From Crossiella equi (lineage in GTDB: Bacteria; Actinomycetota; Actinomycetes; Mycobacteriales; Pseudonocardiaceae): a stretch of DNA of 64,000 nt. The notes under the pieces are model-generated. The model saw nothing but the letters and a program-made list of their open reading frames with translations, had not been told where the DNA came from and did not search any database. Below are positions 1 to 64,000 of the stretch, in pieces. The stretch lies in contig NZ_JAGIOO010000001.1 in the NCBI RefSeq assembly GCF_017876755.1, forward strand, positions 6,061,786-6,125,785, in the 5' to 3' direction. The stretch's first letter is position 1; each line of letters begins with the position of its first letter. The translations under genes and the position numbers were made by a program.

Positions 1-2772
1 CCGGTTTCCCAACCTTCCGACCAGGAGTTTCAGCACCTCGAACTCCCGCACGGTCACGCCCTGCTGGCGCAGTCCCGCCGGGATGCCGCCCGCGCCTTCC
101 CGGTGCTGTCCGACCCGGACTCCGGCCTTGCGCAGCAATGCTCGGCAGGCCCCGGCCACGGTGGCGTCGTCCAGTGCGTGGAAGTAGTCCTCGGCGGTGC
201 GCAACCAGGTGACGGGGTCGCCCCAGCCCTCGGACAGGGCGTCCTCGGCGACCAGCCGCAGTCCCAGGTGCCGGGCCATCGCGTACGGTGCCCCGACCTC
301 CTGGGCCTCCTCGACAGCCGCGCGGGCTTCCTCGTGCCGACCTTCGCGGCCCAGCAGGACCGCCCGCGCGTAACAGGCGAACTGGCGGTCCCACCGGAGT
401 GCCCCGGCCGGGTTCGAGGCCAGCTGGTCGTACTCCGCTCGGGTGGTTCGTCCACAGAGGACGGTGAGCAGCAGGTGCAGGCCGTGGCGGCCGGAGAGGT
501 GGAAGACCGAGCGTTCCGAGGATTCTCCGTCCAGGGCTCGGGAGAGCTCGGCCAGGGCCTTGGGGCGGTCCTCTTCCAGCAGGGCGCAGAAGCTTCCGGC
601 CAGGCCGTGGATTCGGGGGGCGTGCAGGGCCGGGTCGCCGTGCCAGTCCCGGAACTCGGTCAGGGCTTCGTCCAGGTCCTTGCGACGGCCCTGGTGCCCG
701 GCGAGGACCGCGCGCAGCAGGAGCACGTACTGGGTGGTCTCCAGGAGTTTCAGGCGGGTGATGGAGGGGAGTACCCGGTCGATCAGGGTTTTGGCCGCGG
801 TGAAGTCGCCGTGCAGGATCGAGTGCAGGGCGATGCTCGACTCCGCCTGGTAGCGGGCCGTGATCGCGCCCGCTTTGGTGGCCAGGTCCCGGGCGTGGGT
901 CAGGCGGTCCAGGGCGCCGCTGCGGAGGGCGTCGTCGTTGCCCAGGCGGATCAGGGCGTGGATCTCCCAGATCGGGAGGTTGTGGCGGACGGCCAGGGCT
1001 CGGGCTCGTTCCAGGCAGGAGGTGGCCTCGTCCGGGTCCCGGTGGCGGGTGAGGGCGCCCAGGAGTTGCCAGGCCTGGCAGGCGACGACTGGGAGCGGGA
1101 CTTCTTCGGCGACGACGGCGGCGTGGCGGGCCAGGCGTTCGGCCGTGGCGAGCTGGCCCGGGCCCGGGATGTCCAGGGCCAGGTGGGCGGCCACCACGTC
1201 GATCTGGGCGATGTCCTCGGCCGCCGCGTCCGGGCCCAGCAGGGCCCGTGCCGCTTCGACCTGCACTATCGCGTCCGCCGAGCGTCCGGCCACCGCCGCT
1301 GCCCAGCCCAGGCGGGTGTGCAGGTCGGCCCGGCGGCGGGGGGCCAGGGCGCCGACCTGGTCCAGCGTGGCCACCAGGTCCAGGGCGCGTTCGACCTCTC
1401 CGGCCTCGGCCAGGGCGTGCACCAGGAGTTCCAGGGCCTCCGCGCGGTGCAGGGCCTCGTCGTGGGCGAGCAGGTCCCAGGCCTGGTCCAGCAGGGTCAC
1501 CGCGGAGCCCGCCGCGCCCTGGGCCAGGGCCCGGCGGCCCACCTCGGTGTACAGCCTGCCCGCCTTGGCCTGTTGGCCAGCCTGGCGGCGCAGGGTCGCG
1601 GTGACCTGGCACCACTGGTCCGGCAGGCCCGGGTGGACCTCCTCGACCGCGTCCGCCAGGGTCGCCGCCAGGCTGGTCTTGGTCGCCCGGTCCACCGAGG
1701 AGAGCACGGCCTCCCGGCTGAGCTGGTGGTGGAAGGTGTACCAGTCGGCCGTGGTCTCGTCCGGGGTGACCAGCTGGGCCGCCAGGTCGCCGTGCAGCAG
1801 GTTCAGCAGCTCGCGGTCGGACAGGCCGGTGACCTTCTGCACCACCGCCAGCGGGAAGCGCTGGCCGAGCACCGCGGCCACCGTGAGCAGCTCCCTGGCC
1901 TGCTGGCCCAGGTGCGACACGCGCTGGGCCAGGGCCCGGCTGACCGTGGTGGGCAGGGTGGCGGGCAGGGCCTCGGCCACCTGGACCGCGCCCGAGCCGA
2001 CGGTGAGCAGGCCACCCTCGACCATGCTCGCCACCAGCTCCTCGACCATGAACGGGTTGCCCCCGCCCCCGGCCCACAGCAGGTCGGTCACCGCGGGCGG
2101 TACCGAGGGCACCGCCAGGCAGGAGGCCGCCAGCGCGGCCAGGCCGGACCGGTCCAGCTGGTCCAGCTCGATCAGCAGGCACTGCCCGCGCTGCGCCGCC
2201 GCCCGCGCGATGTGCAGCGCGGGGCAGGGCTCGTCCCGGATCGCGCCCAGCAGCAGCGTGGGCTGGAGGTCCAGGTTGTCGATCAGGTACTCCAGCACGG
2301 CCAGCGTCTCCGCGTCCGCGTTCTGGAGGTCGTCCAGGGCCATCAGGCAGCCCCGGCCCCGGCCCACCAGGCCGGTCAGCCGGAGCACCGCCTCGGCCAG
2401 GATGACCAGTGAGTCGCCCTCGCGGTCCGCGCCCGCACCGCCCCAGCCGGGCAGCAACCGCCCCAGCACCGGCCCGTACGGACCCAGTGCCGACGGTTGC
2501 ACGTCCTCGGCCCGCAGCAGTGACAGCAGGGCCTCGGTGAGCGGCCGGAACGGGGTCATCGGGTCGATCGCGCTGGCGCGGCCCCGGGACAGGCTCATCC
2601 CGGTGGAGAAGGCGGCCTCCGCGACCGCCGAGGCGAGCCGCGACTTGCCGATACCGCTCTCGCCCACGAGGAACACGGCGCCGCCGCGTCCGGCCCGTGC
2701 CGCCTCCAGCGCGCCCGTCACGGCACGCAACTCGGACTCACGACCGACCAGGGTCGACGAACGGTGCCGCAC
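1..2772 (-). CDS. LAL-type LuxR transcriptional regulator, C-terminus cut by window edge
   Basis: A large ATP-binding regulator of the LAL (MalT-like) group. The GTG start at 2772 is followed by an N-terminal AAA module with Walker A GESGIGKS at residues 37-44. A long helical TPR-like middle follows. The last residues before the window edge read VTVREFEVLKLL, the start of a LuxR-type helix-turn-helix, so only the end of that domain is missing. The frame is open for 924 codons to base 1. Members of this family typically activate a nearby pathway operon in response to a ligand. Its place just downstream of the lanthipeptide genes on the same strand makes a pathway-specific role possible but unproven. 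No strong ribosome-binding site is seen before the start, so the exact start is uncertain. Confidence 0.9.
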   Translation of the reverse strand, partial: MRHRSSTLVGRESELRAVTGALEAARAGRGGAVFLVGESGIGKSRLASAVAEAAFSTGMSLSRGRASAIDPMTPFRPLTEALLSLLRAEDVQPSALGPYGPVLGRLLPGWGGAGADREGDSLVILAEAVLRLTGLVGRGRGCLMALDDLQNADAETLAVLEYLIDNLDLQPTLLLGAIRDEPCPALHIARAAAQRGQCLLIELDQLDRSGLAALAASCLAVPSVPPAVTDLLWAGGGGNPFMVEELVASMVEGGLLTVGSGAVQVAEALPATLPTTVSRALAQRVSHLGQQARELLTVAAVLGQRFPLAVVQKVTGLSDRELLNLLHGDLAAQLVTPDETTADWYTFHHQLSREAVLSSVDRATKTSLAATLADAVEEVHPGLPDQWCQVTATLRRQAGQQAKAGRLYTEVGRRALAQGAAGSAVTLLDQAWDLLAHDEALHRAEALELLVHALAEAGEVERALDLVATLDQVGALAPRRRADLHTRLGWAAAVAGRSADAIVQVEAARALLGPDAAAEDIAQIDVVAAHLALDIPGPGQLATAERLARHAAVVAEEVPLPVVACQAWQLLGALTRHRDPDEATSCLERARALAVRHNLPIWEIHALIRLGNDDALRSGALDRLTHARDLATKAGAITARYQAESSIALHSILHGDFTAAKTLIDRVLPSITRLKLLETTQYVLLLRAVLAGHQGRRKDLDEALTEFRDWHGDPALHAPRIHGLAGSFCALLEEDRPKALAELSRALDGESSERSVFHLSGRHGLHLLLTVLCGRTTRAEYDQLASNPAGALRWDRQFACYARAVLLGREGRHEEARAAVEEAQEVGAPYAMARHLGLRLVAEDALSEGWGDPVTWLRTAEDYFHALDDATVAGACRALLRKAGVRVGQHREGAGGIPAGLRQQGVTVREFEVLKLLVGRLGNR

Positions 2773-2871
2773 TTCCGGGACACTACCTATTCGGACGGGA
2801 CCAGTCAGGTGACGTAACCCTCTTGGTCCCGGGCATTTCTACCGACAAGGGCACCACTGGGCGGGGTGGCC

Positions 2872-3114
2872 TCAGAAGGTCACCGGCGGGCAGCAGGTGG
2901 TGATCGGGGCGGCCACCGACTCATCGATCGGGGCACCCGAGGCGGCCCCGAAGAACCCGGCCGCGAGCAGGCCCACCGGCAGCGCGACCCTGGTCAGAGC
3001 CACCGCGCGGGCGCCGAAGGTCAGCGACGGCAGCAGGCGCAGGCCGCCCACCGGCTCGGCGAAGTCGTGCAGGTCGGCGGAGGTCACGGCCGGGGACTCG
3101 GTGTGCTTGGACAA
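2872..3114 (-). CDS. Class II lanthipeptide precursor (LanA-like)
   Basis: An 80-residue peptide encoded 41 bp downstream of the LanM gene on the same strand. The TTG start at 3114 has GGAG about 8 nt upstream. A polar N-terminal leader (residues 1-40) is followed by a hydrophobic stretch (about 38-58), then AASGA, which resembles a leader-cleavage motif, and a short C-terminal segment. That segment has Ser66, Thr72, Thr73, Cys74, Cys75 and Thr79. LanM enzymes dehydrate Ser/Thr and add Cys thiols to the products, so TTCC with nearby Ser/Thr is a plausible core able to form up to two thioether rings. The adjacent cysteines and the membrane-like leader half are unusual. The assignment rests on position, size and composition; I do not recognise the core as a known compound. 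Confidence 0.72.
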   Translation of the reverse strand: MSKHTESPAVTSADLHDFAEPVGGLRLLPSLTFGARAVALTRVALPVGLLAAGFFGAASGAPIDESVAAPITTCCPPVTF

Positions 3115-3155
3115 GGGACTGTCTCCGTTCGGGTTCGAAGAATTCTCGGGGATTG

Positions 3156-6116
3156 TCAGTGCTCGAGCAGGATCAGGGAAGGCACTCGGTCGGGCCGGGA
3201 CAGCCGCAGCAGGCCGTGCCCGATGCCCGCGAGGCCGTTGAGCAGGCCGGGGGTGGGCACCCCCGAGGGCACACCGCAGACCGGCCCCTGCCGGTGCAGC
3301 GCGTCCAGGACCAGACCGGCCCGGCGACGGCGCGCGGCCGGCGGTCCGTCGAGCACGGTCAGGACCTCCAGGATCCCCAGCTCGCCGTGGCAGAGGCTGA
3401 GGTCGTGCACGACCGGCTGCTCGGCCAAGCCGCCGAGGTCACCGGTGGCCAGTGCGAGCCCGGCGGCGCCGGAGCACCAGCCGAGCCCCGCGGCCGAGGC
3501 CTGGCGCGTGGCCCCGGCCGCGAGGTCCGCTCGTCCGGCGTGCCGGGCCAGCGCCCAGGACACCCCGGCGAAACCGTGGGCGAAACCGCCCGGCAGGGCC
3601 ACGCCCTGGTCCAGGCACAGCGCCAGGTGCTGCGTGCAGGCCTGGGCTAGCGCCTCCGCCTCGGGCAGCCCGGTCAGGGCGTGCACGGCGCGCATCGCGG
3701 CCAGGCAGCCCGCGGTGCCGGTGGCCCAGCTGGGGTCCGCGCCCGCCCCGGCGGCCTGGGCGGCCAGCCGGACCGCGGTCGCGGTGTGCTCGCTCAGCTC
3801 AGGGGCGTCCAGCAGGGCACCCAGCCGGGCCAGGCCGTAGGCGATGCCGCCGAAGCCGTGCAGCCCGCCGCAGCCGACCGCGGTGACCAGCTGCGGCTGC
3901 TCGGCCAGCACCGCCAGCAGCCCGGGCAGGCCGCGCAGCGCGCGCCGGGCGGTCTCGGCGTACCGGGCGATGCCGGTGGCCTCGGTCAGCTCGGCCAGGA
4001 ACACCGCCACCCCGACGTGCCCGGTGGCCAGCCCGGCGCCCATGGGCAGCACGAGCCACTGCCGGTCGTCGACGAGCTCGAGCCCGAGCCAGTTGATCCG
4101 GTCGCCGCCAGGGATGCCCCGGGCCACGATCTGGTCGGCCACTGTGCAGGCGGCGGTGAGCAGGCGGTCCGGCTCTGCGGCCAGGCCGGTGCGGGATCCG
4201 GCGGGCACCAGCGGCGCGGTGTGCGGCCCGGCCGGGTGCCGGGTGGCCAGCGCGGCGGAGATGATCCACTCCTGGTCCTGCCGGTCCACCTCGCCGAAGC
4301 GGCCGAGCGTGGCCAGCGCGGCGGCCAGGCCGGTGCGGCCCAGCGGTACCGGCAGCGGCTTGCCGTCGGAGGTGCGCAGCTCGGCGCTGCCCGGCGCGGC
4401 GGTGAACAGCGGTACGTCGCCCGCCCACAGCTCGGTCAGCTCGTGCGGCAGCAGCTGCGCCAGCACCGGCTGTTCCCGTCCCGCGACCAGCACGGACAGC
4501 GCGCGGTCGCGGTCGAGGGCATCGCGCAGCACACCCGGGTGGGTGGTCTCGTCCAGCAGCGTGCTGTAGGTCCAGGTCGGCCGGGCCACCACGCGCAGGG
4601 TCAGCTCGGCGGCGGTCGCGGCGATGGTCACCAGCTCGTCCCGGTGCGTGGCGAGCACGTCGTAGACCAGCCGGAACCCCTCCAGCAGCGCGGCCTCGTG
4701 CTCCTGCGCCTCCACCGGGCGGCCGTCCAGCACCGGGCGGTTGCGGGCGCCGTCGAAGGGCCGGGCGGTGCGCACCAGGCGCATGGTGTCGGTGCCCGGG
4801 TCGGCCCAGTCGACCGCGCTGGCCGGGGCGGTGCGCCCGCCGTCGCCGCCGAGGCCGGACATGTCCAGGGTGCCCTGCTCACCGACCACGATCAGCGGCA
4901 GCAGCGCGGTGCGGTGCACCGAGCCCGCCAGCGTGTCCGCGGCCGGGTCGCCGGTGGCCGGGGCGCCGGTCAGGTCGGGGTGGAACAGCGTCTCCAGGTC
5001 GACCAGCACCGGGGTGTCGCCGTCGGCGATCAGGTTCTCGCAGTGGATGTCGGTGGCCTGCACGGCGTGCAGCAGCGCGAGCAGCGCGCCCTGCCTGCGG
5101 TAGAAGGCGTCCGCGCCCACCCGGTCGGCGACCGGGGCCCCGGGCAGGTAGGCCGACCAGCCGTAGCCCTCGCGCACCAGGGTGGGCACCGCGCGCAGGC
5201 CCAGGCCCGGCACGTGCCGCTCGGTCCAGCCGAGCAGGCGGGTCAGCAGCCGGTGCGCGTCCAGGTCGCGGGGCTTGTAGACCAGCTGCCGCCGGTCGGC
5301 GAAGCGCAGCAGCGTGGCCGAGCGGCCACCCCGGTGGGTGTCGCCCTTGCCCGCCTCGACGTCGGTCAGCGGGCCGGGGTCGACGCCGTCGAAGAGCTCC
5401 CGCACGATCACCGCGCGGTCGGCGGCCAGCCGGGTGAGCAGCTCGACGGTGGCCTCGGCCGCGCCGGTCGCGGTCTGGGCGAGCAGGCGGGCCAGCACCG
5501 GGAAGTCGCTGACCAGGTCGGCCAGGCCGGAGACGTCGGTGAGCTGGTGCACGAAGCAGGTGAACCGGGCGGCCGGGTCCACGCCGGTGAGCAGCCCGGC
5601 GGTGCGGCGGCGGTGCAGCTCGGCGACCAGGGTGCGCACGGCGACGGCCAGCAGGCGGCGGCGCAGCCCGGTGCTGAACCCGTCCGCGACGGCGGGCAGG
5701 TCGAGCGGCAGGTCGAGGTTGGCGATGCCCTCGGCCAGCCGGTCCGAGGCGTCCAGCACGAACGGCCGCAGCGGGCGGGCCAGTGCCTCCTGCCAGGGCA
5801 GCCCCTCGGCCGAGGACCCGGTCAGCTCGGCGGCGATGTCCAGCGCCCGGTGCACGGTCTCCGCCCACTCCGGGCGCGGGACCCGGGCGGCCAGCTCGGC
5901 CGGGGGCTCGGCGCGCAGGGCCAGCACGTCCGCCTCGGTCAGGCCGAGAGCGGCCACGCGGCGGGCGAAGGTGTGGTCCAATCCGTCCTCGGCCCACTGC
6001 CGCGGCTTGAGCGCCGTGCCGACCCCGGTCCGCACGAGCAGCCCGTACTCGGCCCGCTCGTGCAGGGCGAGGGCGGGTGCCCACCAGCTCGGGTCCAGGT
6101 TGCTCACGGCGGACAC
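3156..6116 (-). CDS. lanM: Class II lanthipeptide synthetase LanM
   Basis: A bifunctional enzyme of 986 residues, a normal LanM length. The N-terminal two thirds is the DUF4135-type dehydratase that phosphorylates and eliminates Ser/Thr; motifs include LVYKPRDL and DIHCENL followed by PVLVDLETLF. The C-terminal LanC-like cyclase (about 640-986) keeps the zinc ligands: Cys881 in GWCSGAAG and Cys909-His910 in LCHGELG. Both halves look intact, so a functional enzyme is expected. The GTG start at 6116 is the first in frame. It lies 99 bp after the stop of the LuxR-type regulator and is followed by the precursor gene, so the three may form one transcript. No LanT protease/transporter is present in the window, so export and leader removal must be encoded elsewhere. 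Confidence 0.95.
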   Translation of the reverse strand: MSAVSNLDPSWWAPALALHERAEYGLLVRTGVGTALKPRQWAEDGLDHTFARRVAALGLTEADVLALRAEPPAELAARVPRPEWAETVHRALDIAAELTGSSAEGLPWQEALARPLRPFVLDASDRLAEGIANLDLPLDLPAVADGFSTGLRRRLLAVAVRTLVAELHRRRTAGLLTGVDPAARFTCFVHQLTDVSGLADLVSDFPVLARLLAQTATGAAEATVELLTRLAADRAVIVRELFDGVDPGPLTDVEAGKGDTHRGGRSATLLRFADRRQLVYKPRDLDAHRLLTRLLGWTERHVPGLGLRAVPTLVREGYGWSAYLPGAPVADRVGADAFYRRQGALLALLHAVQATDIHCENLIADGDTPVLVDLETLFHPDLTGAPATGDPAADTLAGSVHRTALLPLIVVGEQGTLDMSGLGGDGGRTAPASAVDWADPGTDTMRLVRTARPFDGARNRPVLDGRPVEAQEHEAALLEGFRLVYDVLATHRDELVTIAATAAELTLRVVARPTWTYSTLLDETTHPGVLRDALDRDRALSVLVAGREQPVLAQLLPHELTELWAGDVPLFTAAPGSAELRTSDGKPLPVPLGRTGLAAALATLGRFGEVDRQDQEWIISAALATRHPAGPHTAPLVPAGSRTGLAAEPDRLLTAACTVADQIVARGIPGGDRINWLGLELVDDRQWLVLPMGAGLATGHVGVAVFLAELTEATGIARYAETARRALRGLPGLLAVLAEQPQLVTAVGCGGLHGFGGIAYGLARLGALLDAPELSEHTATAVRLAAQAAGAGADPSWATGTAGCLAAMRAVHALTGLPEAEALAQACTQHLALCLDQGVALPGGFAHGFAGVSWALARHAGRADLAAGATRQASAAGLGWCSGAAGLALATGDLGGLAEQPVVHDLSLCHGELGILEVLTVLDGPPAARRRRAGLVLDALHRQGPVCGVPSGVPTPGLLNGLAGIGHGLLRLSRPDRVPSLILLEH

Positions 6117-6215
6117 GCTGCCAGGCGGGGACCGCGTAGGTCATGCGTAGGAACCACGCACTTTTGTCGGTGCGTGGGTAGTGGTGGTTACGGCAGGTTC
6201 CTGACCTGCGCGGAG

Positions 6216-7145
6216 TCAGCTTCCGGCCGGGCGGATCCACCCCCGCCGGGCCGCCGCCACCCCCGCCTCGAACCGGCTGCCCGCCTCCAGCCGCTCCATC
6301 AGGGCCGCCACCCGGCGCCGCAGGTGCCGCACCGAGAAGCCCACCACGCGCGCGGCCGCCTCGTCGGTCACCCCGGAGGCCAGCAGCTCCAGCAGCCGCC
6401 GGTCCGACTCGGCCAGCGGCTCCTCCCCGGCCTCCCACGCCGGGCTGGCCGCCTCCGCCCACACCCGGTGGTAGAGGCGGACGAACCCGGTGATCAGGCT
6501 GGGCGCGCGCACCAGCAGCGCACCGTCCTCCTCCGGGATCACCGCGACCCGCTCGTCCAGGATGATCATCGGGTCCAGCGGCTGGCGGGCCACCCGCACC
6601 TGCGCCCCGGCCGCGGCCATCTCCCGCGCCCCGGTGTGCGGGGCGTCCGCGCACAGGATGCGCAGGTCCAGGCCCCGTCGCAGCGCCCGCCTGTCCAGCT
6701 GCCCGCTGTCCGGGGTGCCGTCGGTGTGCACGGTGTAGACGCTGCTGCGGGTGAAGAAGGACAGCTCGGCCAGCGCCTCGCGCACCGCCTCGGCGTCCCG
6801 CAGCCGCTCCAGCTCGCTGACCCGGGCCGGGCCGTGCCGGAACCGCTCGGCGAGCTCGGCCAGCTCGGTGCGGGTGTCGGCCACCCGCCGGTGCCTGCGC
6901 AGCAGGTCGCCCTCGACCCGTTCGATCAGCTCGGCCAGCGCCACCGCGGGGTTGCGCGGTGCCAGCCCGGTGGGCCGTGCCGGGGCCGGGCACACCACCC
7001 CGAGCTCCACCAGCTCGGCCAGCGCCGGGTGCAGGGCCTCGCCCACGCGCGCGGCCAGGCTGTGCGGGTGGGTGTGCGGGTCGTCGACCAGGGCGCGGTA
7101 GACGGTCTCCGCGGCGGGGGTGAAACCGAGGTCACGCAGGGCCAT
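6216..7145 (-). CDS. LuxR-family HTH regulator of the lanthipeptide locus (putative)
   Basis: A 309-residue regulator. The N-terminus (ALRDLGFTPAAETVYRALV) looks like a TrmB/winged-helix effector segment. The C-terminus (about 235-300) contains LLASGVTDEAAARVVGFSVRHLRRRVAALM, typed here in two parts: LLASGVTDEAAARVVG and FSVRHLRRRVAALM, a LuxR-type HTH. The ATG at 7145 is preferred over an upstream start because AGGA lies 9-12 nt before it and homologues begin at this point. The gene is upstream of lanM and lanA on the same strand, so a pathway-regulator role is a reasonable inference. The gap to lanM holds a small hairpin with GCAGGT/ACCTGC arms. Confidence 0.8.
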   Translation of the reverse strand: MALRDLGFTPAAETVYRALVDDPHTHPHSLAARVGEALHPALAELVELGVVCPAPARPTGLAPRNPAVALAELIERVEGDLLRRHRRVADTRTELAELAERFRHGPARVSELERLRDAEAVREALAELSFFTRSSVYTVHTDGTPDSGQLDRRALRRGLDLRILCADAPHTGAREMAAAGAQVRVARQPLDPMIILDERVAVIPEEDGALLVRAPSLITGFVRLYHRVWAEAASPAWEAGEEPLAESDRRLLELLASGVTDEAAARVVGFSVRHLRRRVAALMERLEAGSRFEAGVAAARRGWIRPAGS

Positions 7146-7333
7146 ACCGGGAATCCTGCGGCCCGGCACCGGGTCCGCACATGCGTGTGCGTCCCCCACA
7201 TTTCCGCGCAAGCGGACTGGAGGCGGACCGGAAGCCGCGTGGAAGAGAAGGAAAAGCGTTGCCCGGCAAAGTCTTGCTTGCGAACGCGGTCAGTCAGGGG
7301 ACGGACCGCCTGGGGACAACAAGGAGCAACACC

Positions 7334-7702
7334 ATGAGCATCGCCAAGAAGGTCGTCGCCACCACCACCATGGCCGCCGCCGCTCTCGGCACCGCGATCG
7401 TGGGCGCCACGCCCGCCTCCGCCGGTGTGATCAGCATTCAGGGCGTGTGCGGCGACACCAAGAGCCCGAGCGTGGGCGGCGGCGCGGCCGGCTGGACGAT
7501 CACCTGCCAGGGCGGCGTCATGCGCGTCATCGGCTGGGTGAAGGACACCGACGCCGACGGCAAGGCCGCCGAGGTCTACGGCACCTGGGGCAACGGCGAC
7601 AGCTTCGGCGTCGTGCGTGCCGGTGGCGAGGGCACCCGCAAGAACTTCGACAAGTCCAAGCGCGGCGTCAGCTCCGTGAGCCTGTACCTGCGCGTCATCT
7701 GA
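7334..7702 (+). CDS. Small secreted protein, unknown function
   Basis: A 122-residue protein with a clear Sec signal peptide: MSIAKK, a hydrophobic core, then ATPASA before a likely cut near residue 31. Two cysteines (CGDTK and ITCQG) could form a disulfide in the mature chain of about 90 residues. The ATG at 7334 follows AAGGAG at 7321-7326, a strong ribosome-binding site. It is divergent from the lanthipeptide regulator and ends in a strong shared hairpin terminator. I do not recognise a family. A link to the lanthipeptide locus is suggested only by position. Confidence 0.85.
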   Translation: MSIAKKVVATTTMAAAALGTAIVGATPASAGVISIQGVCGDTKSPSVGGGAAGWTITCQGGVMRVIGWVKDTDADGKAAEVYGTWGNGDSFGVVRAGGEGTRKNFDKSKRGVSSVSLYLRVI

Positions 7703-7709
7703 TGACACC

Positions 7710-7742
7710 GGGGTGGGCCCGGGACGATCCCGGGCCCACCCC
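7710..7742. terminator. Bidirectional hairpin terminator
   Basis: A perfect 15-bp stem (GGGGTGGGCCCGGGA and its complement) with a 3-nt loop lies between two convergent stop codons (7702 and 7746). It has no T-tract on either side, which is usual for high-GC actinobacterial terminators. Confidence 0.75.
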
Positions 7743-7745
7743 AGC

Positions 7746-9653
7746 TCAGGCCACCCGGCCGGTGGGGTGCCCGCCGAACGGGAGGTAGTACCGGACCAGC
7801 CGGGCGCACGCGCGGTCCCGGTCCGCGGCGGTCTCCTCCGCCCGGGCCACCTCCACCGCGTACTCCCGGAGCAGGTCGTGCATCCGGAAGCGGCCGTCGG
7901 CGCCCTGGTCGACCAGGTGGGTGGCGGCCAGGCGGTGCAGCAGCCGGGCGGCCTCGGACACCGGACCGCCCAGCACGGCGGCCGCGATCTCGACGGGGAA
8001 CACCGGGCTCGGCACCAGGCCGAGCAGCCGGAACAGCCGTCGCGACTCCGGCGCCAGCGCGCGGTAGGACACGGCGAACGCGCCGGTCAGCGCGCTCTCC
8101 TCGGCCCCGTCGAGGACCAGTCCGGCCAGAGCCCCTCCCCGGGCCAGGTCGGTGACGAACTCCGCGATCCGGGGTTCCGGCCTCGCGGTGATGTTGGCGG
8201 CGGCGATGCGCAGGGCAAGGGGCAACTGCCCGCACCTCCTGCCCAGCTCGTCGACCGCCGTCGACTCCGCCGCGACCGCGTCGGCCCCGAGCATCCCGGT
8301 CAGCACGGCCCGCGAGTCCTCCGCCGCCAGTACGGGCAGCGGCAGCGAACGGGCGCCCGAGTCGGCGACCAGCTCCCCGAGCCGGTGCCTGCTGGTCACC
8401 AGCACGGTGCCGGACGGCGGCAGCAGGGGGCGGACCTGGTCGGCGTCCCGGGCGTTGTCGAGCACGAGCAGGAGGCGCCGGTCCGCGAGCAGGGAGCGGT
8501 ACAACGCGGCCTGCTCGTCCAGCTCGGCCGGAATCCCTGCCGCACTCACCCCCATCGCGCGCAGGATCCGGCCGAGCGCGGCCACCGGCGAGAGGGGTTC
8601 GCGGGCGGCGTCGAAGCCGTGCAGGTCCACGTACAGCTGGCCGTCCGGGAAGTGCTCGCGCACCCCGTGCGCCCAGTGCACGGCGAGCGCGGTCTTGCCC
8701 ACGCCCGCCGTGCCGTGCACCACCCAGATGTCCGCGCCCGGGTTGCCCGAGCGCCTGCGCGCGGCCAGCTCCGCGTCCAGCAGCGCCAGCACCGCACGGC
8801 GCCCGGCGAAGCCGCGCACGTCACCGGGCAGCTCCGCGGGCCGCACCCGGGCGGGCTCCTCGGGGGCCACCCGCAGCCGGGGCTCCGGCGGCGTGGCCGG
8901 TTCGAGCTCCCCGGCCAGCACCTTCACGTGCAGCTCCTGCACCACCCGCCCCGGCTCGATGCCCAGCTCGTCGCGGAAGCGCCGCCGCGCGTGCGCGTAG
9001 GCCTCCAGCGCGTCACCGGTGCGCCCGGACTGGTGCAGCGCCACCATCAGCTGGACCAGCAGGCGTTCCCGGAACGGGTTCTCCTCCGCCGCCCGCCGCA
9101 GCTCGCCGACCACCTGCGCCGCGCGGCCCAGCACCAGCTCGGCCTCGAACAGCTCCTCCAGCACCGCGAGCCTGCGCTCGGCCAGCATCGGCGCCTCGCG
9201 CGCGGCCAGCTCGTCGGTGACCCCGCCCAGCGACGGGCCGTGCCAGAGCCCCAGTGCCGTGCGGAAACCCTCCGCGGCCTGCCGCTGCCGTCCCGCCGCG
9301 GCCGCACCGCGGGCGGCGCGCACCAGTTCCTCGAACACCTCCAGGTCGACCTGTCCGGGGTCCACCTGGATCAGGTAGCCCGGGCTGCGCCGCACGATCG
9401 CCGTGCGGCCCAGCAGTTTCCTCAGCTCCGACACCCGGACCTGGAGCTGTCCTCTCGCGCTGGCCGGGGGCGCCTGGCCCCACAGCAGGTCGATGAGCTG
9501 GTCCTCGGGCACGACCCGGTTGGGGGAGAGCAGCAGCGCGGCGAGCACCGTGCGCTGCTTCGGGCCGCCGAGTCGCGCCGGGCCCCCAGAGCCCTCCGCG
9601 CCGACCGGCCCGAGCAGCCGGTAGCGCACCTCGACGTTCTCACAGTTGACCAC
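7746..9653 (-). CDS. SARP/AfsR-type regulator with NB-ARC ATPase
   Basis: A 635-residue AfsR/DnrI-type regulator. In order: an OmpR-like winged helix (about 10-95, VRYRLLGPVG to VRRSPGYLI), a bacterial transcriptional activation domain (about 100-245), and an NB-ARC ATPase with P-loop GTAGVGKTA and LLLVLDNA as the second nucleotide motif. The C-terminal TPR repeats of full AfsR are missing; the protein stops soon after the ATPase winged helix. The GTG at 9653 is supported by GAGG 7 nt upstream; a GTG at 9629 would begin exactly at the conserved domain and is an alternative. It sits at the edge of the lanthipeptide region, where SARPs often act as pathway activators. Confidence 0.92.
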   Translation of the reverse strand: MVNCENVEVRYRLLGPVGAEGSGGPARLGGPKQRTVLAALLLSPNRVVPEDQLIDLLWGQAPPASARGQLQVRVSELRKLLGRTAIVRRSPGYLIQVDPGQVDLEVFEELVRAARGAAAAGRQRQAAEGFRTALGLWHGPSLGGVTDELAAREAPMLAERRLAVLEELFEAELVLGRAAQVVGELRRAAEENPFRERLLVQLMVALHQSGRTGDALEAYAHARRRFRDELGIEPGRVVQELHVKVLAGELEPATPPEPRLRVAPEEPARVRPAELPGDVRGFAGRRAVLALLDAELAARRRSGNPGADIWVVHGTAGVGKTALAVHWAHGVREHFPDGQLYVDLHGFDAAREPLSPVAALGRILRAMGVSAAGIPAELDEQAALYRSLLADRRLLLVLDNARDADQVRPLLPPSGTVLVTSRHRLGELVADSGARSLPLPVLAAEDSRAVLTGMLGADAVAAESTAVDELGRRCGQLPLALRIAAANITARPEPRIAEFVTDLARGGALAGLVLDGAEESALTGAFAVSYRALAPESRRLFRLLGLVPSPVFPVEIAAAVLGGPVSEAARLLHRLAATHLVDQGADGRFRMHDLLREYAVEVARAEETAADRDRACARLVRYYLPFGGHPTGRVA

Positions 9654-9867
9654 GGCGTTACCTCAGCCGCCGGGGCGGAGACCGTCAACGGAATCCGGGA
9701 CGTTTCGGACCAGGGTGAAGCAATGGCTTTGATTTCTTTCCGACGTACTTTGAGGTGCGAACGACCGTCACGGTTGCACCCGGTGTGAAAGTTGAATTAC
9801 CGGTGCGCCCGGGCCCGAGCCGGGAGTAGGGTGCGGGCACTGGGACACGCGGCTGATGGGGGCATCT

Positions 9868-10845
9868 GTGCTGCGGATTCACTTCACTGAGGCCGACCTG
9901 GCCAAGGTAGACGTGGCGGCGGGGCCGGACCCGCTGTGGGAGACACTGTTGAGCTCGTACCGGCTGCGCCGGCCCGAGGCCGGTGGGATATTCGGCAGCT
10001 GGCGTTCCGACGTTCGGAGCAGTGTGCCGGCGTCCGGAAAAGCATTGCTGGATATCGTCCCGCCTTACGGTTACTGTCCGGATTTCCTCACTCCCGCTGC
10101 GTCAGCGACGGAAATCGACGAGGGCATCGACGCCCTGCTGGACACCCCGGAGCACGAACTCCGCACCGACCTCGCCGAATTCGCGGGCAGCCACCCGACC
10201 CCGCTGTGGTTCCGCCGGGTGGGCGAGGGTGACAAGCGCGCGCTGCGCTCCCTGACCTCGGCCGTGCACAGCTACTTCAAGGCCTGTGTGGCCCCGCACT
10301 GGAAGCTGGTGCGCCGCACGGTGGCCCGCGACCGGGTGCGCCGGGCCGACACCGTGCGCGCGGGCGGCACCGACCTGCTGCTGTCCACGCTGCACCCCTC
10401 GGTCCGCTGGCGGAACCCGGTGCTGGAGGTCGACTTCCCGGTCGACCAGGACCTGCACCTGGACGGCCGCGGCCTGCGCCTGGTGCCGTCGTTCTTCTGC
10501 AACGGCATGCCCACCACGTACAAGGACCCGACCCGCCCGCCGGTCCTGGTCTACTCGATCACCCACTACGACCCGCTGACCGCCAAGGGCACCGAGGACT
10601 CCCCGGTCCTCTCGGCCCTGCTGGGCGAGACCCGCGCCCGCATGCTGGCCGCGGTGGCGGACGCGGAGTGCAACACCAGCGAGCTGGCCCGGCGCACCGG
10701 CGCGGCCCTGGCGTCGGCGAGCCAGCACGCCACGGTGCTGCGCAACGCGGGGCTGATCTGGAGCCGGAAGAGCGGGCGGTCCGTGGTGCACGTGGCGACC
10801 GATCTCGGCCGGGCGTTGTTGGCGGGTGCCAGCGAGCCTTCCTGA
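9868..10845 (+). CDS. ArsR-like winged-helix regulator (DUF5937 type)
   Basis: A 325-residue protein with a long N-terminal domain beginning LRIHFTEADLAKV, typical of DUF5937 regulators. A C-terminal ArsR-like winged helix (about 250-320) contains CNTSELARRTGAALASAS and HATVLRNAGLI. The GTG at 9868 is chosen because GGGGG lies 6-10 nt upstream and homologues start at this residue; the ATG at 9856 is an alternative. A TAGGGT -10-like box at 9827-9832 could drive it. It is divergent from the SARP gene. Target and signal are unknown. The family is commonly an autoregulated repressor. Confidence 0.85.
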   Translation: MLRIHFTEADLAKVDVAAGPDPLWETLLSSYRLRRPEAGGIFGSWRSDVRSSVPASGKALLDIVPPYGYCPDFLTPAASATEIDEGIDALLDTPEHELRTDLAEFAGSHPTPLWFRRVGEGDKRALRSLTSAVHSYFKACVAPHWKLVRRTVARDRVRRADTVRAGGTDLLLSTLHPSVRWRNPVLEVDFPVDQDLHLDGRGLRLVPSFFCNGMPTTYKDPTRPPVLVYSITHYDPLTAKGTEDSPVLSALLGETRARMLAAVADAECNTSELARRTGAALASASQHATVLRNAGLIWSRKSGRSVVHVATDLGRALLAGASEPS

Positions 10846-10863
10846 CCACCGCCCGAAATGTGG

Positions 10864-10869
10864 TAGATC
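10864..10869 (+). promoter_or_regulatory. -10-like box TAGATC, leaderless start of TetR gene
   Basis: TAGATC ends exactly 7 nt before the GTG at 10877, and no ribosome-binding site precedes that GTG. This matches the layout seen at several other genes here and supports this start. Confidence 0.5.
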
Positions 10870-10876
10870 AAAGCCC

Positions 10877-11527
10877 GTGCGGAAGGACACCGACGGGGCG
10901 GGGCGGGCGACGCAGGAGGCGATCCTGCGCACCGCGGAGCGGCTGTTCGCCGAGCACGGCATCACGGCGGTGTCCAGCAGGCGCATCGCCGAGGAGGCCG
11001 GGGCGGCCAACAACTCCGCCGTGGGCTACCACTTCGGCACCAAGAACGACCTGGTGCTGGCCATGATCCAGCGGTGGACCGAGGCCATCGAGGGCATCCG
11101 GGCCGAGATGGTCGCCGCGGTGGCCGACTCGGACAACCCGCGCGACCACCTGGCCAGCCTGGTGCTGCCGTCCGCGGTGCTGCTGGACCGGATGGAGCCG
11201 CCGACCTACCACGCCCGGTTCATGCAGCACGCCATGACCGATCCAGCCCTGCGCGAGCAGGTGCTGGCGGTCAGCCGGTCTAGCCCGAGCATGCTCGAAG
11301 GCGCGCAGCGGTTGCAGCGGTGCCTGGCCGCCGCCGGGATCCCGCCCGAGGTGGCCGAGCTGCGCGGGCTGCTGGTGGAGAAGGTCACCACGATCAGCTT
11401 CGCCGACTACGAACGCATGGCGGCCACCGGGGAACGGCCCGCCCGTCGCTGGCGCGCGGCCGGGGAGTTCGTGGTGGACGCGGTGACCGGGCTGCTGCTC
11501 GCGCCCGTCACCGAGTGGACGCGCTGA
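10877..11527 (+). CDS. TetR/AcrR family transcriptional regulator
   Basis: A 216-residue regulator with a standard N-terminal TetR helix-turn-helix (about 10-60): ATQEAILRTAERLFAEHG, then SSRRIAEEAGAANNSAVGYH, then FGTKNDL. The remaining helices form the ligand-binding and dimer domain. The GTG start at 10877 is backed by the box at 10864-10869. The stop overlaps the convergent R2-like gene by 20 bp. The ligand is unknown. Confidence 0.9.
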   Translation: MRKDTDGAGRATQEAILRTAERLFAEHGITAVSSRRIAEEAGAANNSAVGYHFGTKNDLVLAMIQRWTEAIEGIRAEMVAAVADSDNPRDHLASLVLPSAVLLDRMEPPTYHARFMQHAMTDPALREQVLAVSRSSPSMLEGAQRLQRCLAAAGIPPEVAELRGLLVEKVTTISFADYERMAATGERPARRWRAAGEFVVDAVTGLLLAPVTEWTR

Positions 11528-12452
11528 CCGCCAGCGGCAGCGCCTCTTCCGTGCAGCGCAAGGCGATGTGCCGCACGAAGGCCGAGTCCAGGCCCGCCAT
11601 CCGCAGGCCCCGCTGCATGTTGCGCACCGCGTGCCAGACGTGCGCGCGCTCGGCCGCCGGATCGGCGTGCCCGGCCATCGACCGCACCGCGACCGGCGCG
11701 GCGGTCTCGACGAGGTCGCAGATGTCGTCGGCGTACCCGGCCCGCACCCCGGCGCGCAGTGCGTGGTGGCCGAATGCCAGGTGGCGCGAGGCATCGCGGG
11801 TGAAGCCGGTGAAAACAGACCGTACGCCCGGTAGGCGGTCGAGCTGGCTGAGCGAGGCGATCACCGCGCGCCGCCCGGTGATCCCGGCCGCGCCCTCCAT
11901 GACGAGGTAGGTCATCGCGGCCGCGCGCAGCCAGTGCGAGCGGTCGCCCGGCTGCCGCAGCAGCTCCCCGGCCAGCTGGCCCTCCAGCTCGTGCACCGCC
12001 CGCCGCTTCGGCCCGATCGTGCGCCAGCACGAGGCCAGCACCGCGCGCGGGTGGTCGGGCAGGCCCAGCACGCGGTGCGCGATGCGCAACATGCTCCGGC
12101 TGTGCCGGGTGACATCCGCCAGCTGCGTGCCCAGGAACAGTGCCGCGTGCTCGTCCGGCGAGCCGGTCAGCAGCGGTGCCAGCACGTCCAGCGCGGTGTA
12201 CTCGGCCAGGGTGAACTCGTGCAGCAGCAGCGACAGGTCCGCGCGCTCGTCCTCGGGCAGGTCCTCGCGCCACTGCCGGGCGTCCAGTTCCAGGGCGAGC
12301 TCACCGGGATCCGTGCGCTCCTGCTCCCATCGGGTGAACAACGATCGTGGGGTGGGCACCGGCTCCGCCTGCCCGTCGAGCCCGGTCAGGGTGGGCGGTG
12401 GCGCCTCACCTAGTGCGGAGTGCTCTACCAGCAGTGTGCTCCAGCGGTGCAC
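11508..12452 (-). CDS. Ferritin-like R2/R2lox-related protein with altered diiron motifs
   Basis: A 314-residue all-helical protein resembling ribonucleotide reductase R2 and R2-like oxidases. The four ligand segments can be aligned by eye. The first Glu is in FTLAEYTALD and the third in YLVMEGAAG, and both are kept. In the two ExxH motifs the His is kept but the Glu is not: the expected DEARH reads DVTRH, and the expected DESRH reads DASRH. A canonical carboxylate-bridged diiron site is therefore unlikely. The GTG start at 12452 has GAGGGAG at 12464-12458 on the minus strand. It could be a mononuclear or metal-free relative, or a structural protein; no function is claimed. Confidence 0.7.
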   Translation of the reverse strand: MHRWSTLLVEHSALGEAPPPTLTGLDGQAEPVPTPRSLFTRWEQERTDPGELALELDARQWREDLPEDERADLSLLLHEFTLAEYTALDVLAPLLTGSPDEHAALFLGTQLADVTRHSRSMLRIAHRVLGLPDHPRAVLASCWRTIGPKRRAVHELEGQLAGELLRQPGDRSHWLRAAAMTYLVMEGAAGITGRRAVIASLSQLDRLPGVRSVFTGFTRDASRHLAFGHHALRAGVRAGYADDICDLVETAAPVAVRSMAGHADPAAERAHVWHAVRNMQRGLRMAGLDSAFVRHIALRCTEEALPLAVSASTR

Positions 12453-12761
12453 GATCGCTCCCTCGTGGTGGGCGAGAAGGATTCGGGCGAGCGGGGCGAT
12501 GCTAGCGGGATCCCGCAGGTGAGCCGGTGGCGGAAAGCCGTTACATCACATTTTCTGAGATGGCACTCGAAATATTTGTCGTCGTGCTCTCCCTTTGCGG
12601 GGGATCCGTTGGTGTTTTGCCGAACGTCGCGGCGCGCGATTGTTCGGGCGGTGACGGACGAAGTCCGCCCTTCCCGCGAGTGGGTGCCGTGTGCTCGTGC
12701 CTGATGGTGGTGCGGGCACGGGACCACTACTTTGGTACGGGACTCACCGGCTGGAGGGTGG
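12453..12761. other. 309-bp divergent intergenic region
   Basis: This gap lies between two divergent genes and is somewhat richer in A/T than the genes around it, with short runs such as CATTTTCTGAG and AAATATTTGTC near 12550-12580. It should hold both promoters. I see no gene and no convincing RNA structure. The last bases contain GGAGGG, the ribosome-binding site of the FIST gene. Confidence 0.5.
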
Positions 12762-13961
12762 ATGAGCACAAACGGCGTCGGGGCCGCCAGCCGCTGGATC
12801 GGTGTCGGCTCGGACTCGCACCCGGACGGCGCCGTGGCGGCGCACCGGGCGGCCACGGCGGCGATCACGGGCCCGCGACCCCAGCTGCTGCTGGTCTTCG
12901 CCTCGACCGGGTACGACCCCGGACCGGTCGCCGAGGGCATCTCGGCGGTGGCACCGGGGGTGCCGGTGGTCGGCTGCTCCTCGACCGGGGAGATCAGCCC
13001 GGACGGCTCCCGCAGCGGCTCGCTCGTGGTGATCGCCTTCGGTGGTATCGGTTTCACGGTGCGTACCGCCGTCGCGGACCGGCTCGCCAGCCGCCAGCGC
13101 GAGGCGGGCGCGGAGGTGGCCGCGGCCGCCGCCGACCGCTCCGGACTGCCGCACCAGGTGGTCCTGCTGCTCACCGACAGCCTGGCGCGCGACCAGGAGT
13201 CCATCCTGCGCGGCTGCTACAGCGTGCTCGGCGCGGGGGTGCCCATGGTCGGCGGCGCGGCGGGCGAGCGGCGCTCGCGGGAGGACGGCACCCCGTGCGG
13301 CACGTTCCTCTTCCACGACGGCCGGGTGCACACCGACGCCGTGGTCTGCGCGACCATCGCCTCCGAGGCCCCGTTCTCGATCTCGGTCAAGCACGGCTGG
13401 AAGAAGTTCGGCGAGCCGATGATCGTCACCAGCTCCCGGGACGGCCGCGTGTACACCCTGGACGACCAGCCCGCCATGGACGTCTTCCTGGACCGGCTGG
13501 GCGCCCCGCCCGAGGCCTACACCGACCCCGCCGTGTTCAGCGAGTTCGCCCGGTCCCGCCCGCTCGGCGTGCAGCGGCGCAGCGGCGTGCAGCCGCGCAA
13601 CCTGGCCACCGGCGTCGACGTGGCGGGCCGCTCGATCAGCGGCGGCAGCGCCATCGACCACGGCTGCCTCACTTGGGCCATGACCGGCGACCGGGAGTCG
13701 GTGCTGGCCGCGGTGGACGAGGCGTGCGCGGAGGCCATCGACGGCCTGCCCGGCCGCTCCCCGCTGGCGCTGATCACCTTCAGCTGCGGCGGGCTGATCC
13801 CGGTGCTGGGCAGCGAGGGCATCCGCAAGGAGAACCAGACCTTCGCCAAGCGCGCGGACGGCGTGCCCTTCGGCGGGTTCCACACCACCGGTGAGATCGC
13901 CCGGGTGCGCGGCATCGACGGGTTCCACAACCAGACACTCGCGGTGCTGGCTGTCGGCTGA
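12762..13961 (+). CDS. FIST domain signal-transduction protein
   Basis: A 399-residue protein with an N-terminal FIST domain (about 10-215; VVGCSSTGEIS is typical) and a FIST_C domain (about 225-375; ending near GGFHTTGEI and HNQTLAVL). FIST domains are predicted cytoplasmic small-ligand sensors, often placed beside signalling enzymes. ATG at 12762 follows GGAGGG. The stop TGA overlaps the ATG of the diguanylate cyclase gene (TGATG), so the two are translationally coupled; an input module for that cyclase is the natural inference. The C-terminal GGLIPVLG stretch is intact and nothing looks broken. Confidence 0.93.
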   Translation: MSTNGVGAASRWIGVGSDSHPDGAVAAHRAATAAITGPRPQLLLVFASTGYDPGPVAEGISAVAPGVPVVGCSSTGEISPDGSRSGSLVVIAFGGIGFTVRTAVADRLASRQREAGAEVAAAAADRSGLPHQVVLLLTDSLARDQESILRGCYSVLGAGVPMVGGAAGERRSREDGTPCGTFLFHDGRVHTDAVVCATIASEAPFSISVKHGWKKFGEPMIVTSSRDGRVYTLDDQPAMDVFLDRLGAPPEAYTDPAVFSEFARSRPLGVQRRSGVQPRNLATGVDVAGRSISGGSAIDHGCLTWAMTGDRESVLAAVDEACAEAIDGLPGRSPLALITFSCGGLIPVLGSEGIRKENQTFAKRADGVPFGGFHTTGEIARVRGIDGFHNQTLAVLAVG

Positions 13962-15511
13962 TGGCGGATTCCACCGAGGCCCTGCACGGCCAGCAGCTGC
14001 TGGAGCTGCTGGCCGTCGTCTCCGCGTACCCGGATGAGGACTCGGCCGTGCACGGCGCGGTCGAACGGGCCGCGCAGGCGCTGGAGGCCGAGGTCGCCGC
14101 GGTGGTGTTCGGCGCCGACCTCGCCGCGTGCATCGGCTTCCCCGCCGGGCACACCCCGCTTGCCGCGCTGCTCCGCGTCATCCGCTCGGAGAGCGCATAC
14201 CTGGAGGTGCCCGGCCTCGGCCGTCTGCACGCGGTGGCGGTTGGCTGGGGTGGCAGCCACCCCGGGCACCTGGTCCTCGGCCGCTGGGCCGAGGACTTCT
14301 CGGTGGAGGAGCGGCAGCTGCTGCGCGGCATGGCCCGCCTGCTGGAGCTGACCCTGACCATGCTGCGCACGCTGCAGGCCGAGCACGCGATGCGTGAGCG
14401 CAGCGAACGCCAGGCCGCGGAGAACGCCGAGCTGGTGGCCACGCTGCGCCAGCGGCAGCGGTTGATGGAGCACCTGTTCGAGGTGCAGCGTGCGATCTCC
14501 CGCCGCCGCCCGCTCGCCCAGATCCTCGACATGATCACCAACGCGGCCGCCGACCTGCTCAACGCGGGCATCGTCGGCCTGTGGCTGCGCGACGCCGAGG
14601 AGCCCGAGGAGGTGCGCCTGGCCGCGGGGGTGGGCCTGCGCCCGGACCTGCTCGCCCAGCGCACCACCGTGCCGCTGCCCGACACCGGCGCGGCGGGCGA
14701 GGCGGTGCTGGTCGAGGACGTGGTGGTCCGCTACGGCAGGCTGCCCGAGCACGCCCTGCTGCACCGCCTCACCGGCGGCCGGTTGCGCGCCGCGATGGCT
14801 GCCCCGGTCTACGACAGCGGCCAGGTCGCGGGCAGCCTGCTGATCGGCTCCGGCCAGGCCACCCGGCGCTACGCCGCCGCGGACGTGCAGATGCTGCGCT
14901 CCTTCGCCGAGCACGTCAGCCTCGCGCTCACCGACGCGAACACCGTCGAGCAGATGCGCCGCGCCTTCCACGACTCGCTCACCGGCCTGGCCAGCCGCGG
15001 CCTGTTCCTGGACCAGCTCTCCCAGCTGCTGTCCCAGCCCGCCTCGCTGGTCTCCGGTGCGGACCGGGTGGCGGTGCTGTTCGTCGACCTCGACCGGTTC
15101 AAGGCGGTCAACGACACCCTGGGCCACGCGGCGGGGGACAACCTGCTGATCTGCACGGCCGAGCGGCTCAAGGCGCAGCTGCGCGGCTCCGACACCGCCG
15201 CGCGCCTGGGCGGCGACGAGTTCGCGGTGCTGCTCACCGGCGTCGAGGAGGAGCGGGACGCGGAGCTGGTGGCGCAGCGCATCCTGCACGCGCTGGCCGA
15301 GCCGATGCTCATCGCGGGCCGCCAGCTGCGGGTCAACGCCAGCATCGGCATCGCGCTCAGCCAGCTCGGCGCCTCGGACGCGGCCGACCTGATGCGCCGC
15401 GCGGACGTGGCCATGTACCAGGCCAAGCGCACCGGGCGCGGGCGGTACGAGGTGTTCTCCGACGGCATGATGGTCACCGGCGCGGAGGACCTGCCCGACC
15501 GCACGGGGTAG
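13961..15511 (+). CDS. GAF-GGDEF diguanylate cyclase
   Basis: A 516-residue enzyme predicted to make cyclic di-GMP from two GTP. After an N-terminal segment and a coiled coil (about 130-170) comes a GAF-like sensor domain (about 175-330). The catalytic GGDEF domain has the exact motif GGDEF at residues 417-421. The inhibitory I-site RGSD (408-411) sits five residues before it, so product feedback is likely retained. No EAL domain and no membrane segment are seen, so it is probably cytoplasmic. It is coupled to the FIST gene upstream, which probably supplies the signal. Confidence 0.94.
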   Translation: MADSTEALHGQQLLELLAVVSAYPDEDSAVHGAVERAAQALEAEVAAVVFGADLAACIGFPAGHTPLAALLRVIRSESAYLEVPGLGRLHAVAVGWGGSHPGHLVLGRWAEDFSVEERQLLRGMARLLELTLTMLRTLQAEHAMRERSERQAAENAELVATLRQRQRLMEHLFEVQRAISRRRPLAQILDMITNAAADLLNAGIVGLWLRDAEEPEEVRLAAGVGLRPDLLAQRTTVPLPDTGAAGEAVLVEDVVVRYGRLPEHALLHRLTGGRLRAAMAAPVYDSGQVAGSLLIGSGQATRRYAAADVQMLRSFAEHVSLALTDANTVEQMRRAFHDSLTGLASRGLFLDQLSQLLSQPASLVSGADRVAVLFVDLDRFKAVNDTLGHAAGDNLLICTAERLKAQLRGSDTAARLGGDEFAVLLTGVEEERDAELVAQRILHALAEPMLIAGRQLRVNASIGIALSQLGASDAADLMRRADVAMYQAKRTGRGRYEVFSDGMMVTGAEDLPDRTG

Positions 15512-15599
15512 GGCTTCCTCCACCCCCGCATACACGGTCCAACGCCATCGGCTTCCCGGTGCGCGCTGCCTAATGTCCTTTCCTGACAAGGGAGAGGAC

Positions 15600-16322
15600 G
15601 TGGGGGCGGAGATGGCGGACCAAGTGGTGGCACAACGCGTGCGGTGGTGGCGGCGGCCCTGGGTGGCCCCGCTGTTCGTGGTGGTCGCGGTGTTCCTCGC
15701 GTTCTCCGTGCCCCGGTACCTGACCTTCGACCCGGCCCGGTCGCGCATGCCGGACCCCGGGGTCTCCTGGCACTACCCGGTGCTGGTGGCGCACGTGCTG
15801 TTCGCCTCGGTGGCCATGCTCACCGGGTGCCTCCAGGTCTGGCCGCATTTCCGGCAGCGCTTCCCGCACGTGCACCGGTACCTGGGGCGGGTGTACGTCT
15901 TCGGTGGGGTGTTCCCGGCCGGGGTGAGCGGGTTCGCCATCGGTGTGGTCAGCCCGTTCGGGCCGCTGAACCAGGTCAGCAACACGATGCTCGCGGTGCT
16001 GTGGCTGGGGTGCACGGTGGCCGCGCTGCGCACGGCCCGGCAGCGGCGCTTCGGTGAGCACCGCAGGTGGATGGTGCGCAGCTTCGCGCTGACCATGTCG
16101 ATCATCTCGAACCGGTTGTGGGGCATCGTGGTCGGGCTGTGGCTGGAGCCGCAGCTGCACACCACGTTCCAGGGCAGCGAGATCGCCCTGGGCCAGGCGG
16201 TCGCGGGGCTGAGCGCCTGGCTGGGCTGGACGGTGCCGCTGCTGTTCGCCGAGTGGTGGTTGCAGCGAGGCCGGAAGAAGCCGTCAGCGCGGCCGGTACG
16301 ACATGCGGTAGCAGTCGGCTGA
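15600..16322 (+). CDS. DUF2306 membrane protein
   Basis: A 240-residue integral membrane protein of the DUF2306 family, with about six hydrophobic segments. Conserved His-rich loops are visible, for example HRYLGRVYV and GEHRRWMVRSFAL, where family members place possible metal- or haem-binding histidines. GTG at 15600 is preferred because GGGAGAGG precedes it by a few bases; ATG at 15612 is an alternative. The last 39 bp overlap the end of the convergent DUF4173 gene. Function is unknown. Confidence 0.85.
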   Translation: MGAEMADQVVAQRVRWWRRPWVAPLFVVVAVFLAFSVPRYLTFDPARSRMPDPGVSWHYPVLVAHVLFASVAMLTGCLQVWPHFRQRFPHVHRYLGRVYVFGGVFPAGVSGFAIGVVSPFGPLNQVSNTMLAVLWLGCTVAALRTARQRRFGEHRRWMVRSFALTMSIISNRLWGIVVGLWLEPQLHTTFQGSEIALGQAVAGLSAWLGWTVPLLFAEWWLQRGRKKPSARPVRHAVAVG

Positions 16323-17936
16323 CGGGTCGGCGTGGGCCAGGAGCAGGGAGCGGGCGCGACTGCGGGACAGGTTCCAGGCCCGCCAGCCGCCCCGCTCCTC
16401 GGCGTAGGCCAGCTCGTTCCGGAAGCGCGGGAACAGACATGCCCGATCCTCTTGCGGCAGCCCGAGCAGGGCGGGCACGGCGTCGGCGGACAGGTCGCCG
16501 TGGTAGCGCAGGTCGACCCGGCCGCGCTCCACGTTGTGCTGTGCCACCAGGTGTTCCGGGTTGGCCGCGGCCAACCCGACCAGCACGAGCAGCCCGCTGG
16601 CCACCGCGATCCGGGGCACCCAGGCACCGCGCAGCCGGATGCCCGCGGCGAGCACCACGAGGTAGACGAAGCCGATCCAGATCTCGCAGGTCAGCACGAG
16701 CAGCCGCAGCACGGTGCTGCCGTAGACCTCCTGGTAGGCGAGCATGCGGCTGATGGCCGAGGCCACGATGACCAGGGTGAGCACGGCCAGCGCGCCGGGC
16801 AGCACGCGCAGCACCACCCGCTCGGCGCGGTGCTCGCGCGGGGCCCACCGCACGGCGGCGGCGATGACCGCCAGGGCCAGCACGCTGACCGCGCTGAGCT
16901 GCCAGAACCCGCTGCGGGCGTACTCGGCGTAGGTCAGCTGCGCGGTGCGCCGTACGTACCCCTCGCCGCCGAACAGCGCGGCCAGCTGCACCGCGACGAA
17001 CCCGCCGAACAGCACCACCAGCACCCCGACCGGCAGCGCCCACTCCAGGACCCCGACCCGCCGCACGGTCCCGGCCGAGGGCTCCCGGAACCCGCGCACG
17101 GCGACCAGGCAGGCGCCCGCGGTCCCGAGCGTGAGGACCACGAACACAAAACCGCCGCGCACCACCCCCGGACCGTCCACTGTGGGCAGTGCGGCGGAGA
17201 CCAGCTCGCGGAAGGTGGCGTCCGCCCCGGCGAACAACGCGCCGAAGACGAGCAGCAGCAACAGGGAGACAACCGCGGAGACGAGTAGCCTGCCCCGCGA
17301 GCCCCGCACCCGGACGGCGGCCAGGCCGTGGACGAACCAGCCCATCCGCCCGACGGCGCGCACCGGCACCGCGACCGCCCCGAGCACCGAACGGCCGCCG
17401 CTGACCGCGAGCGAGCCCGCCGCCGCCGCGCCCAGGACGCAGAGCGTGAACAGCCAGCCCGCGTCCCGGAACGCGCCGACCGCGAGCAGGGCCAGGGCCA
17501 GCGCCGCCCAGCCGCCGCGGACCAGGCGTTCGGGCCAGGCCAGGGGTTCGGCGCGGTCGCGGCGGGCGACGAGCCAGACCAGCGCGGTCAGCACGAGCCC
17601 GGTGAGCAGCCAGCCCAGGCCCGGGAGGTCGAGGGGGAGCAGGACGGCGGCGGCCAGGCCCGCGGTGAGCGAGGCGGCGACCACGGTGCTCGGCGCGTGC
17701 GCCCGGACCGGGACCGGGACGGGGGTGAGGGCGGGGGCGGGCGGCGCCGGTTCCGCCGCAACCTCCGCTGTCGAGTCCGCGTCCGGCTCGGCCTCCGCCT
17801 GGCTCTCGGCCTCCGCCTCGGTCCTGGCTTCTGCCCCCGCCGCGGGGTCCACCCGCTCTTCCCCGGGGCCGGGAACACCCCCCGGTGTCCCCGAGCCGGA
17901 TTCCCCACCTGGTGCTGACTGGTCCCAGCCGTTCAT
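16284..17936 (-). CDS. DUF4153/DUF4173 multi-pass membrane protein
   Basis: A 550-residue protein. The first 100 residues are a low-complexity Gly/Pro/Ala/Glu-rich cytoplasmic tail (AEAESQAEAEPDADS). About a dozen hydrophobic segments follow, with the YAEYARSGFWQL signature typical of DUF4173 proteins. A soluble C-terminal tail (about 470-550) contains conserved DLRYHGDLSADAVPAL. ATG at 17936 has no Shine-Dalgarno sequence but a TAGCGT box ends 7 nt upstream, so a leaderless message is likely. Function is unknown. Confidence 0.85.
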   Translation of the reverse strand: MNGWDQSAPGGESGSGTPGGVPGPGEERVDPAAGAEARTEAEAESQAEAEPDADSTAEVAAEPAPPAPALTPVPVPVRAHAPSTVVAASLTAGLAAAVLLPLDLPGLGWLLTGLVLTALVWLVARRDRAEPLAWPERLVRGGWAALALALLAVGAFRDAGWLFTLCVLGAAAAGSLAVSGGRSVLGAVAVPVRAVGRMGWFVHGLAAVRVRGSRGRLLVSAVVSLLLLLVFGALFAGADATFRELVSAALPTVDGPGVVRGGFVFVVLTLGTAGACLVAVRGFREPSAGTVRRVGVLEWALPVGVLVVLFGGFVAVQLAALFGGEGYVRRTAQLTYAEYARSGFWQLSAVSVLALAVIAAAVRWAPREHRAERVVLRVLPGALAVLTLVIVASAISRMLAYQEVYGSTVLRLLVLTCEIWIGFVYLVVLAAGIRLRGAWVPRIAVASGLLVLVGLAAANPEHLVAQHNVERGRVDLRYHGDLSADAVPALLGLPQEDRACLFPRFRNELAYAEERGGWRAWNLSRSRARSLLLAHADPSADCYRMSYRPR

Positions 17937-17943
17937 GCGCCCG

Positions 17944-17949
17944 ACGCTA
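17944..17949 (-). promoter_or_regulatory. -10-like box TAGCGT for DUF4173 gene
   Basis: On the minus strand TAGCGT ends 7 nt before the ATG at 17936, and no ribosome-binding site is present. It is the same layout as at dinG, where the identical hexamer occurs. Confidence 0.5.
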
Positions 17950-18001
17950 GGCAGCGCCCGTGGAGCCGCCGAGGAGAAGATGTGAAGATCCTGTGCAGGC
18001 C

Positions 18002-18379
18002 TCAGCCGCCGTACGAGACGGTGATGATCTCCAGCACGTGGTCGTCCGGGCCCAGGAAGTACACGCCCCGGCCGCCGTCGTTGGTGTTGATCTCGCCCGG
18101 CCGGGAACGCGCCGGGTCGGCCCAGTAGTCCAGGCCGCGGTCCTGGATGCGGCCGAAGATGTCGTCGAACTCCTCGTCGGTGACCAGGAACGCGTAGTGG
18201 TTGACCGTCGGCGTGCCCTCGACGTCGAGGTAGTCCAGGGTGACCGAGTTCGACAGGTGCACGGCCATGAACGGGCCGAACGGGACGGCGTCCGGCAGGC
18301 CGAACAGATCGGTCAGGAAGGCCGCGCCCGCCTTCTTGTCGGTGGAGTGGACGATGGTGTGGTTCAGTTCGATTGCCAT
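18002..18379 (-). CDS. VOC superfamily (glyoxalase-like) protein
   Basis: A 125-residue single VOC module made of two beta-alpha-beta-beta-beta units: LNHTIVHSTDKKAGAAFL begins the first and NHYAFLVTDEEFDDIF the second. Candidate metal ligands are His in LNHTIV, His in VNHYAFL and Glu in HVLEIITV. Members include dioxygenases, resistance proteins and isomerases, so the substrate cannot be told. ATG at 18379 lies 6 nt after a TACGGT box, and a 20-bp palindrome sits just upstream of that, suggesting repressor control. Confidence 0.88.
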   Translation of the reverse strand: MAIELNHTIVHSTDKKAGAAFLTDLFGLPDAVPFGPFMAVHLSNSVTLDYLDVEGTPTVNHYAFLVTDEEFDDIFGRIQDRGLDYWADPARSRPGEINTNDGGRGVYFLGPDDHVLEIITVSYGG

Positions 18380-18385
18380 GACCTG

Positions 18386-18413
18386 ACCGTAGAACCTTCA
18401 GTTAACTGGAGGT
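18386..18413 (-). promoter_or_regulatory. Promoter and palindromic operator of the VOC gene
   Basis: ACCTTCAGTTAACTGGAGGT at 18394-18413 is a near-perfect 20-bp palindrome centred on AGTTAACT, with one mismatched pair. It lies directly upstream of the -10-like TACGGT (18391-18386 on the minus strand), where a bound dimeric repressor would block RNA polymerase. The cognate regulator is unknown; the MarR gene 0.9 kb away is one candidate. Confidence 0.5.
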
Positions 18414-18433
18414 CACGGCGAATTTTCCCGTCT

Positions 18434-19243
18434 TCACCCGGATTGCGCAACGGTGCCGATCGCGCCCCGGACCGCGCCGACGAAGTCCCAGAACACCTGC
18501 GTCGTGGTGTTTCTGCGCTCTGGCCTGGTGTTGTTGGCGAACATGGCGTCGCGCAGGCCGGTGGTCAGCTCCAGCTGGGCGCCCGCGCCGGTGAGCGTGC
18601 GGTTGGTGATGTTGGCCGCGTCCCGCCCGGACAGCGTCGGGTGGTCCACGCCGTCCACGGCGGTGAACCCGGCCGCGCGCAGGCGGTCCAGCAGCAGGGT
18701 GCGGAACTGCTCGTCCCGGCCGCCGGCCAGCACCGCCCGCGCGCCCGTCGGCAGGTTCAGCTGGCCGGGGGAGCAGCCGTGCAGCGCGACCGCCCGCTGT
18801 GAGCCGCCGACCAGGGACAACGCCACCGGGTCGTCGCAGTGCGTGGAGGTCACGTGCAGCTCGCCGTTGTCGGTGGGCCGCACGCCCTCGAACATCCAGA
18901 AGTCCAGCTGCGGCCCGTCCAGCGGGGCCAGGCTCGCGGGGTGGTACCCGGCGACGGCGTGGCACAGCTCGGATGTGCCGCCCTCGATGCCTCCGCCGTG
19001 CGGTGCGAGCACCACGGTCCCGGGCAGCGGGAAGTGCTGGTCCAGGCTGTCGTCGAAGACCTGGTGCCGCCGGGACCGGCGCGCGTAGTCGATGCCCTCG
19101 ACCAGCTCCGGGTCGGCGTAGAGCGCGGTGTTGGACGGGTACCGGTCGGCGGCGAGCGCGGTCCGCGGCAGGGTCACCGGCAGGGCGCCCGCCGCGAGCA
19201 GACCGAGGAAGGTCCTCCTGCTGGCGGCGGTCATGGTCGACAT
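18434..19243 (-). CDS. Tat-exported poly-gamma-glutamate hydrolase family protein
   Basis: A 269-residue protein starting with a twin-arginine signal (ASRRTFLG) and a hydrophobic run ending in TALAAD. The mature part fits the phage-derived poly-gamma-glutamate hydrolase family (DUF867), which are zinc-dependent amidohydrolase-like enzymes. Candidate ligands are LAPHGGGIEGGTSEL and ALHGCSPG. The ATG at 19243 is preferred (19234 is also possible), because longer versions would run into the divergent MarR gene. Likely acts outside the cytoplasm on gamma-linked peptides; the natural substrate is not evident. Confidence 0.82.
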   Translation of the reverse strand: MSTMTAASRRTFLGLLAAGALPVTLPRTALAADRYPSNTALYADPELVEGIDYARRSRRHQVFDDSLDQHFPLPGTVVLAPHGGGIEGGTSELCHAVAGYHPASLAPLDGPQLDFWMFEGVRPTDNGELHVTSTHCDDPVALSLVGGSQRAVALHGCSPGQLNLPTGARAVLAGGRDEQFRTLLLDRLRAAGFTAVDGVDHPTLSGRDAANITNRTLTGAGAQLELTTGLRDAMFANNTRPERRNTTTQVFWDFVGAVRGAIGTVAQSG

Positions 19244-19276
19244 TGTGCGCCGCCAAGCAACCATCCGCAGTGTGTC

Positions 19277-19282
19277 TAACCT
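19277..19282 (+). promoter_or_regulatory. -10-like box TAACCT, leaderless start of MarR gene
   Basis: TAACCT ends 7 nt before the GTG at 19290. The 7-nt spacer has no convincing Shine-Dalgarno placement, so translation from a leaderless transcript is inferred. Confidence 0.5.
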
Positions 19283-19289
19283 GGGCGGG

Positions 19290-19853
19290 GTGAGCACACC
19301 ACCGCCGCCGGACGAGACGGACTCCGGCGTCCCCGAGTGGGCCAAGGTCATTCCCGGCCTGGACCCCGCCGTCGAGGGCGTCGTCGACCGCCTGCACCTG
19401 GCCAGCCGCTACCTGGAACGCCTCGCCGCCGAATGTGCCGCGCCCCAGGGCCTGAGCTCCGCGGACTACGAGATCCTGGCGCGGCTGTACTGGGTCGGCC
19501 CGCCCCACCGCCTGACCCCGACCCAGCTCGCGGCGGGCACCCTCAGCCCGGCCACCACGATCACCAGCCGTCTGGAGAGGTTGCAGAAGGCCGGACTGAT
19601 CATCCGGGCGGCCAGCGCAAACGATCGCAGGTCCACCCCGGCCGAACTGACCGACGAGGGCCGCCGCGTCTTCCTCTCGGTCGTCACCGAGCAGGCCCGC
19701 CGGGAACGGGACGCGATCAGCCCGATGGGCAACGCCGAGCTCGGCGAACTGGAAGGGTTGCTGCGCAAGCTGATGCACGTCCTGGAACAGAGTCTCGGCC
19801 CGGCCCCCCGCCGCGTGCGCCTGGCCGAGGAAGCAGGCAAGCGGCAGAAGTAG
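19290..19853 (+). CDS. MarR family transcriptional regulator
   Basis: A 187-residue MarR protein with the usual winged helix. Recognition region: LTPTQLAAGTLSPATTIT then SRLERLQKAGLIIR, followed by the wing sequence NDRRSTPAELTDEGRRVF. GTG at 19290 is fixed by the -10 box 7 nt upstream and by its being divergent from the hydrolase gene. MarR proteins are dimeric repressors that bind 16-20-bp palindromes. The gene ends just before a symmetric 22-bp repeat array. Confidence 0.92.
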   Translation: MSTPPPPDETDSGVPEWAKVIPGLDPAVEGVVDRLHLASRYLERLAAECAAPQGLSSADYEILARLYWVGPPHRLTPTQLAAGTLSPATTITSRLERLQKAGLIIRAASANDRRSTPAELTDEGRRVFLSVVTEQARRERDAISPMGNAELGELEGLLRKLMHVLEQSLGPAPRRVRLAEEAGKRQK

Positions 19854-19876
19854 CCCCAGGCCCAACCGACGAGCCC

Positions 19877-20028
19877 GGCCAACACGAGGTACGGGATCGG
19901 CCAACACGAGCTGTGCCAACGGCCAACACGCGCCGGGGTTCGACCCCGCCGCCGTGTTGGCCGTTTTCGTACCCCGTGTTTGCCGATCCCGTACCTCGTG
20001 TTGGCCGGGCTCGTACCCCGTGTTGGCT
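19877..20028. repeat. Symmetric array of seven 10-bp units with exact 22-bp period
   Basis: GGCCAACACG occurs on the plus strand at 19877, 19899 and 19921, each 22 bp apart. Its complement CGTGTTGGCC occurs at 19953, 19975 (one mismatch), 19997 and 20019 (one mismatch), again 22 bp apart. The two halves mirror each other about 19941.5, giving a palindrome from 19877 to 20006, and the centre is itself a CGGGG/CCCCG hairpin. Spacer bases are partly shared (GAGGTACGGGATC against GATCCCGTACCTC). As DNA it presents sites on one helix face; as RNA it would fold into a long stem and could end the MarR transcript. The rest of the 414-bp gap to 20268 holds no gene. Confidence 0.85.
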
Positions 20029-20267
20029 GGTCCGGTCGGGTGTGGCGGGGTGGGCGGTTGGGGTAGGCGCGCGGCTGGGGTGGGGCCTGGGCGGACGTTC
20101 AGGGCATCACGTACCGCCACTGGGACCACACGCTCCGAGTTGCGCCGTTTGGCCGATACTACGATTTCGTAGTAACTCGTAGCGTTCTCCTCGTTCGCGG
20201 TGGCCACCGGCGAGCAGCACTCCGATCCGTTGTCCCGCCGGACTTTTCCCCGCCTGTGAGGTGCCCG

Positions 20268-20849
20268 ATGTCCCGAGTTCGTGCTGCCTTCGTCCGCCTG
20301 ACCACCGCTCTGCTCGCCCTCGCCGCGGCCGCCACCATGGCGGTCGGGTTCGCCGCCCCGGCCTCGGCCGGGCCGCACTACCCGTGGCAGGACCCGGGCC
20401 GGGCGCGCGCCTTCACCGAGGCCGCCGTGACCATGCACGGCAAGTCCTACTGCTGGGGCGGCGGTGACCACACCGGCCCGACCATGGGCACCTGGGACTC
20501 CAACTGCAACGCCTCCACCGGCGCCGGGTTCGACTGCTCCGGCCTGGTGCACTACGCGCTGGCCAAGGCTGGGCGCAACCCCGGCGACCAGACCGCCGAC
20601 ACCTACGGCAAGACCCTCGGCACGATCGTCAACGACGGCTCCCGCAAGCCCGGTGACCTGCTGTTCTACGACTGGAACAACGATACCGTCTACGACCACG
20701 TGATGATCTACCTGGGCCTCAACCGCGACAACAACAAGGTCGAGATCATCGAGGCGAACGGGGCCAAGGGCCTCACCGCGGCCAACGGCAAGTTCGTGCG
20801 CTTCTTCGGCCTGACCGCCCCGCACCGGGTGCGCCGGATCGCGTTCTGA
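20268..20849 (+). CDS. Secreted NlpC/P60 cell-wall hydrolase
   Basis: A 193-residue protein with a Sec signal peptide ending in PASAG (about residue 33) and a single NlpC/P60 domain. The catalytic Cys is residue 90 in GFDCSGLV and the catalytic His is in YDHVMIYLG; a polar third residue follows in the EANG region. NlpC/P60 enzymes cut peptide bonds in peptidoglycan stems. ATG at 20268 has GAGGTG a few bases upstream. The Asn/Cys-rich insert near residues 70-85 (WDSNCNAS) is unusual for the simplest members. Confidence 0.9.
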   Translation: MSRVRAAFVRLTTALLALAAAATMAVGFAAPASAGPHYPWQDPGRARAFTEAAVTMHGKSYCWGGGDHTGPTMGTWDSNCNASTGAGFDCSGLVHYALAKAGRNPGDQTADTYGKTLGTIVNDGSRKPGDLLFYDWNNDTVYDHVMIYLGLNRDNNKVEIIEANGAKGLTAANGKFVRFFGLTAPHRVRRIAF

Positions 20850-20862
20850 GCGAACCCGCGCC

Positions 20863-20886
20863 GCCCCCGGCTACCTGGCCGGGGGC
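20863..20886. terminator. Hairpin between convergent genes
   Basis: GCCCCCGGC and GCCGGGGGC form a 9-bp stem with a 6-nt loop. It overlaps the stop codon of the minus-strand aminopeptidase and follows the stop of the NlpC/P60 gene by 13 bp, so it could serve both. Confidence 0.55.
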
Positions 20887-22157
20887 AGCGCCGGTTCGAA
20901 CAGCCAGCGCTGGAACAGCTCGTCCAGGGGAGTCGGGCTGAACCGCTGCGCCAGCGCGGTGAAGTCCGAAGTGGACACCGAACCGTGCCGCTGCGCGGTG
21001 GTCCACTCCTTGAGCAGTGCGAAGAACGCGGCGTCACCGATCCGCCGCCGCAGCGCGTGCAGGGTCAGCGCGCCCCGGTCGTAGACCTGGTCGTCGAACA
21101 TGCGGCGCGGCCCCGGATCGGCGATCACCAGGTCCTGCGGCAGCGCGGACAGCTTGCGGTGGAACCGGTCCGCGGGCACCGAGGCGGGCACGCCGTCGGC
21201 CTGCTCGAACCACAGCCACTCCGCGTAGCAGGCGAAGCCCTCGTGCAGCCAGATGTCCCGCCAGTGCGCGAGCGTGAGGCTGTTGCCGAACCACTGGTGC
21301 GCCAGCTCATGCGCGACCAGCCGTTCCGAACCCCGCCGCCCGTCCACGTGGTTGCGACCGAACACCGACAGCCCGAGCGCCTCCACCGGCACGTCCAGCT
21401 CGTCGTCGGCCACCACCACCGCGTACTCGCCGAACGGGTAGGGCCCGAACAGCTCGCCGAACACGCGCAGCATCTCCGGCTGCCGGGCGAAGTCGTGCCG
21501 GAACCGCCCGAGCAGGTGCGGTGGCACGGCGGCGGGCTGGTGCACCGGGCCGGGCAGCTCCAGCACCTCGTACCGCCCGATCTGCACGGTGGCCAGGTAG
21601 GTCGGCATCGGCGCGGTCTGGTGGTAGACCCAGGTGGTGCTGCCCTTGTGCTCGCGCACCTCGCGCAGCCTGCCGTTGGCCACCGCGGTGTACGCCGAGG
21701 GCGCGGTGACCGCGATCCGGTACGTGGCCTTGGCCGAGGGCCGGTCGTCGCAGGGGAACCAGGACGGCGCCCCGGTCGGCTGGCTGGCCACGATCGCGCC
21801 GTCGGTGAGCTGGTCCCAGCCGATCTCCCCGAACGGGCTGCGCACCGGCGCGGGCGGCCCGGCGTAGCGCACCTCGACGGTGAAGGCCTCACCCGCGCGC
21901 AGCGGCTTGGCCGGGCGCAGGCGCAGCTTCCCGTTGGCGTGGCTGAACTTCGCGGGCCGCTTGCCGTCCAGCAGCACGCGCTCCACGCGGAACCGCCCGA
22001 GGTCCAGCACAACCGAGGTCAGCTCGGCCCCGGCCACGGCGGTGATCGCGGCCACCCCGGACAGCCGGTGCGCGGCCGGGCGGTAGTCCAGCTCCAGGTC
22101 GTAGTGCCGGACGCGGTAGCCCTCGTTGCCGTGCCCGGGGAAGTAGTCCCGGTGCAT
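20871..22157 (-). CDS. M1 family zinc metallopeptidase
   Basis: A 428-residue aminopeptidase-like enzyme. The zinc site is HELAH at 283-287 with the downstream Glu in WLHEGFACYAEW. The substrate-binding GAMEN motif of classic M1 enzymes is replaced by the region VPVEALGLSVFG, as in some shorter actinobacterial members. It lacks the large C-terminal helical domain of PepN. Its ATG overlaps the stop of the Pls/PosA-type synthetase by one base, so the two are co-translated. That pairing suggests it trims or degrades the product of the synthetase; this is inference. Confidence 0.9.
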   Translation of the reverse strand: MHRDYFPGHGNEGYRVRHYDLELDYRPAAHRLSGVAAITAVAGAELTSVVLDLGRFRVERVLLDGKRPAKFSHANGKLRLRPAKPLRAGEAFTVEVRYAGPPAPVRSPFGEIGWDQLTDGAIVASQPTGAPSWFPCDDRPSAKATYRIAVTAPSAYTAVANGRLREVREHKGSTTWVYHQTAPMPTYLATVQIGRYEVLELPGPVHQPAAVPPHLLGRFRHDFARQPEMLRVFGELFGPYPFGEYAVVVADDELDVPVEALGLSVFGRNHVDGRRGSERLVAHELAHQWFGNSLTLAHWRDIWLHEGFACYAEWLWFEQADGVPASVPADRFHRKLSALPQDLVIADPGPRRMFDDQVYDRGALTLHALRRRIGDAAFFALLKEWTTAQRHGSVSTSDFTALAQRFSPTPLDELFQRWLFEPALPPAR

Positions 22158-25100
22158 CACGCCTGCCAGGCCGCGATCGGGTTGCCCAGCCAGCGGGTGT
22201 CGGCGGGCACGGTCTCCCCGCGCATCACCAGCGAGCCGGGGCCGACAGTGGTGCCCGCGCCGACGGTCGCGCCGGGCAGCACGATGCCGTGCGGCCCCAT
22301 GGTCGCGCCCGCGTCCAGGGTCACCACGTCCAGCCGCATTATCCGGTCGTGGAACAGGTGCGTCTGCACCACGCAGCCCCGGTTGACCGTGGCCCCGGCG
22401 CCCAGCCGGACCAGGTCGGCCTCGGGCAGCCAGTACGACTCGCACCACACGCCCCGGCCGATCCGGGCGCCGAGCGAGCGCAGCCAGATGTTCATCAGCG
22501 GGGTGCCGCCGACCGCGCCGGCCAGCCACGGCACCGCGAGCACCTCGACGAAGGTGTCCGCCAGCTCGTTGCGCCAGACGAACCCGCTCCACAGCGGGTG
22601 CTCGGTGGCGCGGAACCGCCCGACCAGCAACCACTTCGCCGCACTGGCCACCACGCAGGCGAGCAGCCCGGCACCGAGCAGCACGACCCCGCCGAGCAGC
22701 ACGGCCAGGCCGAACCCGCCGTGCGCGGCCACGGTCTGGAACGCGGCGAGCACCAGCACGGCCAGCGCGACCGTGGCCATCACCGGGACGACCCGGCACA
22801 GCTCGACCAGCGCGCGGGCGAACACCAGGCGCTTGGGCGGGTCGAACGTGCGGCCCTCGTCGCCCTTGGCCGCGCTGCGCGGCAGCTTGATCGGCGGCAT
22901 GCCCAGGTAGGAGCTGCCCGCCTTGGCGCGCTTGGGGGTCGCCGACAGCACGCCCACCAGCCCGCGGTTGGGCACCGCGCGGCCGGGCGCGGTCATGCCG
23001 GAGTTGCCGAGGAAGGCGCGCTTGCCGATGCGCACCTCGCCGATGCGCAGCCAGCCGCCGCCCAGCTCGTACGAGCCGACCATGGTGTCGTCGGCGAGGA
23101 AGGCCCCGTCGGCGACGGTGGTCAGGGAGGGCAGCGCGAGCACCGTGGAGGCCTCGACCCGCCGCCCGACCCGCATGCCCAGCAGCCGCAGCCACACCGG
23201 GGTGAACAGGCTGGCGTAGAAGGGGAACAGCGCGGTGCGCGCGTGGTTCATCAGCCGTTCGACGGTCCACGCCTGCCAGGCCACGCGGCCGTGCAGCGGG
23301 TGGTACCCGGCGCGCAGGCCGAGGCTGAGCAGCCGCACGCCGACCAGCACGAGCAGCGCGGTGCCGACCAGCCAGGCCAGCGCGGCCAGCGGAGTGACCA
23401 GCAGGGCGCTGCCGACCGCGCCGTCGAGCGTGGTGTCATCGCTGACCGACCAGCCGAGCAGCACGACCGCGGGCAGCACACTGAGCACCGGCAGCAGGTC
23501 GAGCAGTCCGGCGGTCACGGTGTAGACCAGCGACCAGAACCGGCTGCGCGGCGCGGACTTGGTGGGGCGCTTGCGGTTGGGCTTGCCGGAGCGCGCGGCG
23601 GGCACCCCCGACCAGTGCTGGCCCGCGGGCACCGAGCCGGTGACCCCGGCCCCGGCGGCGATCTCCGCGCGCTTGCCGATGCGCGTACCGGGGAACAGGG
23701 TGCTGCGCGAGCCGACCACAGCGCCCGCACCGATCCGGATGCGGCCGATGTGCACGACGTCGCCGTCCAGCCAGTGCCCGGACAGGTCGACCTCGGGCTC
23801 CACCGCCGCGCCCTTGCCGAGCTTGAGCATGCCGGTGACCGGGGGCGTGGAGTGCAGGTCGACGTCCGGGCCGATGCGCACGCCCAGCGCCTTGGCGTAG
23901 GTGGTGAGCCAGCCGCCGGACAGCTTGGCCGCCCCGCTGAGCACGGCCAGCCGTTCGGCCGTCCAGAGCCGCAGGTGCACGCTCCCGCCGCGCGGGTAGC
24001 TGCCCGGACGAAGGCCGCGCAGCAGCAGGCGCGCGCCGCCCGCGGCGATGGCGATGCGGCCGGGCGGGGTGAACAGCACCGCGGCACCGGCGGCGATCCA
24101 CCACCAGGACACCGTGGGCGCCCACGGGTAGGAGCCGAAGAGGTCGAGCACGTTGTTCAGCGCGGCCAGCAGCACGGTCCAGCGCAGGCCGACCAGCGTG
24201 AGCAGCGGCAGCAGCACCAGTGTCTGCGCCAGGCCGGTGCGCCGTGGCGTGGGCCGCACCTCGCGGGTGGTGGCCTCACGGGCGCCCAGCTCGTCCAGGC
24301 GGGCGGCGAAGTCGGCGAGCACCGGGTGCGCGTACAGCTCGGCGACCGCGCTCTCCGGGTACCGCGTGCGCACCAGGGAGATCAGCTGCGCGGCGGCCAG
24401 GCTGCCGCCGCCGCTGGCGAAGAACTCGGCCCGCGCCGACTCCGGCGGCACGCCCAGCACCTCGCCCCACTGCTCGGCCAGCCAGGCCTGCGTACCGGTC
24501 AGCGCGGGCTGGTCGCCGGGCAGCTCCAGGCTGGTCAGCGGCCACGGCAGCGCGTTGCGGTCGACCTTGCCGGAGGTGCGGGTGGGCAGCGTGTCCACCA
24601 CGGCCAGCAGCGGCACCAGCGCGGCGGGCAGCTGGGCCCGCAGGCGCTCCAGCGCGGCGGGCTTGTCGAAGTCGGTGTCGGGCTGGAGTGCGAGGTAGCC
24701 GACCAGGACCTGGTTGCCGCCCTTGGTGGTGCGCACCGCGGCGGCCGCCCCGGCGATCCCGGGCAGCGCCTGCAGGGCCGCGTCCACCTCGCCCAGCTCG
24801 ATGCGCCGCCCGCCGAGCTTGACCTGCTCGTCGGCGCGGCCCAGGAACAGCAGGCCCTCCGGCTCGGCGCGCACGAGGTCGCCGCTGCGGTAGGCGCGGT
24901 CCCAGCCGAGCGCGGGCAGCGGCGCGTACTTCTCCGCGTCCTTGGCCGGATCGAGGTAGCGGGCCAGGCCCACGCCGCCGATCACCAGCTCGCCGGTCTG
25001 CCCCATCGGCACGACCTCGCCCGCCTGGTCGACCACGGCCAGCTCCCAGCCGTCCAGCGGCAGGCCGATGCGCACCGGCGGCGTGCCGGTCAGCGGAGCG

Positions 25101-26032
25101 GCGCAGGCGACCACGGTGGCCTCGGTGGGGCCGTAGGTGTTCCACACCTCGCGGCCTTCCACGGCAACGCGTTCGGCCAGCTCGGGCGGGCAGGCCTCGC
25201 CGCCGAAGATGAGCAGCCGCACGTCGTCCAGGCACTCGGCGGGCCACAGCGCGGCCAGCGTCGGCACGGTGGAGACCACGGTGATCTCGTTGCGCACCAG
25301 CCACGGCCCGAGGTCCATGCCGGTGCGCACCAGCGAGCGCGGCGCGGCGACCAGGCAGGCGCCGTGCCGCCAGGCCAGCCACATCTCCTCGCAGGAGGCG
25401 TCGAAGGCCACGGACAGTCCGGCCAGCACGCGGTCGCCGGGGCCCAGTGGCTCCTCGGCCAGGAACAGCGCGGCCTCGGCGTCCACGAACGCGGCGGCAC
25501 TGCGGTGGCTGACCGCGACGCCCTTCGGCTTGCCGGTCGAACCGGAGGTGAAGATGATCCACGCGTCGTCGTCGAGTCCAGGCGCCCCAACGGATCCGCC
25601 GGGCGTGGCGTGCGGGGTGAGCTCGCCACCCGCGCCGATGACCGCGCACACCGCGGCCTCGCCGAAGACGAGCTCGGCGCGCTCCGCCGGGTCCTCGGCG
25701 TCCACCGGCACGTACGCGGCCCCGGCCGCGAGCACACCGAGGATGCCGGTGTACAGCTCGTTCGTACCCGAAGGGATGCGCACACCCACCCGGTCGCCGC
25801 GCCCGATGCCTTGTGCGGCAAGGCGTTCCCGGACCGCCTCGACCTCGGTCAGCAGGGCGCGGTAGGTCAGCGTGGCGGTGCCGTCGCTCACCGCGGGGGC
25901 GGTGGGGTGGCGGCGTGCGGTGGCGGTCAGGATGTCGAGTAGAGTCCGGGGCGCCGGGGTGTCTCCGGCGCGGAAAACCGCTGGTGCCAACGCGAGTGTC
26001 AAGTGCGGACCTTCCGGGTGTAGGTGTCGCAT
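22157..26032 (-). CDS. Pls/PosA-type non-ribosomal peptide synthetase with membrane C-terminus
   Basis: A synthetase of about 1,291 residues. An adenylation domain comes first (A3 motif FTSGSTGKPKG, A10 motif TSGKVDRNALPW), then a carrier domain with the phosphopantetheine Ser544 in GGGSL. About six membrane segments follow, interleaved with three condensation-like blocks that contain hexapeptide-type turns. This is the architecture of epsilon-poly-lysine synthetase relatives, which polymerise one basic amino acid. Reading the substrate pocket by analogy with GrsA gives D-A-E-S-I-G-T-V-V-K, which I read as favouring a basic residue such as lysine. ATG 26032 is used; a TTG at 26002 with GGAAGG upstream is a good alternative. 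Confidence 0.9.
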   Translation of the reverse strand: MRHLHPEGPHLTLALAPAVFRAGDTPAPRTLLDILTATARRHPTAPAVSDGTATLTYRALLTEVEAVRERLAAQGIGRGDRVGVRIPSGTNELYTGILGVLAAGAAYVPVDAEDPAERAELVFGEAAVCAVIGAGGELTPHATPGGSVGAPGLDDDAWIIFTSGSTGKPKGVAVSHRSAAAFVDAEAALFLAEEPLGPGDRVLAGLSVAFDASCEEMWLAWRHGACLVAAPRSLVRTGMDLGPWLVRNEITVVSTVPTLAALWPAECLDDVRLLIFGGEACPPELAERVAVEGREVWNTYGPTEATVVACAAPLTGTPPVRIGLPLDGWELAVVDQAGEVVPMGQTGELVIGGVGLARYLDPAKDAEKYAPLPALGWDRAYRSGDLVRAEPEGLLFLGRADEQVKLGGRRIELGEVDAALQALPGIAGAAAAVRTTKGGNQVLVGYLALQPDTDFDKPAALERLRAQLPAALVPLLAVVDTLPTRTSGKVDRNALPWPLTSLELPGDQPALTGTQAWLAEQWGEVLGVPPESARAEFFASGGGSLAAAQLISLVRTRYPESAVAELYAHPVLADFAARLDELGAREATTREVRPTPRRTGLAQTLVLLPLLTLVGLRWTVLLAALNNVLDLFGSYPWAPTVSWWWIAAGAAVLFTPPGRIAIAAGGARLLLRGLRPGSYPRGGSVHLRLWTAERLAVLSGAAKLSGGWLTTYAKALGVRIGPDVDLHSTPPVTGMLKLGKGAAVEPEVDLSGHWLDGDVVHIGRIRIGAGAVVGSRSTLFPGTRIGKRAEIAAGAGVTGSVPAGQHWSGVPAARSGKPNRKRPTKSAPRSRFWSLVYTVTAGLLDLLPVLSVLPAVVLLGWSVSDDTTLDGAVGSALLVTPLAALAWLVGTALLVLVGVRLLSLGLRAGYHPLHGRVAWQAWTVERLMNHARTALFPFYASLFTPVWLRLLGMRVGRRVEASTVLALPSLTTVADGAFLADDTMVGSYELGGGWLRIGEVRIGKRAFLGNSGMTAPGRAVPNRGLVGVLSATPKRAKAGSSYLGMPPIKLPRSAAKGDEGRTFDPPKRLVFARALVELCRVVPVMATVALAVLVLAAFQTVAAHGGFGLAVLLGGVVLLGAGLLACVVASAAKWLLVGRFRATEHPLWSGFVWRNELADTFVEVLAVPWLAGAVGGTPLMNIWLRSLGARIGRGVWCESYWLPEADLVRLGAGATVNRGCVVQTHLFHDRIMRLDVVTLDAGATMGPHGIVLPGATVGAGTTVGPGSLVMRGETVPADTRWLGNPIAAWQA

Positions 26033-26124
26033 CGCGTCGGCAGGCCAACGCCAAACGGTCACCGTACACACAAAAGGTGAACAACCGCACGGAGAATCGC
26101 CCCAAGGTGTGGCGATTCACAGCC

Positions 26125-26913
26125 TCACTTGCCGTCGTGCACCAGCACCCTCGTCCCCGGCCGCAGGATCCCGAAGGTCTCGTCCACGCTCGGGTCGGTC
26201 ATCCGGATGCACCCGTTGCTGGCGGGCCAGACCTCCACGGGTTCCCCGCCGTGGAAGGCGATTCCCTGGTCGGTGCCGCCCTGGCCGATGTAGGACGGCC
26301 GCCACATCGGGCCCAGCCGCGCGTACCGCCAGCCGTTGATCTGGCGGGTGACCGCGAACTCACCCGTCGGGGTGGCCTTGTCCGTGCTGTTGCGCCCGGT
26401 CGAGGAGTCGTAGATCCGCTCGATCCGCCCGGCGCCGTCGAGGAAGTACGTCACCTGGCGGGCCAGGTCCACCTCGACGCGCACGCCCGCCCGCGCCCGG
26501 GGTTCCGGCCGGACCGGGTTCCGCAACGCGGCCGCGGTCGCCTCGTCCACCACACCGGTGCGCTCCAGGCCCTGCACCTTCTGGAAGGCGATCACCGCGT
26601 GCCGCGTCTCGTCGTCGAAGCCGCCGTTGACCTCGCGCACCTGGTAGCCCAGCTCGTGCAGCACCTCCTGCACCTTGCGCACGTCCGCGCCGGACGCGCC
26701 GGACGCCACCGGCACGGCCACCCACGGCGGGGCCGGGGGCCGGGGGTCGGCCAGCGGCACCGCGGCGCCCTGCGGCCGCGCGGTCGCGGTCTCCGCGCGC
26801 ACCGCCACCGGACCCTCCGGCGTCAGCACGGTGTACGCCGCCACCCCGCCCGCGCCGACGGTCACCGCCAGCAGCGCGCCGATCACGTACCGCCCACTCC
26901 TGTGTTCGCTCAC
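26125..26913 (-). CDS. L,D-transpeptidase (YkuD) with peptidoglycan-binding domain
   Basis: A 262-residue enzyme with one N-terminal membrane anchor (about 8-28), a peptidoglycan-binding domain (about 78-140, KVQEVLHELGYQVREVNGGF) and a C-terminal YkuD domain. The catalytic motif is WPASNGCIRM, a variant of SHGCR with Asn for His, and an upstream His lies in IAFHGGEP. Such enzymes make 3-3 cross-links in the wall. GTG at 26913 is the best start before the divergent sigma factor gene, but no strong ribosome-binding site is seen. Confidence 0.9.
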   Translation of the reverse strand: MSEHRSGRYVIGALLAVTVGAGGVAAYTVLTPEGPVAVRAETATARPQGAAVPLADPRPPAPPWVAVPVASGASGADVRKVQEVLHELGYQVREVNGGFDDETRHAVIAFQKVQGLERTGVVDEATAAALRNPVRPEPRARAGVRVEVDLARQVTYFLDGAGRIERIYDSSTGRNSTDKATPTGEFAVTRQINGWRYARLGPMWRPSYIGQGGTDQGIAFHGGEPVEVWPASNGCIRMTDPSVDETFGILRPGTRVLVHDGK

Positions 26914-26979
26914 ATCAGTACTTGGCCGCAGCCGGGGGAAGCGCAACCGAACGGGTGAGTACGGCGTATTCGAGGCGTG

Positions 26980-27525
26980 ATGGCCAACGACGAGGACCTG
27001 GTGCAGCGCATCGGGACGGACCGGGAGGCGCTGGCCGAGCTGTACCGTCGCCACGTGCGCGCGCTGCTCGGTTACGCCTCCCGCAGGCTGGACAACCCCA
27101 CCGACGCCGCCGACCTGGTGGCCGCGGTCTTCCTCGAGGTCATCCGGACCGCGAGCCGCTTCGACCCGTCCCGGGGCACGCCGAGGGCCTGGCTGTTCGG
27201 CATCGCCGCCACCCTTGTCGCCGCGCACGGGCGCTCCCGGGGCCGCGAGGCCAGGGCGTTGCAGCGGGTCTACGGGCGCCGCGAGCTGGAGCCGCAGGAC
27301 TTCGCCGAGCTGGCCGGGCGCATCGACGCCGCCCGCAGCGCGGAGGCCCTGCGTGACGCGGTGGCCGGGCTGGCCCGGTCCGAGCGCGAGCTGTTCCTCC
27401 TGGTCGCCATGGACGGCCTGAGCCCGGCCGAGGCGGGGGAGGTGCTGGGCATCAACGCGGCCGCGGCCCGCATGCGCCTGGCCCGCGCACGCCGCAAGCT
27501 GCGCGAGCTCCTGGTGTCCGCATGA
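26980..27525 (+). CDS. ECF-like RNA polymerase sigma factor
   Basis: A 181-residue sigma-70 family protein. Region 2 covers about 5-70 (LAELYRRHVRALLGYASRRL then DAADLVAAVFLEVIR). Region 4 covers about 120-178 (LFLLVAMDGLSPAEAGEVLG, then AAARMRLARARRKLREL). ATG at 26980 has GAGG about 6 nt upstream; a GTG directly before it is possible. The stop overlaps the next gene (ATGA), whose membrane-anchored product may act with it like an anti-sigma partner, although it is not of a classic anti-sigma family. Confidence 0.92.
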   Translation: MANDEDLVQRIGTDREALAELYRRHVRALLGYASRRLDNPTDAADLVAAVFLEVIRTASRFDPSRGTPRAWLFGIAATLVAAHGRSRGREARALQRVYGRRELEPQDFAELAGRIDAARSAEALRDAVAGLARSERELFLLVAMDGLSPAEAGEVLGINAAAARMRLARARRKLRELLVSA

Positions 27526-28538
27526 GCCAGGACCCGCTCAGCCCTCTGGAACAGCGGATGCTGGACGGCCTGCTCCAGGTGCACGACGAGCAGCCGAGGC
27601 GCCGCCGTCCGCCCCGACTGACCTGGCTGGCGGTGGCCGCGGTCACCGTGCTCGGCATCGGCGCGACCGCCCTGGTGCCCACGCTGCTGGAGCCGTCCAC
27701 TCCGGACACCCCGGTGCAGCGCAGCCCGGCCCCCGGCGGCTACGGCTACCGCAAGGTCGTGAGCGGCTTCCGGTACACGCACACCGTCACGGTCAACGGC
27801 CAGTACGTCGACGTGGTGGCCGAGGTCCGGCACACCAGCGAGCTGTGGTCGCAGCTGACCGAGCCGCGCACGATCCGCGTCAAGGAGGAGCCGGACCAGG
27901 TGGTGGGCTGCACCCCGGCGGACAACGCGGCGCTGTGCGGGGACTGGATCCGGGCGCACGCGGGCCAGATCCGCCTGCGCACCACGCCCTACGACCGGAC
28001 GATCGAGAACCTGGGCCGCGCATTCGAGGTCGAGGACCTGGGCCTGACCCACCAGACGGTCAACCTGCTGCCCAGCACCACCCTGGGCGGCCGCGAGGTC
28101 AGCACGCTGCCCGGGGACCCGGCCGCCCTGGACGCGGCCCTGGGCGAGCTCATCCGGTCCGAGCAGCAGCGCAACAAGCTCGGCGCGGACGTCAGCGCCA
28201 CCGCCCGCCGCCACTGGGCCCTGGCCCTGCTCACCGCCGAGGGCACCACCCCGGCCCAGCGCGCCGCCGCCTGGGCCCTGGTGACGGCGGGCGCCCAGAG
28301 CCGCCCGATGACCGACCGGCTGGGCCGGACCGGCGTGGGCGTGGTGCTGGAGGCCAGCAGCGACTGGGGCCAGCGCCGGGAGCTGGTCATCGACCCGGCC
28401 ACACACACCCTGATCAGCGACACCCGCTGGAACGAGCCGCCCAAGGACACCCAGCGCCCCCAGCTGCCCACCCCGCTGGAGGACTACACGCTGTACCTGA
28501 GTGGTGGCCCTGTGCACTCGAGCACCGAGACCAGGTAG
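27522..28538 (+). CDS. CU044_5270-type membrane-anchored protein
   Basis: A 338-residue protein: about 35 cytoplasmic residues, one membrane segment (LAVAAVTVLGIGATALVP) and a large extracytoplasmic domain. It matches the CU044_5270 family, which is regularly encoded just downstream of ECF sigma factors in actinomycetes. The 4-bp overlap with the sigma gene indicates coupled expression. By position it is a candidate regulator of the sigma factor, but I see no zinc-finger anti-sigma motif. Confidence 0.8.
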   Translation: MSQDPLSPLEQRMLDGLLQVHDEQPRRRRPPRLTWLAVAAVTVLGIGATALVPTLLEPSTPDTPVQRSPAPGGYGYRKVVSGFRYTHTVTVNGQYVDVVAEVRHTSELWSQLTEPRTIRVKEEPDQVVGCTPADNAALCGDWIRAHAGQIRLRTTPYDRTIENLGRAFEVEDLGLTHQTVNLLPSTTLGGREVSTLPGDPAALDAALGELIRSEQQRNKLGADVSATARRHWALALLTAEGTTPAQRAAAWALVTAGAQSRPMTDRLGRTGVGVVLEASSDWGQRRELVIDPATHTLISDTRWNEPPKDTQRPQLPTPLEDYTLYLSGGPVHSSTETR

Positions 28539-28635
28539 CGGAACGGCCACGACCCGGCCAAGAGCCGGGGGTCAACCGGGTCCCGAGGCCACCGGACAGG
28601 CGCATGCTCCACTCCCCGAGCGTGAGGAGCGGACG

Positions 28636-29364
28636 ATGCGCAGGTCAACGGCACTTCCCGGCATGCTGGTACTCGCCCTCCTCGCCCTGGCCGGGCAGGC
28701 GGCGGCCCAGCCCCCGCTGGCCTCGGGCGACCCCCGGGCCACCGCCTTCGACGGCAACGCCACCACGTGCGCGGGCTTCGGCGGCACGCTGGTCACCGGC
28801 CAGCTGACGGTCTCGGTCACCAGCACGCACGTCACCATCACCGCCGTCCCACCGCAGATCACCCTGACCGCCGTCGTGCTCAAGGGCGGGGACGCCTACA
28901 ACCTGTACCTCCCGGCCGGGCTCGGCGCGCTGCCGTGGACCGGCCTGCACTCCCCGCTCGTCGGCCAGAACGGCAACATCCCGCAGATCAGCCACTGGTT
29001 CGCCTGCGGCACCACGAAGACCACCACCACGAAGACCACCACCACGACCACGACGAGGACCACGACCGCCACCACCACGACCACCACCCGGGCGACGAGC
29101 ACCACCAGGACCAGCACCACCACCGGCGGCACCACCACCTCGCCGGGCAGCACCGAGCCCACCACGACACCCAGCTCGACCAGCGGTGAGAGCACCACCC
29201 CGGTGGTCTCGACCACCCCGGTCCGCACCACCGCGCCGGTACCGGTGGCCGAGGAGGACCTGGCCCGCACCGGCTTCGACGGTGGCTGGCTGCTGGCCCT
29301 CGGCGTGCTGCTGCTCCTGGGCGGCGGGCTCACCCTGGCCGTGCTCCGCTCGCACCGCAGGTGA
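28636..29364 (+). CDS. LAxTG cell-wall-anchored protein with Thr-rich stalk
   Basis: A 242-residue surface protein. Signal peptide to about AAAQ (residue 24); a compact N-terminal domain (about 28-125) with Cys residues in TTCAGFGG and FACGTT; then about 80 residues of almost pure Thr/Ser; then LARTG, a hydrophobic segment and RSHRR. LAxTG is the signal recognised by class E sortases. ATG at 28636 follows GAGGAGCGG. The next gene encodes a paralogue with the same layout. The stalk is a likely O-mannosylation target. No sortase gene lies in this window. Confidence 0.88.
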   Translation: MRRSTALPGMLVLALLALAGQAAAQPPLASGDPRATAFDGNATTCAGFGGTLVTGQLTVSVTSTHVTITAVPPQITLTAVVLKGGDAYNLYLPAGLGALPWTGLHSPLVGQNGNIPQISHWFACGTTKTTTTKTTTTTTTRTTTATTTTTTRATSTTRTSTTTGGTTTSPGSTEPTTTPSSTSGESTTPVVSTTPVRTTAPVPVAEEDLARTGFDGGWLLALGVLLLLGGGLTLAVLRSHRR

Positions 29365-29484
29365 CGGTTCAAACCTGCTCCGCACAACGAACCGCTAACG
29401 GCCGGGTAGCGGAAGTCGCGTTGGCGCCGATGTGCCAACAAGGATGCAATCGCCTCACCCCGAGCCCGAGCAGGAGCACCACTG

Positions 29485-30168
29485 ATGCACGTCGCCACCC
29501 CGGCGCCCCGGCGCGCCGCCGTCCTGGCCGCGCTGGCCGCCACCGCCCTGCTCAGCCTCGTCCCCTCCGCCGGTGCCGATCCCCAGATCCCGTGGTCGGG
29601 CGACGAGCGGGCCACGCCCTCGGCCGGGGTCGCGGCGAGCTGCGCGGCGGCCGGGCTGGGCGGGCAGGTGGTTGAGGCGACGGTCACCAAGAACTCGCGT
29701 TACCTGAACGTCACCGCGGTGGCGAGCGGCATCGCCCTCACGGGGGTCGTGGTCCAGGGCGGACCGGGTTACAACACCTATCCCGCCTCCGCTTTCAGCG
29801 GTCTGCCCTGGACGCGGCTGCACGCCCCGCTGGAGTCGCCGTCGCAGCCGGACAAGCCCGCGCCGCACACCGGCTTCTTCGCCTGCGGCGCCACCACGCC
29901 GCCCACCTCCACCACCACGAGCACCACGACCACGCGGCCGACGACGACCACGGTGCCCACCACCACCAGCACGGTCCCGACGACCACTGGTTCCTCGCCG
30001 ACCTCGACGAGCGGCACCACCACTCCACCACCGGTGACCACGAGCACCACCCCCGGCCTGGCGGAGACGGGCTACGACCGCGGCTGGCTGGTGTTCCTGG
30101 CCGCCGGACTGGTACTGCTCGGCGCGGCGGCGCTTGCCCTGCCGCGCCTGCTCCGGCGACGCGGCTGA
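29485..30168 (+). CDS. LAxTG cell-wall-anchored protein, paralogue of upstream gene
   Basis: A 227-residue protein with the same plan: signal peptide ending near SAGAD (residue 32), a domain of about 95 residues, a Thr/Pro stalk (about 130-190), LAETG, a membrane segment and LLRRRG. The two N-domains align by eye: DERATPSAG with DPRATAFDG, GLPWTRLHAPL with ALPWTGLHSPL, and FFACG with WFACG. AGGAG precedes the ATG by 9 nt. It arose by tandem duplication with divergence. A signal peptidase gene follows 22 bp later. Confidence 0.88.
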   Translation: MHVATPAPRRAAVLAALAATALLSLVPSAGADPQIPWSGDERATPSAGVAASCAAAGLGGQVVEATVTKNSRYLNVTAVASGIALTGVVVQGGPGYNTYPASAFSGLPWTRLHAPLESPSQPDKPAPHTGFFACGATTPPTSTTTSTTTTRPTTTTVPTTTSTVPTTTGSSPTSTSGTTTPPPVTTSTTPGLAETGYDRGWLVFLAAGLVLLGAAALALPRLLRRRG

Positions 30169-30190
30169 CGCCGGGAAGGGGATCACGGTG

Positions 30191-30997
30191 ATGACCGGTA
30201 CCAAGACGACGGCCGAGACCGGCCAGGAGCCCGCCCGGCGCGGCCTCGCCTGGGGTCCGCCGGTGCTCGCGGCCGTGCTCGGCCTGCTGCTGCTCTTCGT
30301 CGGCATCGGCGCGCTGCGCACGCGTTACGACTCCTTCGCCATGGTGTCCACCTCGATGGCCAACGGCCTGCCCCAGGGCGCCCGCACGTTCACCAGCCCG
30401 GTCACCGACGGCGGCGCCTCGGTGCAGCGCGGGGACGTGGTGCTCTTCGACGCGGGCTCCTGGCCGGGGGCCGAACGCGGCGAGCAGCTGGTCAAGCGCG
30501 TGGTCGGCATCGGCGGGGACGTGGTGTCCTGCTGCGACGCGCAGGGGCGGCTCCAGGTCAACGGCCGCTCGATCACCGAGCCCTACCTGCGCCTGGACGA
30601 CCCCCGGACCGGCGGGCCGTACCGGCAGCAGCCGTTCACCGTGCGGGTGCCGCAGGACAGCGTGCTGCTGCTGGGCGACTACCGGGGCAACTCACGGGAC
30701 TCCCGGTCCTTCCTGGACACCCCGGACAAGGGCGCGATCCCGCGCAGTGCGATCAAGTCGGTGGTGGTGGTCGCGTTCGGCCTCGGCGACGGGCTGCGGC
30801 AGATCTCCCCGAACCCGGCGTTCACCGACGCGGGCCTGGCCGGTGGCGGCGAGGTGGACCGGGGCTACCGGTACGCGTTCTGGCTGGTCGTGGGCGGCGG
30901 CGCGCTGGCGCTGGTGTCCCTGGTGTGGCTGGCCGTCGTCGGCGGGCTGCGCGCGCTCCGCCGACGACGGCGACAGGTGCTGCCGGTCAGCCCTTGA
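30191..30997 (+). CDS. lepB: Signal peptidase I (S26)
   Basis: A 268-residue membrane peptidase. Catalytic Ser55 is in VSTSM and general-base Lys102 in LVKRVVGIGGD; the later conserved box reads LLGDYRGNSRDSR. It has an N-terminal membrane anchor (about 22-42) and a second hydrophobic segment near the C-terminus (about 225-250), so both ends sit in the membrane. ATG at 30191 (or GTG 30188) follows GGGAAGGGGA. Linkage with two LAxTG proteins suggests it may process their signal peptides. It overlaps the end of the convergent DUF305 gene by 11 bp. Confidence 0.9.
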   Translation: MTGTKTTAETGQEPARRGLAWGPPVLAAVLGLLLLFVGIGALRTRYDSFAMVSTSMANGLPQGARTFTSPVTDGGASVQRGDVVLFDAGSWPGAERGEQLVKRVVGIGGDVVSCCDAQGRLQVNGRSITEPYLRLDDPRTGGPYRQQPFTVRVPQDSVLLLGDYRGNSRDSRSFLDTPDKGAIPRSAIKSVVVVAFGLGDGLRQISPNPAFTDAGLAGGGEVDRGYRYAFWLVVGGGALALVSLVWLAVVGGLRALRRRRRQVLPVSP

Positions 30998-31598
30998 GCA
31001 GGGCGGTCATCTCGCCGATCTCCTGCTCCTGGGCCTTGATGACTTCCTCGGCCAGGTGCTTGGCCTCGGCCGACTTGCCCTGGGCCAGCTCGGTGCGGGC
31101 GGAGTCCACCGCGCCCCGGTGGTGCTCGATCATCATGGTCAGGAACTTCTGGTCGAAGGCCGCGTCCTTGGCCACCAGCAGGTCGTTCATCTGCTGGCCG
31201 GACATCATGCCGTGGCCCGCGTGCCCGCCGTCGCCCTCCGGCTTGACCGGGGCGTTCCAGGACTTCAGCCAGCCGGTCATCTTGTCGATCTCCGGCTGCT
31301 GACCGGCCTGGATGCGCTTGGCCAAGTCGAGCACCTTCTGGTTCTGCGTACGGCCGGAGGCCAGCTTGGACATGTCCAGCGCCTGCTGGTGGTGCGGGAT
31401 CATGCCCTGCGCGAACGCGATGTCCGCGGCGTTGTGGTCCGCGCCCGGCTGGACGCTCGCGCTGGTCCCGCCGTGCCCGGCGTGGCCGTCGGCGTGGCCG
31501 TCGGTGTGCCCGGCCGAGGGCGAGCCGCCGCCGCACGCGGCGAGCACCAGGGCGGTCAGCACACCGAGGCCGGTCAGGACGAGCTTGTGGTGACGCAT
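30987..31598 (-). CDS. DUF305 lipoprotein
   Basis: A 203-residue protein with a lipoprotein signal (LVLAACGGG), a His/Gly-rich linker (HTDGHADGHAGHGG), and a duplicated DUF305 four-helix core containing GMIPHHQQALDMS and MMIEHHRGAVDSA. The paired His-His motifs are typical of the family, often linked to metal binding or copper. ATG at 31598 has GGAG about 8 nt upstream. It follows the His-rich DUF6153-like gene on the same strand; both may respond to metal. Confidence 0.88.
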   Translation of the reverse strand: MRHHKLVLTGLGVLTALVLAACGGGSPSAGHTDGHADGHAGHGGTSASVQPGADHNAADIAFAQGMIPHHQQALDMSKLASGRTQNQKVLDLAKRIQAGQQPEIDKMTGWLKSWNAPVKPEGDGGHAGHGMMSGQQMNDLLVAKDAAFDQKFLTMMIEHHRGAVDSARTELAQGKSAEAKHLAEEVIKAQEQEIGEMTALLKG

Positions 31599-31656
31599 GG
31601 CTGTACTCCATCTGGGGTGGTGCGGGTGGTGAGCGGACTGGGGTCACCCGGTCGGC

Positions 31657-32217
31657 TCAGAGCCGCAGCACACCGAGGGTGGAGAGGTCGAACAGCTTCG
31701 GCGGCGGCGCGCGCGGCGTGGCGCGCACCAGTGTCCCGCCCGCGCCCCCGGCCTCGCTGCCCCGGTCCCGGCGTTGCCAGCCGAGCAGGACCAGCGCGAG
31801 CAGGCCGAGTGCGGTGACCACCAGCCCGGCGCAGAGGTGGGTGGCGGTCAGGCCGCCGTGGTCACCCGGCGGCGGGGCATCCGGGGCGGCGCGGACCAGC
31901 CCGTGGCCCTGGTGCCCGTGGGCCGCAGCCTGGTGGTGGCCGCCGTGCCCGGGATGGGTGATCTGGTGCATGACCAGCACCGCGAGGCTGACTGAGAAGA
32001 CGAGCAGCACGAGGCTGAGGGCGTGTCCACCGGATCTTGCACACGCTCTCCGGACCCAGGTCGCCCCTGGCGGCGTTGCCGAGGCAACCACGTACAACCC
32101 GGTACGCGGTTGCCTCGGCGTCTTGCCAGGGACAACCTGGGCCGCGGAGCCCGCGCACAAGATCCGGCGGACACGCCCTCGTACCCGCATCGGGCGACGT
32201 CGGACGGCCGCGGTCAC
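31657..32217 (-). CDS. DUF6153-like membrane protein enlarged by an in-frame palindromic insertion
   Basis: A 186-residue reading frame. The C-terminal part is a small two-helix membrane protein: [18 protein letters not shown], a His-rich loop ([17 protein letters not shown]), then a second hydrophobic segment, as in DUF6153 proteins. Residues about 13-67 are encoded by the 162-bp palindromic element. Removing it would join [12 protein letters not shown] directly to the first membrane helix, giving a family-like length. Since 162 is a multiple of three and the element has no stop in this frame, the ORF stays open. Whether the protein still folds or inserts is unknown. GTG at 32217 follows a TAGGCT box and GGAGGG. 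Confidence 0.65.
32018..32179. mobile_element. 162-bp near-perfect palindromic element (MITE-like)
   Basis: The sequence reads almost the same on both strands from AGGGCGTGTCC at 32018 to GGACACGCCCT at 32179, centred at 32098.5. Matching inner blocks include CCGGATCTTG with CAAGATCCGG, CCCAGG with CCTGGG, GAGGCAACC with GGTTGCCTC, and CGTAC with GTACG around the centre. The arms differ at scattered bases only. It encodes nothing of its own and lies inside another gene. This fits a non-autonomous mobile element with terminal inverted repeats. I see no clear target-site duplication. Confidence 0.72.
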
Positions 32218-32223
32218 CCCTCC

Positions 32224-32229
32224 AGCCTA
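32224..32229 (-). promoter_or_regulatory. -10-like box TAGGCT of DUF6153-like gene
   Basis: On the minus strand TAGGCT ends 6 nt before the GTG at 32217. The spacer GGAGGG could also serve as a ribosome-binding site. It shows that the original start and promoter lie upstream of the inserted element. Confidence 0.45.
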
Positions 32230-32372
32230 ACCGCCCGCCACTTCACACCGGCCCAACCGAGCCCCGCGCGGGCGAGCGGTCTACGATTCCCCATGCGCGG
32301 TCTGCCTACGCATGCCCGCACACCGCAAGTGCACGTGAGAACCAGGTCCACCAGGCCAGTGCAGGAGGCACC

Positions 32373-34154
32373 GTGACGGCCGTCGCCCCTCAGCCGATCG
32401 CGACGCGTCCCTACCCGACGCGTCAGACGGTCAAGGGTTCGTTCCTGCTGCGGGCGCTCCGCACCACGGACCCCAAGCAGCTCGGCATTATGTACCTCGT
32501 CACCTCCATGGCGTTCTTCATGGTCGGTGGCGTGATGGCCCTGCTGATCCGCACCGAGCTGGCTCAGCCGGGGATGCAGCTGCTCTCGCCTGAGCAGTAC
32601 AACCAGATGTTCACCATGCACGGCACGATCATGCTGCTGCTGTACGCGACGCCGATCGTCTTCGGCTTCGCGAACTACATCCTGCCGCTGCAGATCGGTG
32701 CCCCGGACGTGGCGTTCCCGCGTCTGAACGCCTTCTCGTACTGGCTGTACCTGTTCGGCGGCCTCACCGTGGTGGCGGGCTTCATCACCCCCGGTGGCGC
32801 GGCCGACTTCGGCTGGTTCGCCTACACCCCGCTGTCCAACGCCATCCACTCGCCCGGCATCGGTGCCGACCTGTGGATCGCGGGCCTGGTGGTCTCCGGT
32901 CTGGGCACCATCCTGGGCGGCGTCAACATGGTCACCACGGTGCTGTGCCTGCGCGCGCCCGGCATGACCATGTGGCGCATGCCGGTGTTCACCTGGAACA
33001 TCCTGATCACCAGCCTGCTCGTGCTGATGGCGTTCCCGATCCTGACCGCCGCGCTGCTCGGCCTGATGGCCGACCGGCACCTGGGTGCGCACGTCTTCGA
33101 CCCGGCCAACGGCGGCGTGATCCTCTGGCAGCACCTGTTCTGGTTCTTCGGGCACCCCGAGGTGTACATCGTCGCGCTGCCGTTCTTCGGCATCGTGTCC
33201 GAGATCTTCCCGGTGTTCTCCCGCAAGCCGATCTTCGGCTACAAGGCGCTGATCTGGGCGACCATCACCATCGCCGCCCTGTCGGTCACCGTGTGGGCGC
33301 ACCACATGTACGCCACCGGCGCGGTGCTGCTGCCGTTCTTCGCGTTCACCACGTTCCTGATCGCGGTCCCGACCGGCATCAAGTTCTTCAACTGGATCGG
33401 CACCATGTGGCGGGGTCAGCTGACCTTCGAGACGCCCATGCTGTTCTCGGTCGGCTTCATCATCACCTTCCTCTTCGGTGGGCTCACCGGTGTCCTGCTG
33501 GCCGCCCCGGCCATCGACTTCCACGTCTCGGACACCTACTTCGTGGTGGCGCACTTCCACTACGTGCTCTACGGCACGATCGCCTTCGCGACCTTCGCCG
33601 GGATCTACTTCTGGTTCCCGAAGATGACCGGGCGCCTGCTGGACGAGAAGCTCGGCAAGCTGCACTTCTGGACCACGTTCATCGGCTTCCACCTGACGTT
33701 CCTGGTGCAGCACTGGCTCGGCAACGAGGGCTTCCCGCGCCGCTACGCCGACTACCTGCCCGACGACGGGTTCACCACGCTGAACTCGATCTCCACCGTC
33801 GGCGCCTACCTGCTCGGCGCGTCCACGCTCCCGTTCATCTGGAACGTGTTCAAGAGCTACCGGTACGGCGAGATCGTCACCGTCGACGACCCGTGGGGCT
33901 ACGGCAACTCGCTGGAGTGGGCCACCTCGTGCCCGCCGCCTCGGCACAACTTCACCGAGCTGCCCCGCATCCGCTCCGAGCGCCCGGCCTTCGAGCTGCA
34001 CTACCCGCACATGGTCGAACGCATGCGGGCCGAGGCCCACGTGGGCGGCAAGCACAAGCACAGCGAGGTCGACGCGCCAGCCGCTCCGTCGGAGGTGGCC
34101 GCCGCGGCCACCAAGCCGGAGGAGCAGCACGGCGACGACCCAAAAGCACACTGA
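32373..34154 (+). CDS. ctaD: Cytochrome c oxidase subunit I
   Basis: A 593-residue haem-copper oxidase catalytic subunit with twelve membrane helices. Haem and copper ligands are visible: His in FTMHGTIM, His-Pro-Glu-Val-Tyr in [10 protein letters not shown] (copper ligand and cross-linked Tyr), His-His in [10 protein letters not shown], and His residues in [11 protein letters not shown]. It belongs to the aa3 oxidase of the actinobacterial respiratory supercomplex. GTG at 32373 has AGGAGG at 32363-32368. The C-terminal tail is a charged extension ([13 protein letters not shown]), common in actinobacteria. A strong terminator follows. The other subunits are not here; next to serB is its usual place. 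Confidence 0.97.
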
Positions 34155-34203
34155 GCTGAGCCCCGGGCCCTGAGCGGCCTCGGGTTCGGCGGAGCTCGAC
34201 GAC

Positions 34204-34250
34204 GAGCCCCACAGCCACTCTCCCGTGGCTGTGGGGCTCGTCTCTTTTCC
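34204..34250 (+). terminator. Rho-independent terminator after ctaD
   Basis: GAGCCCCACAGCCAC pairs perfectly with GTGGCTGTGGGGCTC across a 6-nt loop, followed by TCTCTTTT. It separates ctaD from serB. Confidence 0.85.
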
Positions 34251-34273
34251 GCAGCCAGGCCACCGCAGACTGA

Positions 34274-35524
<1,251 letters not shown>

Positions 35525-35525
35525 C

Positions 35526-36281
35526 GTGCTGGAACCCCTGGCCGCCCGCTACGCGACCTGGCTGAACCTCCCGGCGTCGTCCACAGTGGACACCTCCGAC
35601 GAGGACCCGGCCACCGTCCGCGCGATGCCCCTCATCCTGCGCATCGAACGCCAGGCCCCGGCCTCCCGCACGGCGCTGCTGGAAGCGGCGGCAACGGCCT
35701 CCCTGGCCGTCTGCCTGGCCCCGGAAGCGGTGCCCGGGGGCCCGTGGCACGAGGACCTGACGGCCTGGCTGGACGGCCGCATCCGCAAGGTCTCCCGCCG
35801 GGCGCGAGGCGCCCACTGGGAAGCGGTCCAGCGCCTGCCGGGCCTGACGGTGACGCACGACGGCGCCGAGGTCCGGGCCCTGGTCCCGGGCCGGGTGGCG
35901 GACGCCCCGCGCGAGCTCTCCCGCCTCCAGATCTCGGGCAGCGAGCTCCCCGACGACACCCCGGGCCCACCCCCGACGGACCGCCCGGTCCTGTGGCTGA
36001 ACCCCGAGGCCGACATGACAGTCGGCAAGGCCGCCGCCCAGGTCGGCCACGCCACGATGATCGGCGCGGCCCTGCTGTCCCCGGAGGACCTGGCCGTTTG
36101 GGCCGCCCGGGGCTTCGTGGTCGCGGTCCGCACGGCCACTCCGGCGGAGTGGGCGAAACTGCACCCGGGCACGGACCCCGAAGCGGCCTGGCGGGAACGC
36201 CGGGTGGCGGCGGTCCGGGACGCGGGCTTCACGGAGGTCGCGCCGGGCACGGTGACGGTGCTGTTCAACTGGCCGGTGTGA
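35526..36281 (+). CDS. Bacterial PTH2-like peptidyl-tRNA hydrolase family protein
   Basis: A 251-residue protein that starts one base after the serB stop, so it is coupled to it. The C-terminal half (about 155-250) resembles peptidyl-tRNA hydrolase type 2: MTVGKAAAQVGHATMIGAAL corresponds to the GKxAAQxxHA motif. The N-terminal half is poorly conserved and has no recognised domain. Actual hydrolase activity is not certain because bacteria normally use the unrelated Pth1. Confidence 0.75.
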   Translation: MLEPLAARYATWLNLPASSTVDTSDEDPATVRAMPLILRIERQAPASRTALLEAAATASLAVCLAPEAVPGGPWHEDLTAWLDGRIRKVSRRARGAHWEAVQRLPGLTVTHDGAEVRALVPGRVADAPRELSRLQISGSELPDDTPGPPPTDRPVLWLNPEADMTVGKAAAQVGHATMIGAALLSPEDLAVWAARGFVVAVRTATPAEWAKLHPGTDPEAAWRERRVAAVRDAGFTEVAPGTVTVLFNWPV

Positions 36282-36289
36282 GGGCAGGC

Positions 36290-36530
36290 GGCCGGAACTC
36301 GCTGAGCGGCACGGTGCACAGCATGGCGGGCGCGGGCAAGTCGACGCTGGCCGTGCACTGTGCCCGGGGGTGAAAGCGGAGTTCCCGGACGGCACGCCGT
36401 ACGTGAACCTGCGCGGTACGGCCCGGCCACCTCGGCTCCGGTGCCCGAGGTGCTGGGCGGCTTCCCGCAGGCCCTGGGGATCCCGGCGGAGGACGTCCTG
36501 GCCGGAAGCGGAGCTCACCCGGGCCCGAGA
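36290..36530 (+). pseudogene. Decayed NB-ARC/SARP-type regulator fragment
   Basis: Pieces of an AfsR-like ATPase can be read in three frames. First VHSMAGAGKSTLAVHCAR (a P-loop), then KAEFPDGTPYVNLRGT, then APVPEVLGGFPQALGIPAED. They line up in order with VHGTAGVGKTALAVHW and EHFPDGQLYVDLHG of the intact SARP at 7746-9653. At least two frameshifts separate them, and both ends of the gene are gone. It is a remnant and not expressed as a protein. Confidence 0.75.
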
Positions 36531-36601
36531 CCCGAGGCGATCGGGGACGGCTGGCGGACTAGCGACGCGACTCGGTTGGATGACGCCTGGATGGAGTAAT
36601 G

Positions 36602-36616
36602 GTTACGGCGTAACGT
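36602..36616 (+). promoter_or_regulatory. Palindrome and -10-like box at the DUF4917 gene
   Basis: GTTACGGCGTAAC at 36602-36614 is a perfect palindrome with 6-bp arms around one base. It overlaps TAACGT (36611-36616), which ends 6 nt before the GTG at 36623. A protein bound here would cover the -10 element. The same CGTAAC/GTTACG half-sites form the arms of the inverted repeat at the RT gene. Confidence 0.5.
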
Positions 36617-36622
36617 ACTAAA

Positions 36623-37717
36623 GTGCGCGGTGCGATATCCCAATCACCAACTTTTCGGCAGATTGGGGTGGGAGCTGTGCAGAATTTTGAGGCAGCCATG
36701 ACCTGGCTTGAGGGTGCTGGGAATTGCCAGGTTCTTCTTGGCAACGGGTTCAGCATGGCGTATGACCGAGAGCGGTTCGGCTATCAAGCATTCGCTGCCA
36801 GGATCGAGACTAGGAGCTTGCTGTCGCAGGACGTTCTCAGGGTAATGGACGTGAGTGGTTGTACGGATTTTGAGCAGATTATGCACTCGTTCTTGTCGAG
36901 TGCCGCGTTGCTGAGGGCGCTCGAGGGAGATATTGATCAGTCGTTGCCGGCTCGTCTGGAAGTGGCAGCCAAGGAGCTTGGTGAGGCATTGGCGAAATCT
37001 ATCGCCCAACTCCATCCTCGTGTTCCTGGTTGTATTGAGGATAGTCAATATCGATCCACTCGACGGTTTCTGGGTCGATTTAGTTCGATCTATACCTTGA
37101 ACTACGACCTGCTCCTGTACTGGTCTCTCATGCGGGATCTTGGCCCAGAAACTCCGAGATGGGGAGGGAGCGACGGGTTCACTCGTAGTGGTCCTGGTGA
37201 AGATCTCCTGTGGAGTATGCGTTCTGCGCAAAGGCAGAGCGTTCACTACCTTCACGGTGCGATGCACTTGTTCGCCGGTGCTCAGGGGGTTAAGAAGGCA
37301 AGCTATGGAGACGGCGGGAAGCCGCTGATTCATCAGACGTTGGGTTTGCTGAAGGATGGCCTGTTTCCGATCTACGTTGCAGAAGGTTCTTCCTCGGACA
37401 AGTTGAGCAAGATCCGGCGGAGTCCGTACCTGTCGTGGGCGCTGAAGTCGTTGTCGTCCTGCTCGGGAGGGTTGGCGATTTTTGGCCACTCCTTGGCTGA
37501 CAATGATGAGCATGTGCTTGATGCCATTGTGGAATCGGGAATCGCGAGATTGGCGATATCGATCTACGGGTCAGGGGACCTGGAAGCGAATCGGGAGATT
37601 ATTCAAAAGGGAAATTTTCTGGCTCAACGGCGAGCGAAGGAGTGCCCAGGTGGCCCGGCGCTCGCAGTTCAGTTCTACAAAGCGGAAACGGTCGGTCTGT
37701 GGAGTACCTCTGGCTAG
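36623..37717 (+). CDS. DUF4917 (SIR2-like fold) protein on a low-GC island
   Basis: A 364-residue protein. Recognisable DUF4917 landmarks: VLLGNGFSMAY (37-47), IYTLNYDLLLYWSL, VHYLHGAMHLF, and GLAIFGHSLADNDEHVLDAI. The GNGFS, TLNYD and GHSL elements correspond to the nucleotide-binding loops of SIR2-type Rossmann folds. Such SIR2-like proteins in mobile islands are often NAD-degrading defence effectors; activity here is an inference. GC and codon use are far below the neighbours, with many third-position A/T codons, a sign of horizontal transfer. The GTG at 36623 is backed by a -10 box; GTG 36677 would give a more usual N-terminus. Its stop lies 3 bp from the convergent NUDIX stop. Confidence 0.8.
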   Translation: MRGAISQSPTFRQIGVGAVQNFEAAMTWLEGAGNCQVLLGNGFSMAYDRERFGYQAFAARIETRSLLSQDVLRVMDVSGCTDFEQIMHSFLSSAALLRALEGDIDQSLPARLEVAAKELGEALAKSIAQLHPRVPGCIEDSQYRSTRRFLGRFSSIYTLNYDLLLYWSLMRDLGPETPRWGGSDGFTRSGPGEDLLWSMRSAQRQSVHYLHGAMHLFAGAQGVKKASYGDGGKPLIHQTLGLLKDGLFPIYVAEGSSSDKLSKIRRSPYLSWALKSLSSCSGGLAIFGHSLADNDEHVLDAIVESGIARLAISIYGSGDLEANREIIQKGNFLAQRRAKECPGGPALAVQFYKAETVGLWSTSG

Positions 37718-37720
37718 CGG

Positions 37721-38221
37721 TCACCCGAACCAGGTCAGCTGAACCGGCTCCTCCGGCACCCCACCGGCGATCCGGGCCAACAGCTCGGACAACCCGATCG
37801 GCAGCACCTGCTCCGCGGCCTCCCCGAGCCGGTCCACGGGCCACCACCGGTGCCCGAGCAGGTGTGACAGCTCGCCCTTCTCCTGCCCGGCGATGTCGAC
37901 CTCGAACGCGGGCACGCGCAGGTGGAAGTAGTACTCGGTGGCGAAGGTGGGGACGCGGCTGTAGGTCCACCTGCCCGAGGTGGTGGCCACCACCGGGCCG
38001 ACCGCGGACTCCGGCAGCACGAAGCCGGTCTCCTCGCGCAGCTCGCGCACGGCCGCCGCGGGCAGGGTCTCGCCGTCCTGCACGCCGCCGCCCGGGGTGG
38101 ACCAGCAGGTGCGTTCACCCGCCCGGCCGTAGCGGTTGTGGAAGAGCAGGATGCGGTCCGCCTCGTCGACCACCAGCAGGCGTGCGCTGGTGCGGACCCG
38201 GTGTGCTGGCTGTGCCCCCAT
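37721..38221 (-). CDS. NUDIX hydrolase
   Basis: A 166-residue Nudix enzyme. The Nudix box GGGVQDGETLPAAAVREL followed by REETG matches the GX5EX7REUXEEXGU consensus. These enzymes hydrolyse nucleoside diphosphates linked to another moiety; the substrate cannot be told. ATG at 38221 lies 7 nt after a TAGGCT box that contains the dinG stop codon, so it may be transcribed both from the dinG promoter and from its own. Confidence 0.92.
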   Translation of the reverse strand: MGAQPAHRVRTSARLLVVDEADRILLFHNRYGRAGERTCWSTPGGGVQDGETLPAAAVRELREETGFVLPESAVGPVVATTSGRWTYSRVPTFATEYYFHLRVPAFEVDIAGQEKGELSHLLGHRWWPVDRLGEAAEQVLPIGLSELLARIAGGVPEEPVQLTWFG

Positions 38222-38228
38222 GTGGACG

Positions 38229-38234
38229 AGCCTA
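38229..38234 (-). promoter_or_regulatory. -10-like box TAGGCT inside the dinG stop, for NUDIX gene
   Basis: On the minus strand TAGGCT (38234-38229) ends exactly 7 nt before the NUDIX ATG. Its first three bases are the dinG stop codon TAG. Confidence 0.5.
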
Positions 38235-40310
38235 CGTGTCGATCCGGCGCAGGGCGGCCTTGACGACCTCCGGGTCCGTCGTCATCCAGAACGGCGGCAG
38301 CGAGGCCCGCAGGAAGCCGCCGTAACGGGCGGTGACCAGGCGCGGGTCCAGGACGGCGATCACGCCCTTGTCGTCGTTGGCGCGGAGCAGGCGGCCCGCG
38401 CCCTGGGCCAGCAGCAGGGCGGCGTGGGTGCCCGCGACGGTGAGGAAGCCGTTGCCACCCCGGGCCTGGACCGCGCGCTGGCGGGCCGAGGCCAGCGGGT
38501 CGTCCGGACGGGGGAAGGGGATGCGGTCCATGACCACGAGCTGGAGCGAGGGGCCCGGGACGTCCACGCCCTGCCACAGGGACAGGGTGCCGAACAGGCA
38601 GGTCTGCGTGTCCTCGCTGAACTTGGTGACCAGCTGGCTGGTGGCGTCCTCGCCCTGGCACAGGATCGGGAACTTCACCCGGTCGCGGAGGGCCTCCGAG
38701 GCCTGTTTGGCCGCCCGCATCGAGGAGAACAGGCCCAGGGTGCGCCCGCCCGCCGCCTCGACCAGGCCGGTCAGCTCGTCGAGGTAGGACTCGGCCAGGC
38801 CGTCGCGGCCCGGGGAGGGGAGGTGGCGGGCGACGTAGAGGATGCCGCTGGCCTTGTGCTCGAACGGCGAGCCCACGTCCATGCCGGTCCACTGTGGATT
38901 GTCCGAAGAGGACGGTCGGGCCTTCTCGGTGGCCGTGCCGGAGGCCTGGTCGGCGGACGGACCGGCGAGGTCGCCCGCCGGGCGCGGGGCCGTGGACAGG
39001 CCCCACTGGCGGGCCAGGGTGTCAAAGGTGCCGCCCAGGGTCAGGGTGGCCGAGGTGAGCACCACCGTGCGCTGGCCGAACAGCCGGTCCCGCAGCAGCC
39101 CGCCCACGCTCAGCGGCGCCACCCGCAGCGAGGCCGTGCGGTTGAAGTCGCCGTTGTCGCCTGCGAGCCACACCACGTCGTGGCGCGCCTCCGGCTCCTT
39201 CTCGAAGGCCAGCAGCAGCCGGACCGCCGTGTCGTGCACCTCGTCCAGCCCGGACAGCGCCAGCTTGCGCGCCGCGGTGCCGTCGATGTCCTCCTTGCGC
39301 TCCGGGCCCAGCGCGGTGATGCACGCGTGCGCCGCGTCGCGCACCGCCGCCACCGCCCCGCCCAGCGCCCGGGGCAGCTCGTCCAGCCGCCCGGGCGGCA
39401 TCTCCTGCACGGTCAGCGTGAGCCCGTCGGCGGTCTCCAGCAGCCGGTCGGCGACATCCTGCTCGACCAGCCGCCCGCACCGCCGCGCCGCGACCGCGAT
39501 CATGGTGCTGGACAGCTCGTTCGTGGCCACCGAGGTGACCCGGTCGACCAGGTCGTGCGCCTCGTCCACGACCACCACGTCGTGTTCGGGCAGCACCTTG
39601 TAGCCCTCGAGGGCGTCGATGGCCAGCAGCGCGTGGTTGGTGACCACCACGTCAGCCCGCCCGGCCTCGGCCCTGGCCCGCTCGGCGAAGCAGTCCTGCC
39701 CGATGGGGCACTTCGCCGCGCCCACGCACTCCCGCGCGGTGACCGACACCTGCCGCCACGCCTGGTCGGTGACGCCCGGCACCAGCTCGTCGCGGTCGCC
39801 GGTCTCGGTCTCGGAGGACCACTCGTGCAGCCGCTTGACCTGGCGGCCCAGCGCGGAGACCGCGAACGGGTCGAACAGCGCCTGCTCCTCGGGCTCCTCC
39901 GGCGCCCCGGTGTGCACGCGCTGCATGCACAGGTAGTTGCGGCGGCCCTTGAGGATGGCGAAGGTGGGCTCGCGGCCCAGCAGCGGTTTGAGCGTGCGCG
40001 CCAGGCGCGGCAGGTCGCGGTCGACCAGCTGGCGCTGCAGCGCGATGGTGGCGGTGGAGATGACCACCGTGCCCTCGGTGGTGACCGCGTGGTGCACCGA
40101 CGGCACCAGGTAGGCCAGCGACTTGCCGGTGCCGGTGCCCGCCTGCACGGCCAGGTGCTCACCCGTGCGGATGGCCTTGGCCACCGCCTCGGCCATGTCG
40201 ACCTGACCTGGGCGTTCGGCACCGCCCACGCCCTGCACGGCCGCGGCCAGCAGCGCGCGGACCCCGGGGACCACGGTCAGGTTCTGCTTGAGGGTGAGGG
40301 CTTCGGGCAC
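38232..40310 (-). CDS. dinG: DinG/XPD-type ATP-dependent DNA helicase
   Basis: A 692-residue superfamily 2 helicase. Walker A GTGTGKSLAYL near the N-terminus, DEAH box VVVVDEAHDLVD, and C-terminal motifs LSLWQGVDVPG and GAGRLLRAN. Four cysteines, one in NYLCMQR and three in ECVGAAKCPIGQDC, should bind the 4Fe-4S cluster of this family. It unwinds 5'-to-3' and acts in DNA repair or R-loop removal. The GTG at 40310 is chosen because a TAGCGT box ends 7 nt upstream; TTG 40316 would lie inside that spacer. In mycobacteria dinG is next to pncB; here about 9.7 kb of accessory DNA lies between them. Confidence 0.93.
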   Translation of the reverse strand: MPEALTLKQNLTVVPGVRALLAAAVQGVGGAERPGQVDMAEAVAKAIRTGEHLAVQAGTGTGKSLAYLVPSVHHAVTTEGTVVISTATIALQRQLVDRDLPRLARTLKPLLGREPTFAILKGRRNYLCMQRVHTGAPEEPEEQALFDPFAVSALGRQVKRLHEWSSETETGDRDELVPGVTDQAWRQVSVTARECVGAAKCPIGQDCFAERARAEAGRADVVVTNHALLAIDALEGYKVLPEHDVVVVDEAHDLVDRVTSVATNELSSTMIAVAARRCGRLVEQDVADRLLETADGLTLTVQEMPPGRLDELPRALGGAVAAVRDAAHACITALGPERKEDIDGTAARKLALSGLDEVHDTAVRLLLAFEKEPEARHDVVWLAGDNGDFNRTASLRVAPLSVGGLLRDRLFGQRTVVLTSATLTLGGTFDTLARQWGLSTAPRPAGDLAGPSADQASGTATEKARPSSSDNPQWTGMDVGSPFEHKASGILYVARHLPSPGRDGLAESYLDELTGLVEAAGGRTLGLFSSMRAAKQASEALRDRVKFPILCQGEDATSQLVTKFSEDTQTCLFGTLSLWQGVDVPGPSLQLVVMDRIPFPRPDDPLASARQRAVQARGGNGFLTVAGTHAALLLAQGAGRLLRANDDKGVIAVLDPRLVTARYGGFLRASLPPFWMTTDPEVVKAALRRIDT

Positions 40311-40317
40311 GGACAAG

Positions 40318-40323
40318 ACGCTA
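40318..40323 (-). promoter_or_regulatory. -10-like box TAGCGT of dinG
   Basis: TAGCGT on the minus strand ends 7 nt before the GTG at 40310 and decides that start over the TTG at 40316. Confidence 0.5.
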
Positions 40324-40390
40324 CCGCGCGCGCCCGACAGCGCCGTTACGGTGGACCGGGGCCCCACCACGAGCACCGGAGGAGTCAGGG

Positions 40391-42835
40391 ATGAGCGAGG
40401 CCGATGAGCGCCGGCTGCGGGAACTGCTCAGCACACTCGACCTGGACCGCAAGGTCCGCCTGCTGACGGGGGCCGACGCCTGGGGCCTGCCCGAGGAGCC
40501 CGCCATCGGCCTGGGCCGCCTGGTCATGGTGGACGGCCCGGTCGGCGCCCGGGGCACGCACTACGACGAGCGCACACCGTCCGCGCACACCCCGAGCCCG
40601 ACCGCCCTGGCCGCCACCTGGGACACCGCGCTGATCCGCCGGATCGGCCTGCTGCTGGCCGCCGAGACCCGCGCCAAGGGCGCCCAGGTGCTGCTCGCCC
40701 CCACCCTCAACCTGCACCGCAGCCCGCTGGGTGGCAGGCACTTCGAGTGCTTCTCCGAGGACCCGCTGCTGGTCTCGGCCATCGGCCTGGCCTACGTGCG
40801 CGGCCTGCAGGAGGGCGGGGTGGCGGCCACCGCCAAGCACTTCGTGGCCAACGACTCGGAGAACGAGCGCTTCACCCTCAGCGTCGAGGTGGCCGAACGC
40901 GCGCTGCGCGAGCTCTACCTCGCCCCGTTCGAGGAGGTGGTCAAGGCCGGTGGTGCCAAGGTGGTGATGGCCGCCTACAACTCGGTGCGCGGCACCACGA
41001 TGACCGAGCACCGCCCGCTCCAGGTCGGTGTGCTCAAGGAGGAGTGGGGCTTCACCGGGCCGATCGTCTCGGACTGGACCGCCGCCCGCTCCACCGCCGA
41101 GTCCGCCAACGGCGGCCTGGACCTGGTCATGCCCGGTCCGGACGGCCCGTGGGGCGAGCAGCTGGCCAAGGCCGTGCGCGAGGGCGCGGTCCCGGAGGCC
41201 GAGGTCGACGACAAGGTGCTGCGCCTGCTGCGCCTGGCCGCCGCGACCGGTGTGCTGGACGGCTTCCCGGCGCCCGCCCCGGCCGAGGAGCTCGCGCCCG
41301 GTTCCCCCGAGCAGACCGCACTGCTGCGCGAGGCGGCGGCCCGCGCGATGGTGCTGCTGCGCAACGACGGTGTGCTGCCGCTGGCCGAGGGCACCCGAAT
41401 CGCACTGATCGGCCCGAACGCCGCCCGCACCGCGACCAGGGGCGGCGGTAGCGCCGACCTGTTCCCGCGCGGCGAGGTCTCCTTCGCCCAGGGCCTGGGC
41501 GTCGACGCGGTGGAGGGCGTGCGCCCCGGCGGCCGCCTGCCGCTGCTGGACCTGGACCGCTGCACCGACCCGGACACCGGCGAACGCGGCCTGCGTGTGG
41601 ACTACCTCGACGGCGACGGCCGGGTGCTGCTCAGCGAGCACCGGGAGACCGCCCGCCTGGCCTGGCTCGGCCTGCCGGACAACCCGTTGCGCCGCAAGGA
41701 CCTCCGCGTGCGCATCCGCCTGGACTACCACCCGGACCGCACCGGCGCGCACACCTTCGCGGTCACCGCGCTCGGCCCGGTCAGCCTGGACGTGGCCGGT
41801 CAGCGCGTGGTCGACCCGGTCGAGGTGGACTGGAACAGCCTGGTGGAGAGCTTCGACAACATCACCGAACAGTCCGCGGTCGTCGAGGTGTCCGATGTGG
41901 ACACTCCGCTGGCCCTGGTGGTGGAGCACCACCCGATCGCCGCCGCGTACGGCTGGCTGCGCTGCCACCTGGGCCACCGCGCGCCCGCTCCGGATGACGG
42001 GCAGGCCTTGGCGCAGGCCGTGCGCGCCGCGGAGGATGCCGAGGTCGCGGTGGTGGTGGTCGGGACCAACGCCGACCTGGAGAGCGAGAGCCACGACCGC
42101 ACCACGCTGGCCCTGCCGCCCGGCCAGGACGACCTGGTCCGCCGGGTGGCCTCGGTGAACCCGCGCACGGTGGTCGTGGTCAACGCGGGCTCCCCGGTGC
42201 TGATGCCGTGGGCCGATGAGGTCGCGGCGGTGCTGTACGCGTGGTTCCCGGGCCAGGAGGGCGGGCACGCGCTCGCCGACGTCCTGCACGGCCGAGCCGA
42301 GCCCGGTGGCCGCCTGCCCACCACGTTCCCGCGCACCGCCGAGCAGGCGCCGATCTTGGACACCAACCCGGTGGACGGCGTGCTGGACTACCCGGAGTCG
42401 ATCTTCATCGGCTACCGCGCCTACGACCGGCACCGCCTGGACCCGGCCTTCTGCTTCGGCCACGGCCTGGGCTACACCACCTGGGAGTACGTGCAGGCGC
42501 ACACCGACACCGCCGCCCTGCACCCCGGGCAGGACGCCCGGCTGACCGTGACCCTGCGCAACACCGGCGAGCGGGCGGGCCGGGAGACCGTGCAGGTCTA
42601 CCTGGGCCGCCACGCCAGCCGCTACGAGCGGGCACCCCGCGCGCTGGCCGGGTTCGCGGTGGTCGAGGCGGGCCCGGGGGAGCAGGTCACCGCCGAGATC
42701 ACCCTGCCCGCGCGGGCCTTCGCGGTCTACGACGAGCAGCGCGCGGACTGGGTCTGGGAGCACGGCAGCTACCTGGCCGAGATCGGCCGCAGCAGCCGCG
42801 ACCTCCCCCTGACCGCCGTGCTGACCGTCTCCTGA
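40391..42835 (+). CDS. Glycoside hydrolase family 3 beta-glucosidase-like enzyme
   Basis: An 814-residue GH3 enzyme. In order: a TIM barrel with ATAKHFVANDSE and the nucleophile Asp in GPIVSDWTA; the alpha/beta sandwich; an inserted PA14-like domain (about 380-530, LDYHPDRTGAHTFAVTALG); and a fibronectin type III-like C-terminus (about 690-800). No signal peptide, so it is cytoplasmic and likely acts on imported oligosaccharides or glycosides. ATG at 40391 follows GGAGGAG. It forms part of the accessory block between dinG and pncB. A hairpin terminator follows. Confidence 0.94.
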   Translation: MSEADERRLRELLSTLDLDRKVRLLTGADAWGLPEEPAIGLGRLVMVDGPVGARGTHYDERTPSAHTPSPTALAATWDTALIRRIGLLLAAETRAKGAQVLLAPTLNLHRSPLGGRHFECFSEDPLLVSAIGLAYVRGLQEGGVAATAKHFVANDSENERFTLSVEVAERALRELYLAPFEEVVKAGGAKVVMAAYNSVRGTTMTEHRPLQVGVLKEEWGFTGPIVSDWTAARSTAESANGGLDLVMPGPDGPWGEQLAKAVREGAVPEAEVDDKVLRLLRLAAATGVLDGFPAPAPAEELAPGSPEQTALLREAAARAMVLLRNDGVLPLAEGTRIALIGPNAARTATRGGGSADLFPRGEVSFAQGLGVDAVEGVRPGGRLPLLDLDRCTDPDTGERGLRVDYLDGDGRVLLSEHRETARLAWLGLPDNPLRRKDLRVRIRLDYHPDRTGAHTFAVTALGPVSLDVAGQRVVDPVEVDWNSLVESFDNITEQSAVVEVSDVDTPLALVVEHHPIAAAYGWLRCHLGHRAPAPDDGQALAQAVRAAEDAEVAVVVVGTNADLESESHDRTTLALPPGQDDLVRRVASVNPRTVVVVNAGSPVLMPWADEVAAVLYAWFPGQEGGHALADVLHGRAEPGGRLPTTFPRTAEQAPILDTNPVDGVLDYPESIFIGYRAYDRHRLDPAFCFGHGLGYTTWEYVQAHTDTAALHPGQDARLTVTLRNTGERAGRETVQVYLGRHASRYERAPRALAGFAVVEAGPGEQVTAEITLPARAFAVYDEQRADWVWEHGSYLAEIGRSSRDLPLTAVLTVS

Positions 42836-42844
42836 GACGCCGAA

Positions 42845-42870
42845 GGCCCCCGGGTGGCGATCCGGGGGCC
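42845..42870. terminator. Hairpin terminator between GH3 gene and bioY
   Basis: GGCCCCCGG and CCGGGGGCC form a 9-bp stem with an 8-nt loop between two convergent genes, with no T-tract. Confidence 0.7.
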
Positions 42871-42895
42871 CTCATCATCCAGCGGCGGATGAAAC

Positions 42896-43468
42896 TCAGG
42901 AGTCGCGGCGGCCCACGAGCTTCCAGGCCGAGGGCAGCACCCCGGCGGCCAGCGCGGTCTTGACCAGGTCACCGATCAGGAACGGCACCAGGCCCTTGAG
43001 CAGCGCCTCGGACAGCGTGAAGTCCGCGGCCACCATCAGCCAGGGCACGCCGACCGCGTAGATCATCGCGTTGCCGAGCAGCATGGTGCCGACGGTGCGG
43101 AGCACGGTGCGGTCGCCGCCGCGCTGCGCCAGCGCGCCCACCAGGGCACCGGCCGCCACGAAACCGACGATGTAGCCGATCGTGGCCGAGCCCGCCCCGG
43201 TGTGCCACGGCACCCCGGCCAGGCCCGCGAGCAGGTAGACCAGCATGGACAGCGCACCGCGCCGCCAGCCGAGCGAGGCACCCACGAGCAGCGCCGCGAA
43301 GGTCTGCGCGGTCACCGGCACCGGGCTGCCCGGGATCGGCACCGCGACCTGCGCGGCGAGGCCGGTGAGGGCCGCGCCACCGAGGACGAGGGCGATGTCG
43401 CGGACCAGCGCACCGGGCACCAGGTCGGCGAGCACCGGACGGCGCTGCGAGACGGCGAGGACGGACAC
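42896..43468 (-). CDS. bioY: Biotin transporter BioY
   Basis: A 190-residue membrane protein with six hydrophobic helices, the substrate-binding S component of a biotin ECF transporter. Family signatures are PIPGSPVPVTAQTFAALLVG and YLLAGLAGVPWHTG. GTG at 43468 is chosen because GGAGG lies 7-11 nt upstream; the longer frame has a charged non-membrane lead. No bioM/bioN genes are adjacent, so it may act alone or share an energising module. Confidence 0.93.
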   Translation of the reverse strand: MSVLAVSQRRPVLADLVPGALVRDIALVLGGAALTGLAAQVAVPIPGSPVPVTAQTFAALLVGASLGWRRGALSMLVYLLAGLAGVPWHTGAGSATIGYIVGFVAAGALVGALAQRGGDRTVLRTVGTMLLGNAMIYAVGVPWLMVAADFTLSEALLKGLVPFLIGDLVKTALAAGVLPSAWKLVGRRDS

Positions 43469-43546
43469 CCGTGACCTCCAGGAGACGTGGGATCTCTTGC
43501 GGACGAACACTAACCTGGCGCACGCCCGGGCGAAATTGTCGGAGAC

Positions 43547-44716
43547 CTACAAAGTTTGTGGCGCTTTCCCGCCTGTGACGTAGGTCGCCACCGCCCGGCG
43601 CCGGACCTCATCCACAACCGGCGAGCCCGTGAACGCCGCCGAGACCGCGCTCAGCCAGGCCGTCTCGGCCTCGATGCTCGGCGCCCCGGCGGCGGGCGCG
43701 GACGGCTGCGGCCAGCTGCGCCCGGTCCCGCGCACCACCAGCGCGGCGGCGGCCGCGGCGGCCAGCCGTTCCGGCGCGGACTCGGCCACCGGACCGGCCT
43801 CCCGCAGCCAGTCCCCGACCTCCGGCGGCGTGTGCCCGCGCAGCGCCAGCAGTCCGTCCTGGATCTCGATCAGCTTGCGGTACAGGCGGAACTCCACCCC
43901 CTGGCGATGCGCGGGCGTGGCCAGCGCGATCTCCGGCAGCGCGGCCACCAGCGCCGACCACAGCGGGGTCACCGCGCGCTCGCCGCACCGGGCGGCCAGC
44001 CAGCGGGCAGGTCGTTCCAGCACGCCCTTCCACGTGGTCAGCACGGCCCCGGCCACCCACAGCAGCACCGCGGCCACGCCCGGCACCTGCGCGCGCGGCA
44101 GCAGCACGGCGAAGGACAGCCCGGTCGCGGCCTCCCACAGCGTGGGCAGCCCGGCCCAGACGCCCCAGACGGTGGTGAGCACCGCCGCCGCCACGATCAG
44201 CCGCAGCCCGGTGCGGAAGCTGCCCGGCGGGCACCGCCGCGCGTGCCGGTGCACCACGCTGGTGAACACGACCAGGCAGCCGAGGGCGTACCCGACGAGC
44301 ACCAGCTGGTAGGCGATCGCGCCCGGCCGCCAGACCAGCGAGGTCGAACCGGGCGGTTCCAGGTTCAGGAACACGTCGACCAGGCACAGGACCATCAGCA
44401 CCCAGCACAGCAGCAGCGGCCACAGCCGGGTGGGCGCCCCCGGGGTGCTGATCGTCCGGGCCAGCCGCAGCAGGAAGTGCACGGCCAGCATCTGGAGCAT
44501 GTTGCTCACCAGCCGGGCCGCCAGCAGCAGCTCCGGCGTGGTGTAGGTGACCAGCGCGTACCAGGTGAGGTCGGCCGAGAACAGCAGGGACACCGCGAAG
44601 CTGAGGAAGAACCCGAGCAGGCAGCCCATCCCGGGGCTGAGCGGGTGCCGCCGCGCGGCGACCAGCTTGCCCAGGCTGATCAGCAGCAGCAGGCCCGCCA
44701 TCACGTAGCTGGTCAC
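43547..44716 (-). CDS. MAB_1171c-type putative transporter, second copy
   Basis: A 389-residue protein with about seven hydrophobic segments in the first 240 residues and a soluble C-terminal domain (about 250-389) containing AVTPLWSALVAALPEIAL and IEAETAWLSAVSAAFTG. Homologues are annotated as MAB_1171c family and occur beside ImmA/XRE pairs in actinomycetes. GTG at 44716 overlaps the stop of the first copy (GTGA). It is clearly paralogous to that copy. Transport activity is only a database label; function is unknown. Confidence 0.85.
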   Translation of the reverse strand: MTSYVMAGLLLLISLGKLVAARRHPLSPGMGCLLGFFLSFAVSLLFSADLTWYALVTYTTPELLLAARLVSNMLQMLAVHFLLRLARTISTPGAPTRLWPLLLCWVLMVLCLVDVFLNLEPPGSTSLVWRPGAIAYQLVLVGYALGCLVVFTSVVHRHARRCPPGSFRTGLRLIVAAAVLTTVWGVWAGLPTLWEAATGLSFAVLLPRAQVPGVAAVLLWVAGAVLTTWKGVLERPARWLAARCGERAVTPLWSALVAALPEIALATPAHRQGVEFRLYRKLIEIQDGLLALRGHTPPEVGDWLREAGPVAESAPERLAAAAAAALVVRGTGRSWPQPSAPAAGAPSIEAETAWLSAVSAAFTGSPVVDEVRRRAVATYVTGGKAPQTL

Positions 44717-45888
44717 GCGGCCACCCCAGCGTAGGCCAGCCGGGCCCGGCGCCGTACCTCGGCCACCACCGGGGAGCCGGTGAACGCGGCCGAGACCGCG
44801 GTCAGCCAGGCCGTCTCCGCCTCGATGCTGGCGATCCCGGCGGCCTGCCCCGGGGTCGGCGGCCAGCTGTGCCCGCCCGCGCGGGCGATCAGCGCGGCGG
44901 CCAGCGAGGCCGCCTCCAGCACCGGCGCCAGGTCCGGCACCGAGTGCGCCCGCGCGGACTCGTGCACCCACAGGGCCACCTCGGGCGGGACGTGCCCGCG
45001 CAGCGCCAGCGAACCGTCCCGGATCTCGATCAGCCGCCGGTACAGCGCGAACTCCACGCGGTGCGGCAGCGCCACCACCGGGGCCAGCGCGATGCCGGGC
45101 AGCGCGGCCACCAGCGCCGACCACAGCGGGGTCACCGCGCGGCAGCCCCGGTGGGCCGCCAGCAGCAGCCGGGGCCGCTCCACCAGCCCGCTCCACGTGG
45201 TCACCACCGCCCCGCTGACCCACAGCACCACCACGACCAGCGCCCCGCCCCGGTTGACCAGGTCGAACTCCGCCCGGCTCGCGCCGAGCAGCACCCACAC
45301 CGTGGGCAGGCAGGCGATGACGCCCCACAGCAGCGTGACCCGGGAGCTCAGCACGATGACCTTCAGGCCGGTGCGGAACGAGCCGGGCGGGCAGGTCGCG
45401 GCGTGCCGCCCGATCATGCGGCCGAACTCGGCGAGGCAGCCGATCGCGTAGCCGACCAGCACCACCTGGTAGGCCACCGCGGTCGCCTGCAGGTGGAACT
45501 CGGCCTCCCGCACCGGGTCGGCCAGCTCGCCATGGGTGTAGTCCCGGGTGGCCAGGAACAGCAGCACGCCCAGGGCCAGCCACACCAGTCCGAAGTGCCA
45601 CAGCCGCGACCTCGGCTCCGGCGTCTGGGTCGAGCGGGCCAGCCGCATCAGGAAGTACATGGCCAGCAGCTCCAGGCCGTTGGCCAGCAGCCGGGCGGTC
45701 AGCGGCATCGGCTCGAAGTGCTGGAACAGCCGGTTCGTCGGCGTCGCGCCCAGTGCGATGCCGCCCCCGAAGCACAGGAAGAAACACAGCAGGTGCCGCA
45801 TGGTCGGGGTGAGCGGGCGGCGGCCGCTGGCCACCACCTTGCCCACCACGATCAGGGCCAGCAGCCCGGCGCAGAGGTAGCTGACCAC
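44713..45888 (-). CDS. MAB_1171c-type putative transporter, first copy
   Basis: A 391-residue membrane protein with the same layout as the next gene: about seven hydrophobic segments (VSYLCAGLLALIVVGKVVAS begins it), then a soluble tail with AVTPLWSALVAALPGIAL and IEAETAWLTAVSAAFTGSPV. GTG at 45888 lies one base after the ImmA stop, so XRE, ImmA and both copies form one operon. The soluble tail could be what the ImmA or XRE protein senses or acts on; this is inference. Confidence 0.85.
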   Translation of the reverse strand: MVSYLCAGLLALIVVGKVVASGRRPLTPTMRHLLCFFLCFGGGIALGATPTNRLFQHFEPMPLTARLLANGLELLAMYFLMRLARSTQTPEPRSRLWHFGLVWLALGVLLFLATRDYTHGELADPVREAEFHLQATAVAYQVVLVGYAIGCLAEFGRMIGRHAATCPPGSFRTGLKVIVLSSRVTLLWGVIACLPTVWVLLGASRAEFDLVNRGGALVVVVLWVSGAVVTTWSGLVERPRLLLAAHRGCRAVTPLWSALVAALPGIALAPVVALPHRVEFALYRRLIEIRDGSLALRGHVPPEVALWVHESARAHSVPDLAPVLEAASLAAALIARAGGHSWPPTPGQAAGIASIEAETAWLTAVSAAFTGSPVVAEVRRRARLAYAGVAA

Positions 45889-45889
45889 C

Positions 45890-46387
45890 TCAGGCGCCCG
45901 GGCCGAAGGCCGAGCGCAGCCGTTCCAGCTCACTGCTCACCGGCGCCTGCGGCAGCTCCCGGCGCACGCGGTGCATGATCAGCGAGGCCACCAGCTCGGC
46001 CTCCTGTTCCTGCTCCTGCGCGTAGGTGGTGCGGCCGAGCACGCGCCGCACCAGCTCCACGGGCAGGTTGGGCATGAGCACCTGCGACACCGTCTCGGAC
46101 AGGTCGCCGGTGCCCACGTGCCCGCACAGCAGGTGGCCCAGCTCGTGCAACAGGATGTGCTCCTGGTGCAGTGGGCTGGTGTCGGAGGTGTAGAAGAGGT
46201 AGTCCGCCCGATCGGTGGCCGCCAGTACGCCGCACGGAGTGCTCGGCCGTGCCGCCAACGGGATCAGCTCGATCGGCCGACCCCGTTCGGCGGCAAGGGA
46301 TGCGACGAGCGAACGCACGTCGAAGGGCTCTGGGATGTCCAATGTGGACACCAGTTGGGCACACCGCTTCCACAGTGCGTTCCGCAT
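45890..46387 (-). CDS. ImmA/IrrE family metallopeptidase
   Basis: A 165-residue protein with the zinc-protease motif HELGH in HILLHELGHLLCGH. ImmA/IrrE proteases usually cleave or inactivate a partner XRE repressor when a signal arrives, and an XRE gene lies directly upstream. ATG at 46387 is preceded by GGGGAGAG. The Glu/Gln run AQEQEQEAELVASLIM supplies a likely third zinc ligand, as in the family. Confidence 0.92.
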   Translation of the reverse strand: MRNALWKRCAQLVSTLDIPEPFDVRSLVASLAAERGRPIELIPLAARPSTPCGVLAATDRADYLFYTSDTSPLHQEHILLHELGHLLCGHVGTGDLSETVSQVLMPNLPVELVRRVLGRTTYAQEQEQEAELVASLIMHRVRRELPQAPVSSELERLRSAFGPGA

Positions 46388-46407
46388 GTCTCTCCCCTGG
46401 ACGGCGG

Positions 46408-46857
46408 TCAGTGCTTCTCGGCTCCGCCGGCGTCCCGTTGCGCCTCCCTGCGTTGGATAGCATCGATGATGTCGGTCACCGTGCCAAGGCCCTCCTCGGA
46501 GAGGTTGACCGCGCGCAGTGCGACGTCCCGCACCGCGCTGTTGCGCAGTGCGCCCAGTAGTTCCAGCTCGCGGGCGATCGCCTCCCCCTGCTCGTCGTCG
46601 AAGAAGTACGCCGGGGGCACCTGGAAGAAGGCGGCCAGCGCCTCGAGGTGCCGTTTGGTCGGGTTGTCCCTGCGACCGGTGCGCAGCTGCCACAGGTAGG
46701 TGGCCGAGAAGGTCTCACCGGTGCTCTCCCGGCACGCCTTCGCCACCTCCTCGTGGCTGTGCTGCTCGCCGTTGGGCCGGCGGATCACCTGGAACAGGTG
46801 GTCGATCCGCGCGGCGAGGGCCCCCGCCCCGGCCCCGCTGTCCTGCTCTTCGGTCAT
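46408..46857 (-). CDS. XRE family regulator (EspR-like), partner of ImmA
   Basis: A 149-residue regulator with an N-terminal helix-turn-helix (about 10-75; SHEEVAKACRESTGETFSAT then YLWQLRTGRRDNPTKRHLEA). The segment VPPAYFFDDE and a C-terminal helical dimer region (about 85-140) follow. This matches the EspR-like XRE proteins of mycobacteria and streptomycetes. ATG at 46857 follows GAGG; longer starts at 46890 and 46938 are less likely because they add unrelated residues. It is divergent from the small secreted-protein cluster and may control that promoter through the palindrome at 46899-46926. Confidence 0.9.
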   Translation of the reverse strand: MTEEQDSGAGAGALAARIDHLFQVIRRPNGEQHSHEEVAKACRESTGETFSATYLWQLRTGRRDNPTKRHLEALAAFFQVPPAYFFDDEQGEAIARELELLGALRNSAVRDVALRAVNLSEEGLGTVTDIIDAIQRREAQRDAGGAEKH

Positions 46858-46898
46858 GTGCGCCTCATGTGTGTGGGAGTCCGAGGCCATCAGCTGAT

Positions 46899-46926
46899 GT
46901 GGATGCGATGGAGGGATCTCATCCAC
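46899..46926. promoter_or_regulatory. Inverted repeat GTGGATG-N14-CATCCAC (putative operator)
   Basis: Perfect 7-bp arms at 46899-46905 and 46920-46926 lie between the divergent XRE gene and the TTGACA element at 46932. Position and symmetry fit a binding site for the XRE protein. Confidence 0.45.
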
Positions 46927-46931
46927 GACAG

Positions 46932-46961
46932 TTGACAACCCATGTCATGCGGGTCTAACTT
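46932..46961 (+). promoter_or_regulatory. Sigma-70-type promoter of the small secreted-protein cluster
   Basis: TTGACA at 46932-46937 and TAACTT at 46956-46961 (or TCTAAC at 46954-46959, 16-bp spacer) form a near-consensus promoter on the plus strand. Expected transcription start is near 46967, giving a 70-nt leader before the ATG at 47037. Confidence 0.6.
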
Positions 46962-47036
46962 GTGCTCAGAGAACGTTAGCTGAGATGAATGACCGAGGGG
47001 AAGCCAGTTGGCAACGGCTGGCGAACAGGGGGAACG

Positions 47037-47294
47037 ATGCGGAAGCTCGCCAGTGCGCTGGTGTTCGCGGCGACAGCGGGTCCCGCACTCGTGCCCGCCG
47101 CCTCGGCCGCGGGCTCCTTCCAGGGGTACGGCACGGGCTCGTCGCAGGTGGAGGCCGAGCAGGCGGCCACGGCCAACGCGTACCGGGCAGCCGCCGCGGG
47201 CGGGTACACCTTGTCCCGCTGCCACCTGACCGGCCGCCGCGGGTGGCCGGAGCGGGAGCGCTGCGCGGCCTCCGCCTCGGTCGCGTGCATCTGA
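47037..47294 (+). CDS. Small secreted two-cysteine protein 1
   Basis: An 85-residue protein: MRKLAS, hydrophobic core, cleavage near ASAAG (residue 24), then about 60 mature residues. It shares with the three genes downstream a pattern of Ala-rich helix, Gly-Tyr, one Cys shortly after, and further Cys near the C-terminus (GGYTLSRCHLTG ... VACI). CAGGGGGAACG precedes the ATG at 47037. The function is unknown. It is the first of a tandem family and lies divergent from the XRE-ImmA operon. Confidence 0.78.
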   Translation: MRKLASALVFAATAGPALVPAASAAGSFQGYGTGSSQVEAEQAATANAYRAAAAGGYTLSRCHLTGRRGWPERERCAASASVACI

Positions 47295-47587
47295 GCTGAG
47301 GTGAACCACGAGCTCCTCGCGCGCTGACCCGCGCGCCCGGCACCCACAGGGGGGATGCCGGGTGGGTCCGCCCGAGGGCCCCGCCGCCGGGCCGCGTCCG
47401 CCCCCCAGTCGGACGCCCCGGCGGCCTCGAACGAGCGGCTGGCCCGGGGTCGGGCACCGTCGACCGGTGCGTTCATGCCCCCCAGCGAAACCTGTCGGTC
47501 GGGTGCCGGCACGGGCCAGTCGCTTTCCGGGCGGCCTCCGCCCAGGGAGGCCGCCCCACCACTCTTCGCGAATCAGGGGGAAACACC

Positions 47588-47866
47588 ATGAAGAAGTTCC
47601 TCGTGGGCGCCGCCGTCGTCACCGGCGCCGTGCTGTCCGCCGCCGCCCCGGCCCAGGCCGCGGTCCTGGAGGCCCAGACCTTCACCGCGACGGGCATGGG
47701 CGTGTCGCCCTCCGGCGCCGTGGCGGAGGGCGAGCGGCAGGCGTTCTTCAAGGCCAGCGCGGCCGGTTACCCGCGCTCGCAGTGCTACGTGCAGGGCACC
47801 AGCGTCCGGGCGAGCACGATCCCGGGCACCTGGTTCGGCACCGTCGCCCTGTACTGCACGCGGTGA
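47588..47866 (+). CDS. Small secreted two-cysteine protein 2
   Basis: A 92-residue protein with signal peptide MKKFLVG to APAQAA (about residue 23). The mature part has AAGYPRSQCYVQG and ends VALYCTR. CAGGGGGAAACACC precedes the ATG. It overlaps the next frame by 4 bp. The 293 bp upstream hold only a low-complexity stretch without a credible gene. Confidence 0.8.
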   Translation: MKKFLVGAAVVTGAVLSAAAPAQAAVLEAQTFTATGMGVSPSGAVAEGERQAFFKASAAGYPRSQCYVQGTSVRASTIPGTWFGTVALYCTR

Positions 47867-48114
47867 CCGGCCGCCGCCGCGACACCCTCGTCGCGGCCTT
47901 CGTCGGCAACGGCTTCGGCGAGAACCGGCGGGAGGCCATGGCCAGGGCGCGGCAGAACGCCCTCTACCTCGCCCGCACCGCGGGCTACCCGTCGATCTCG
48001 TGCGAGGTCGTGCTGAGCGGCTGCGCCGAACCCGTCACCCGGGTCGTCGCCGCCTACGTCGTGCTCGGCTGCCGCCAGCCGAGCGCCGTCGCCCGGATGC
48101 CCCGGAGCGCGTGA
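47863..48114 (+). CDS. Small two-cysteine protein 3, lacking a signal peptide
   Basis: An 83-residue frame whose GTG overlaps the stop of the preceding gene (GTGA). It carries the family core TAGYPSISCEVVLSGC and ends near VVLGCRQPS. It has no signal peptide, so it may stay in the cytoplasm, may be a decayed copy that lost its N-terminus, or may once have been fused to the preceding protein. Translation relies on coupling, as no separate ribosome-binding site is seen. Confidence 0.6.
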   Translation: MTGRRRDTLVAAFVGNGFGENRREAMARARQNALYLARTAGYPSISCEVVLSGCAEPVTRVVAAYVVLGCRQPSAVARMPRSA

Positions 48115-48145
48115 AACACCTATGACACAAGGGGAGAAGTCACCG

Positions 48146-48433
48146 ATGGGTTCGAACGTCCGCCGCGGCCTCACCGCCGCAGTCCTGGCCGGTGCCGCAG
48201 TGCTGGTGCCCGCCACCGCCAGCGCCGCCGCCCTGGAGACCCGCGTCTTCGACGGCTACAGCTACGCCGCTGCCCCGAAGGACGACGCCATCCGCACGGC
48301 CAAGCTGGACGCCGAGATCCTGGCGGGCCTGCACGGCTTCGCGCGGGAGCAGTGCGTCATCACCGGCCAGTGGACCAAGCGCTTCGGCGGCGGCCTGTAC
48401 ACCGCCCAGGTCGCGCTCACCTGCACCCGCTGA
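48146..48433 (+). CDS. Small secreted two-cysteine protein 4
   Basis: A 95-residue protein with signal peptide ending at TASAAA (about residue 29) and mature part containing HGFAREQCVITG and VALTCTR, very like copy 2 at its end. ATG at 48146 is preferred because GGGGAG lies 9-14 nt upstream; ATG at 48122 would place residues before the signal peptide. Confidence 0.78.
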   Translation: MGSNVRRGLTAAVLAGAAVLVPATASAAALETRVFDGYSYAAAPKDDAIRTAKLDAEILAGLHGFAREQCVITGQWTKRFGGGLYTAQVALTCTR

Positions 48434-48747
48434 CCCGTCACCCGCTGCGGTAGCCATCCACCCGGGCGCCGACCCCCGTACGCACCATGCGTGGGCCGCC
48501 GCTCGGGTGGTGGTCGTGTACCCACGGTGACCTGCGTGAACCCGGATTGTGGCAAACCACCGGGCACGCTCAGTATCCACTGTGGACATTACTCCTCGGT
48601 CGGGTTATTTGACCTTCCCGAACGAGTGGCTGTCCATGATGCCGCTACCAATCAACCACTCGCTGTCGATGAATGAATCGTCAGCGAGCCCCAGGTGGTC
48701 GAACCCGGCCAGCCGGACTCGCACCGGTAGGAGAAAGGGGTGACGGC
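48434..48747. other. 314-bp intergenic region
   Basis: The stretch 48560-48690 is richer in A/T than its surroundings and contains ATCCACTGTGGACAT at 48577-48591, one of several similar palindromes in the window. I see no convincing gene. The promoter of the secreted protein at 48748 must lie here. GGAGAAAGGGG near 48729-48739 is its ribosome-binding region. Confidence 0.45.
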
Positions 48748-49425
48748 ATGCGCGAGAAGAGTGCATCCGGTCTGCGGCGGGTTGGTGTGCGGATCGGTGT
48801 CGTCAGCGCGGCGGTCGCCGTGGTCCTCGGCTCGTCCCTGGCACCGGCCGTGGCGGCCGACCTCGGGGACCAGGGCACCGCCGAGCTCGGGTCGGTCAAC
48901 GTGCAGGGCGCCAACCCGTCCAGCTCGGGGCCGATCATCGGCTGTGACGTCAACGAGCTGCAGCAGGGCACCACGCCGGGGGTGAGCTACCCGGGTGTGA
49001 GCTTCGGGGCGGGCACCACCTCGTGCAAGAAGGAAGCCAACGGCGACGCCAACATCAAGGTCACCGGCAACAAGTTCGAGCTGAGCCTGTTCAACAAGAG
49101 CGAGTACGGCAAGCGCCTGCTGCGGGTGAAGAGCTTCGAGGTCACCTGCCAGTCCACCGAGAACGGCACCAGCACGAGCTTCAAGCTCAACGGCTACAGC
49201 GGCTTCACGCTGCCGAGCCCGGTGCCGCAGAACCACGTGGTCAAGATCCCGGGCAAGCGGTCCACCGACGCCCCGGTCGCGCGGCTCGTGCTGAACAAGT
49301 ACGACAGCAAGGACGGCGCCAGCTCGCTGACCGCGATGCGCATCGTGCTCGACCCGCAGGACGCCTACGGCGCGATCGGCGGCACGGTCGACGTCGGCGT
49401 CACGGCCTGCGCACCGACCTGGTGA
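48748..49425 (+). CDS. Secreted protein, unknown function
   Basis: A 225-residue protein with a long signal peptide (to about APAVAA, residue 36). The mature part is rich in Gly, Ser and beta-branched residues, with four cysteines (IIGCDV, TSCKK, VTCQS, TACAP) that could make two disulfides; a beta-sandwich is plausible. ATG at 48748 is the natural start of the signal peptide. I do not recognise the family with certainty. It ends at a strong hairpin shared with pncA. Confidence 0.8.
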   Translation: MREKSASGLRRVGVRIGVVSAAVAVVLGSSLAPAVAADLGDQGTAELGSVNVQGANPSSSGPIIGCDVNELQQGTTPGVSYPGVSFGAGTTSCKKEANGDANIKVTGNKFELSLFNKSEYGKRLLRVKSFEVTCQSTENGTSTSFKLNGYSGFTLPSPVPQNHVVKIPGKRSTDAPVARLVLNKYDSKDGASSLTAMRIVLDPQDAYGAIGGTVDVGVTACAPTW

Positions 49426-49433
49426 CCTGAGCC

Positions 49434-49482
49434 GTGCGGCGGGGAACCCGGCCCGGGTGGGACGGACCGGGCTCCCCGCACG
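49434..49482. terminator. Large hairpin terminator between convergent genes
   Basis: GTGCGG-GGGGA-CCGG pairs with CCGG-TCCCC-GCAC, with small bulges, between the stops at 49425 and 49483. Confidence 0.6.
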
Positions 49483-50052
49483 TCAGCCCACGCGCGGCGT
49501 GCCGGTCAGCTCGACCCCGGCCGCGGCCAGCTGGCTGAGCGCGATCTCCACGGTCGGCGCCGCCACTCCGGCGGTGAGGTCCAGCAGCACCGTGGTGTCC
49601 AGCCCGGCGCCGCGCGCGTCCAGCGCGGTGGCCCGCACGCAGTGGTCGGTGGCGATGCCCACCACGTCCACCCGGTCCACGCCGCGCTCGCGCAGCCAGT
49701 CGGTGAGCGAGACGCCTGAGGGCCCCTCGCCCTCGAAGCCGGAGTACGCGGCGGCGTAGGCGCCCTTGGAGAACACCGCCTCCACCGGGGTCACGTCCAG
49801 CTCCGGGTGGAAGGAAGCACCGGCCGTGCCCGCCACGCAGTGCACCGGCCAGGAGTCCACGTAGTCCGGCGTCTCGCTGAAGTGCGCGCCCGGGTCGATG
49901 TGGTAGTCCCGGGTGGCGACCACGTGGTCGTAGCCGCCCGCGCGCGCGTGCGCGGAGATGGCCGAGGCGACGGCGGCGCCGCCGGTCACGGCCAGCGAGC
50001 CGCCCTCGCAGAAGTCGTTCTGCACGTCGACGATGATCAGGGCCTTGGTCAT
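49483..50052 (-). CDS. pncA: Nicotinamidase
   Basis: A 189-residue isochorismatase-fold amidase that converts nicotinamide to nicotinate. Catalytic Asp in IIVDVQNDF, Lys in VFSKGAYAAAYSGF, and nucleophile Cys in GIATDHCVRATA; metal ligands Asp and His are in RDYHIDPGAHF. It lies 9 bp downstream of pncB, so the two make a salvage operon: nicotinamide to nicotinate, then to nicotinate mononucleotide for NAD. ATG at 50052. Confidence 0.96.
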   Translation of the reverse strand: MTKALIIVDVQNDFCEGGSLAVTGGAAVASAISAHARAGGYDHVVATRDYHIDPGAHFSETPDYVDSWPVHCVAGTAGASFHPELDVTPVEAVFSKGAYAAAYSGFEGEGPSGVSLTDWLRERGVDRVDVVGIATDHCVRATALDARGAGLDTTVLLDLTAGVAAPTVEIALSQLAAAGVELTGTPRVG

Positions 50053-50061
50053 CTCGTCACC

Positions 50062-51363
50062 TCAGGGCAGGAAGATCGTGGGGATCGCCGGTTCGCCCTG
50101 GGACAGCGCGAGGCCCTCCCACGGCACGCTGACCAGCGCCTGGCGCAGCCGCTCCCGGCCGTCCTCCAGGGTGGGCAGTCCCTCGACCCGCTGTCCAGCG
50201 CGCACCAGGGGGATCTGCATCTCGACATCGCCTTCCTGGCGCTCCGGCTGGGTGCCGGAACGGCGGTAGACGACCTCCTCGGTCGCGGTGCCGGTCGGCT
50301 TGTGCCTGCGCAGCGCGCCCTTGTACCCGCCCCTGGACTCCTTGTGCGAGCTGCGCTTCTCCACCGGGCGGCCCTGCACCTCGACCAGCTTGTAGACCAT
50401 GCCCGCGGTCGGCGCCCCGGACCCGGTGACCAGCGAGGTGCCCACGCCGTAGGCGTCCACCGGCTCGGCGCGCAGGGCGGCGATCGCGTACTCGTCCAGG
50501 TCGCCGGAGACCACGATGCGGGTGGCGGGCGCGCCCAGCTCGTCCAGCTGGTGCCGGGCCTGCCGGGCCAGCACGCCCAGGTCGCCGGAGTCGATGCGCA
50601 CCGCGCCCAGCTCGCTGCCCGCCACGTCGACCGCGGTCTTGATGCCGTTGGTGATGTCGTAGGTGTCCACCAGCAGCGTGGTGCCGACGCCGAGCGCGTC
50701 GACCTGGGCGCGGAAGGCGTCCTCCTCCGAGTCGTGCAGCAGCGTGAACGCGTGCGCGCAGGTGCCCGCGGTGGGGATGTCGTAGCGCCGCCCGGCCTCC
50801 AGGTTGGAGGTGGCGGTGAACCCGGCCAGGTACGCGCAGCGCGCCGAGGCGACCGCGGCCTCCTCGTGCGTGCGGCGGGTGCCCATCTCGATCAGCCCGC
50901 GCCCGTTGGCCGCGGACACCATGCGCGCCGCCGCCGAGGCGACCGCGCAGTCGTGGTTGAGGATGGACAGGGCGATCGTCTCCAGCAGCACGCCCACGCC
51001 GAAGCTGGCCCGCACGGTGAGCACCGGCGAGCCCGGGAAGTACAGCTCGCCCTCGGGGTAGCCGTCGATGTCGCCGGTGAACCGGTAGTCGGCCAGCCAG
51101 GACAGGGTGTCCTCGTCCACCACGCCGGTGGCGCGCAGCCGGTCGATCTCGGCGGGGGAGAAGCGGAAGTCCTCGATGGCGTCGAGCAGGCGGCCGATGC
51201 CCGCGACCACGCCGTAGCGGCGGCCGTTGGGCAGCCTCCGGGCGAACAGCTCGAACACGCAGTCGCGGTCCGCGGTGCCGTCACGCAGCGCACCCGCGAG
51301 CATGGTCAGTTCGTAGTGGTCGGTGAGCAGTGCGGTGCTCTCCGCACGGTCTGCGGCCGTCAT
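50062..51363 (-). CDS. pncB: Nicotinate phosphoribosyltransferase
   Basis: A 433-residue enzyme that joins nicotinate to PRPP. Start region TALLTDHYELTMLAGAL and the internal VDTYDITNGI, GAVRIDSGDLGVLARQ and TSLVTGSGAP are typical; the His of KRSSHKESRGG is also in place. ATG at 51363 lies 6 nt after a TACTGT box next to a GTTGTCACAAC palindrome. It is divergent from clpS, as in mycobacteria, and followed by pncA. Confidence 0.96.
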   Translation of the reverse strand: MTAADRAESTALLTDHYELTMLAGALRDGTADRDCVFELFARRLPNGRRYGVVAGIGRLLDAIEDFRFSPAEIDRLRATGVVDEDTLSWLADYRFTGDIDGYPEGELYFPGSPVLTVRASFGVGVLLETIALSILNHDCAVASAAARMVSAANGRGLIEMGTRRTHEEAAVASARCAYLAGFTATSNLEAGRRYDIPTAGTCAHAFTLLHDSEEDAFRAQVDALGVGTTLLVDTYDITNGIKTAVDVAGSELGAVRIDSGDLGVLARQARHQLDELGAPATRIVVSGDLDEYAIAALRAEPVDAYGVGTSLVTGSGAPTAGMVYKLVEVQGRPVEKRSSHKESRGGYKGALRRHKPTGTATEEVVYRRSGTQPERQEGDVEMQIPLVRAGQRVEGLPTLEDGRERLRQALVSVPWEGLALSQGEPAIPTIFLP

Positions 51364-51369
51364 GTGATC

Positions 51370-51386
51370 ACAGTAGTTGTCACAAC
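51370..51386 (-). promoter_or_regulatory. Promoter and 11-bp palindrome upstream of pncB
   Basis: On the minus strand TACTGT (51375-51370) ends 6 nt before the ATG. GTTGTCACAAC at 51376-51386 is a perfect palindrome directly upstream of it, suitable for a repressor that responds to NAD precursors. The regulator is unknown. Confidence 0.4.
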
Positions 51387-51442
51387 CCCCGAAAGGGGCG
51401 CCTTCGCTGCGCCGTTTCAGTGGCTCATGACACCATGGAGTC

Positions 51443-51742
51443 ATGTCCATGCCCCTGGAGCTGGAGAGGACCGAGGCCGAACCCGTCGTCGACGAGAGCG
51501 TCGCGGCCGACCGGCCCTGGAAGACGGTGGTCTGGAACGACCCCGTCAACCTGATGTCCTACGTGACCTACGTCTTCCAGAAGCTGTTCGGTTTCAGCCG
51601 AGACAAGGCCACCAAGCTGATGCTCGATGTGCACCACAAGGGCAAGGCCATCGTGTCCTCCGGTGACAAGGAGAAGTGCGAGGCCGACGTGGCGAAGCTG
51701 CACGCGGCCGGCCTCTGGGCGACCATGCAGAGGGACTCGTGA
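51443..51742 (+). CDS. clpS: ATP-dependent Clp protease adaptor ClpS
   Basis: A 99-residue adaptor that delivers N-end-rule substrates to ClpC/ClpP. After a flexible tail, the core begins [20 protein letters not shown]; Asn-Asp of the binding pocket are in WNDPVN and the pocket His in [15 protein letters not shown] at 51443. The stop overlaps the GTG of the DUF2017 gene. The pair is conserved in actinobacteria. Confidence 0.96.
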
Positions 51743-52317
51743 TCGGCTGGCGCCGGCGCGGCGGGCTGCTCGTCGCGGAGTTCACCCAGCAGGAGGCCGC
51801 GGTGCTGCGCGGCATGGTGGGCCAGATCAAGGACATGCTCCAGGAGCGTGCCGATGAGGCGCCCCAGGACGAGCTTGCGGTGCTCACCGGCATCCGCACC
51901 GGCCCGTCCACGCCCCCGGCCAACCGGATCATGGCCCGGCTGCTGCCCGACTTCCACCGCGGTGACGAGGACGGCGACCTGCTGCCCGCCGACGAGGACT
52001 CGGCCGCCGCGCTGCGCTCGATCTACGAGCCGCAGCTGCTGGAGGCCAAGACCGGGGTCGCCGACGTGGTGCTGGCCACCTGCCCGAAGGACGGCGGCCA
52101 GGCCTCACTCAGCGACGAGCAGGCCGAGGCGTGGCTGTCGGCGATCAACGACGTGCGCCTGGCCCTGGGCACCGCGCTGGACATCACCGACGACACGCCT
52201 GAGGACGCCTTCGACGACGAGGGCGACGAGTCCCGCTCGGCGCACATGGGCGTCTACCAGTGGCTCACCTGGGTGCAGGACACGCTGATCGTCACGTTGT
52301 CCGGCGAAGACGAGTGA
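51739..52317 (+). CDS. DUF2017 protein, ClpS neighbour
   Basis: A 192-residue mostly helical acidic protein with [18 protein letters not shown] and [17 protein letters not shown], the family landmarks. Always found after clpS in actinobacteria (Rv1332-like), so a role with the Clp system is likely but unproven. GTG at 51739 overlaps the clpS stop; its own stop overlaps the next GTG, so clpS, this gene and the peptidase are coupled. Confidence 0.9.
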
Positions 52318-53348
52318 GACCGGGCCCGCACAACGCGCTCACCGACGTGCCCGGCCTGCTGGTCGGGCAGTACGAGCGGCTGGGCGGGGGCTGGGCCACC
52401 GGCACCTCGGTGGTGCTCGCGCCCGAGGGCGCGGTCGGCGCGGTGGACGTGCGCGGCGGCGGCCCGGGCACCCGGGAGACCGACCTGCTGGACCCGTCGC
52501 ACCTGGTGCAGCGGGTCAACGCCATCTGCCTGACCGGCGGCAGCGCCTACGGCCTGGCGGCGGCTGACGGCGTCATGCGCCACCTGGGCGAACGCCACCA
52601 GGGCGTCCCGGTGGGCCCGACCCCGGAGCAGGTCGTCCCGATCGTCCCGGCCGCGGTGCTGTTCGACCTGTGGCGAGGCGACTGGGGCAACCGCCCGGAC
52701 GCCGAGTTCGGCCTGCGGGCCTGCGCGGCGGCCGCGGACGGCCCGGTGGCCCAGGGCACGGTCGGCGCGGGCACGGGCGCCGCGGCGGGCTGGCTCAAGG
52801 GCGGCCTGGGCACGGCCAGCGCGGTCCTGGCGGACGGCACGGTCCTGGGCGCCCTGGTCGCGGCCAACCCCAAGGGCGACGTCCTGTCCCCGGACGGCCT
52901 GCCCTGGGCCTGGCACCTGGGTCTGCCGGGCGAGTTCCCGCTGCGCGCCCCGTCCCCGGCCGAGCTGGCGGCGGCGAACGCCCTGCGCACCCCGGCCGAG
53001 AGCCGCCTGAACACCACGATCGGCGTGATCGCCACCGACGCCACCCTGACCAAGGCCGAAGCCCGCCGCCTGGCCGTGGTCGCCCACGACGGCCTGGCCC
53101 GCGCGGTCCGCCCGGTCCACTCCATCTTCGACGGCGACACCTTCTTCGCCCTCTCCACCGCCCGCCGCGACCTGGCCGACGCCGACCCGGTCTTCGGCGA
53201 CGCTGCACGGGCGGCGCGGCTGGACGAGCTGTGCACGGTGGCGGCGGACGTGGTCAGCCGGGCCATCACGCACGCGGTCCTGCACGCCACGGGCCTGCCG
53301 GGCCTGCCCGCCTACCGCGAGCTGTTCCCCTCGGTGGTGGCGGGGTGA
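52314..53348 (+). CDS. P1 (DmpA/ornithine acetyltransferase-fold) family peptidase
   Basis: A 344-residue N-terminal-nucleophile hydrolase of MEROPS family P1. Landmarks are NALTDVPGLLVGQY, NAICLTGGSAYGLAAADGVM, and the autocleavage/nucleophile region ESRLNTTIGVIATDATL, where cleavage before a Thr or Ser exposes the catalytic residue. Counterpart of Rv1333. Substrate unknown; relatives are aminopeptidases or amidases. It is coupled to the genes on both sides by 4-bp overlaps. Confidence 0.92.
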   Translation: MRPGPHNALTDVPGLLVGQYERLGGGWATGTSVVLAPEGAVGAVDVRGGGPGTRETDLLDPSHLVQRVNAICLTGGSAYGLAAADGVMRHLGERHQGVPVGPTPEQVVPIVPAAVLFDLWRGDWGNRPDAEFGLRACAAAADGPVAQGTVGAGTGAAAGWLKGGLGTASAVLADGTVLGALVAANPKGDVLSPDGLPWAWHLGLPGEFPLRAPSPAELAAANALRTPAESRLNTTIGVIATDATLTKAEARRLAVVAHDGLARAVRPVHSIFDGDTFFALSTARRDLADADPVFGDAARAARLDELCTVAADVVSRAITHAVLHATGLPGLPAYRELFPSVVAG

Positions 53349-53572
53349 ACGTGGTCGTGCACGACGACGAGGTCAACCAGATGGTCTCGGTCGCCCGGGT
53401 GCTCATCGACGTCTGCGGGCGCTCCGCCGAGGATGCGGTGCGGCTGACCTGGGAGATTCACGAACGCGGCCGTGCCGTGGTGTCGCGTCAACCGAGCGCT
53501 GACGAGGCCGAAGCCGTGGTGACGCGCCTGCACTTCCACGGCCTGGACGCCAGGGTGGAGGTGCCCGCGTGA
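53345..53572 (+). CDS. Divergent second ClpS-like adaptor
   Basis: A 75-residue ClpS-fold protein without the N-terminal extension. VNVVVHDDEVNQMVSVARVL aligns with [18 protein letters not shown] of clpS, and IHERGRAVVS with [10 protein letters not shown]. The pocket His is kept, but the conserved Asn is His (HDDEVN), so its ligand preference may differ. GTG at 53345 overlaps the peptidase stop; its own stop overlaps the next start. I know no counterpart in the mycobacterial locus. Confidence 0.82.
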   Translation: MNVVVHDDEVNQMVSVARVLIDVCGRSAEDAVRLTWEIHERGRAVVSRQPSADEAEAVVTRLHFHGLDARVEVPA

Positions 53573-54129
53573 CTGAGCCGTGCTGCTCGGTCGCCCCGGC
53601 CGGCGACGAGGTCGTGCTCACGTTCTGCGCGGGGCACACCCGGTTGCTCTTCACCGGGCTCGGCTGGTTCCGGCGGTTGCTCGAGCTGCGGGATGCCCGT
53701 TGGGCGCGAGCCCGCCGTCCGCTCGGCCGCCCCGGCCGGTCTTGGCTGCCCGGACTCCGGGGCCTGTCCGACCTGCTGCCCGACGGCTACGACCAGGAGC
53801 CCGGGGCGGGGCGGTTCCGCGAACGCCACGAACCGGCACTGCGCCGGGAGCTGCTCGCCGCGGCCGACCGGGTCGCGGCGGAGCTCCAGACGAGGGCGCC
53901 GGTCCACGTGGACGCGGAGGGCAGGCGCCGCTGGCTGGCGGTCCTGGCCCAGATCGGGCTGGTCTGCGCGGGTCGCACCGGCAAGCGGATCGGCCGGTTC
54001 ACCTGGTACCGCCGCCAGCGCACCCACATCACCCTGTTCTGCCAGGCCTTGCAGAACCTGATCGTCCACCACGGCGACCCCGACCTGTACCAGGCGCTCG
54101 CCGTCCTGCCTGGTGGGAAGCGGGAATAG
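53569..54129 (+). CDS. Divergent DUF2017-like protein paired with second ClpS-like gene
   Basis: A 186-residue helical protein. By eye SDLLPDGYDQ matches [10 protein letters not shown] of the first DUF2017 protein, and EGRRRWLAVLAQIGLVCAGR matches [17 protein letters not shown]. It is more basic than its relative, with a Cys-rich start (TEPCCSVAPAG). GTG at 53569 overlaps the ClpS-like stop. The repeated order ClpS then DUF2017 supports a duplicated functional pair. Confidence 0.7.
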   Translation: MTEPCCSVAPAGDEVVLTFCAGHTRLLFTGLGWFRRLLELRDARWARARRPLGRPGRSWLPGLRGLSDLLPDGYDQEPGAGRFRERHEPALRRELLAAADRVAAELQTRAPVHVDAEGRRRWLAVLAQIGLVCAGRTGKRIGRFTWYRRQRTHITLFCQALQNLIVHHGDPDLYQALAVLPGGKRE

Positions 54130-54214
54130 CCAGGTCAGCGCCCCCCTGCCCGGTTCATTCGGCGCAATGTGGCCCGCCCGTCCCAAATCCCGGGAAGGTC
54201 TTCCCACGGTCATT

Positions 54215-54220
54215 TAGGAT
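54215..54220 (+). promoter_or_regulatory. -10-like box TAGGAT of mec
   Basis: TAGGAT ends 7 nt before the GTG at 54228. There is no Shine-Dalgarno sequence, so the message is probably leaderless. It argues against the ATG at 54219, which overlaps the box. Confidence 0.55.
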
Positions 54221-54227
54221 GGGCGGC

Positions 54228-54689
54228 GTGCTGGTGATTCGACGAGACCTCGTGGACGCGATGGTCGAACACGCCCGCCGGGACCACCCGGACGAGGCGT
54301 GTGGCGTGATCGCCGGCCCCGCCGGGTCCGACCGGCCGGAGCGCTTCATCGAGATGGTCAACGCCGAGCGGTCCCCGACGTTCTACCGGTTCGACTCCGG
54401 TGAGCAGCTCCGGGTGTGGCGGGCCATGGACGCCGCGGACGAGGAGCCGGTGGTCATCTACCACTCCCACACCGCGACCGAGGCCTACCCCTCGCGCACC
54501 GACATCTCCTTCGCCTCCGAGCCGGGCGCGCACTACGTGCTCGTGTCCACCCGCGACCCCGAGGTGCACGAGCTGCGCTCGTACCGCATCGTGGACGGCG
54601 TGGTGACCGAGGAGCCGGTCGAGGTCGTCGAGTCCTACATGTTCGCCAACACCGGCAAGGACGACGTGCCGGACTCGGCGCGCGCCTGA
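54228..54689 (+). CDS. mec: JAMM metalloprotease Mec (CysO-cysteine peptidase)
   Basis: A 153-residue JAB1/MPN enzyme. The zinc motif is complete: Glu in HPDEACGVIAG, then HSHTATEAYPSRTD. In mycobacteria Mec releases cysteine from the CysO-cysteine adduct. The following genes are cysO and cysM, so the whole sulfur-carrier cysteine pathway is present. GTG at 54228 is fixed by the TAGGAT box. Confidence 0.95.
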   Translation: MLVIRRDLVDAMVEHARRDHPDEACGVIAGPAGSDRPERFIEMVNAERSPTFYRFDSGEQLRVWRAMDAADEEPVVIYHSHTATEAYPSRTDISFASEPGAHYVLVSTRDPEVHELRSYRIVDGVVTEEPVEVVESYMFANTGKDDVPDSARA

Positions 54690-54754
54690 GCCGTCGGCGG
54701 CTCGTGGTCCCCCTCGGTTTTTTGTGTCCACAGTGGACTGAAGGAGTGTCAGCA

Positions 54755-55970
<1,216 letters not shown>

Positions 55971-55988
55971 TCCTGAGAGTCTGGCTCC

Positions 55989-56047
55989 AGTTGGGTAGCG
56001 TAACTTCTGCAATTCGGTAGTCAGGCGTTACGCTACCCAACTAGTAT
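55989..56047 (+). promoter_or_regulatory. 16-bp perfect inverted repeat and -10 box of the RT gene
   Basis: AGTTGGGTAGCGTAAC (55989-56004) and its exact complement GTTACGCTACCCAACT (56027-56042) flank a 22-nt spacer. TAGTAT (56042-56047) ends 7 nt before the GTG at 56055. The right arm therefore occupies the -35/-10 spacer, as an operator would. As RNA the repeat could also end the cysM transcript. Confidence 0.6.
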
Positions 56048-56054
56048 TCGCGCT

Positions 56055-57599
56055 GTGAAGCGTCCTCGAAGCGTTCCTGGAAGACGGGCAATTCCGGGCC
56101 GATCGTTTTCTGATTGCCTTAATGTGGCAAAGATGAATCTGGGCAGCGCGGGGATTGATTTGGAACTTCCTGATGTAATTGCATATGCTGACATCAGGTC
56201 GCAGTGGCATTCTTTGGGGCCGTCACTGGTTGAAGATTTCGAGGACGGTCGTACCTCTTGGCCTGTGAATGTGGAGATTGTAGATCTCCCTAAGGATAGA
56301 ATATCCGTTAGGCCGCTTGCTCGCCTGGAAACTGTGCATAGGCTGGTTTATGAAGCCCTTGTAATTGCGGCTGCTGCAGATATATCAAAAGAAGTTTCAA
56401 AATCTGTTTACAGCAGTTGCTGGTGGTCCAGGAGGCAGCGTTTCTTGAGTCCGGTAGGGCGATGGATCAAGATGCAGCGAGCGGCACTCGATTTCCATGT
56501 CAGGAACCCTGATTTGTTTCTGGCTACAACTGACATTGCAAGCTTTTACGAGCATATTGATATATCAATTCTTTCTGATGATATTCGGAGGTTGGGGGTT
56601 CAGGAGTGGATTTCGGTCGCTCTTCGGCAGTTTCTTGAGGCTTTCAATGGCCTCAGTAGTGCGTGGGGGATTCCTCAGGGATCGGATATGTCTGGGCTGC
56701 TGGCCAATCTGTATCTGACTCAGTTTGATGAAGAGATTCGCCGGAGTGGATTTAAGCACTTCAGGTATTCGGACGATACCTATATATTTGGTCCAGACGA
56801 GGACAGTCTTCGGGGAGTGCTGATTAGCGCAAATAGGACGCTTAGGCATAGGCATCTCAATATCGCGGGGTCTAAGACTGCGATCGTTTCGGGTGATGCT
56901 GCGATGTCTAAACTGGAAGATAAACAGAAGGATGCCATCAACTACGGGCTCAGGATTGGGCTGCCTGGAGTTGAAGTGGATGTGCGATCCCTGTTCGATA
57001 ATGCAACCAAAGATTTGATTAATATTCGAGATGTTAGATTCTCGTTGACCAAGATGAGAGAGCTGCGTGACGACTATGCTGTCGGTTGGATACTTGAAAA
57101 TGTCGAGGAAATTCCTCATGCGGCGCGTGAGGTCGTAGTTTACCTCGATTCTTTCCCGCGCCTGAAAGGATACATTTCCGCTAGCTTGATTCGAATTTTC
57201 TCCGGTTCAAGAGTGGGTAACTTTCCGTATATTCAGCAACACCTTTTGATCTACTTTATTCGCAATTCCGTGCGGGGCGCTGCTTTGGTGGACAAAGCGT
57301 GGGAAATTCTACTTGACAAGAATGTTGAAACTTTTGTTCGGGAGATGGCGGCTAGGTATCTAGGACTTTTTGGTACGGTGGGGTCTAGTGGCAGGCTGAA
57401 GCAGCTTTTTCGGGAGGAGACTAACAATAAGCTTCGCAGGGCGTTGCTTGTGGCTTGCTGTGAGTCAAGGCAGGGGACTAATGAGTGGCTGAAAGTTGTG
57501 GGCGATTCGGATCGTTCGCTGAAGATCACTGCTGACTATTTGCAAGAAGGTCCGAAAAAGATTCCGTACCCACAGTTTGAGAGGCCACCTTGGCGCTAA
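56055..57599 (+). CDS. Defence-type reverse transcriptase (DRT/Abi-like)
   Basis: A 514-residue RNA-directed DNA polymerase. Catalytic Asp160 in FLATTDIASFYEHI, the GIPQGS box at 205-210, and YSDD at 238-241 (YxDD) with FRYSDDTYIF. The polymerase core ends near residue 270. The remaining 240 residues are helical and repeat-like (for example REVVVYLDSFPRLKGYISAS), as in Abi-type RTs. No maturase or endonuclease domain is visible, so it is not a group II intron. GC and codon use are much lower than the host's. The GTG start is backed by a -10 box 7 nt upstream. It overlaps the SLATT gene by 10 bp. Confidence 0.92.
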   Translation: MKRPRSVPGRRAIPGRSFSDCLNVAKMNLGSAGIDLELPDVIAYADIRSQWHSLGPSLVEDFEDGRTSWPVNVEIVDLPKDRISVRPLARLETVHRLVYEALVIAAAADISKEVSKSVYSSCWWSRRQRFLSPVGRWIKMQRAALDFHVRNPDLFLATTDIASFYEHIDISILSDDIRRLGVQEWISVALRQFLEAFNGLSSAWGIPQGSDMSGLLANLYLTQFDEEIRRSGFKHFRYSDDTYIFGPDEDSLRGVLISANRTLRHRHLNIAGSKTAIVSGDAAMSKLEDKQKDAINYGLRIGLPGVEVDVRSLFDNATKDLINIRDVRFSLTKMRELRDDYAVGWILENVEEIPHAAREVVVYLDSFPRLKGYISASLIRIFSGSRVGNFPYIQQHLLIYFIRNSVRGAALVDKAWEILLDKNVETFVREMAARYLGLFGTVGSSGRLKQLFREETNNKLRRALLVACCESRQGTNEWLKVVGDSDRSLKITADYLQEGPKKIPYPQFERPPWR

Positions 57600-58093
57600 T
57601 TGAGGTTGACTTGACTGGCTTTGAGAAGCAACTTCGCAAAATTTCAGAAGACTGCCAGTATTCGGCGCAGACTTACTTCGAGGCTGCAAAGATTGCAGAG
57701 TATTGGGGTCGTGTAGTTGTTTTTATTCCGGCTCTACTGGGGGCGCTTTCGGGTGTCTTTGTGGCCCTTTTTGGAGTTAGGGAGCTGGGTGCCGTAAGTG
57801 CAATTAGTGGAGCAGTTGCTGCTACTGCTTCTTTTGTGGGGGTAGATAAGAGATCTAGTTCATTTAAAGACTCGGCTAAGGGTTTTACTAGGCTTCGTCA
57901 TCAAGCCTCGTTGGAATTGGATTTGATGGGCGCAAGATCCTCTGTTCAAGAGCTAGAGGATCTTGTAAGGTCCCTTAGAAAAGATTATGAGGCTATTGTT
58001 TCCGTGACTGAGCCTGCTCCGGATCGAGCTTTTCGGAAGGCTCGCTCCAGAATTTGTGGCGGGGTGCTTAAATATTCTACAGAAAGTAATTAG
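57590..58093 (+). CDS. SLATT-type two-helix membrane protein coupled to RT
   Basis: A 167-residue protein: short amphipathic start, two membrane helices (about 41-62, VVVFIPALLGALSGVFVALF, and 65-86, AVSAISGAVAATASFVGV), then a helical, partly coiled-coil tail (RHQASLELDLMGARSSVQEL). This matches the SLATT family, proposed to form pores as killer effectors of conflict systems. TTG at 57590 has GAGG just upstream and lies inside the RT gene, so it is translated with it. Low GC like the RT gene. Confidence 0.75.
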   Translation: MALIEVDLTGFEKQLRKISEDCQYSAQTYFEAAKIAEYWGRVVVFIPALLGALSGVFVALFGVRELGAVSAISGAVAATASFVGVDKRSSSFKDSAKGFTRLRHQASLELDLMGARSSVQELEDLVRSLRKDYEAIVSVTEPAPDRAFRKARSRICGGVLKYSTESN

Positions 58094-58127
58094 ATTACTA
58101 TTATTACTGTGTTGCGTGTGTTCGTGC

Positions 58128-58994
58128 TCAGCCTGTGAACACCGGGCTCGGCAGGCCGGTCCCGGCGCCGGGGACCACGAACAGCGAGCCCGCGTCGGGT
58201 TGTGCGGCCAGTTCCGCCTCGGACAGCCCGCTGCGCGCCGAGGTCACGTACAGGTCGGTGAAGTGCGGGCCGCCGAACGCGGGGGCCGTCGGGTTGGCCA
58301 CCGGCAGCTCGATCTCGGCGTCCAGCCGTCCGTCCGGGGTGTACCGGCGCACCGCGAAGCCGCCCCACAGCGCCACCCACAGGCAGCCGTCGGCGTCCAC
58401 GCACATGCCGTCCGGGGAGCCGCGGTCCACGTCCACGACCGGGCGCCGCCCGGAGATCTCACCGGAGTCGCGGTCGTAGTCGAAGACGTCGATCCGGCCG
58501 GTCGGGGTGTCGATGTAGTACATCCGGGTGTTGTCCGGGCTCCAGCCCAGGCCGTTGCTGATCGTCACGTTGTCGACCATCACCTTGGCCGCGCCGTCCG
58601 GTTCGATCCGCGCCAGCCAGCCGCCGCCCTCGGCGGTGTCGTAGCGCATGGTGCCCGCCCACAGGCGGCCCATCGGGTCCACCGCCGCGTCGTTGCCCCG
58701 TACGCCCTCACGCGCCCAGTAGACGAGCCACTTCTGGTCCTCGCCGTCCTGGTCGAACAGTGCGATGCCCTCCGCCAGGTTCAGCACCAGGCCGCCCTTG
58801 GCCCGGGGCTTGGCCGCGCCCACGTGCTGCGGGGTGGGCAGGGTGGAGTCCACGCCGGTGCGCGGGTCGTAGCGGTGCACCGCCTTGCCGAGGATGTCCA
58901 CCCACAGCAGGGTCTCCGTCCCGGCGTCCCAGGTGGGGCCCTCGCCGAGCTCGGCGGGGTGCGCGACCGCGATCTCGGGGTTCCGATCAGCCAT
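58128..58994 (-). CDS. SMP-30/gluconolactonase family protein
   Basis: A 288-residue six-bladed beta-propeller. Conserved metal and active-site regions are ELGEGPTWD (Glu), ISNGLGWSPDN (Asn) and RGSPDGMCVD (Asp). Family members hydrolyse sugar lactones using a divalent metal. ATG at 58994 is fixed by a TAGGGT box 7 nt upstream. The RT-SLATT island ends 34 bp from its stop codon. Confidence 0.92.
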   Translation of the reverse strand: MADRNPEIAVAHPAELGEGPTWDAGTETLLWVDILGKAVHRYDPRTGVDSTLPTPQHVGAAKPRAKGGLVLNLAEGIALFDQDGEDQKWLVYWAREGVRGNDAAVDPMGRLWAGTMRYDTAEGGGWLARIEPDGAAKVMVDNVTISNGLGWSPDNTRMYYIDTPTGRIDVFDYDRDSGEISGRRPVVDVDRGSPDGMCVDADGCLWVALWGGFAVRRYTPDGRLDAEIELPVANPTAPAFGGPHFTDLYVTSARSGLSEAELAAQPDAGSLFVVPGAGTGLPSPVFTG

Positions 58995-59001
58995 GACCGG
59001 A

Positions 59002-59007
59002 ACCCTA
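59002..59007 (-). promoter_or_regulatory. -10-like box TAGGGT of SMP-30 gene
   Basis: TAGGGT on the minus strand ends 7 nt before the ATG at 58994; no ribosome-binding site is visible. Confidence 0.5.
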
Positions 59008-59045
59008 TCCGGGAGAACCCCGAGGTGAGCAGGGTCGATGGCAAG

Positions 59046-59051
59046 TAGCCT
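59046..59051 (+). promoter_or_regulatory. -10-like box TAGCCT of rhomboid gene
   Basis: TAGCCT ends 7 nt before the GTG at 59059 and supports that start over the ATG at 59038, which lies upstream of the box. Confidence 0.5.
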
Positions 59052-59058
59052 CGGTGGG

Positions 59059-59691
59059 GTGCAGCCGCTACCCGTGCCCACGCCTCCGCGCGACGACTCC
59101 GGCCGGATCCTCCCGGCGCGGCCGAAGCAGGCCGCCATCGTCCTCCTCGGTTTCACCGCCCTGCTCTACGTGCTGGAGCTCGTCGACGCGCTGAGCGGGC
59201 ACGCGCTGGACACGGGCGGCATCATCCCGCGCTCGCTGTCCGGGCTGGACGGCATCCTGTGGGGCCCGCTGCTGCACTACGGCTGGGACCACCTGGCGGC
59301 CAACACCGTGCCGCTGCTCGTGCTCGGCTTCCTGTGCTTCGCGGGCGGGCTGCGGCAGTTCGTCGCGGTCACCGCCGTGGTCTGGGTGGTCGGCGGCATC
59401 GGCACCTGGCTCATCGGGTCCAGCGGCACCATCCATGCGGGCGCCTCCGGCCTGATCTTCGGCTGGCTCACCTACCTGCTGGTCCGCGGTGTGTTCCTGC
59501 GCCGCCCGCTGCCCATCCTGCTGGCCGTGGTCCTGTTCTTCTTCTACGGCGCCACGCTCTGGGGCGTGCTGCCGGGCACCCCGGGCGTGTCCTGGGAGGG
59601 CCACCTCTCCGGTGCGCTGGGCGGTGTCCTGGCGGGCTGGCTGGTCGGCCGGGCGAGCCGCCGCGCGGGCACCCCGGCCGCCACGGCATGA
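59059..59691 (+). CDS. Rhomboid family intramembrane serine protease
   Basis: A 210-residue membrane protease with six hydrophobic helices. Catalytic Ser is in [11 protein letters not shown] (GxSG) and catalytic His in [12 protein letters not shown]. Counterpart of Rv1337, in the conserved place before murI. GTG at 59059 is preferred on account of the -10 box. Substrates are unknown. Confidence 0.93.
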
Positions 59692-59698
59692 TCGTGGG

Positions 59699-60520
59699 GT
59701 GAGCACGGCGCCCATCGGGATCTTCGACTCCGGCGTCGGCGGGCTGACCGTGGCCCGCGCGATGCTGGACCAGCTGCCAGCCGAGCGGCTGCGCTACGTC
59801 GGCGACACGGCCAACGGTCCCTATGGCCCGCTGCCGATCGCCGAGGTGCGCCGCCACTCCCTCGCCATCGCCGACTCGTTGGTGGAGAGCGGGGTGAAAC
59901 TGCTGGTCATCGCGTGCAATACCGCCTCGGCCGCGTGCCTGCGCGATGCCCGCGAGCGCTACGACATCCCGGTGGTCGAGGTGGTCCAGCCCGCCGTGCG
60001 CCGCGCGGTGGCCACCACCCGCAACGGGCGCATCGGCGTGATCGGCACCAAGGCCACCATCACCTCGCGCGCCTACGAGGACGCCTTCGCCGCCGCTCCG
60101 GACCTGGCCGTCACCAGCGTGGCCTGTCCCCGGTTCGTCGACTTCGTCGAGCGCGGCATCACCTCCGGCCGCCAGGTGCTCGGCCTGGCCCAGTCCTACC
60201 TGGAGCCGTTGCAGCAGGCCGAGGTGGACACCGTGATCTGCGGCTGCACGCACTACCCGCTGCTCACCGGTGTGCTCCAGATCGTCATGGGCGACTCGGT
60301 GACGCTGGTGTCCAGTGCGGAGGAGACCGCGAAGGACGTGGTCCGGGTGCTCACCGAGCGCGACCTGCTCAACGAACCGGACGGTCACGAGGTCGAGCAC
60401 TCCTTCACCGCGACCGGCCCGGCCGAACCCTTCGCGAAGCTGGCCAGGCGCTTCCTCGGGCCGCAGCTGGGTACCGTGACGACGGACGCTTCTCCGAGAT
60501 CGAATGCCGTGTCAGGCTGA
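59699..60520 (+). CDS. murI: Glutamate racemase
   Basis: A 273-residue cofactor-independent racemase that supplies D-glutamate for peptidoglycan. The two catalytic cysteines are in [11 protein letters not shown] and CGCTHYPLL; the start [16 protein letters not shown] is typical. GTG at 59699 lies 7 bp after the rhomboid stop. The order rhomboid, murI, metallo-hydrolase, rph, rdgB is conserved with mycobacteria. Confidence 0.96.
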
Positions 60521-60524
60521 TCGG

Positions 60525-61298
60525 GTGCTACTGACCGTACTCGGCTGCTCCGGCAGTATCCCCGCCGCTGACTCACCCGCCTCCGGATACCTGGTGGAGG
60601 CCGACGGCTTCCGCGTGCTCCTGGATCTCGGCAACGGGGTACTGGGTGCGCTCCAGAAGCACGGTGACCCGTTCGGGATCGACGCCCTGGTCCTCTCGCA
60701 CCTGCACCCGGACCACTGCGCGGACTTCGCCTCGCTCACCGTGCTCCGGCGCTACCACCCCCGCCCGCCCTACGACACCCGGGCGCGCAGGCTGCCGGTG
60801 TACGCGCCGGGGGAGGCCCCCACCCGGCTGGCCGCCGCGTACGCGCCGAGTGAGCAGGAGCGGCTGGAGACCGACCTCAGCGACGTCTACGAGTTCCACC
60901 CGCTGACCCCCGGCACCATCCACTTAGGACCGTTCGAGCTGACCTCGGAGCTGGTCGCGCACCCGTGCGAGGCCTACGGCTTCCGCCTCACCGCGGGCGG
61001 TCGCACGCTGGCCTTCACCGGGGACTCCGGGCCGTGCGAGGCGTTGCGCAAGCTCGCCGACACCGCCGACCTGCTGCTGGCCGAGGCCTGCTGGACGCAC
61101 GACCCGGCCGCGCACCCGCCGGACCTGCACCTGTCCGGACTGGAGGCCGGGCAGCTGGCGGCGGCCTGCGGGGTGCGCAGGCTGGTGGTCACGCACGTGC
61201 CGCCGTGGGCCGACCGCGAGGAGATGGCGCGCGAGGCGGGCACGGCGTTCGGCGGGGACGTCGAGCTGGCCCGCCCTGGCGCGGTCTACCAGGTCTGA
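60525..61298 (+). CDS. Metallo-beta-lactamase fold phosphodiesterase (Rv1339-like)
   Basis: A 257-residue hydrolase with the metal motif LSHLHPDHCAD (HxHxDH), a further His in ELVAHPCEAY, Asp in FTGDSGPCE and a C-terminal His in VVTHVPPW. The mycobacterial counterpart Rv1339 has been reported as an atypical cAMP phosphodiesterase, so a cyclic nucleotide is a likely substrate. GTG at 60525 starts at the conserved LLTVLGCSGS; an ATG at 60504 inside murI is possible. Confidence 0.88.
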   Translation: MLLTVLGCSGSIPAADSPASGYLVEADGFRVLLDLGNGVLGALQKHGDPFGIDALVLSHLHPDHCADFASLTVLRRYHPRPPYDTRARRLPVYAPGEAPTRLAAAYAPSEQERLETDLSDVYEFHPLTPGTIHLGPFELTSELVAHPCEAYGFRLTAGGRTLAFTGDSGPCEALRKLADTADLLLAEACWTHDPAAHPPDLHLSGLEAGQLAAACGVRRLVVTHVPPWADREEMAREAGTAFGGDVELARPGAVYQV

Positions 61299-61302
61299 CG
61301 GC

Positions 61303-61797
61303 TCAGCTGCCGCCCACACCGTTCCACACGGCGGTGGCCCCGCTGTGCCCGATGCGCACCACCTGCACGGTGCTGGCCACGCCCGCCAGCGCGACCAGCA
61401 CCGCGGCCACCAGCGCCACCCGGCGCCAGGTCGCGGCCGCGTCCGCACCGGCCTCGCGCTCGTGGTCGGCCTTCCGCCCCGCCACCAGGAAGCCGATCAC
61501 GAGCACCAGGAACGGCACCGCCACCGGCAGCAGGGTCGCACCGAGGTCGGCGTGCGCGTCGACGAGCGGGTTGGCCAGGTTCAGGGCGGTCCTGAGCTGG
61601 TCGCCGGTGACCAGGGCGACCGGAACCGAGGCCACCGCGGCCACGGTCAGGAGCAGCACGAGCGTGCCGTAGCGGCGGCGCCAGGCGGGGCGCACGGCGA
61701 TGCACACGGCACCGAGGGCGGCCAGTGGCAGCAGCACGACCACGGCGTGCACCACCAGCGGGTGCAACGGCAGGCCCAGGATGGTCGTCAGGTCCAT
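61303..61797 (-). CDS. DUF2231 membrane protein
   Basis: A 164-residue protein with four hydrophobic helices and the family start [19 protein letters not shown], whose two His residues may bind a cofactor. It is inserted on the opposite strand between the metallo-hydrolase and rph, which are adjacent in mycobacteria as I recall. ATG at 61797 (or GTG 61803) lies 6 nt after a TATGGA box. Function is unknown. Confidence 0.87.
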
Positions 61798-61843
61798 GTC
61801 CACTCCATACGACGGGCCCTCGGGGGCGGTTCAGAAGGCTCGT

Positions 61844-61849
61844 TAGGCT
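61844..61849 (+). promoter_or_regulatory. -10-like box TAGGCT of rph
   Basis: TAGGCT ends 7 nt before the GTG at 61857; no ribosome-binding site is present, so rph is probably translated from a leaderless message. Confidence 0.55.
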
Positions 61850-61856
61850 AAGCCGC

Positions 61857-62615
61857 GTGGCACGCATCGACGGCAGAAGCGACGAGTCCCTGCGCGAAAT
61901 TCGCCTGACCAGGGGCTATCAGGACCACCCGGCCGGGTCGGTGCTGGTGGAATTCGGCAAGACCCGCGTGCTCTGCGCGGCCAGCGTCTCCGACGGGGTG
62001 CCGCGCTGGCGCTCCGGCTCCGGACTGGGCTGGGTCACCGCGGAGTACGCGATGCTCCCCTCGGCCACCCACACCCGCGGCGACCGTGAGTCGATCAAGG
62101 GCCGGGTCGGCGGGCGCACCCACGAGATCAGCCGCCTGATCGGGCGGTCGCTGCGCTCCTGCATCGACCTGTCCGCGCTGGGCGAGAACACCATCGTCAT
62201 CGACTGCGACGTGATCCAGGCCGACGGCGGCACCCGCACCGCGGCCATCACCGGCGCCTACGTCGCCCTCGCCGACGCCATCACCTGGCTCGGCGCGGCG
62301 GGCAAGCTGGCCGACCCGAAGCCGCTGTCCTGCCAGATCGCCGCCGTCAGCGTCGGTGTGGTGGACGGCCGGGTGCGCCTGGACCTGCCGTACGAGGAGG
62401 ACTCGCGCGCCGAGGTCGACATGAACGTGGTCGCCACCGACGCGGGCACCCTGGTCGAGGTGCAGGGCACCGGCGAGGGCGCCACCTTCGCCCGCTCCAC
62501 CCTGGACAAGATGCTCGACCTGGCGCTGGCCGGGGTCGCCGACCTGTGCCGCATCCAGGCCGAGGCGCTGGCGCAGCCGTACCCGGGCACGCTGCCGGAG
62601 GGCAAGAAGGCATGA
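61857..62615 (+). CDS. rph: Ribonuclease PH
   Basis: A 252-residue phosphorolytic 3'-exonuclease for tRNA trimming. Family motifs: [51 protein letters not shown], and [13 protein letters not shown] at 61857. Its stop overlaps the rdgB start (ATGA), so the two are coupled as in many actinobacteria. Confidence 0.97.
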
Positions 62616-63211
62616 GGGTCCTGCTGGCCAGCCGCAACGCCAAGAAGCTGGGCGAGCTGCGGCGCATCGCCGAGGCCGAGCAGCTCACCGGCATCGAGGT
62701 CGTCGGGCTCAACGAGGTGCCCGAGTTCCCGGAGGCACCTGAGACCGGGGCCACCTTCGAGGAGAACGCCGTCGCCAAGGCCGTCGACGCGGCCGCGGCC
62801 ACCGGGCTGCCGTCCATCGCGGACGACTCCGGCATCGCGGTCGACGCCCTCAACGGCATGCCGGGTGTGCTGTCCGCGCGCTGGGCGGGCGGGCACGGCG
62901 ACGACGTGGCCAACCTGGAACTGGTGCTGGCCCAGCTCGGCGACGTGCCGGACGAGCGCCGCGGCGCGGCCTTCGTGTGCGTCACCGCGCTCGTGGTGCC
63001 GGGGCAGGAGCCGGTCGTGGTGCGGGGGGAGTGGCGCGGCACGCTGCTGCGCGCGTCCCGGGGCAGCAACGGCTTCGGCTACGACCCGATCTTCGTGCCC
63101 GAGGGCGAGACCCGCACCTCCGCCGAGATGAGCCCGGCGGAGAAGGACGCGGACTCCCACCGGGGCCGCGCCCTGCGCCTGCTGCTGCCGCACCTGCGTT
63201 CGCTCACCTGA
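62612..63211 (+). CDS. rdgB: XTP/dITP diphosphatase (RdgB/HAM1)
   Basis: A 199-residue pyrophosphatase that removes inosine and xanthosine triphosphates from the nucleotide pool. Motifs: [39 protein letters not shown], and [15 protein letters not shown] at 62612 overlaps the rph stop. It ends 6 bp before the convergent serine hydrolase. Confidence 0.96.
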
Positions 63212-63217
63212 CCCGGC

Positions 63218-64000
63218 TCAGGCGAACAGCTCCGCCAACACCGCCGCGCCCTCGGTCACCGCGCGCATCCCCCTGGGGTAGCCGGTGCCCGAGGTGTGCG
63301 TGGTGAGGATGACGACGATCGTGCCCTCCACCACGCCCGAAGTGTGCAGGTCGGTGCCCGCGCGCCCGCTCGCCCAGCCCTGCTTGATCGCCCAGGAGAC
63401 CTCCGGCAGCCCGTTGGGGATGCCGAAGTGCTGGTTGTAGCCGTCGGCGGCCACCGCGGGCGCGGTGGCCAGGGCCTTCATGATCACATCGCGCTGCCGT
63501 GCGGGCAGCTTGGTCAGGACGAACCTGTAGACCTTGGCCATCTCCCGCGCGGTGACCTTGGTGTCGCCCCAGTGCAGCGGGTCCAGCGGCGGCACCGTGC
63601 GGCTCAGGCCCATGCGCCTGGCCTGCCGCGCCACCATGGCGTTGCCGCCGGTGGCCATCCACAGCTCGCTGGCGATCTGGTCGTGGCTCAGCGCCAGCAT
63701 CTTGCCGATCCGGGAGTCGTCGGCCAGGCCGCTCTGCATGGCGTCCACGGCGATGAGCAGCTTGACCAGCGAGGCGGACCGGAACTGCCGGTCGGCGTCG
63801 TTGACCGCGAACTCGGTGTCCTCCTTGACGTCGGCCACGTAGACGCCGACCGAGGAGGCGCTGCCGCCCTTGCGCACCGCGTCGGCCACGTCCCTGCCGA
63901 GGACGTGTGGAGGGCGCTTTCCCCTCCGCGCCTCGGTGGCCGCGGGCGTGCCGGGATCGCGCGGCCCGTGCTCGGGCGGGGTGGTGCTGTCCTCGGCGGG
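63218..64000 (-). CDS. Beta-lactamase-like serine hydrolase, N-terminus beyond window
   Basis: The last 260 residues of a class A beta-lactamase-related protein; the frame is open through base 64000. Candidate active-site Ser-Leu-Val-Lys is in SASLVKLLIAVDAM (SxxK). A later Lys in AIKQGWASGRAG sits where KTG is found in true beta-lactamases, here KQG. A Pro/Glu/Arg-rich linker (PPEHGPRDPGTPAATEAR) precedes the domain, suggesting an exported protein with a signal or anchor upstream. Because the KTG and SDN boxes are degenerate, a penicillin-binding or other hydrolase role is as likely as beta-lactamase activity. Confidence 0.8.
   Translation of the reverse strand, partial: PAEDSTTPPEHGPRDPGTPAATEARRGKRPPHVLGRDVADAVRKGGSASSVGVYVADVKEDTEFAVNDADRQFRSASLVKLLIAVDAMQSGLADDSRIGKMLALSHDQIASELWMATGGNAMVARQARRMGLSRTVPPLDPLHWGDTKVTAREMAKVYRFVLTKLPARQRDVIMKALATAPAVAADGYNQHFGIPNGLPEVSWAIKQGWASGRAGTDLHTSGVVEGTIVVILTTHTSGTGYPRGMRAVTEGAAVLAELFA

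Follow-up and report, generated by a model that had tools for sequence, protein, structure and literature searches.

An acquired UG23 reverse transcriptase operon with a SLATT-type partner in Crossiella equi: a candidate phage-defence system with exchangeable effectors

What might a reverse transcriptase (RT) gene and an overlapping gene for a membrane protein be doing in a low-GC island of the actinobacterium Crossiella equi? A preliminary description, made from the letters of the window alone (the window is the whole stretch of 64,000 nucleotides of contig NZ_JAGIOO010000001.1 that was analysed), had reported a 514-residue RT with intact catalytic motifs, a 10-bp overlap with the membrane-protein gene and, as neighbours, cysM, an SMP-30 gene and a rhomboid gene, and had proposed an antiphage abortive system. 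Both open reading frames (ORFs), their overlap and the motifs D160 and YSDD were recovered as described (Table 1), and the named neighbours fit the sequence when inspected by eye.

Table 1. Features of the island, in window coordinates.
Feature	Coordinates	Strand	Basis or remarks
Low-GC island	55971..58127	.	2,157 bases, cysM stop to SMP-30 stop; GC profile, ORFs, empty sites
Inverted repeat directly 5' of the RT gene	55989..56042	+	16-bp perfect core, 54 nt
UG23 reverse transcriptase, 514 aa	56055..57599	+	GTG start; RT_UG23 and RVT_1 profiles
Catalytic Asp D160 codon	56532..56534	+	identical in 25/25 UG23 RTs
YSDD motif, residues 238-241	56766..56777	+	S239, D240, D241 25/25; Y238 24/25
Y297 codon, candidate protein-priming residue	56943..56945	+	linker between RT and helical domain; hypothetical role
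C-terminal alpha-helical repeat domain, residues 306-497	56970..57545	+	predicted model; HEAT_2 sub-threshold
SLATT-type membrane protein (RTasSLATT), 167 aa	57590..58093	+	TTG start; PADLOC and NCBIfam profiles
Hydrophobic stretches in the SLATT protein (residues 35-86, approximately)	57692..57847	+	hydropathy

The convergent stop codons of cysM and the SMP-30 gene form the exact edges of the island. From about 0.70-0.74 in the flanks the GC profile drops to 0.47-0.50 over the RT/SLATT pair; the RT and SLATT genes have GC contents of 0.49 and 0.47, against 0.72-0.74 for cysM, the SMP-30 gene and the rhomboid gene, and at third codon positions (GC3) the values are 0.49 and 0.38 against 0.93-0.97, in agreement with the low GC and foreign codon use noticed before. 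In all four congeneric genomes the site is empty, the cysM and SMP-30 stops being separated by just 13-16 nt, and the island therefore represents a 2.14-kb insertion (approximate length) in a small spacer of convergent genes. The island is thus a precise insertion of foreign composition that was horizontally acquired. As the RT and SLATT genes occupy nearly the whole of it, with 84 nt of non-coding DNA 5' of the RT gene and 34 nt 3' of the SLATT gene, the island itself carries neither an integrase nor a transposase gene. Inspection of its edges by eye revealed no exact target-site duplication, no tRNA was found in the window, and the RT and SLATT profiles gave no second match in the 9.44-Mb genome (E ≤ 0.001).

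Comparison of the RT with PADLOC models gave a match of 630 bits to RT_UG23 (E 5.2e-190), in which residues 17-505 align to positions 2-488 of the 489 in the profile; the second-best model was UG32 (230 bits, E 1.3e-68), followed at lower scores by UG21 (209 bits), Drt8 (136), Drt3a (62), Drt2 (58), UG17 (54) and Drt9 (49). Pfam detected RVT_1 (60 bits) and a sub-threshold HEAT_2 match and no nitrilase or phosphohydrolase domain, a feature of class 3 UG RTs. The RT is therefore of the UG type that had been suspected. An origin from group II introns was rejected, since NCBIfam model TIGR04416 scored 74.7 bits against a cut-off of 300 and matched the RT part only, and so was a retron origin (retron_St85 30.9 bits against a cut-off of 235; no Rfam match up to E = 5). 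The preliminary description had found no familiar type for this pair, and this has to be corrected, as it is catalogued in PADLOC as UG23 with RTasSLATT; the window departs in nothing from that group (PADLOC RT_UG23 with RTasSLATT or RTasNUDIX), and RT profile, adjacent effector and gene order all fit. The extended UG groups are reportedly defined in the UG/Abi classification paper. In the literature searched, UG23 as an RT class was found only in the myRT paper, of which part was available (PMC8934634), and no paper on RTasSLATT was found.

The partner protein matched PADLOC RTasSLATT with 219 bits (E 5.9e-66, residues 9-159) and NCBIfam SLATT_4 with 58.2 bits, just above the cut-off of 55, so that the earlier assignment to SLATT-type proteins stands; Pfam matches fell below gathering thresholds (SLATT_1 15.5 against 26.3; SLATT_4 14.0 against 27). 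Weaker PADLOC matches were to models called Effector and 2TM, which are also matched by the 2TM-NUDIX effectors of relatives and which we take to be CBASS effectors. The structural model, of moderate confidence, has helices at residues 9-61, 67-83 and 85-115, and its break at residues 62-66 together with the hydrophobic stretches is compatible with two helices. No solved fold stood out in a structure search with this model, no cyclic-nucleotide-binding domain was matched in the protein by Pfam or NCBIfam, and no SLATT relatives were found in plasmids. Judged from the profile scores and from its recurrence in other genomes, the RT-SLATT pair is more than a chance association.

After removal of repeats, 26 distinct UG23 loci including that of the window were collected, all from its class or from entries labelled as actinobacterial; the searches were for the most part made within actinobacteria, and a scan of a genome collection was unconfined but used patterns from four actinobacterial RTs. 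At E ≤ 1e-60 a match was obtained in one genome each of the order (397 searched) and of the phylum (396 searched), in both cases the window's own genome. In a sample of the class, 7 of 394 genomes matched at 1e-25, and UG23 proper was present in four of them (554-630 bits), loci L006-L008 (98-190 bits) being excluded as other groups, of which L006 was checked and is UG32. Matches were further obtained in 12 of 343 genomes of a Streptomyces-like genus and in one of 35 of the order of genome G823 (both at 1e-100), and in 2 of 219 of the order of genome G1039 (1e-90). The collection scan, among the best 80 of its 109 matches, yielded 12 UG23 loci (L009-L020, of 79 loci), two of which repeated loci of the class sample; they were taken as UG23 because their matches covered almost the full query with E values of 2e-78 or lower, and the other 67 loci among those best 80 matches, at 1e-9 or worse, were dropped. 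In control genomes a loose own-genome search at 0.001 matched 4 of 14, and the strict limits behind the counts matched none of the 14. The distribution of UG23 is accordingly rare and scattered.

L003 and L011, as well as L004 and L020, encode the same proteins on contigs of equal length and were each counted once, as were L108 and L012 (identical stretch), and L106 and L107, identical RTs from two genomes, were counted as two loci. Recurrence of the pair at other loci had been suggested as a check, and RT-SLATT indeed recurs in other genomes; the window's flanking genes had no match (1e-10) at the 25 other loci, where mostly 1.5-4 kb around the RT was examined. No relative was found in phages and none in plasmids, where one match to the RT half beside transposases was read as a group II RT; one scan of viral contigs gave no relative and another gave five matches to part of the RT (1e-7 to 2e-8). 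A tree and residue counts were made with 25 UG23 RTs, among them both L106 and L107, whereas L116, found later, is absent from the tree, the Y297 count and the correlations given below. With UG32 as outgroup, 14 of the 22 inner branches of the tree are well supported; the window RT is sister to that of L009 from Amycolatopsis jejuensis (55% identity, support 100/100), and L005 lies on a long branch. Among the aligned RTs the single exception at Y238 is a Phe. At L114 the RT profile match crosses one in-frame TAG near the end of the RT, and the ORF was taken only as far as this TAG.

It is evident from these loci that the SLATT protein is one of three exchangeable effectors in a common slot, of which every one of the 26 has a single one: 13 loci encode SLATT and 12 a 2TM-NUDIX protein, and the RT of L005 carries in place of SLATT an N-terminally fused TIR domain (TIR_2 E 1.9e-28), no SLATT or NUDIX gene being found in the 0.9 and 1.5 kb beside this fusion. 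Of the effectors, 7 of the 13 SLATT and 3 of the 12 NUDIX proteins were confirmed by PADLOC models, and the remainder were assigned with profiles built in this analysis. Wherever the effector is separate, its gene follows the RT gene and starts between 70 nt inside it and 46 nt after it, distances which use longest-ORF starts, so that some overlaps may be shorter; the 46-nt gap belongs to L114 and results from ending its RT ORF at the in-frame TAG. The 10-bp overlap of the window recurs identically in L009 and L014. In the tree the NUDIX loci form a single group (96/97), and the effector labels need two changes overall. Pairwise RT identity correlates with SLATT identity (r = 0.81, n = 12) and with NUDIX identity (r = 0.98, n = 11, without L107), and in neither case did any of 1000 permutations reach as high a value; because the permutation ignores tree structure, this co-divergence speaks for co-inheritance more than for contact. 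In the literature available to us, partly as incomplete texts, no mention of a TIR-UG23 RT fusion was found.

The C-terminal half of the RT, which had been described as helical, is predicted to consist of helices over residues 306-497. In a fold search with the whole RT model, 394-451 residues aligned with nine PDB entries of Abi and DRT enzymes (three of AbiK, AbiA, Abi-P2, two of DRT4, UG15 and DRT6) at identities of 11-16%, whereas the six DRT9 and DRT2 entries among the matches listed aligned over 244-258 residues, within model residues 16-326, and group II enzymes, like DRT9 and DRT2, matched mainly the RT half. The C-terminal HEAT-like alpha-repeat domain that characterizes class 1 is present in the model, and the RT architecture is thus predicted to be class-1-like. 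Since the helical half is akin to that of the Abi, DRT4 and DRT6 enzymes, DNA synthesis free of an RNA template is pointed to; class 1 RTs studied to date synthesize DNA in a template-independent manner, according to the parts of the reports consulted (PMC13174585, PMC13275509, PMC11077055). By analogy with Tyr298 of AbiA (PMC11077055, in part), Y297 in the linker loop perhaps primes this synthesis. Residues 289-298 of the linker have pLDDT values below 50, and a Tyr occupies the Y297 position in 22 of 25 UG23 RTs, being missing in L104, L111 and L114.

The inverted repeat just 5' of the RT gene was one candidate for a template RNA. Its arms of 21 nt are 90% complementary and spaced by 12 nt, and its RNA fold has a z-score of -3.7. 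Ten of the 25 relatives were folded, and in the 100 nt 5' of the RT none of the ten had a comparable fold (z -1.72 to +0.60); one arm, at up to one mismatch, occurs at a single place in the 9.44-Mb genome. The hairpin was therefore rejected as a conserved ncRNA, and it is perhaps an operator or a terminator; its right arm contains by eye a possible -10 box (TACGCT, 56029-56034), and a consensus promoter scan found no site 5' of the RT gene. When upstream regions of 24 loci were compared (L005 and L020 left out, L108 included), similarity 5' of the start codon extended over about 55 nt in L012/L014 and about 79 nt in L109/L110, both pairs of diverged operons, and further in L015/L113, L016/L112 and L017-L019, which perhaps reflects common surroundings or a dispersed repeat. 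The dispersed repeat accounts for a supposed RNA gene 3' of several Streptomyces UG23 operons, conserved over up to about 350 nt, which was discarded: among 19 genomes examined, 8 of the 9 that lack a UG23 match (1e-100) contain the repeat, as do 7 of the 9 that have one, and it is absent from that of the window. Identity at fourfold sites over RT and effector genes showed no raised block common to all nine pairs compared, several of which are too diverged for power, and Rfam gave no match up to E = 5. On this sequence evidence a dedicated template RNA for the UG23 RT appears unlikely.

Among described systems DRT10 resembles the locus in having a UG-type RT beside a SLATT membrane protein. 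According to the sections available, DRT10 is a class 2 system with a 137-nt ncRNA 5' of SLATT and priming by a C-terminal Ser/Tyr, and requires SLATT for defence (PMC12632851); UG17 RTs are accompanied by SLATT_5 in 82% of cases (PMC8934634, in part). The window differs in its RT group (UG23, 630 bits, instead of UG17, 54 bits), in its SLATT_4 protein, in its Abi-like helical domain and in that the SLATT gene overlaps the RT gene, no ncRNA of about 137 nt having been found. Membership in DRT10 was ruled out on the RT family and on the lack of an upstream ncRNA, given the 10-bp overlap and the 84-nt leader. AbiK, AbiA, Abi-P2, DRT4 (UG15) and DRT6 share with the UG23 RT a helical repeat domain and a near full-length fold match, and no ncRNA gene was found in the window; DRT4 and DRT6, however, are listed as single-gene systems in the part of the source consulted (PMC13213688), whereas all 26 UG23 loci have a separate or fused effector. 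Panoptes (mCpol with 2TM-beta) and 2TM CBASS systems likewise combine a nucleotide polymerase with a two-TM killer, but there the polymerase is a cyclase.

That relatives swap SLATT for other cell-suicide effectors suggests a phage-defence module with a killer-controlling DNA product. We consider it on balance probable that the locus is an acquired UG23 defence operon in which the DNA product of a class-1-like, protein-primed and RNA-independent RT controls an exchangeable killer. The RT would act as an oligomer, as do AbiK, DRT4 and DRT6, and without a dedicated RNA template would make ssDNA covalently attached to itself, perhaps via Y297, and SLATT would be switched by the RT-DNA complex. 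In the healthy cell this complex would somewhat more likely keep SLATT inactive than activate it, a preference taken from described systems of like kind, in which a constitutive product holds the killer off or dormant: as far as the consulted parts of the sources go, this product keeps the killer protein off in Panoptes and retrons, and in DRT1 adducts impose a dormant filament, the nitrilase also being primed (PMC12657230, PMC13275509, PMC12632851), and restraint was raised as a possibility by the DRT10 authors (PMC12632851). Once the DNA was changed by a nuclease, a DNA-binding protein or a replication process of the phage, SLATT would assemble in the membrane and permeabilise it, and cell death or growth arrest would precede phage release, as in abortive infection; in relatives the 2TM-NUDIX protein or the fused TIR domain would fill the slot of SLATT. 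A bolder extension, which seems doubtful to us, is that untemplated self-attached DNA is a common regulatory ligand for SLATT, 2TM-NUDIX and TIR killers and that DRT systems recruited SLATT at least twice. If it is true, one recruitment of SLATT was by an RNA-templated RT (DRT10) and another by an RT that works without a template, and SLATT would therefore sense RT-bound ssDNA generally rather than a particular repeat.

A real possibility, if short of a probable one, is that the phage triggers synthesis by the RT and that the new DNA opens a SLATT pore, with no restraint involved. In CBASS and Thoeris a nucleotide signal turns on 2TM and TIR effectors, and effectors of these kinds occupy the UG23 slot. 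It is unlikely, in our estimate, that the RT instead acts by direct contact as the sensor of a SLATT system, with the DNA as a by-product or itself as the phage poison, for which DRT4, reported to make random ssDNA, is the model. In L005 the TIR domain is fused to the RT and signalling is therefore possible within one protein, and direct contact would likewise yield co-divergence of RT and effector; yet in 25 of 25 non-fusion loci a separate effector gene diverges with the RT, so that the RT alone appears insufficient, and the single-gene listing of DRT4 and DRT6 (PMC13213688, in part) is the further point in favour of contact. Against activation, Panoptes, retrons, partly DRT1 and possibly DRT10 point to restraint in the parts of the reports consulted (PMC12657230, PMC13275509, PMC12632851). 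A mechanism like that of DRT10, in which the RT would use a short RNA (the hairpin, an intragenic one or one supplied in trans) as the template for repeat DNA controlling SLATT, we regard as distinctly improbable: the ncRNA-templated UG17 RT uses the same effector superfamily (PMC12632851, in part) and the hairpin of the window is strong, but the UG17 profile matches residues 156-279 only, ten of ten relatives folded lack a counterpart, an RNA of DRT10 size (137 nt, Eco3DRT10) does not fit outside the genes, neither an Rfam match nor consistent embedded constraint was found, and the RT model aligns further with the Abi/DRT4/DRT6 enzymes than with DRT9/DRT2. That the pair is no defence system at all, being domesticated genes or a decaying mobile element, is very improbable; no phage test of a UG23 type was found in the literature searched, but empty sites in all four congeners, rare and scattered occurrence, foreign composition, catalytic residues intact in 25 of 25 RTs and a conflict-type effector at each of the 26 loci argue against it.

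The family itself is known, and the novelty is that its effectors are exchangeable, with a TIR fusion among them, that the predicted fold is Abi-like and that the empty sites are precise. In the part of the DRT10 report consulted, the role of its cDNA is left unanswered by the authors (PMC12632851). For the question of how the DNA of defence RTs leads to cell death, UG23 offers a clean comparison, with one RT scaffold, three effectors and apparently no RNA. If UG23 is indeed RNA-free, setting it beside DRT10 would show whether SLATT recognizes a DNA sequence or simply DNA attached to the RT, and the TIR fusion may give a readable enzymatic output, loss of NAD, if its TIR domain is active.

In the UG23 locus L005, a TIR domain is fused to the N-terminus of the RT, and directly 3' of this fusion lies a TauD-like ORF (PF02668, E 5e-7); neither a SLATT nor a NUDIX gene was found in the 0.9 and 1.5 kb of sequence flanking the fusion. 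A further case of a domain added at the N-terminus of an RT is the HTH_17 DNA-binding domain of L006, which belongs to UG32, a group neighbouring UG23. In one UG23 clade (L104, L111 and L114), Y297, the otherwise conserved tyrosine of the loop linking RT and helical domain, is missing, and a serine is present in the same loop 3 residues before its position.

Features in the window and at two related RT loci
Feature	Location	Strand	Remarks
Long inverted repeat	window 55989-56042		overlaps possible RT promoter; single occurrence in genome
DUF4917 protein, 364 aa	window 36623-37717		within low-GC stretch; PF16263, E 2e-53
NUDIX-like gene	window 37721-38221	minus	adjoins DUF4917 gene; named by eye
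TIR domain + UG23 RT fusion	L005 (genome G823) 1498-3516	minus	TIR at RT N-terminus
UG32 RT with N-terminal HTH_17	L006 (genome G892) 1447-3132	minus	HTH_17, E 2e-8

The inverted repeat directly upstream of the RT gene of the window may be an operator, a terminator or an insertion scar. Elsewhere in the window, positions 36370-37717 form another low-GC stretch, with a GC content of 0.54-0.58 in 500-nt windows versus 0.72 for the whole window, and the DUF4917 gene located there is perhaps another acquired gene.

Several UG23 operons are bordered, on either side, by a dispersed Streptomyces repeat of at most about 350 nt. The repeat lies 3' of the operon in L012, L014, L106, L107, L109 and L110, and 5' of it in L015 (by eye), and it adjoins L113. 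Genomes containing the repeat carry 1-5 copies; of 9 genomes that lack a strong UG23 match (1e-100), 8 contain it as well. Possibly, this repeat is a mobile element tied to the turnover of the islands.
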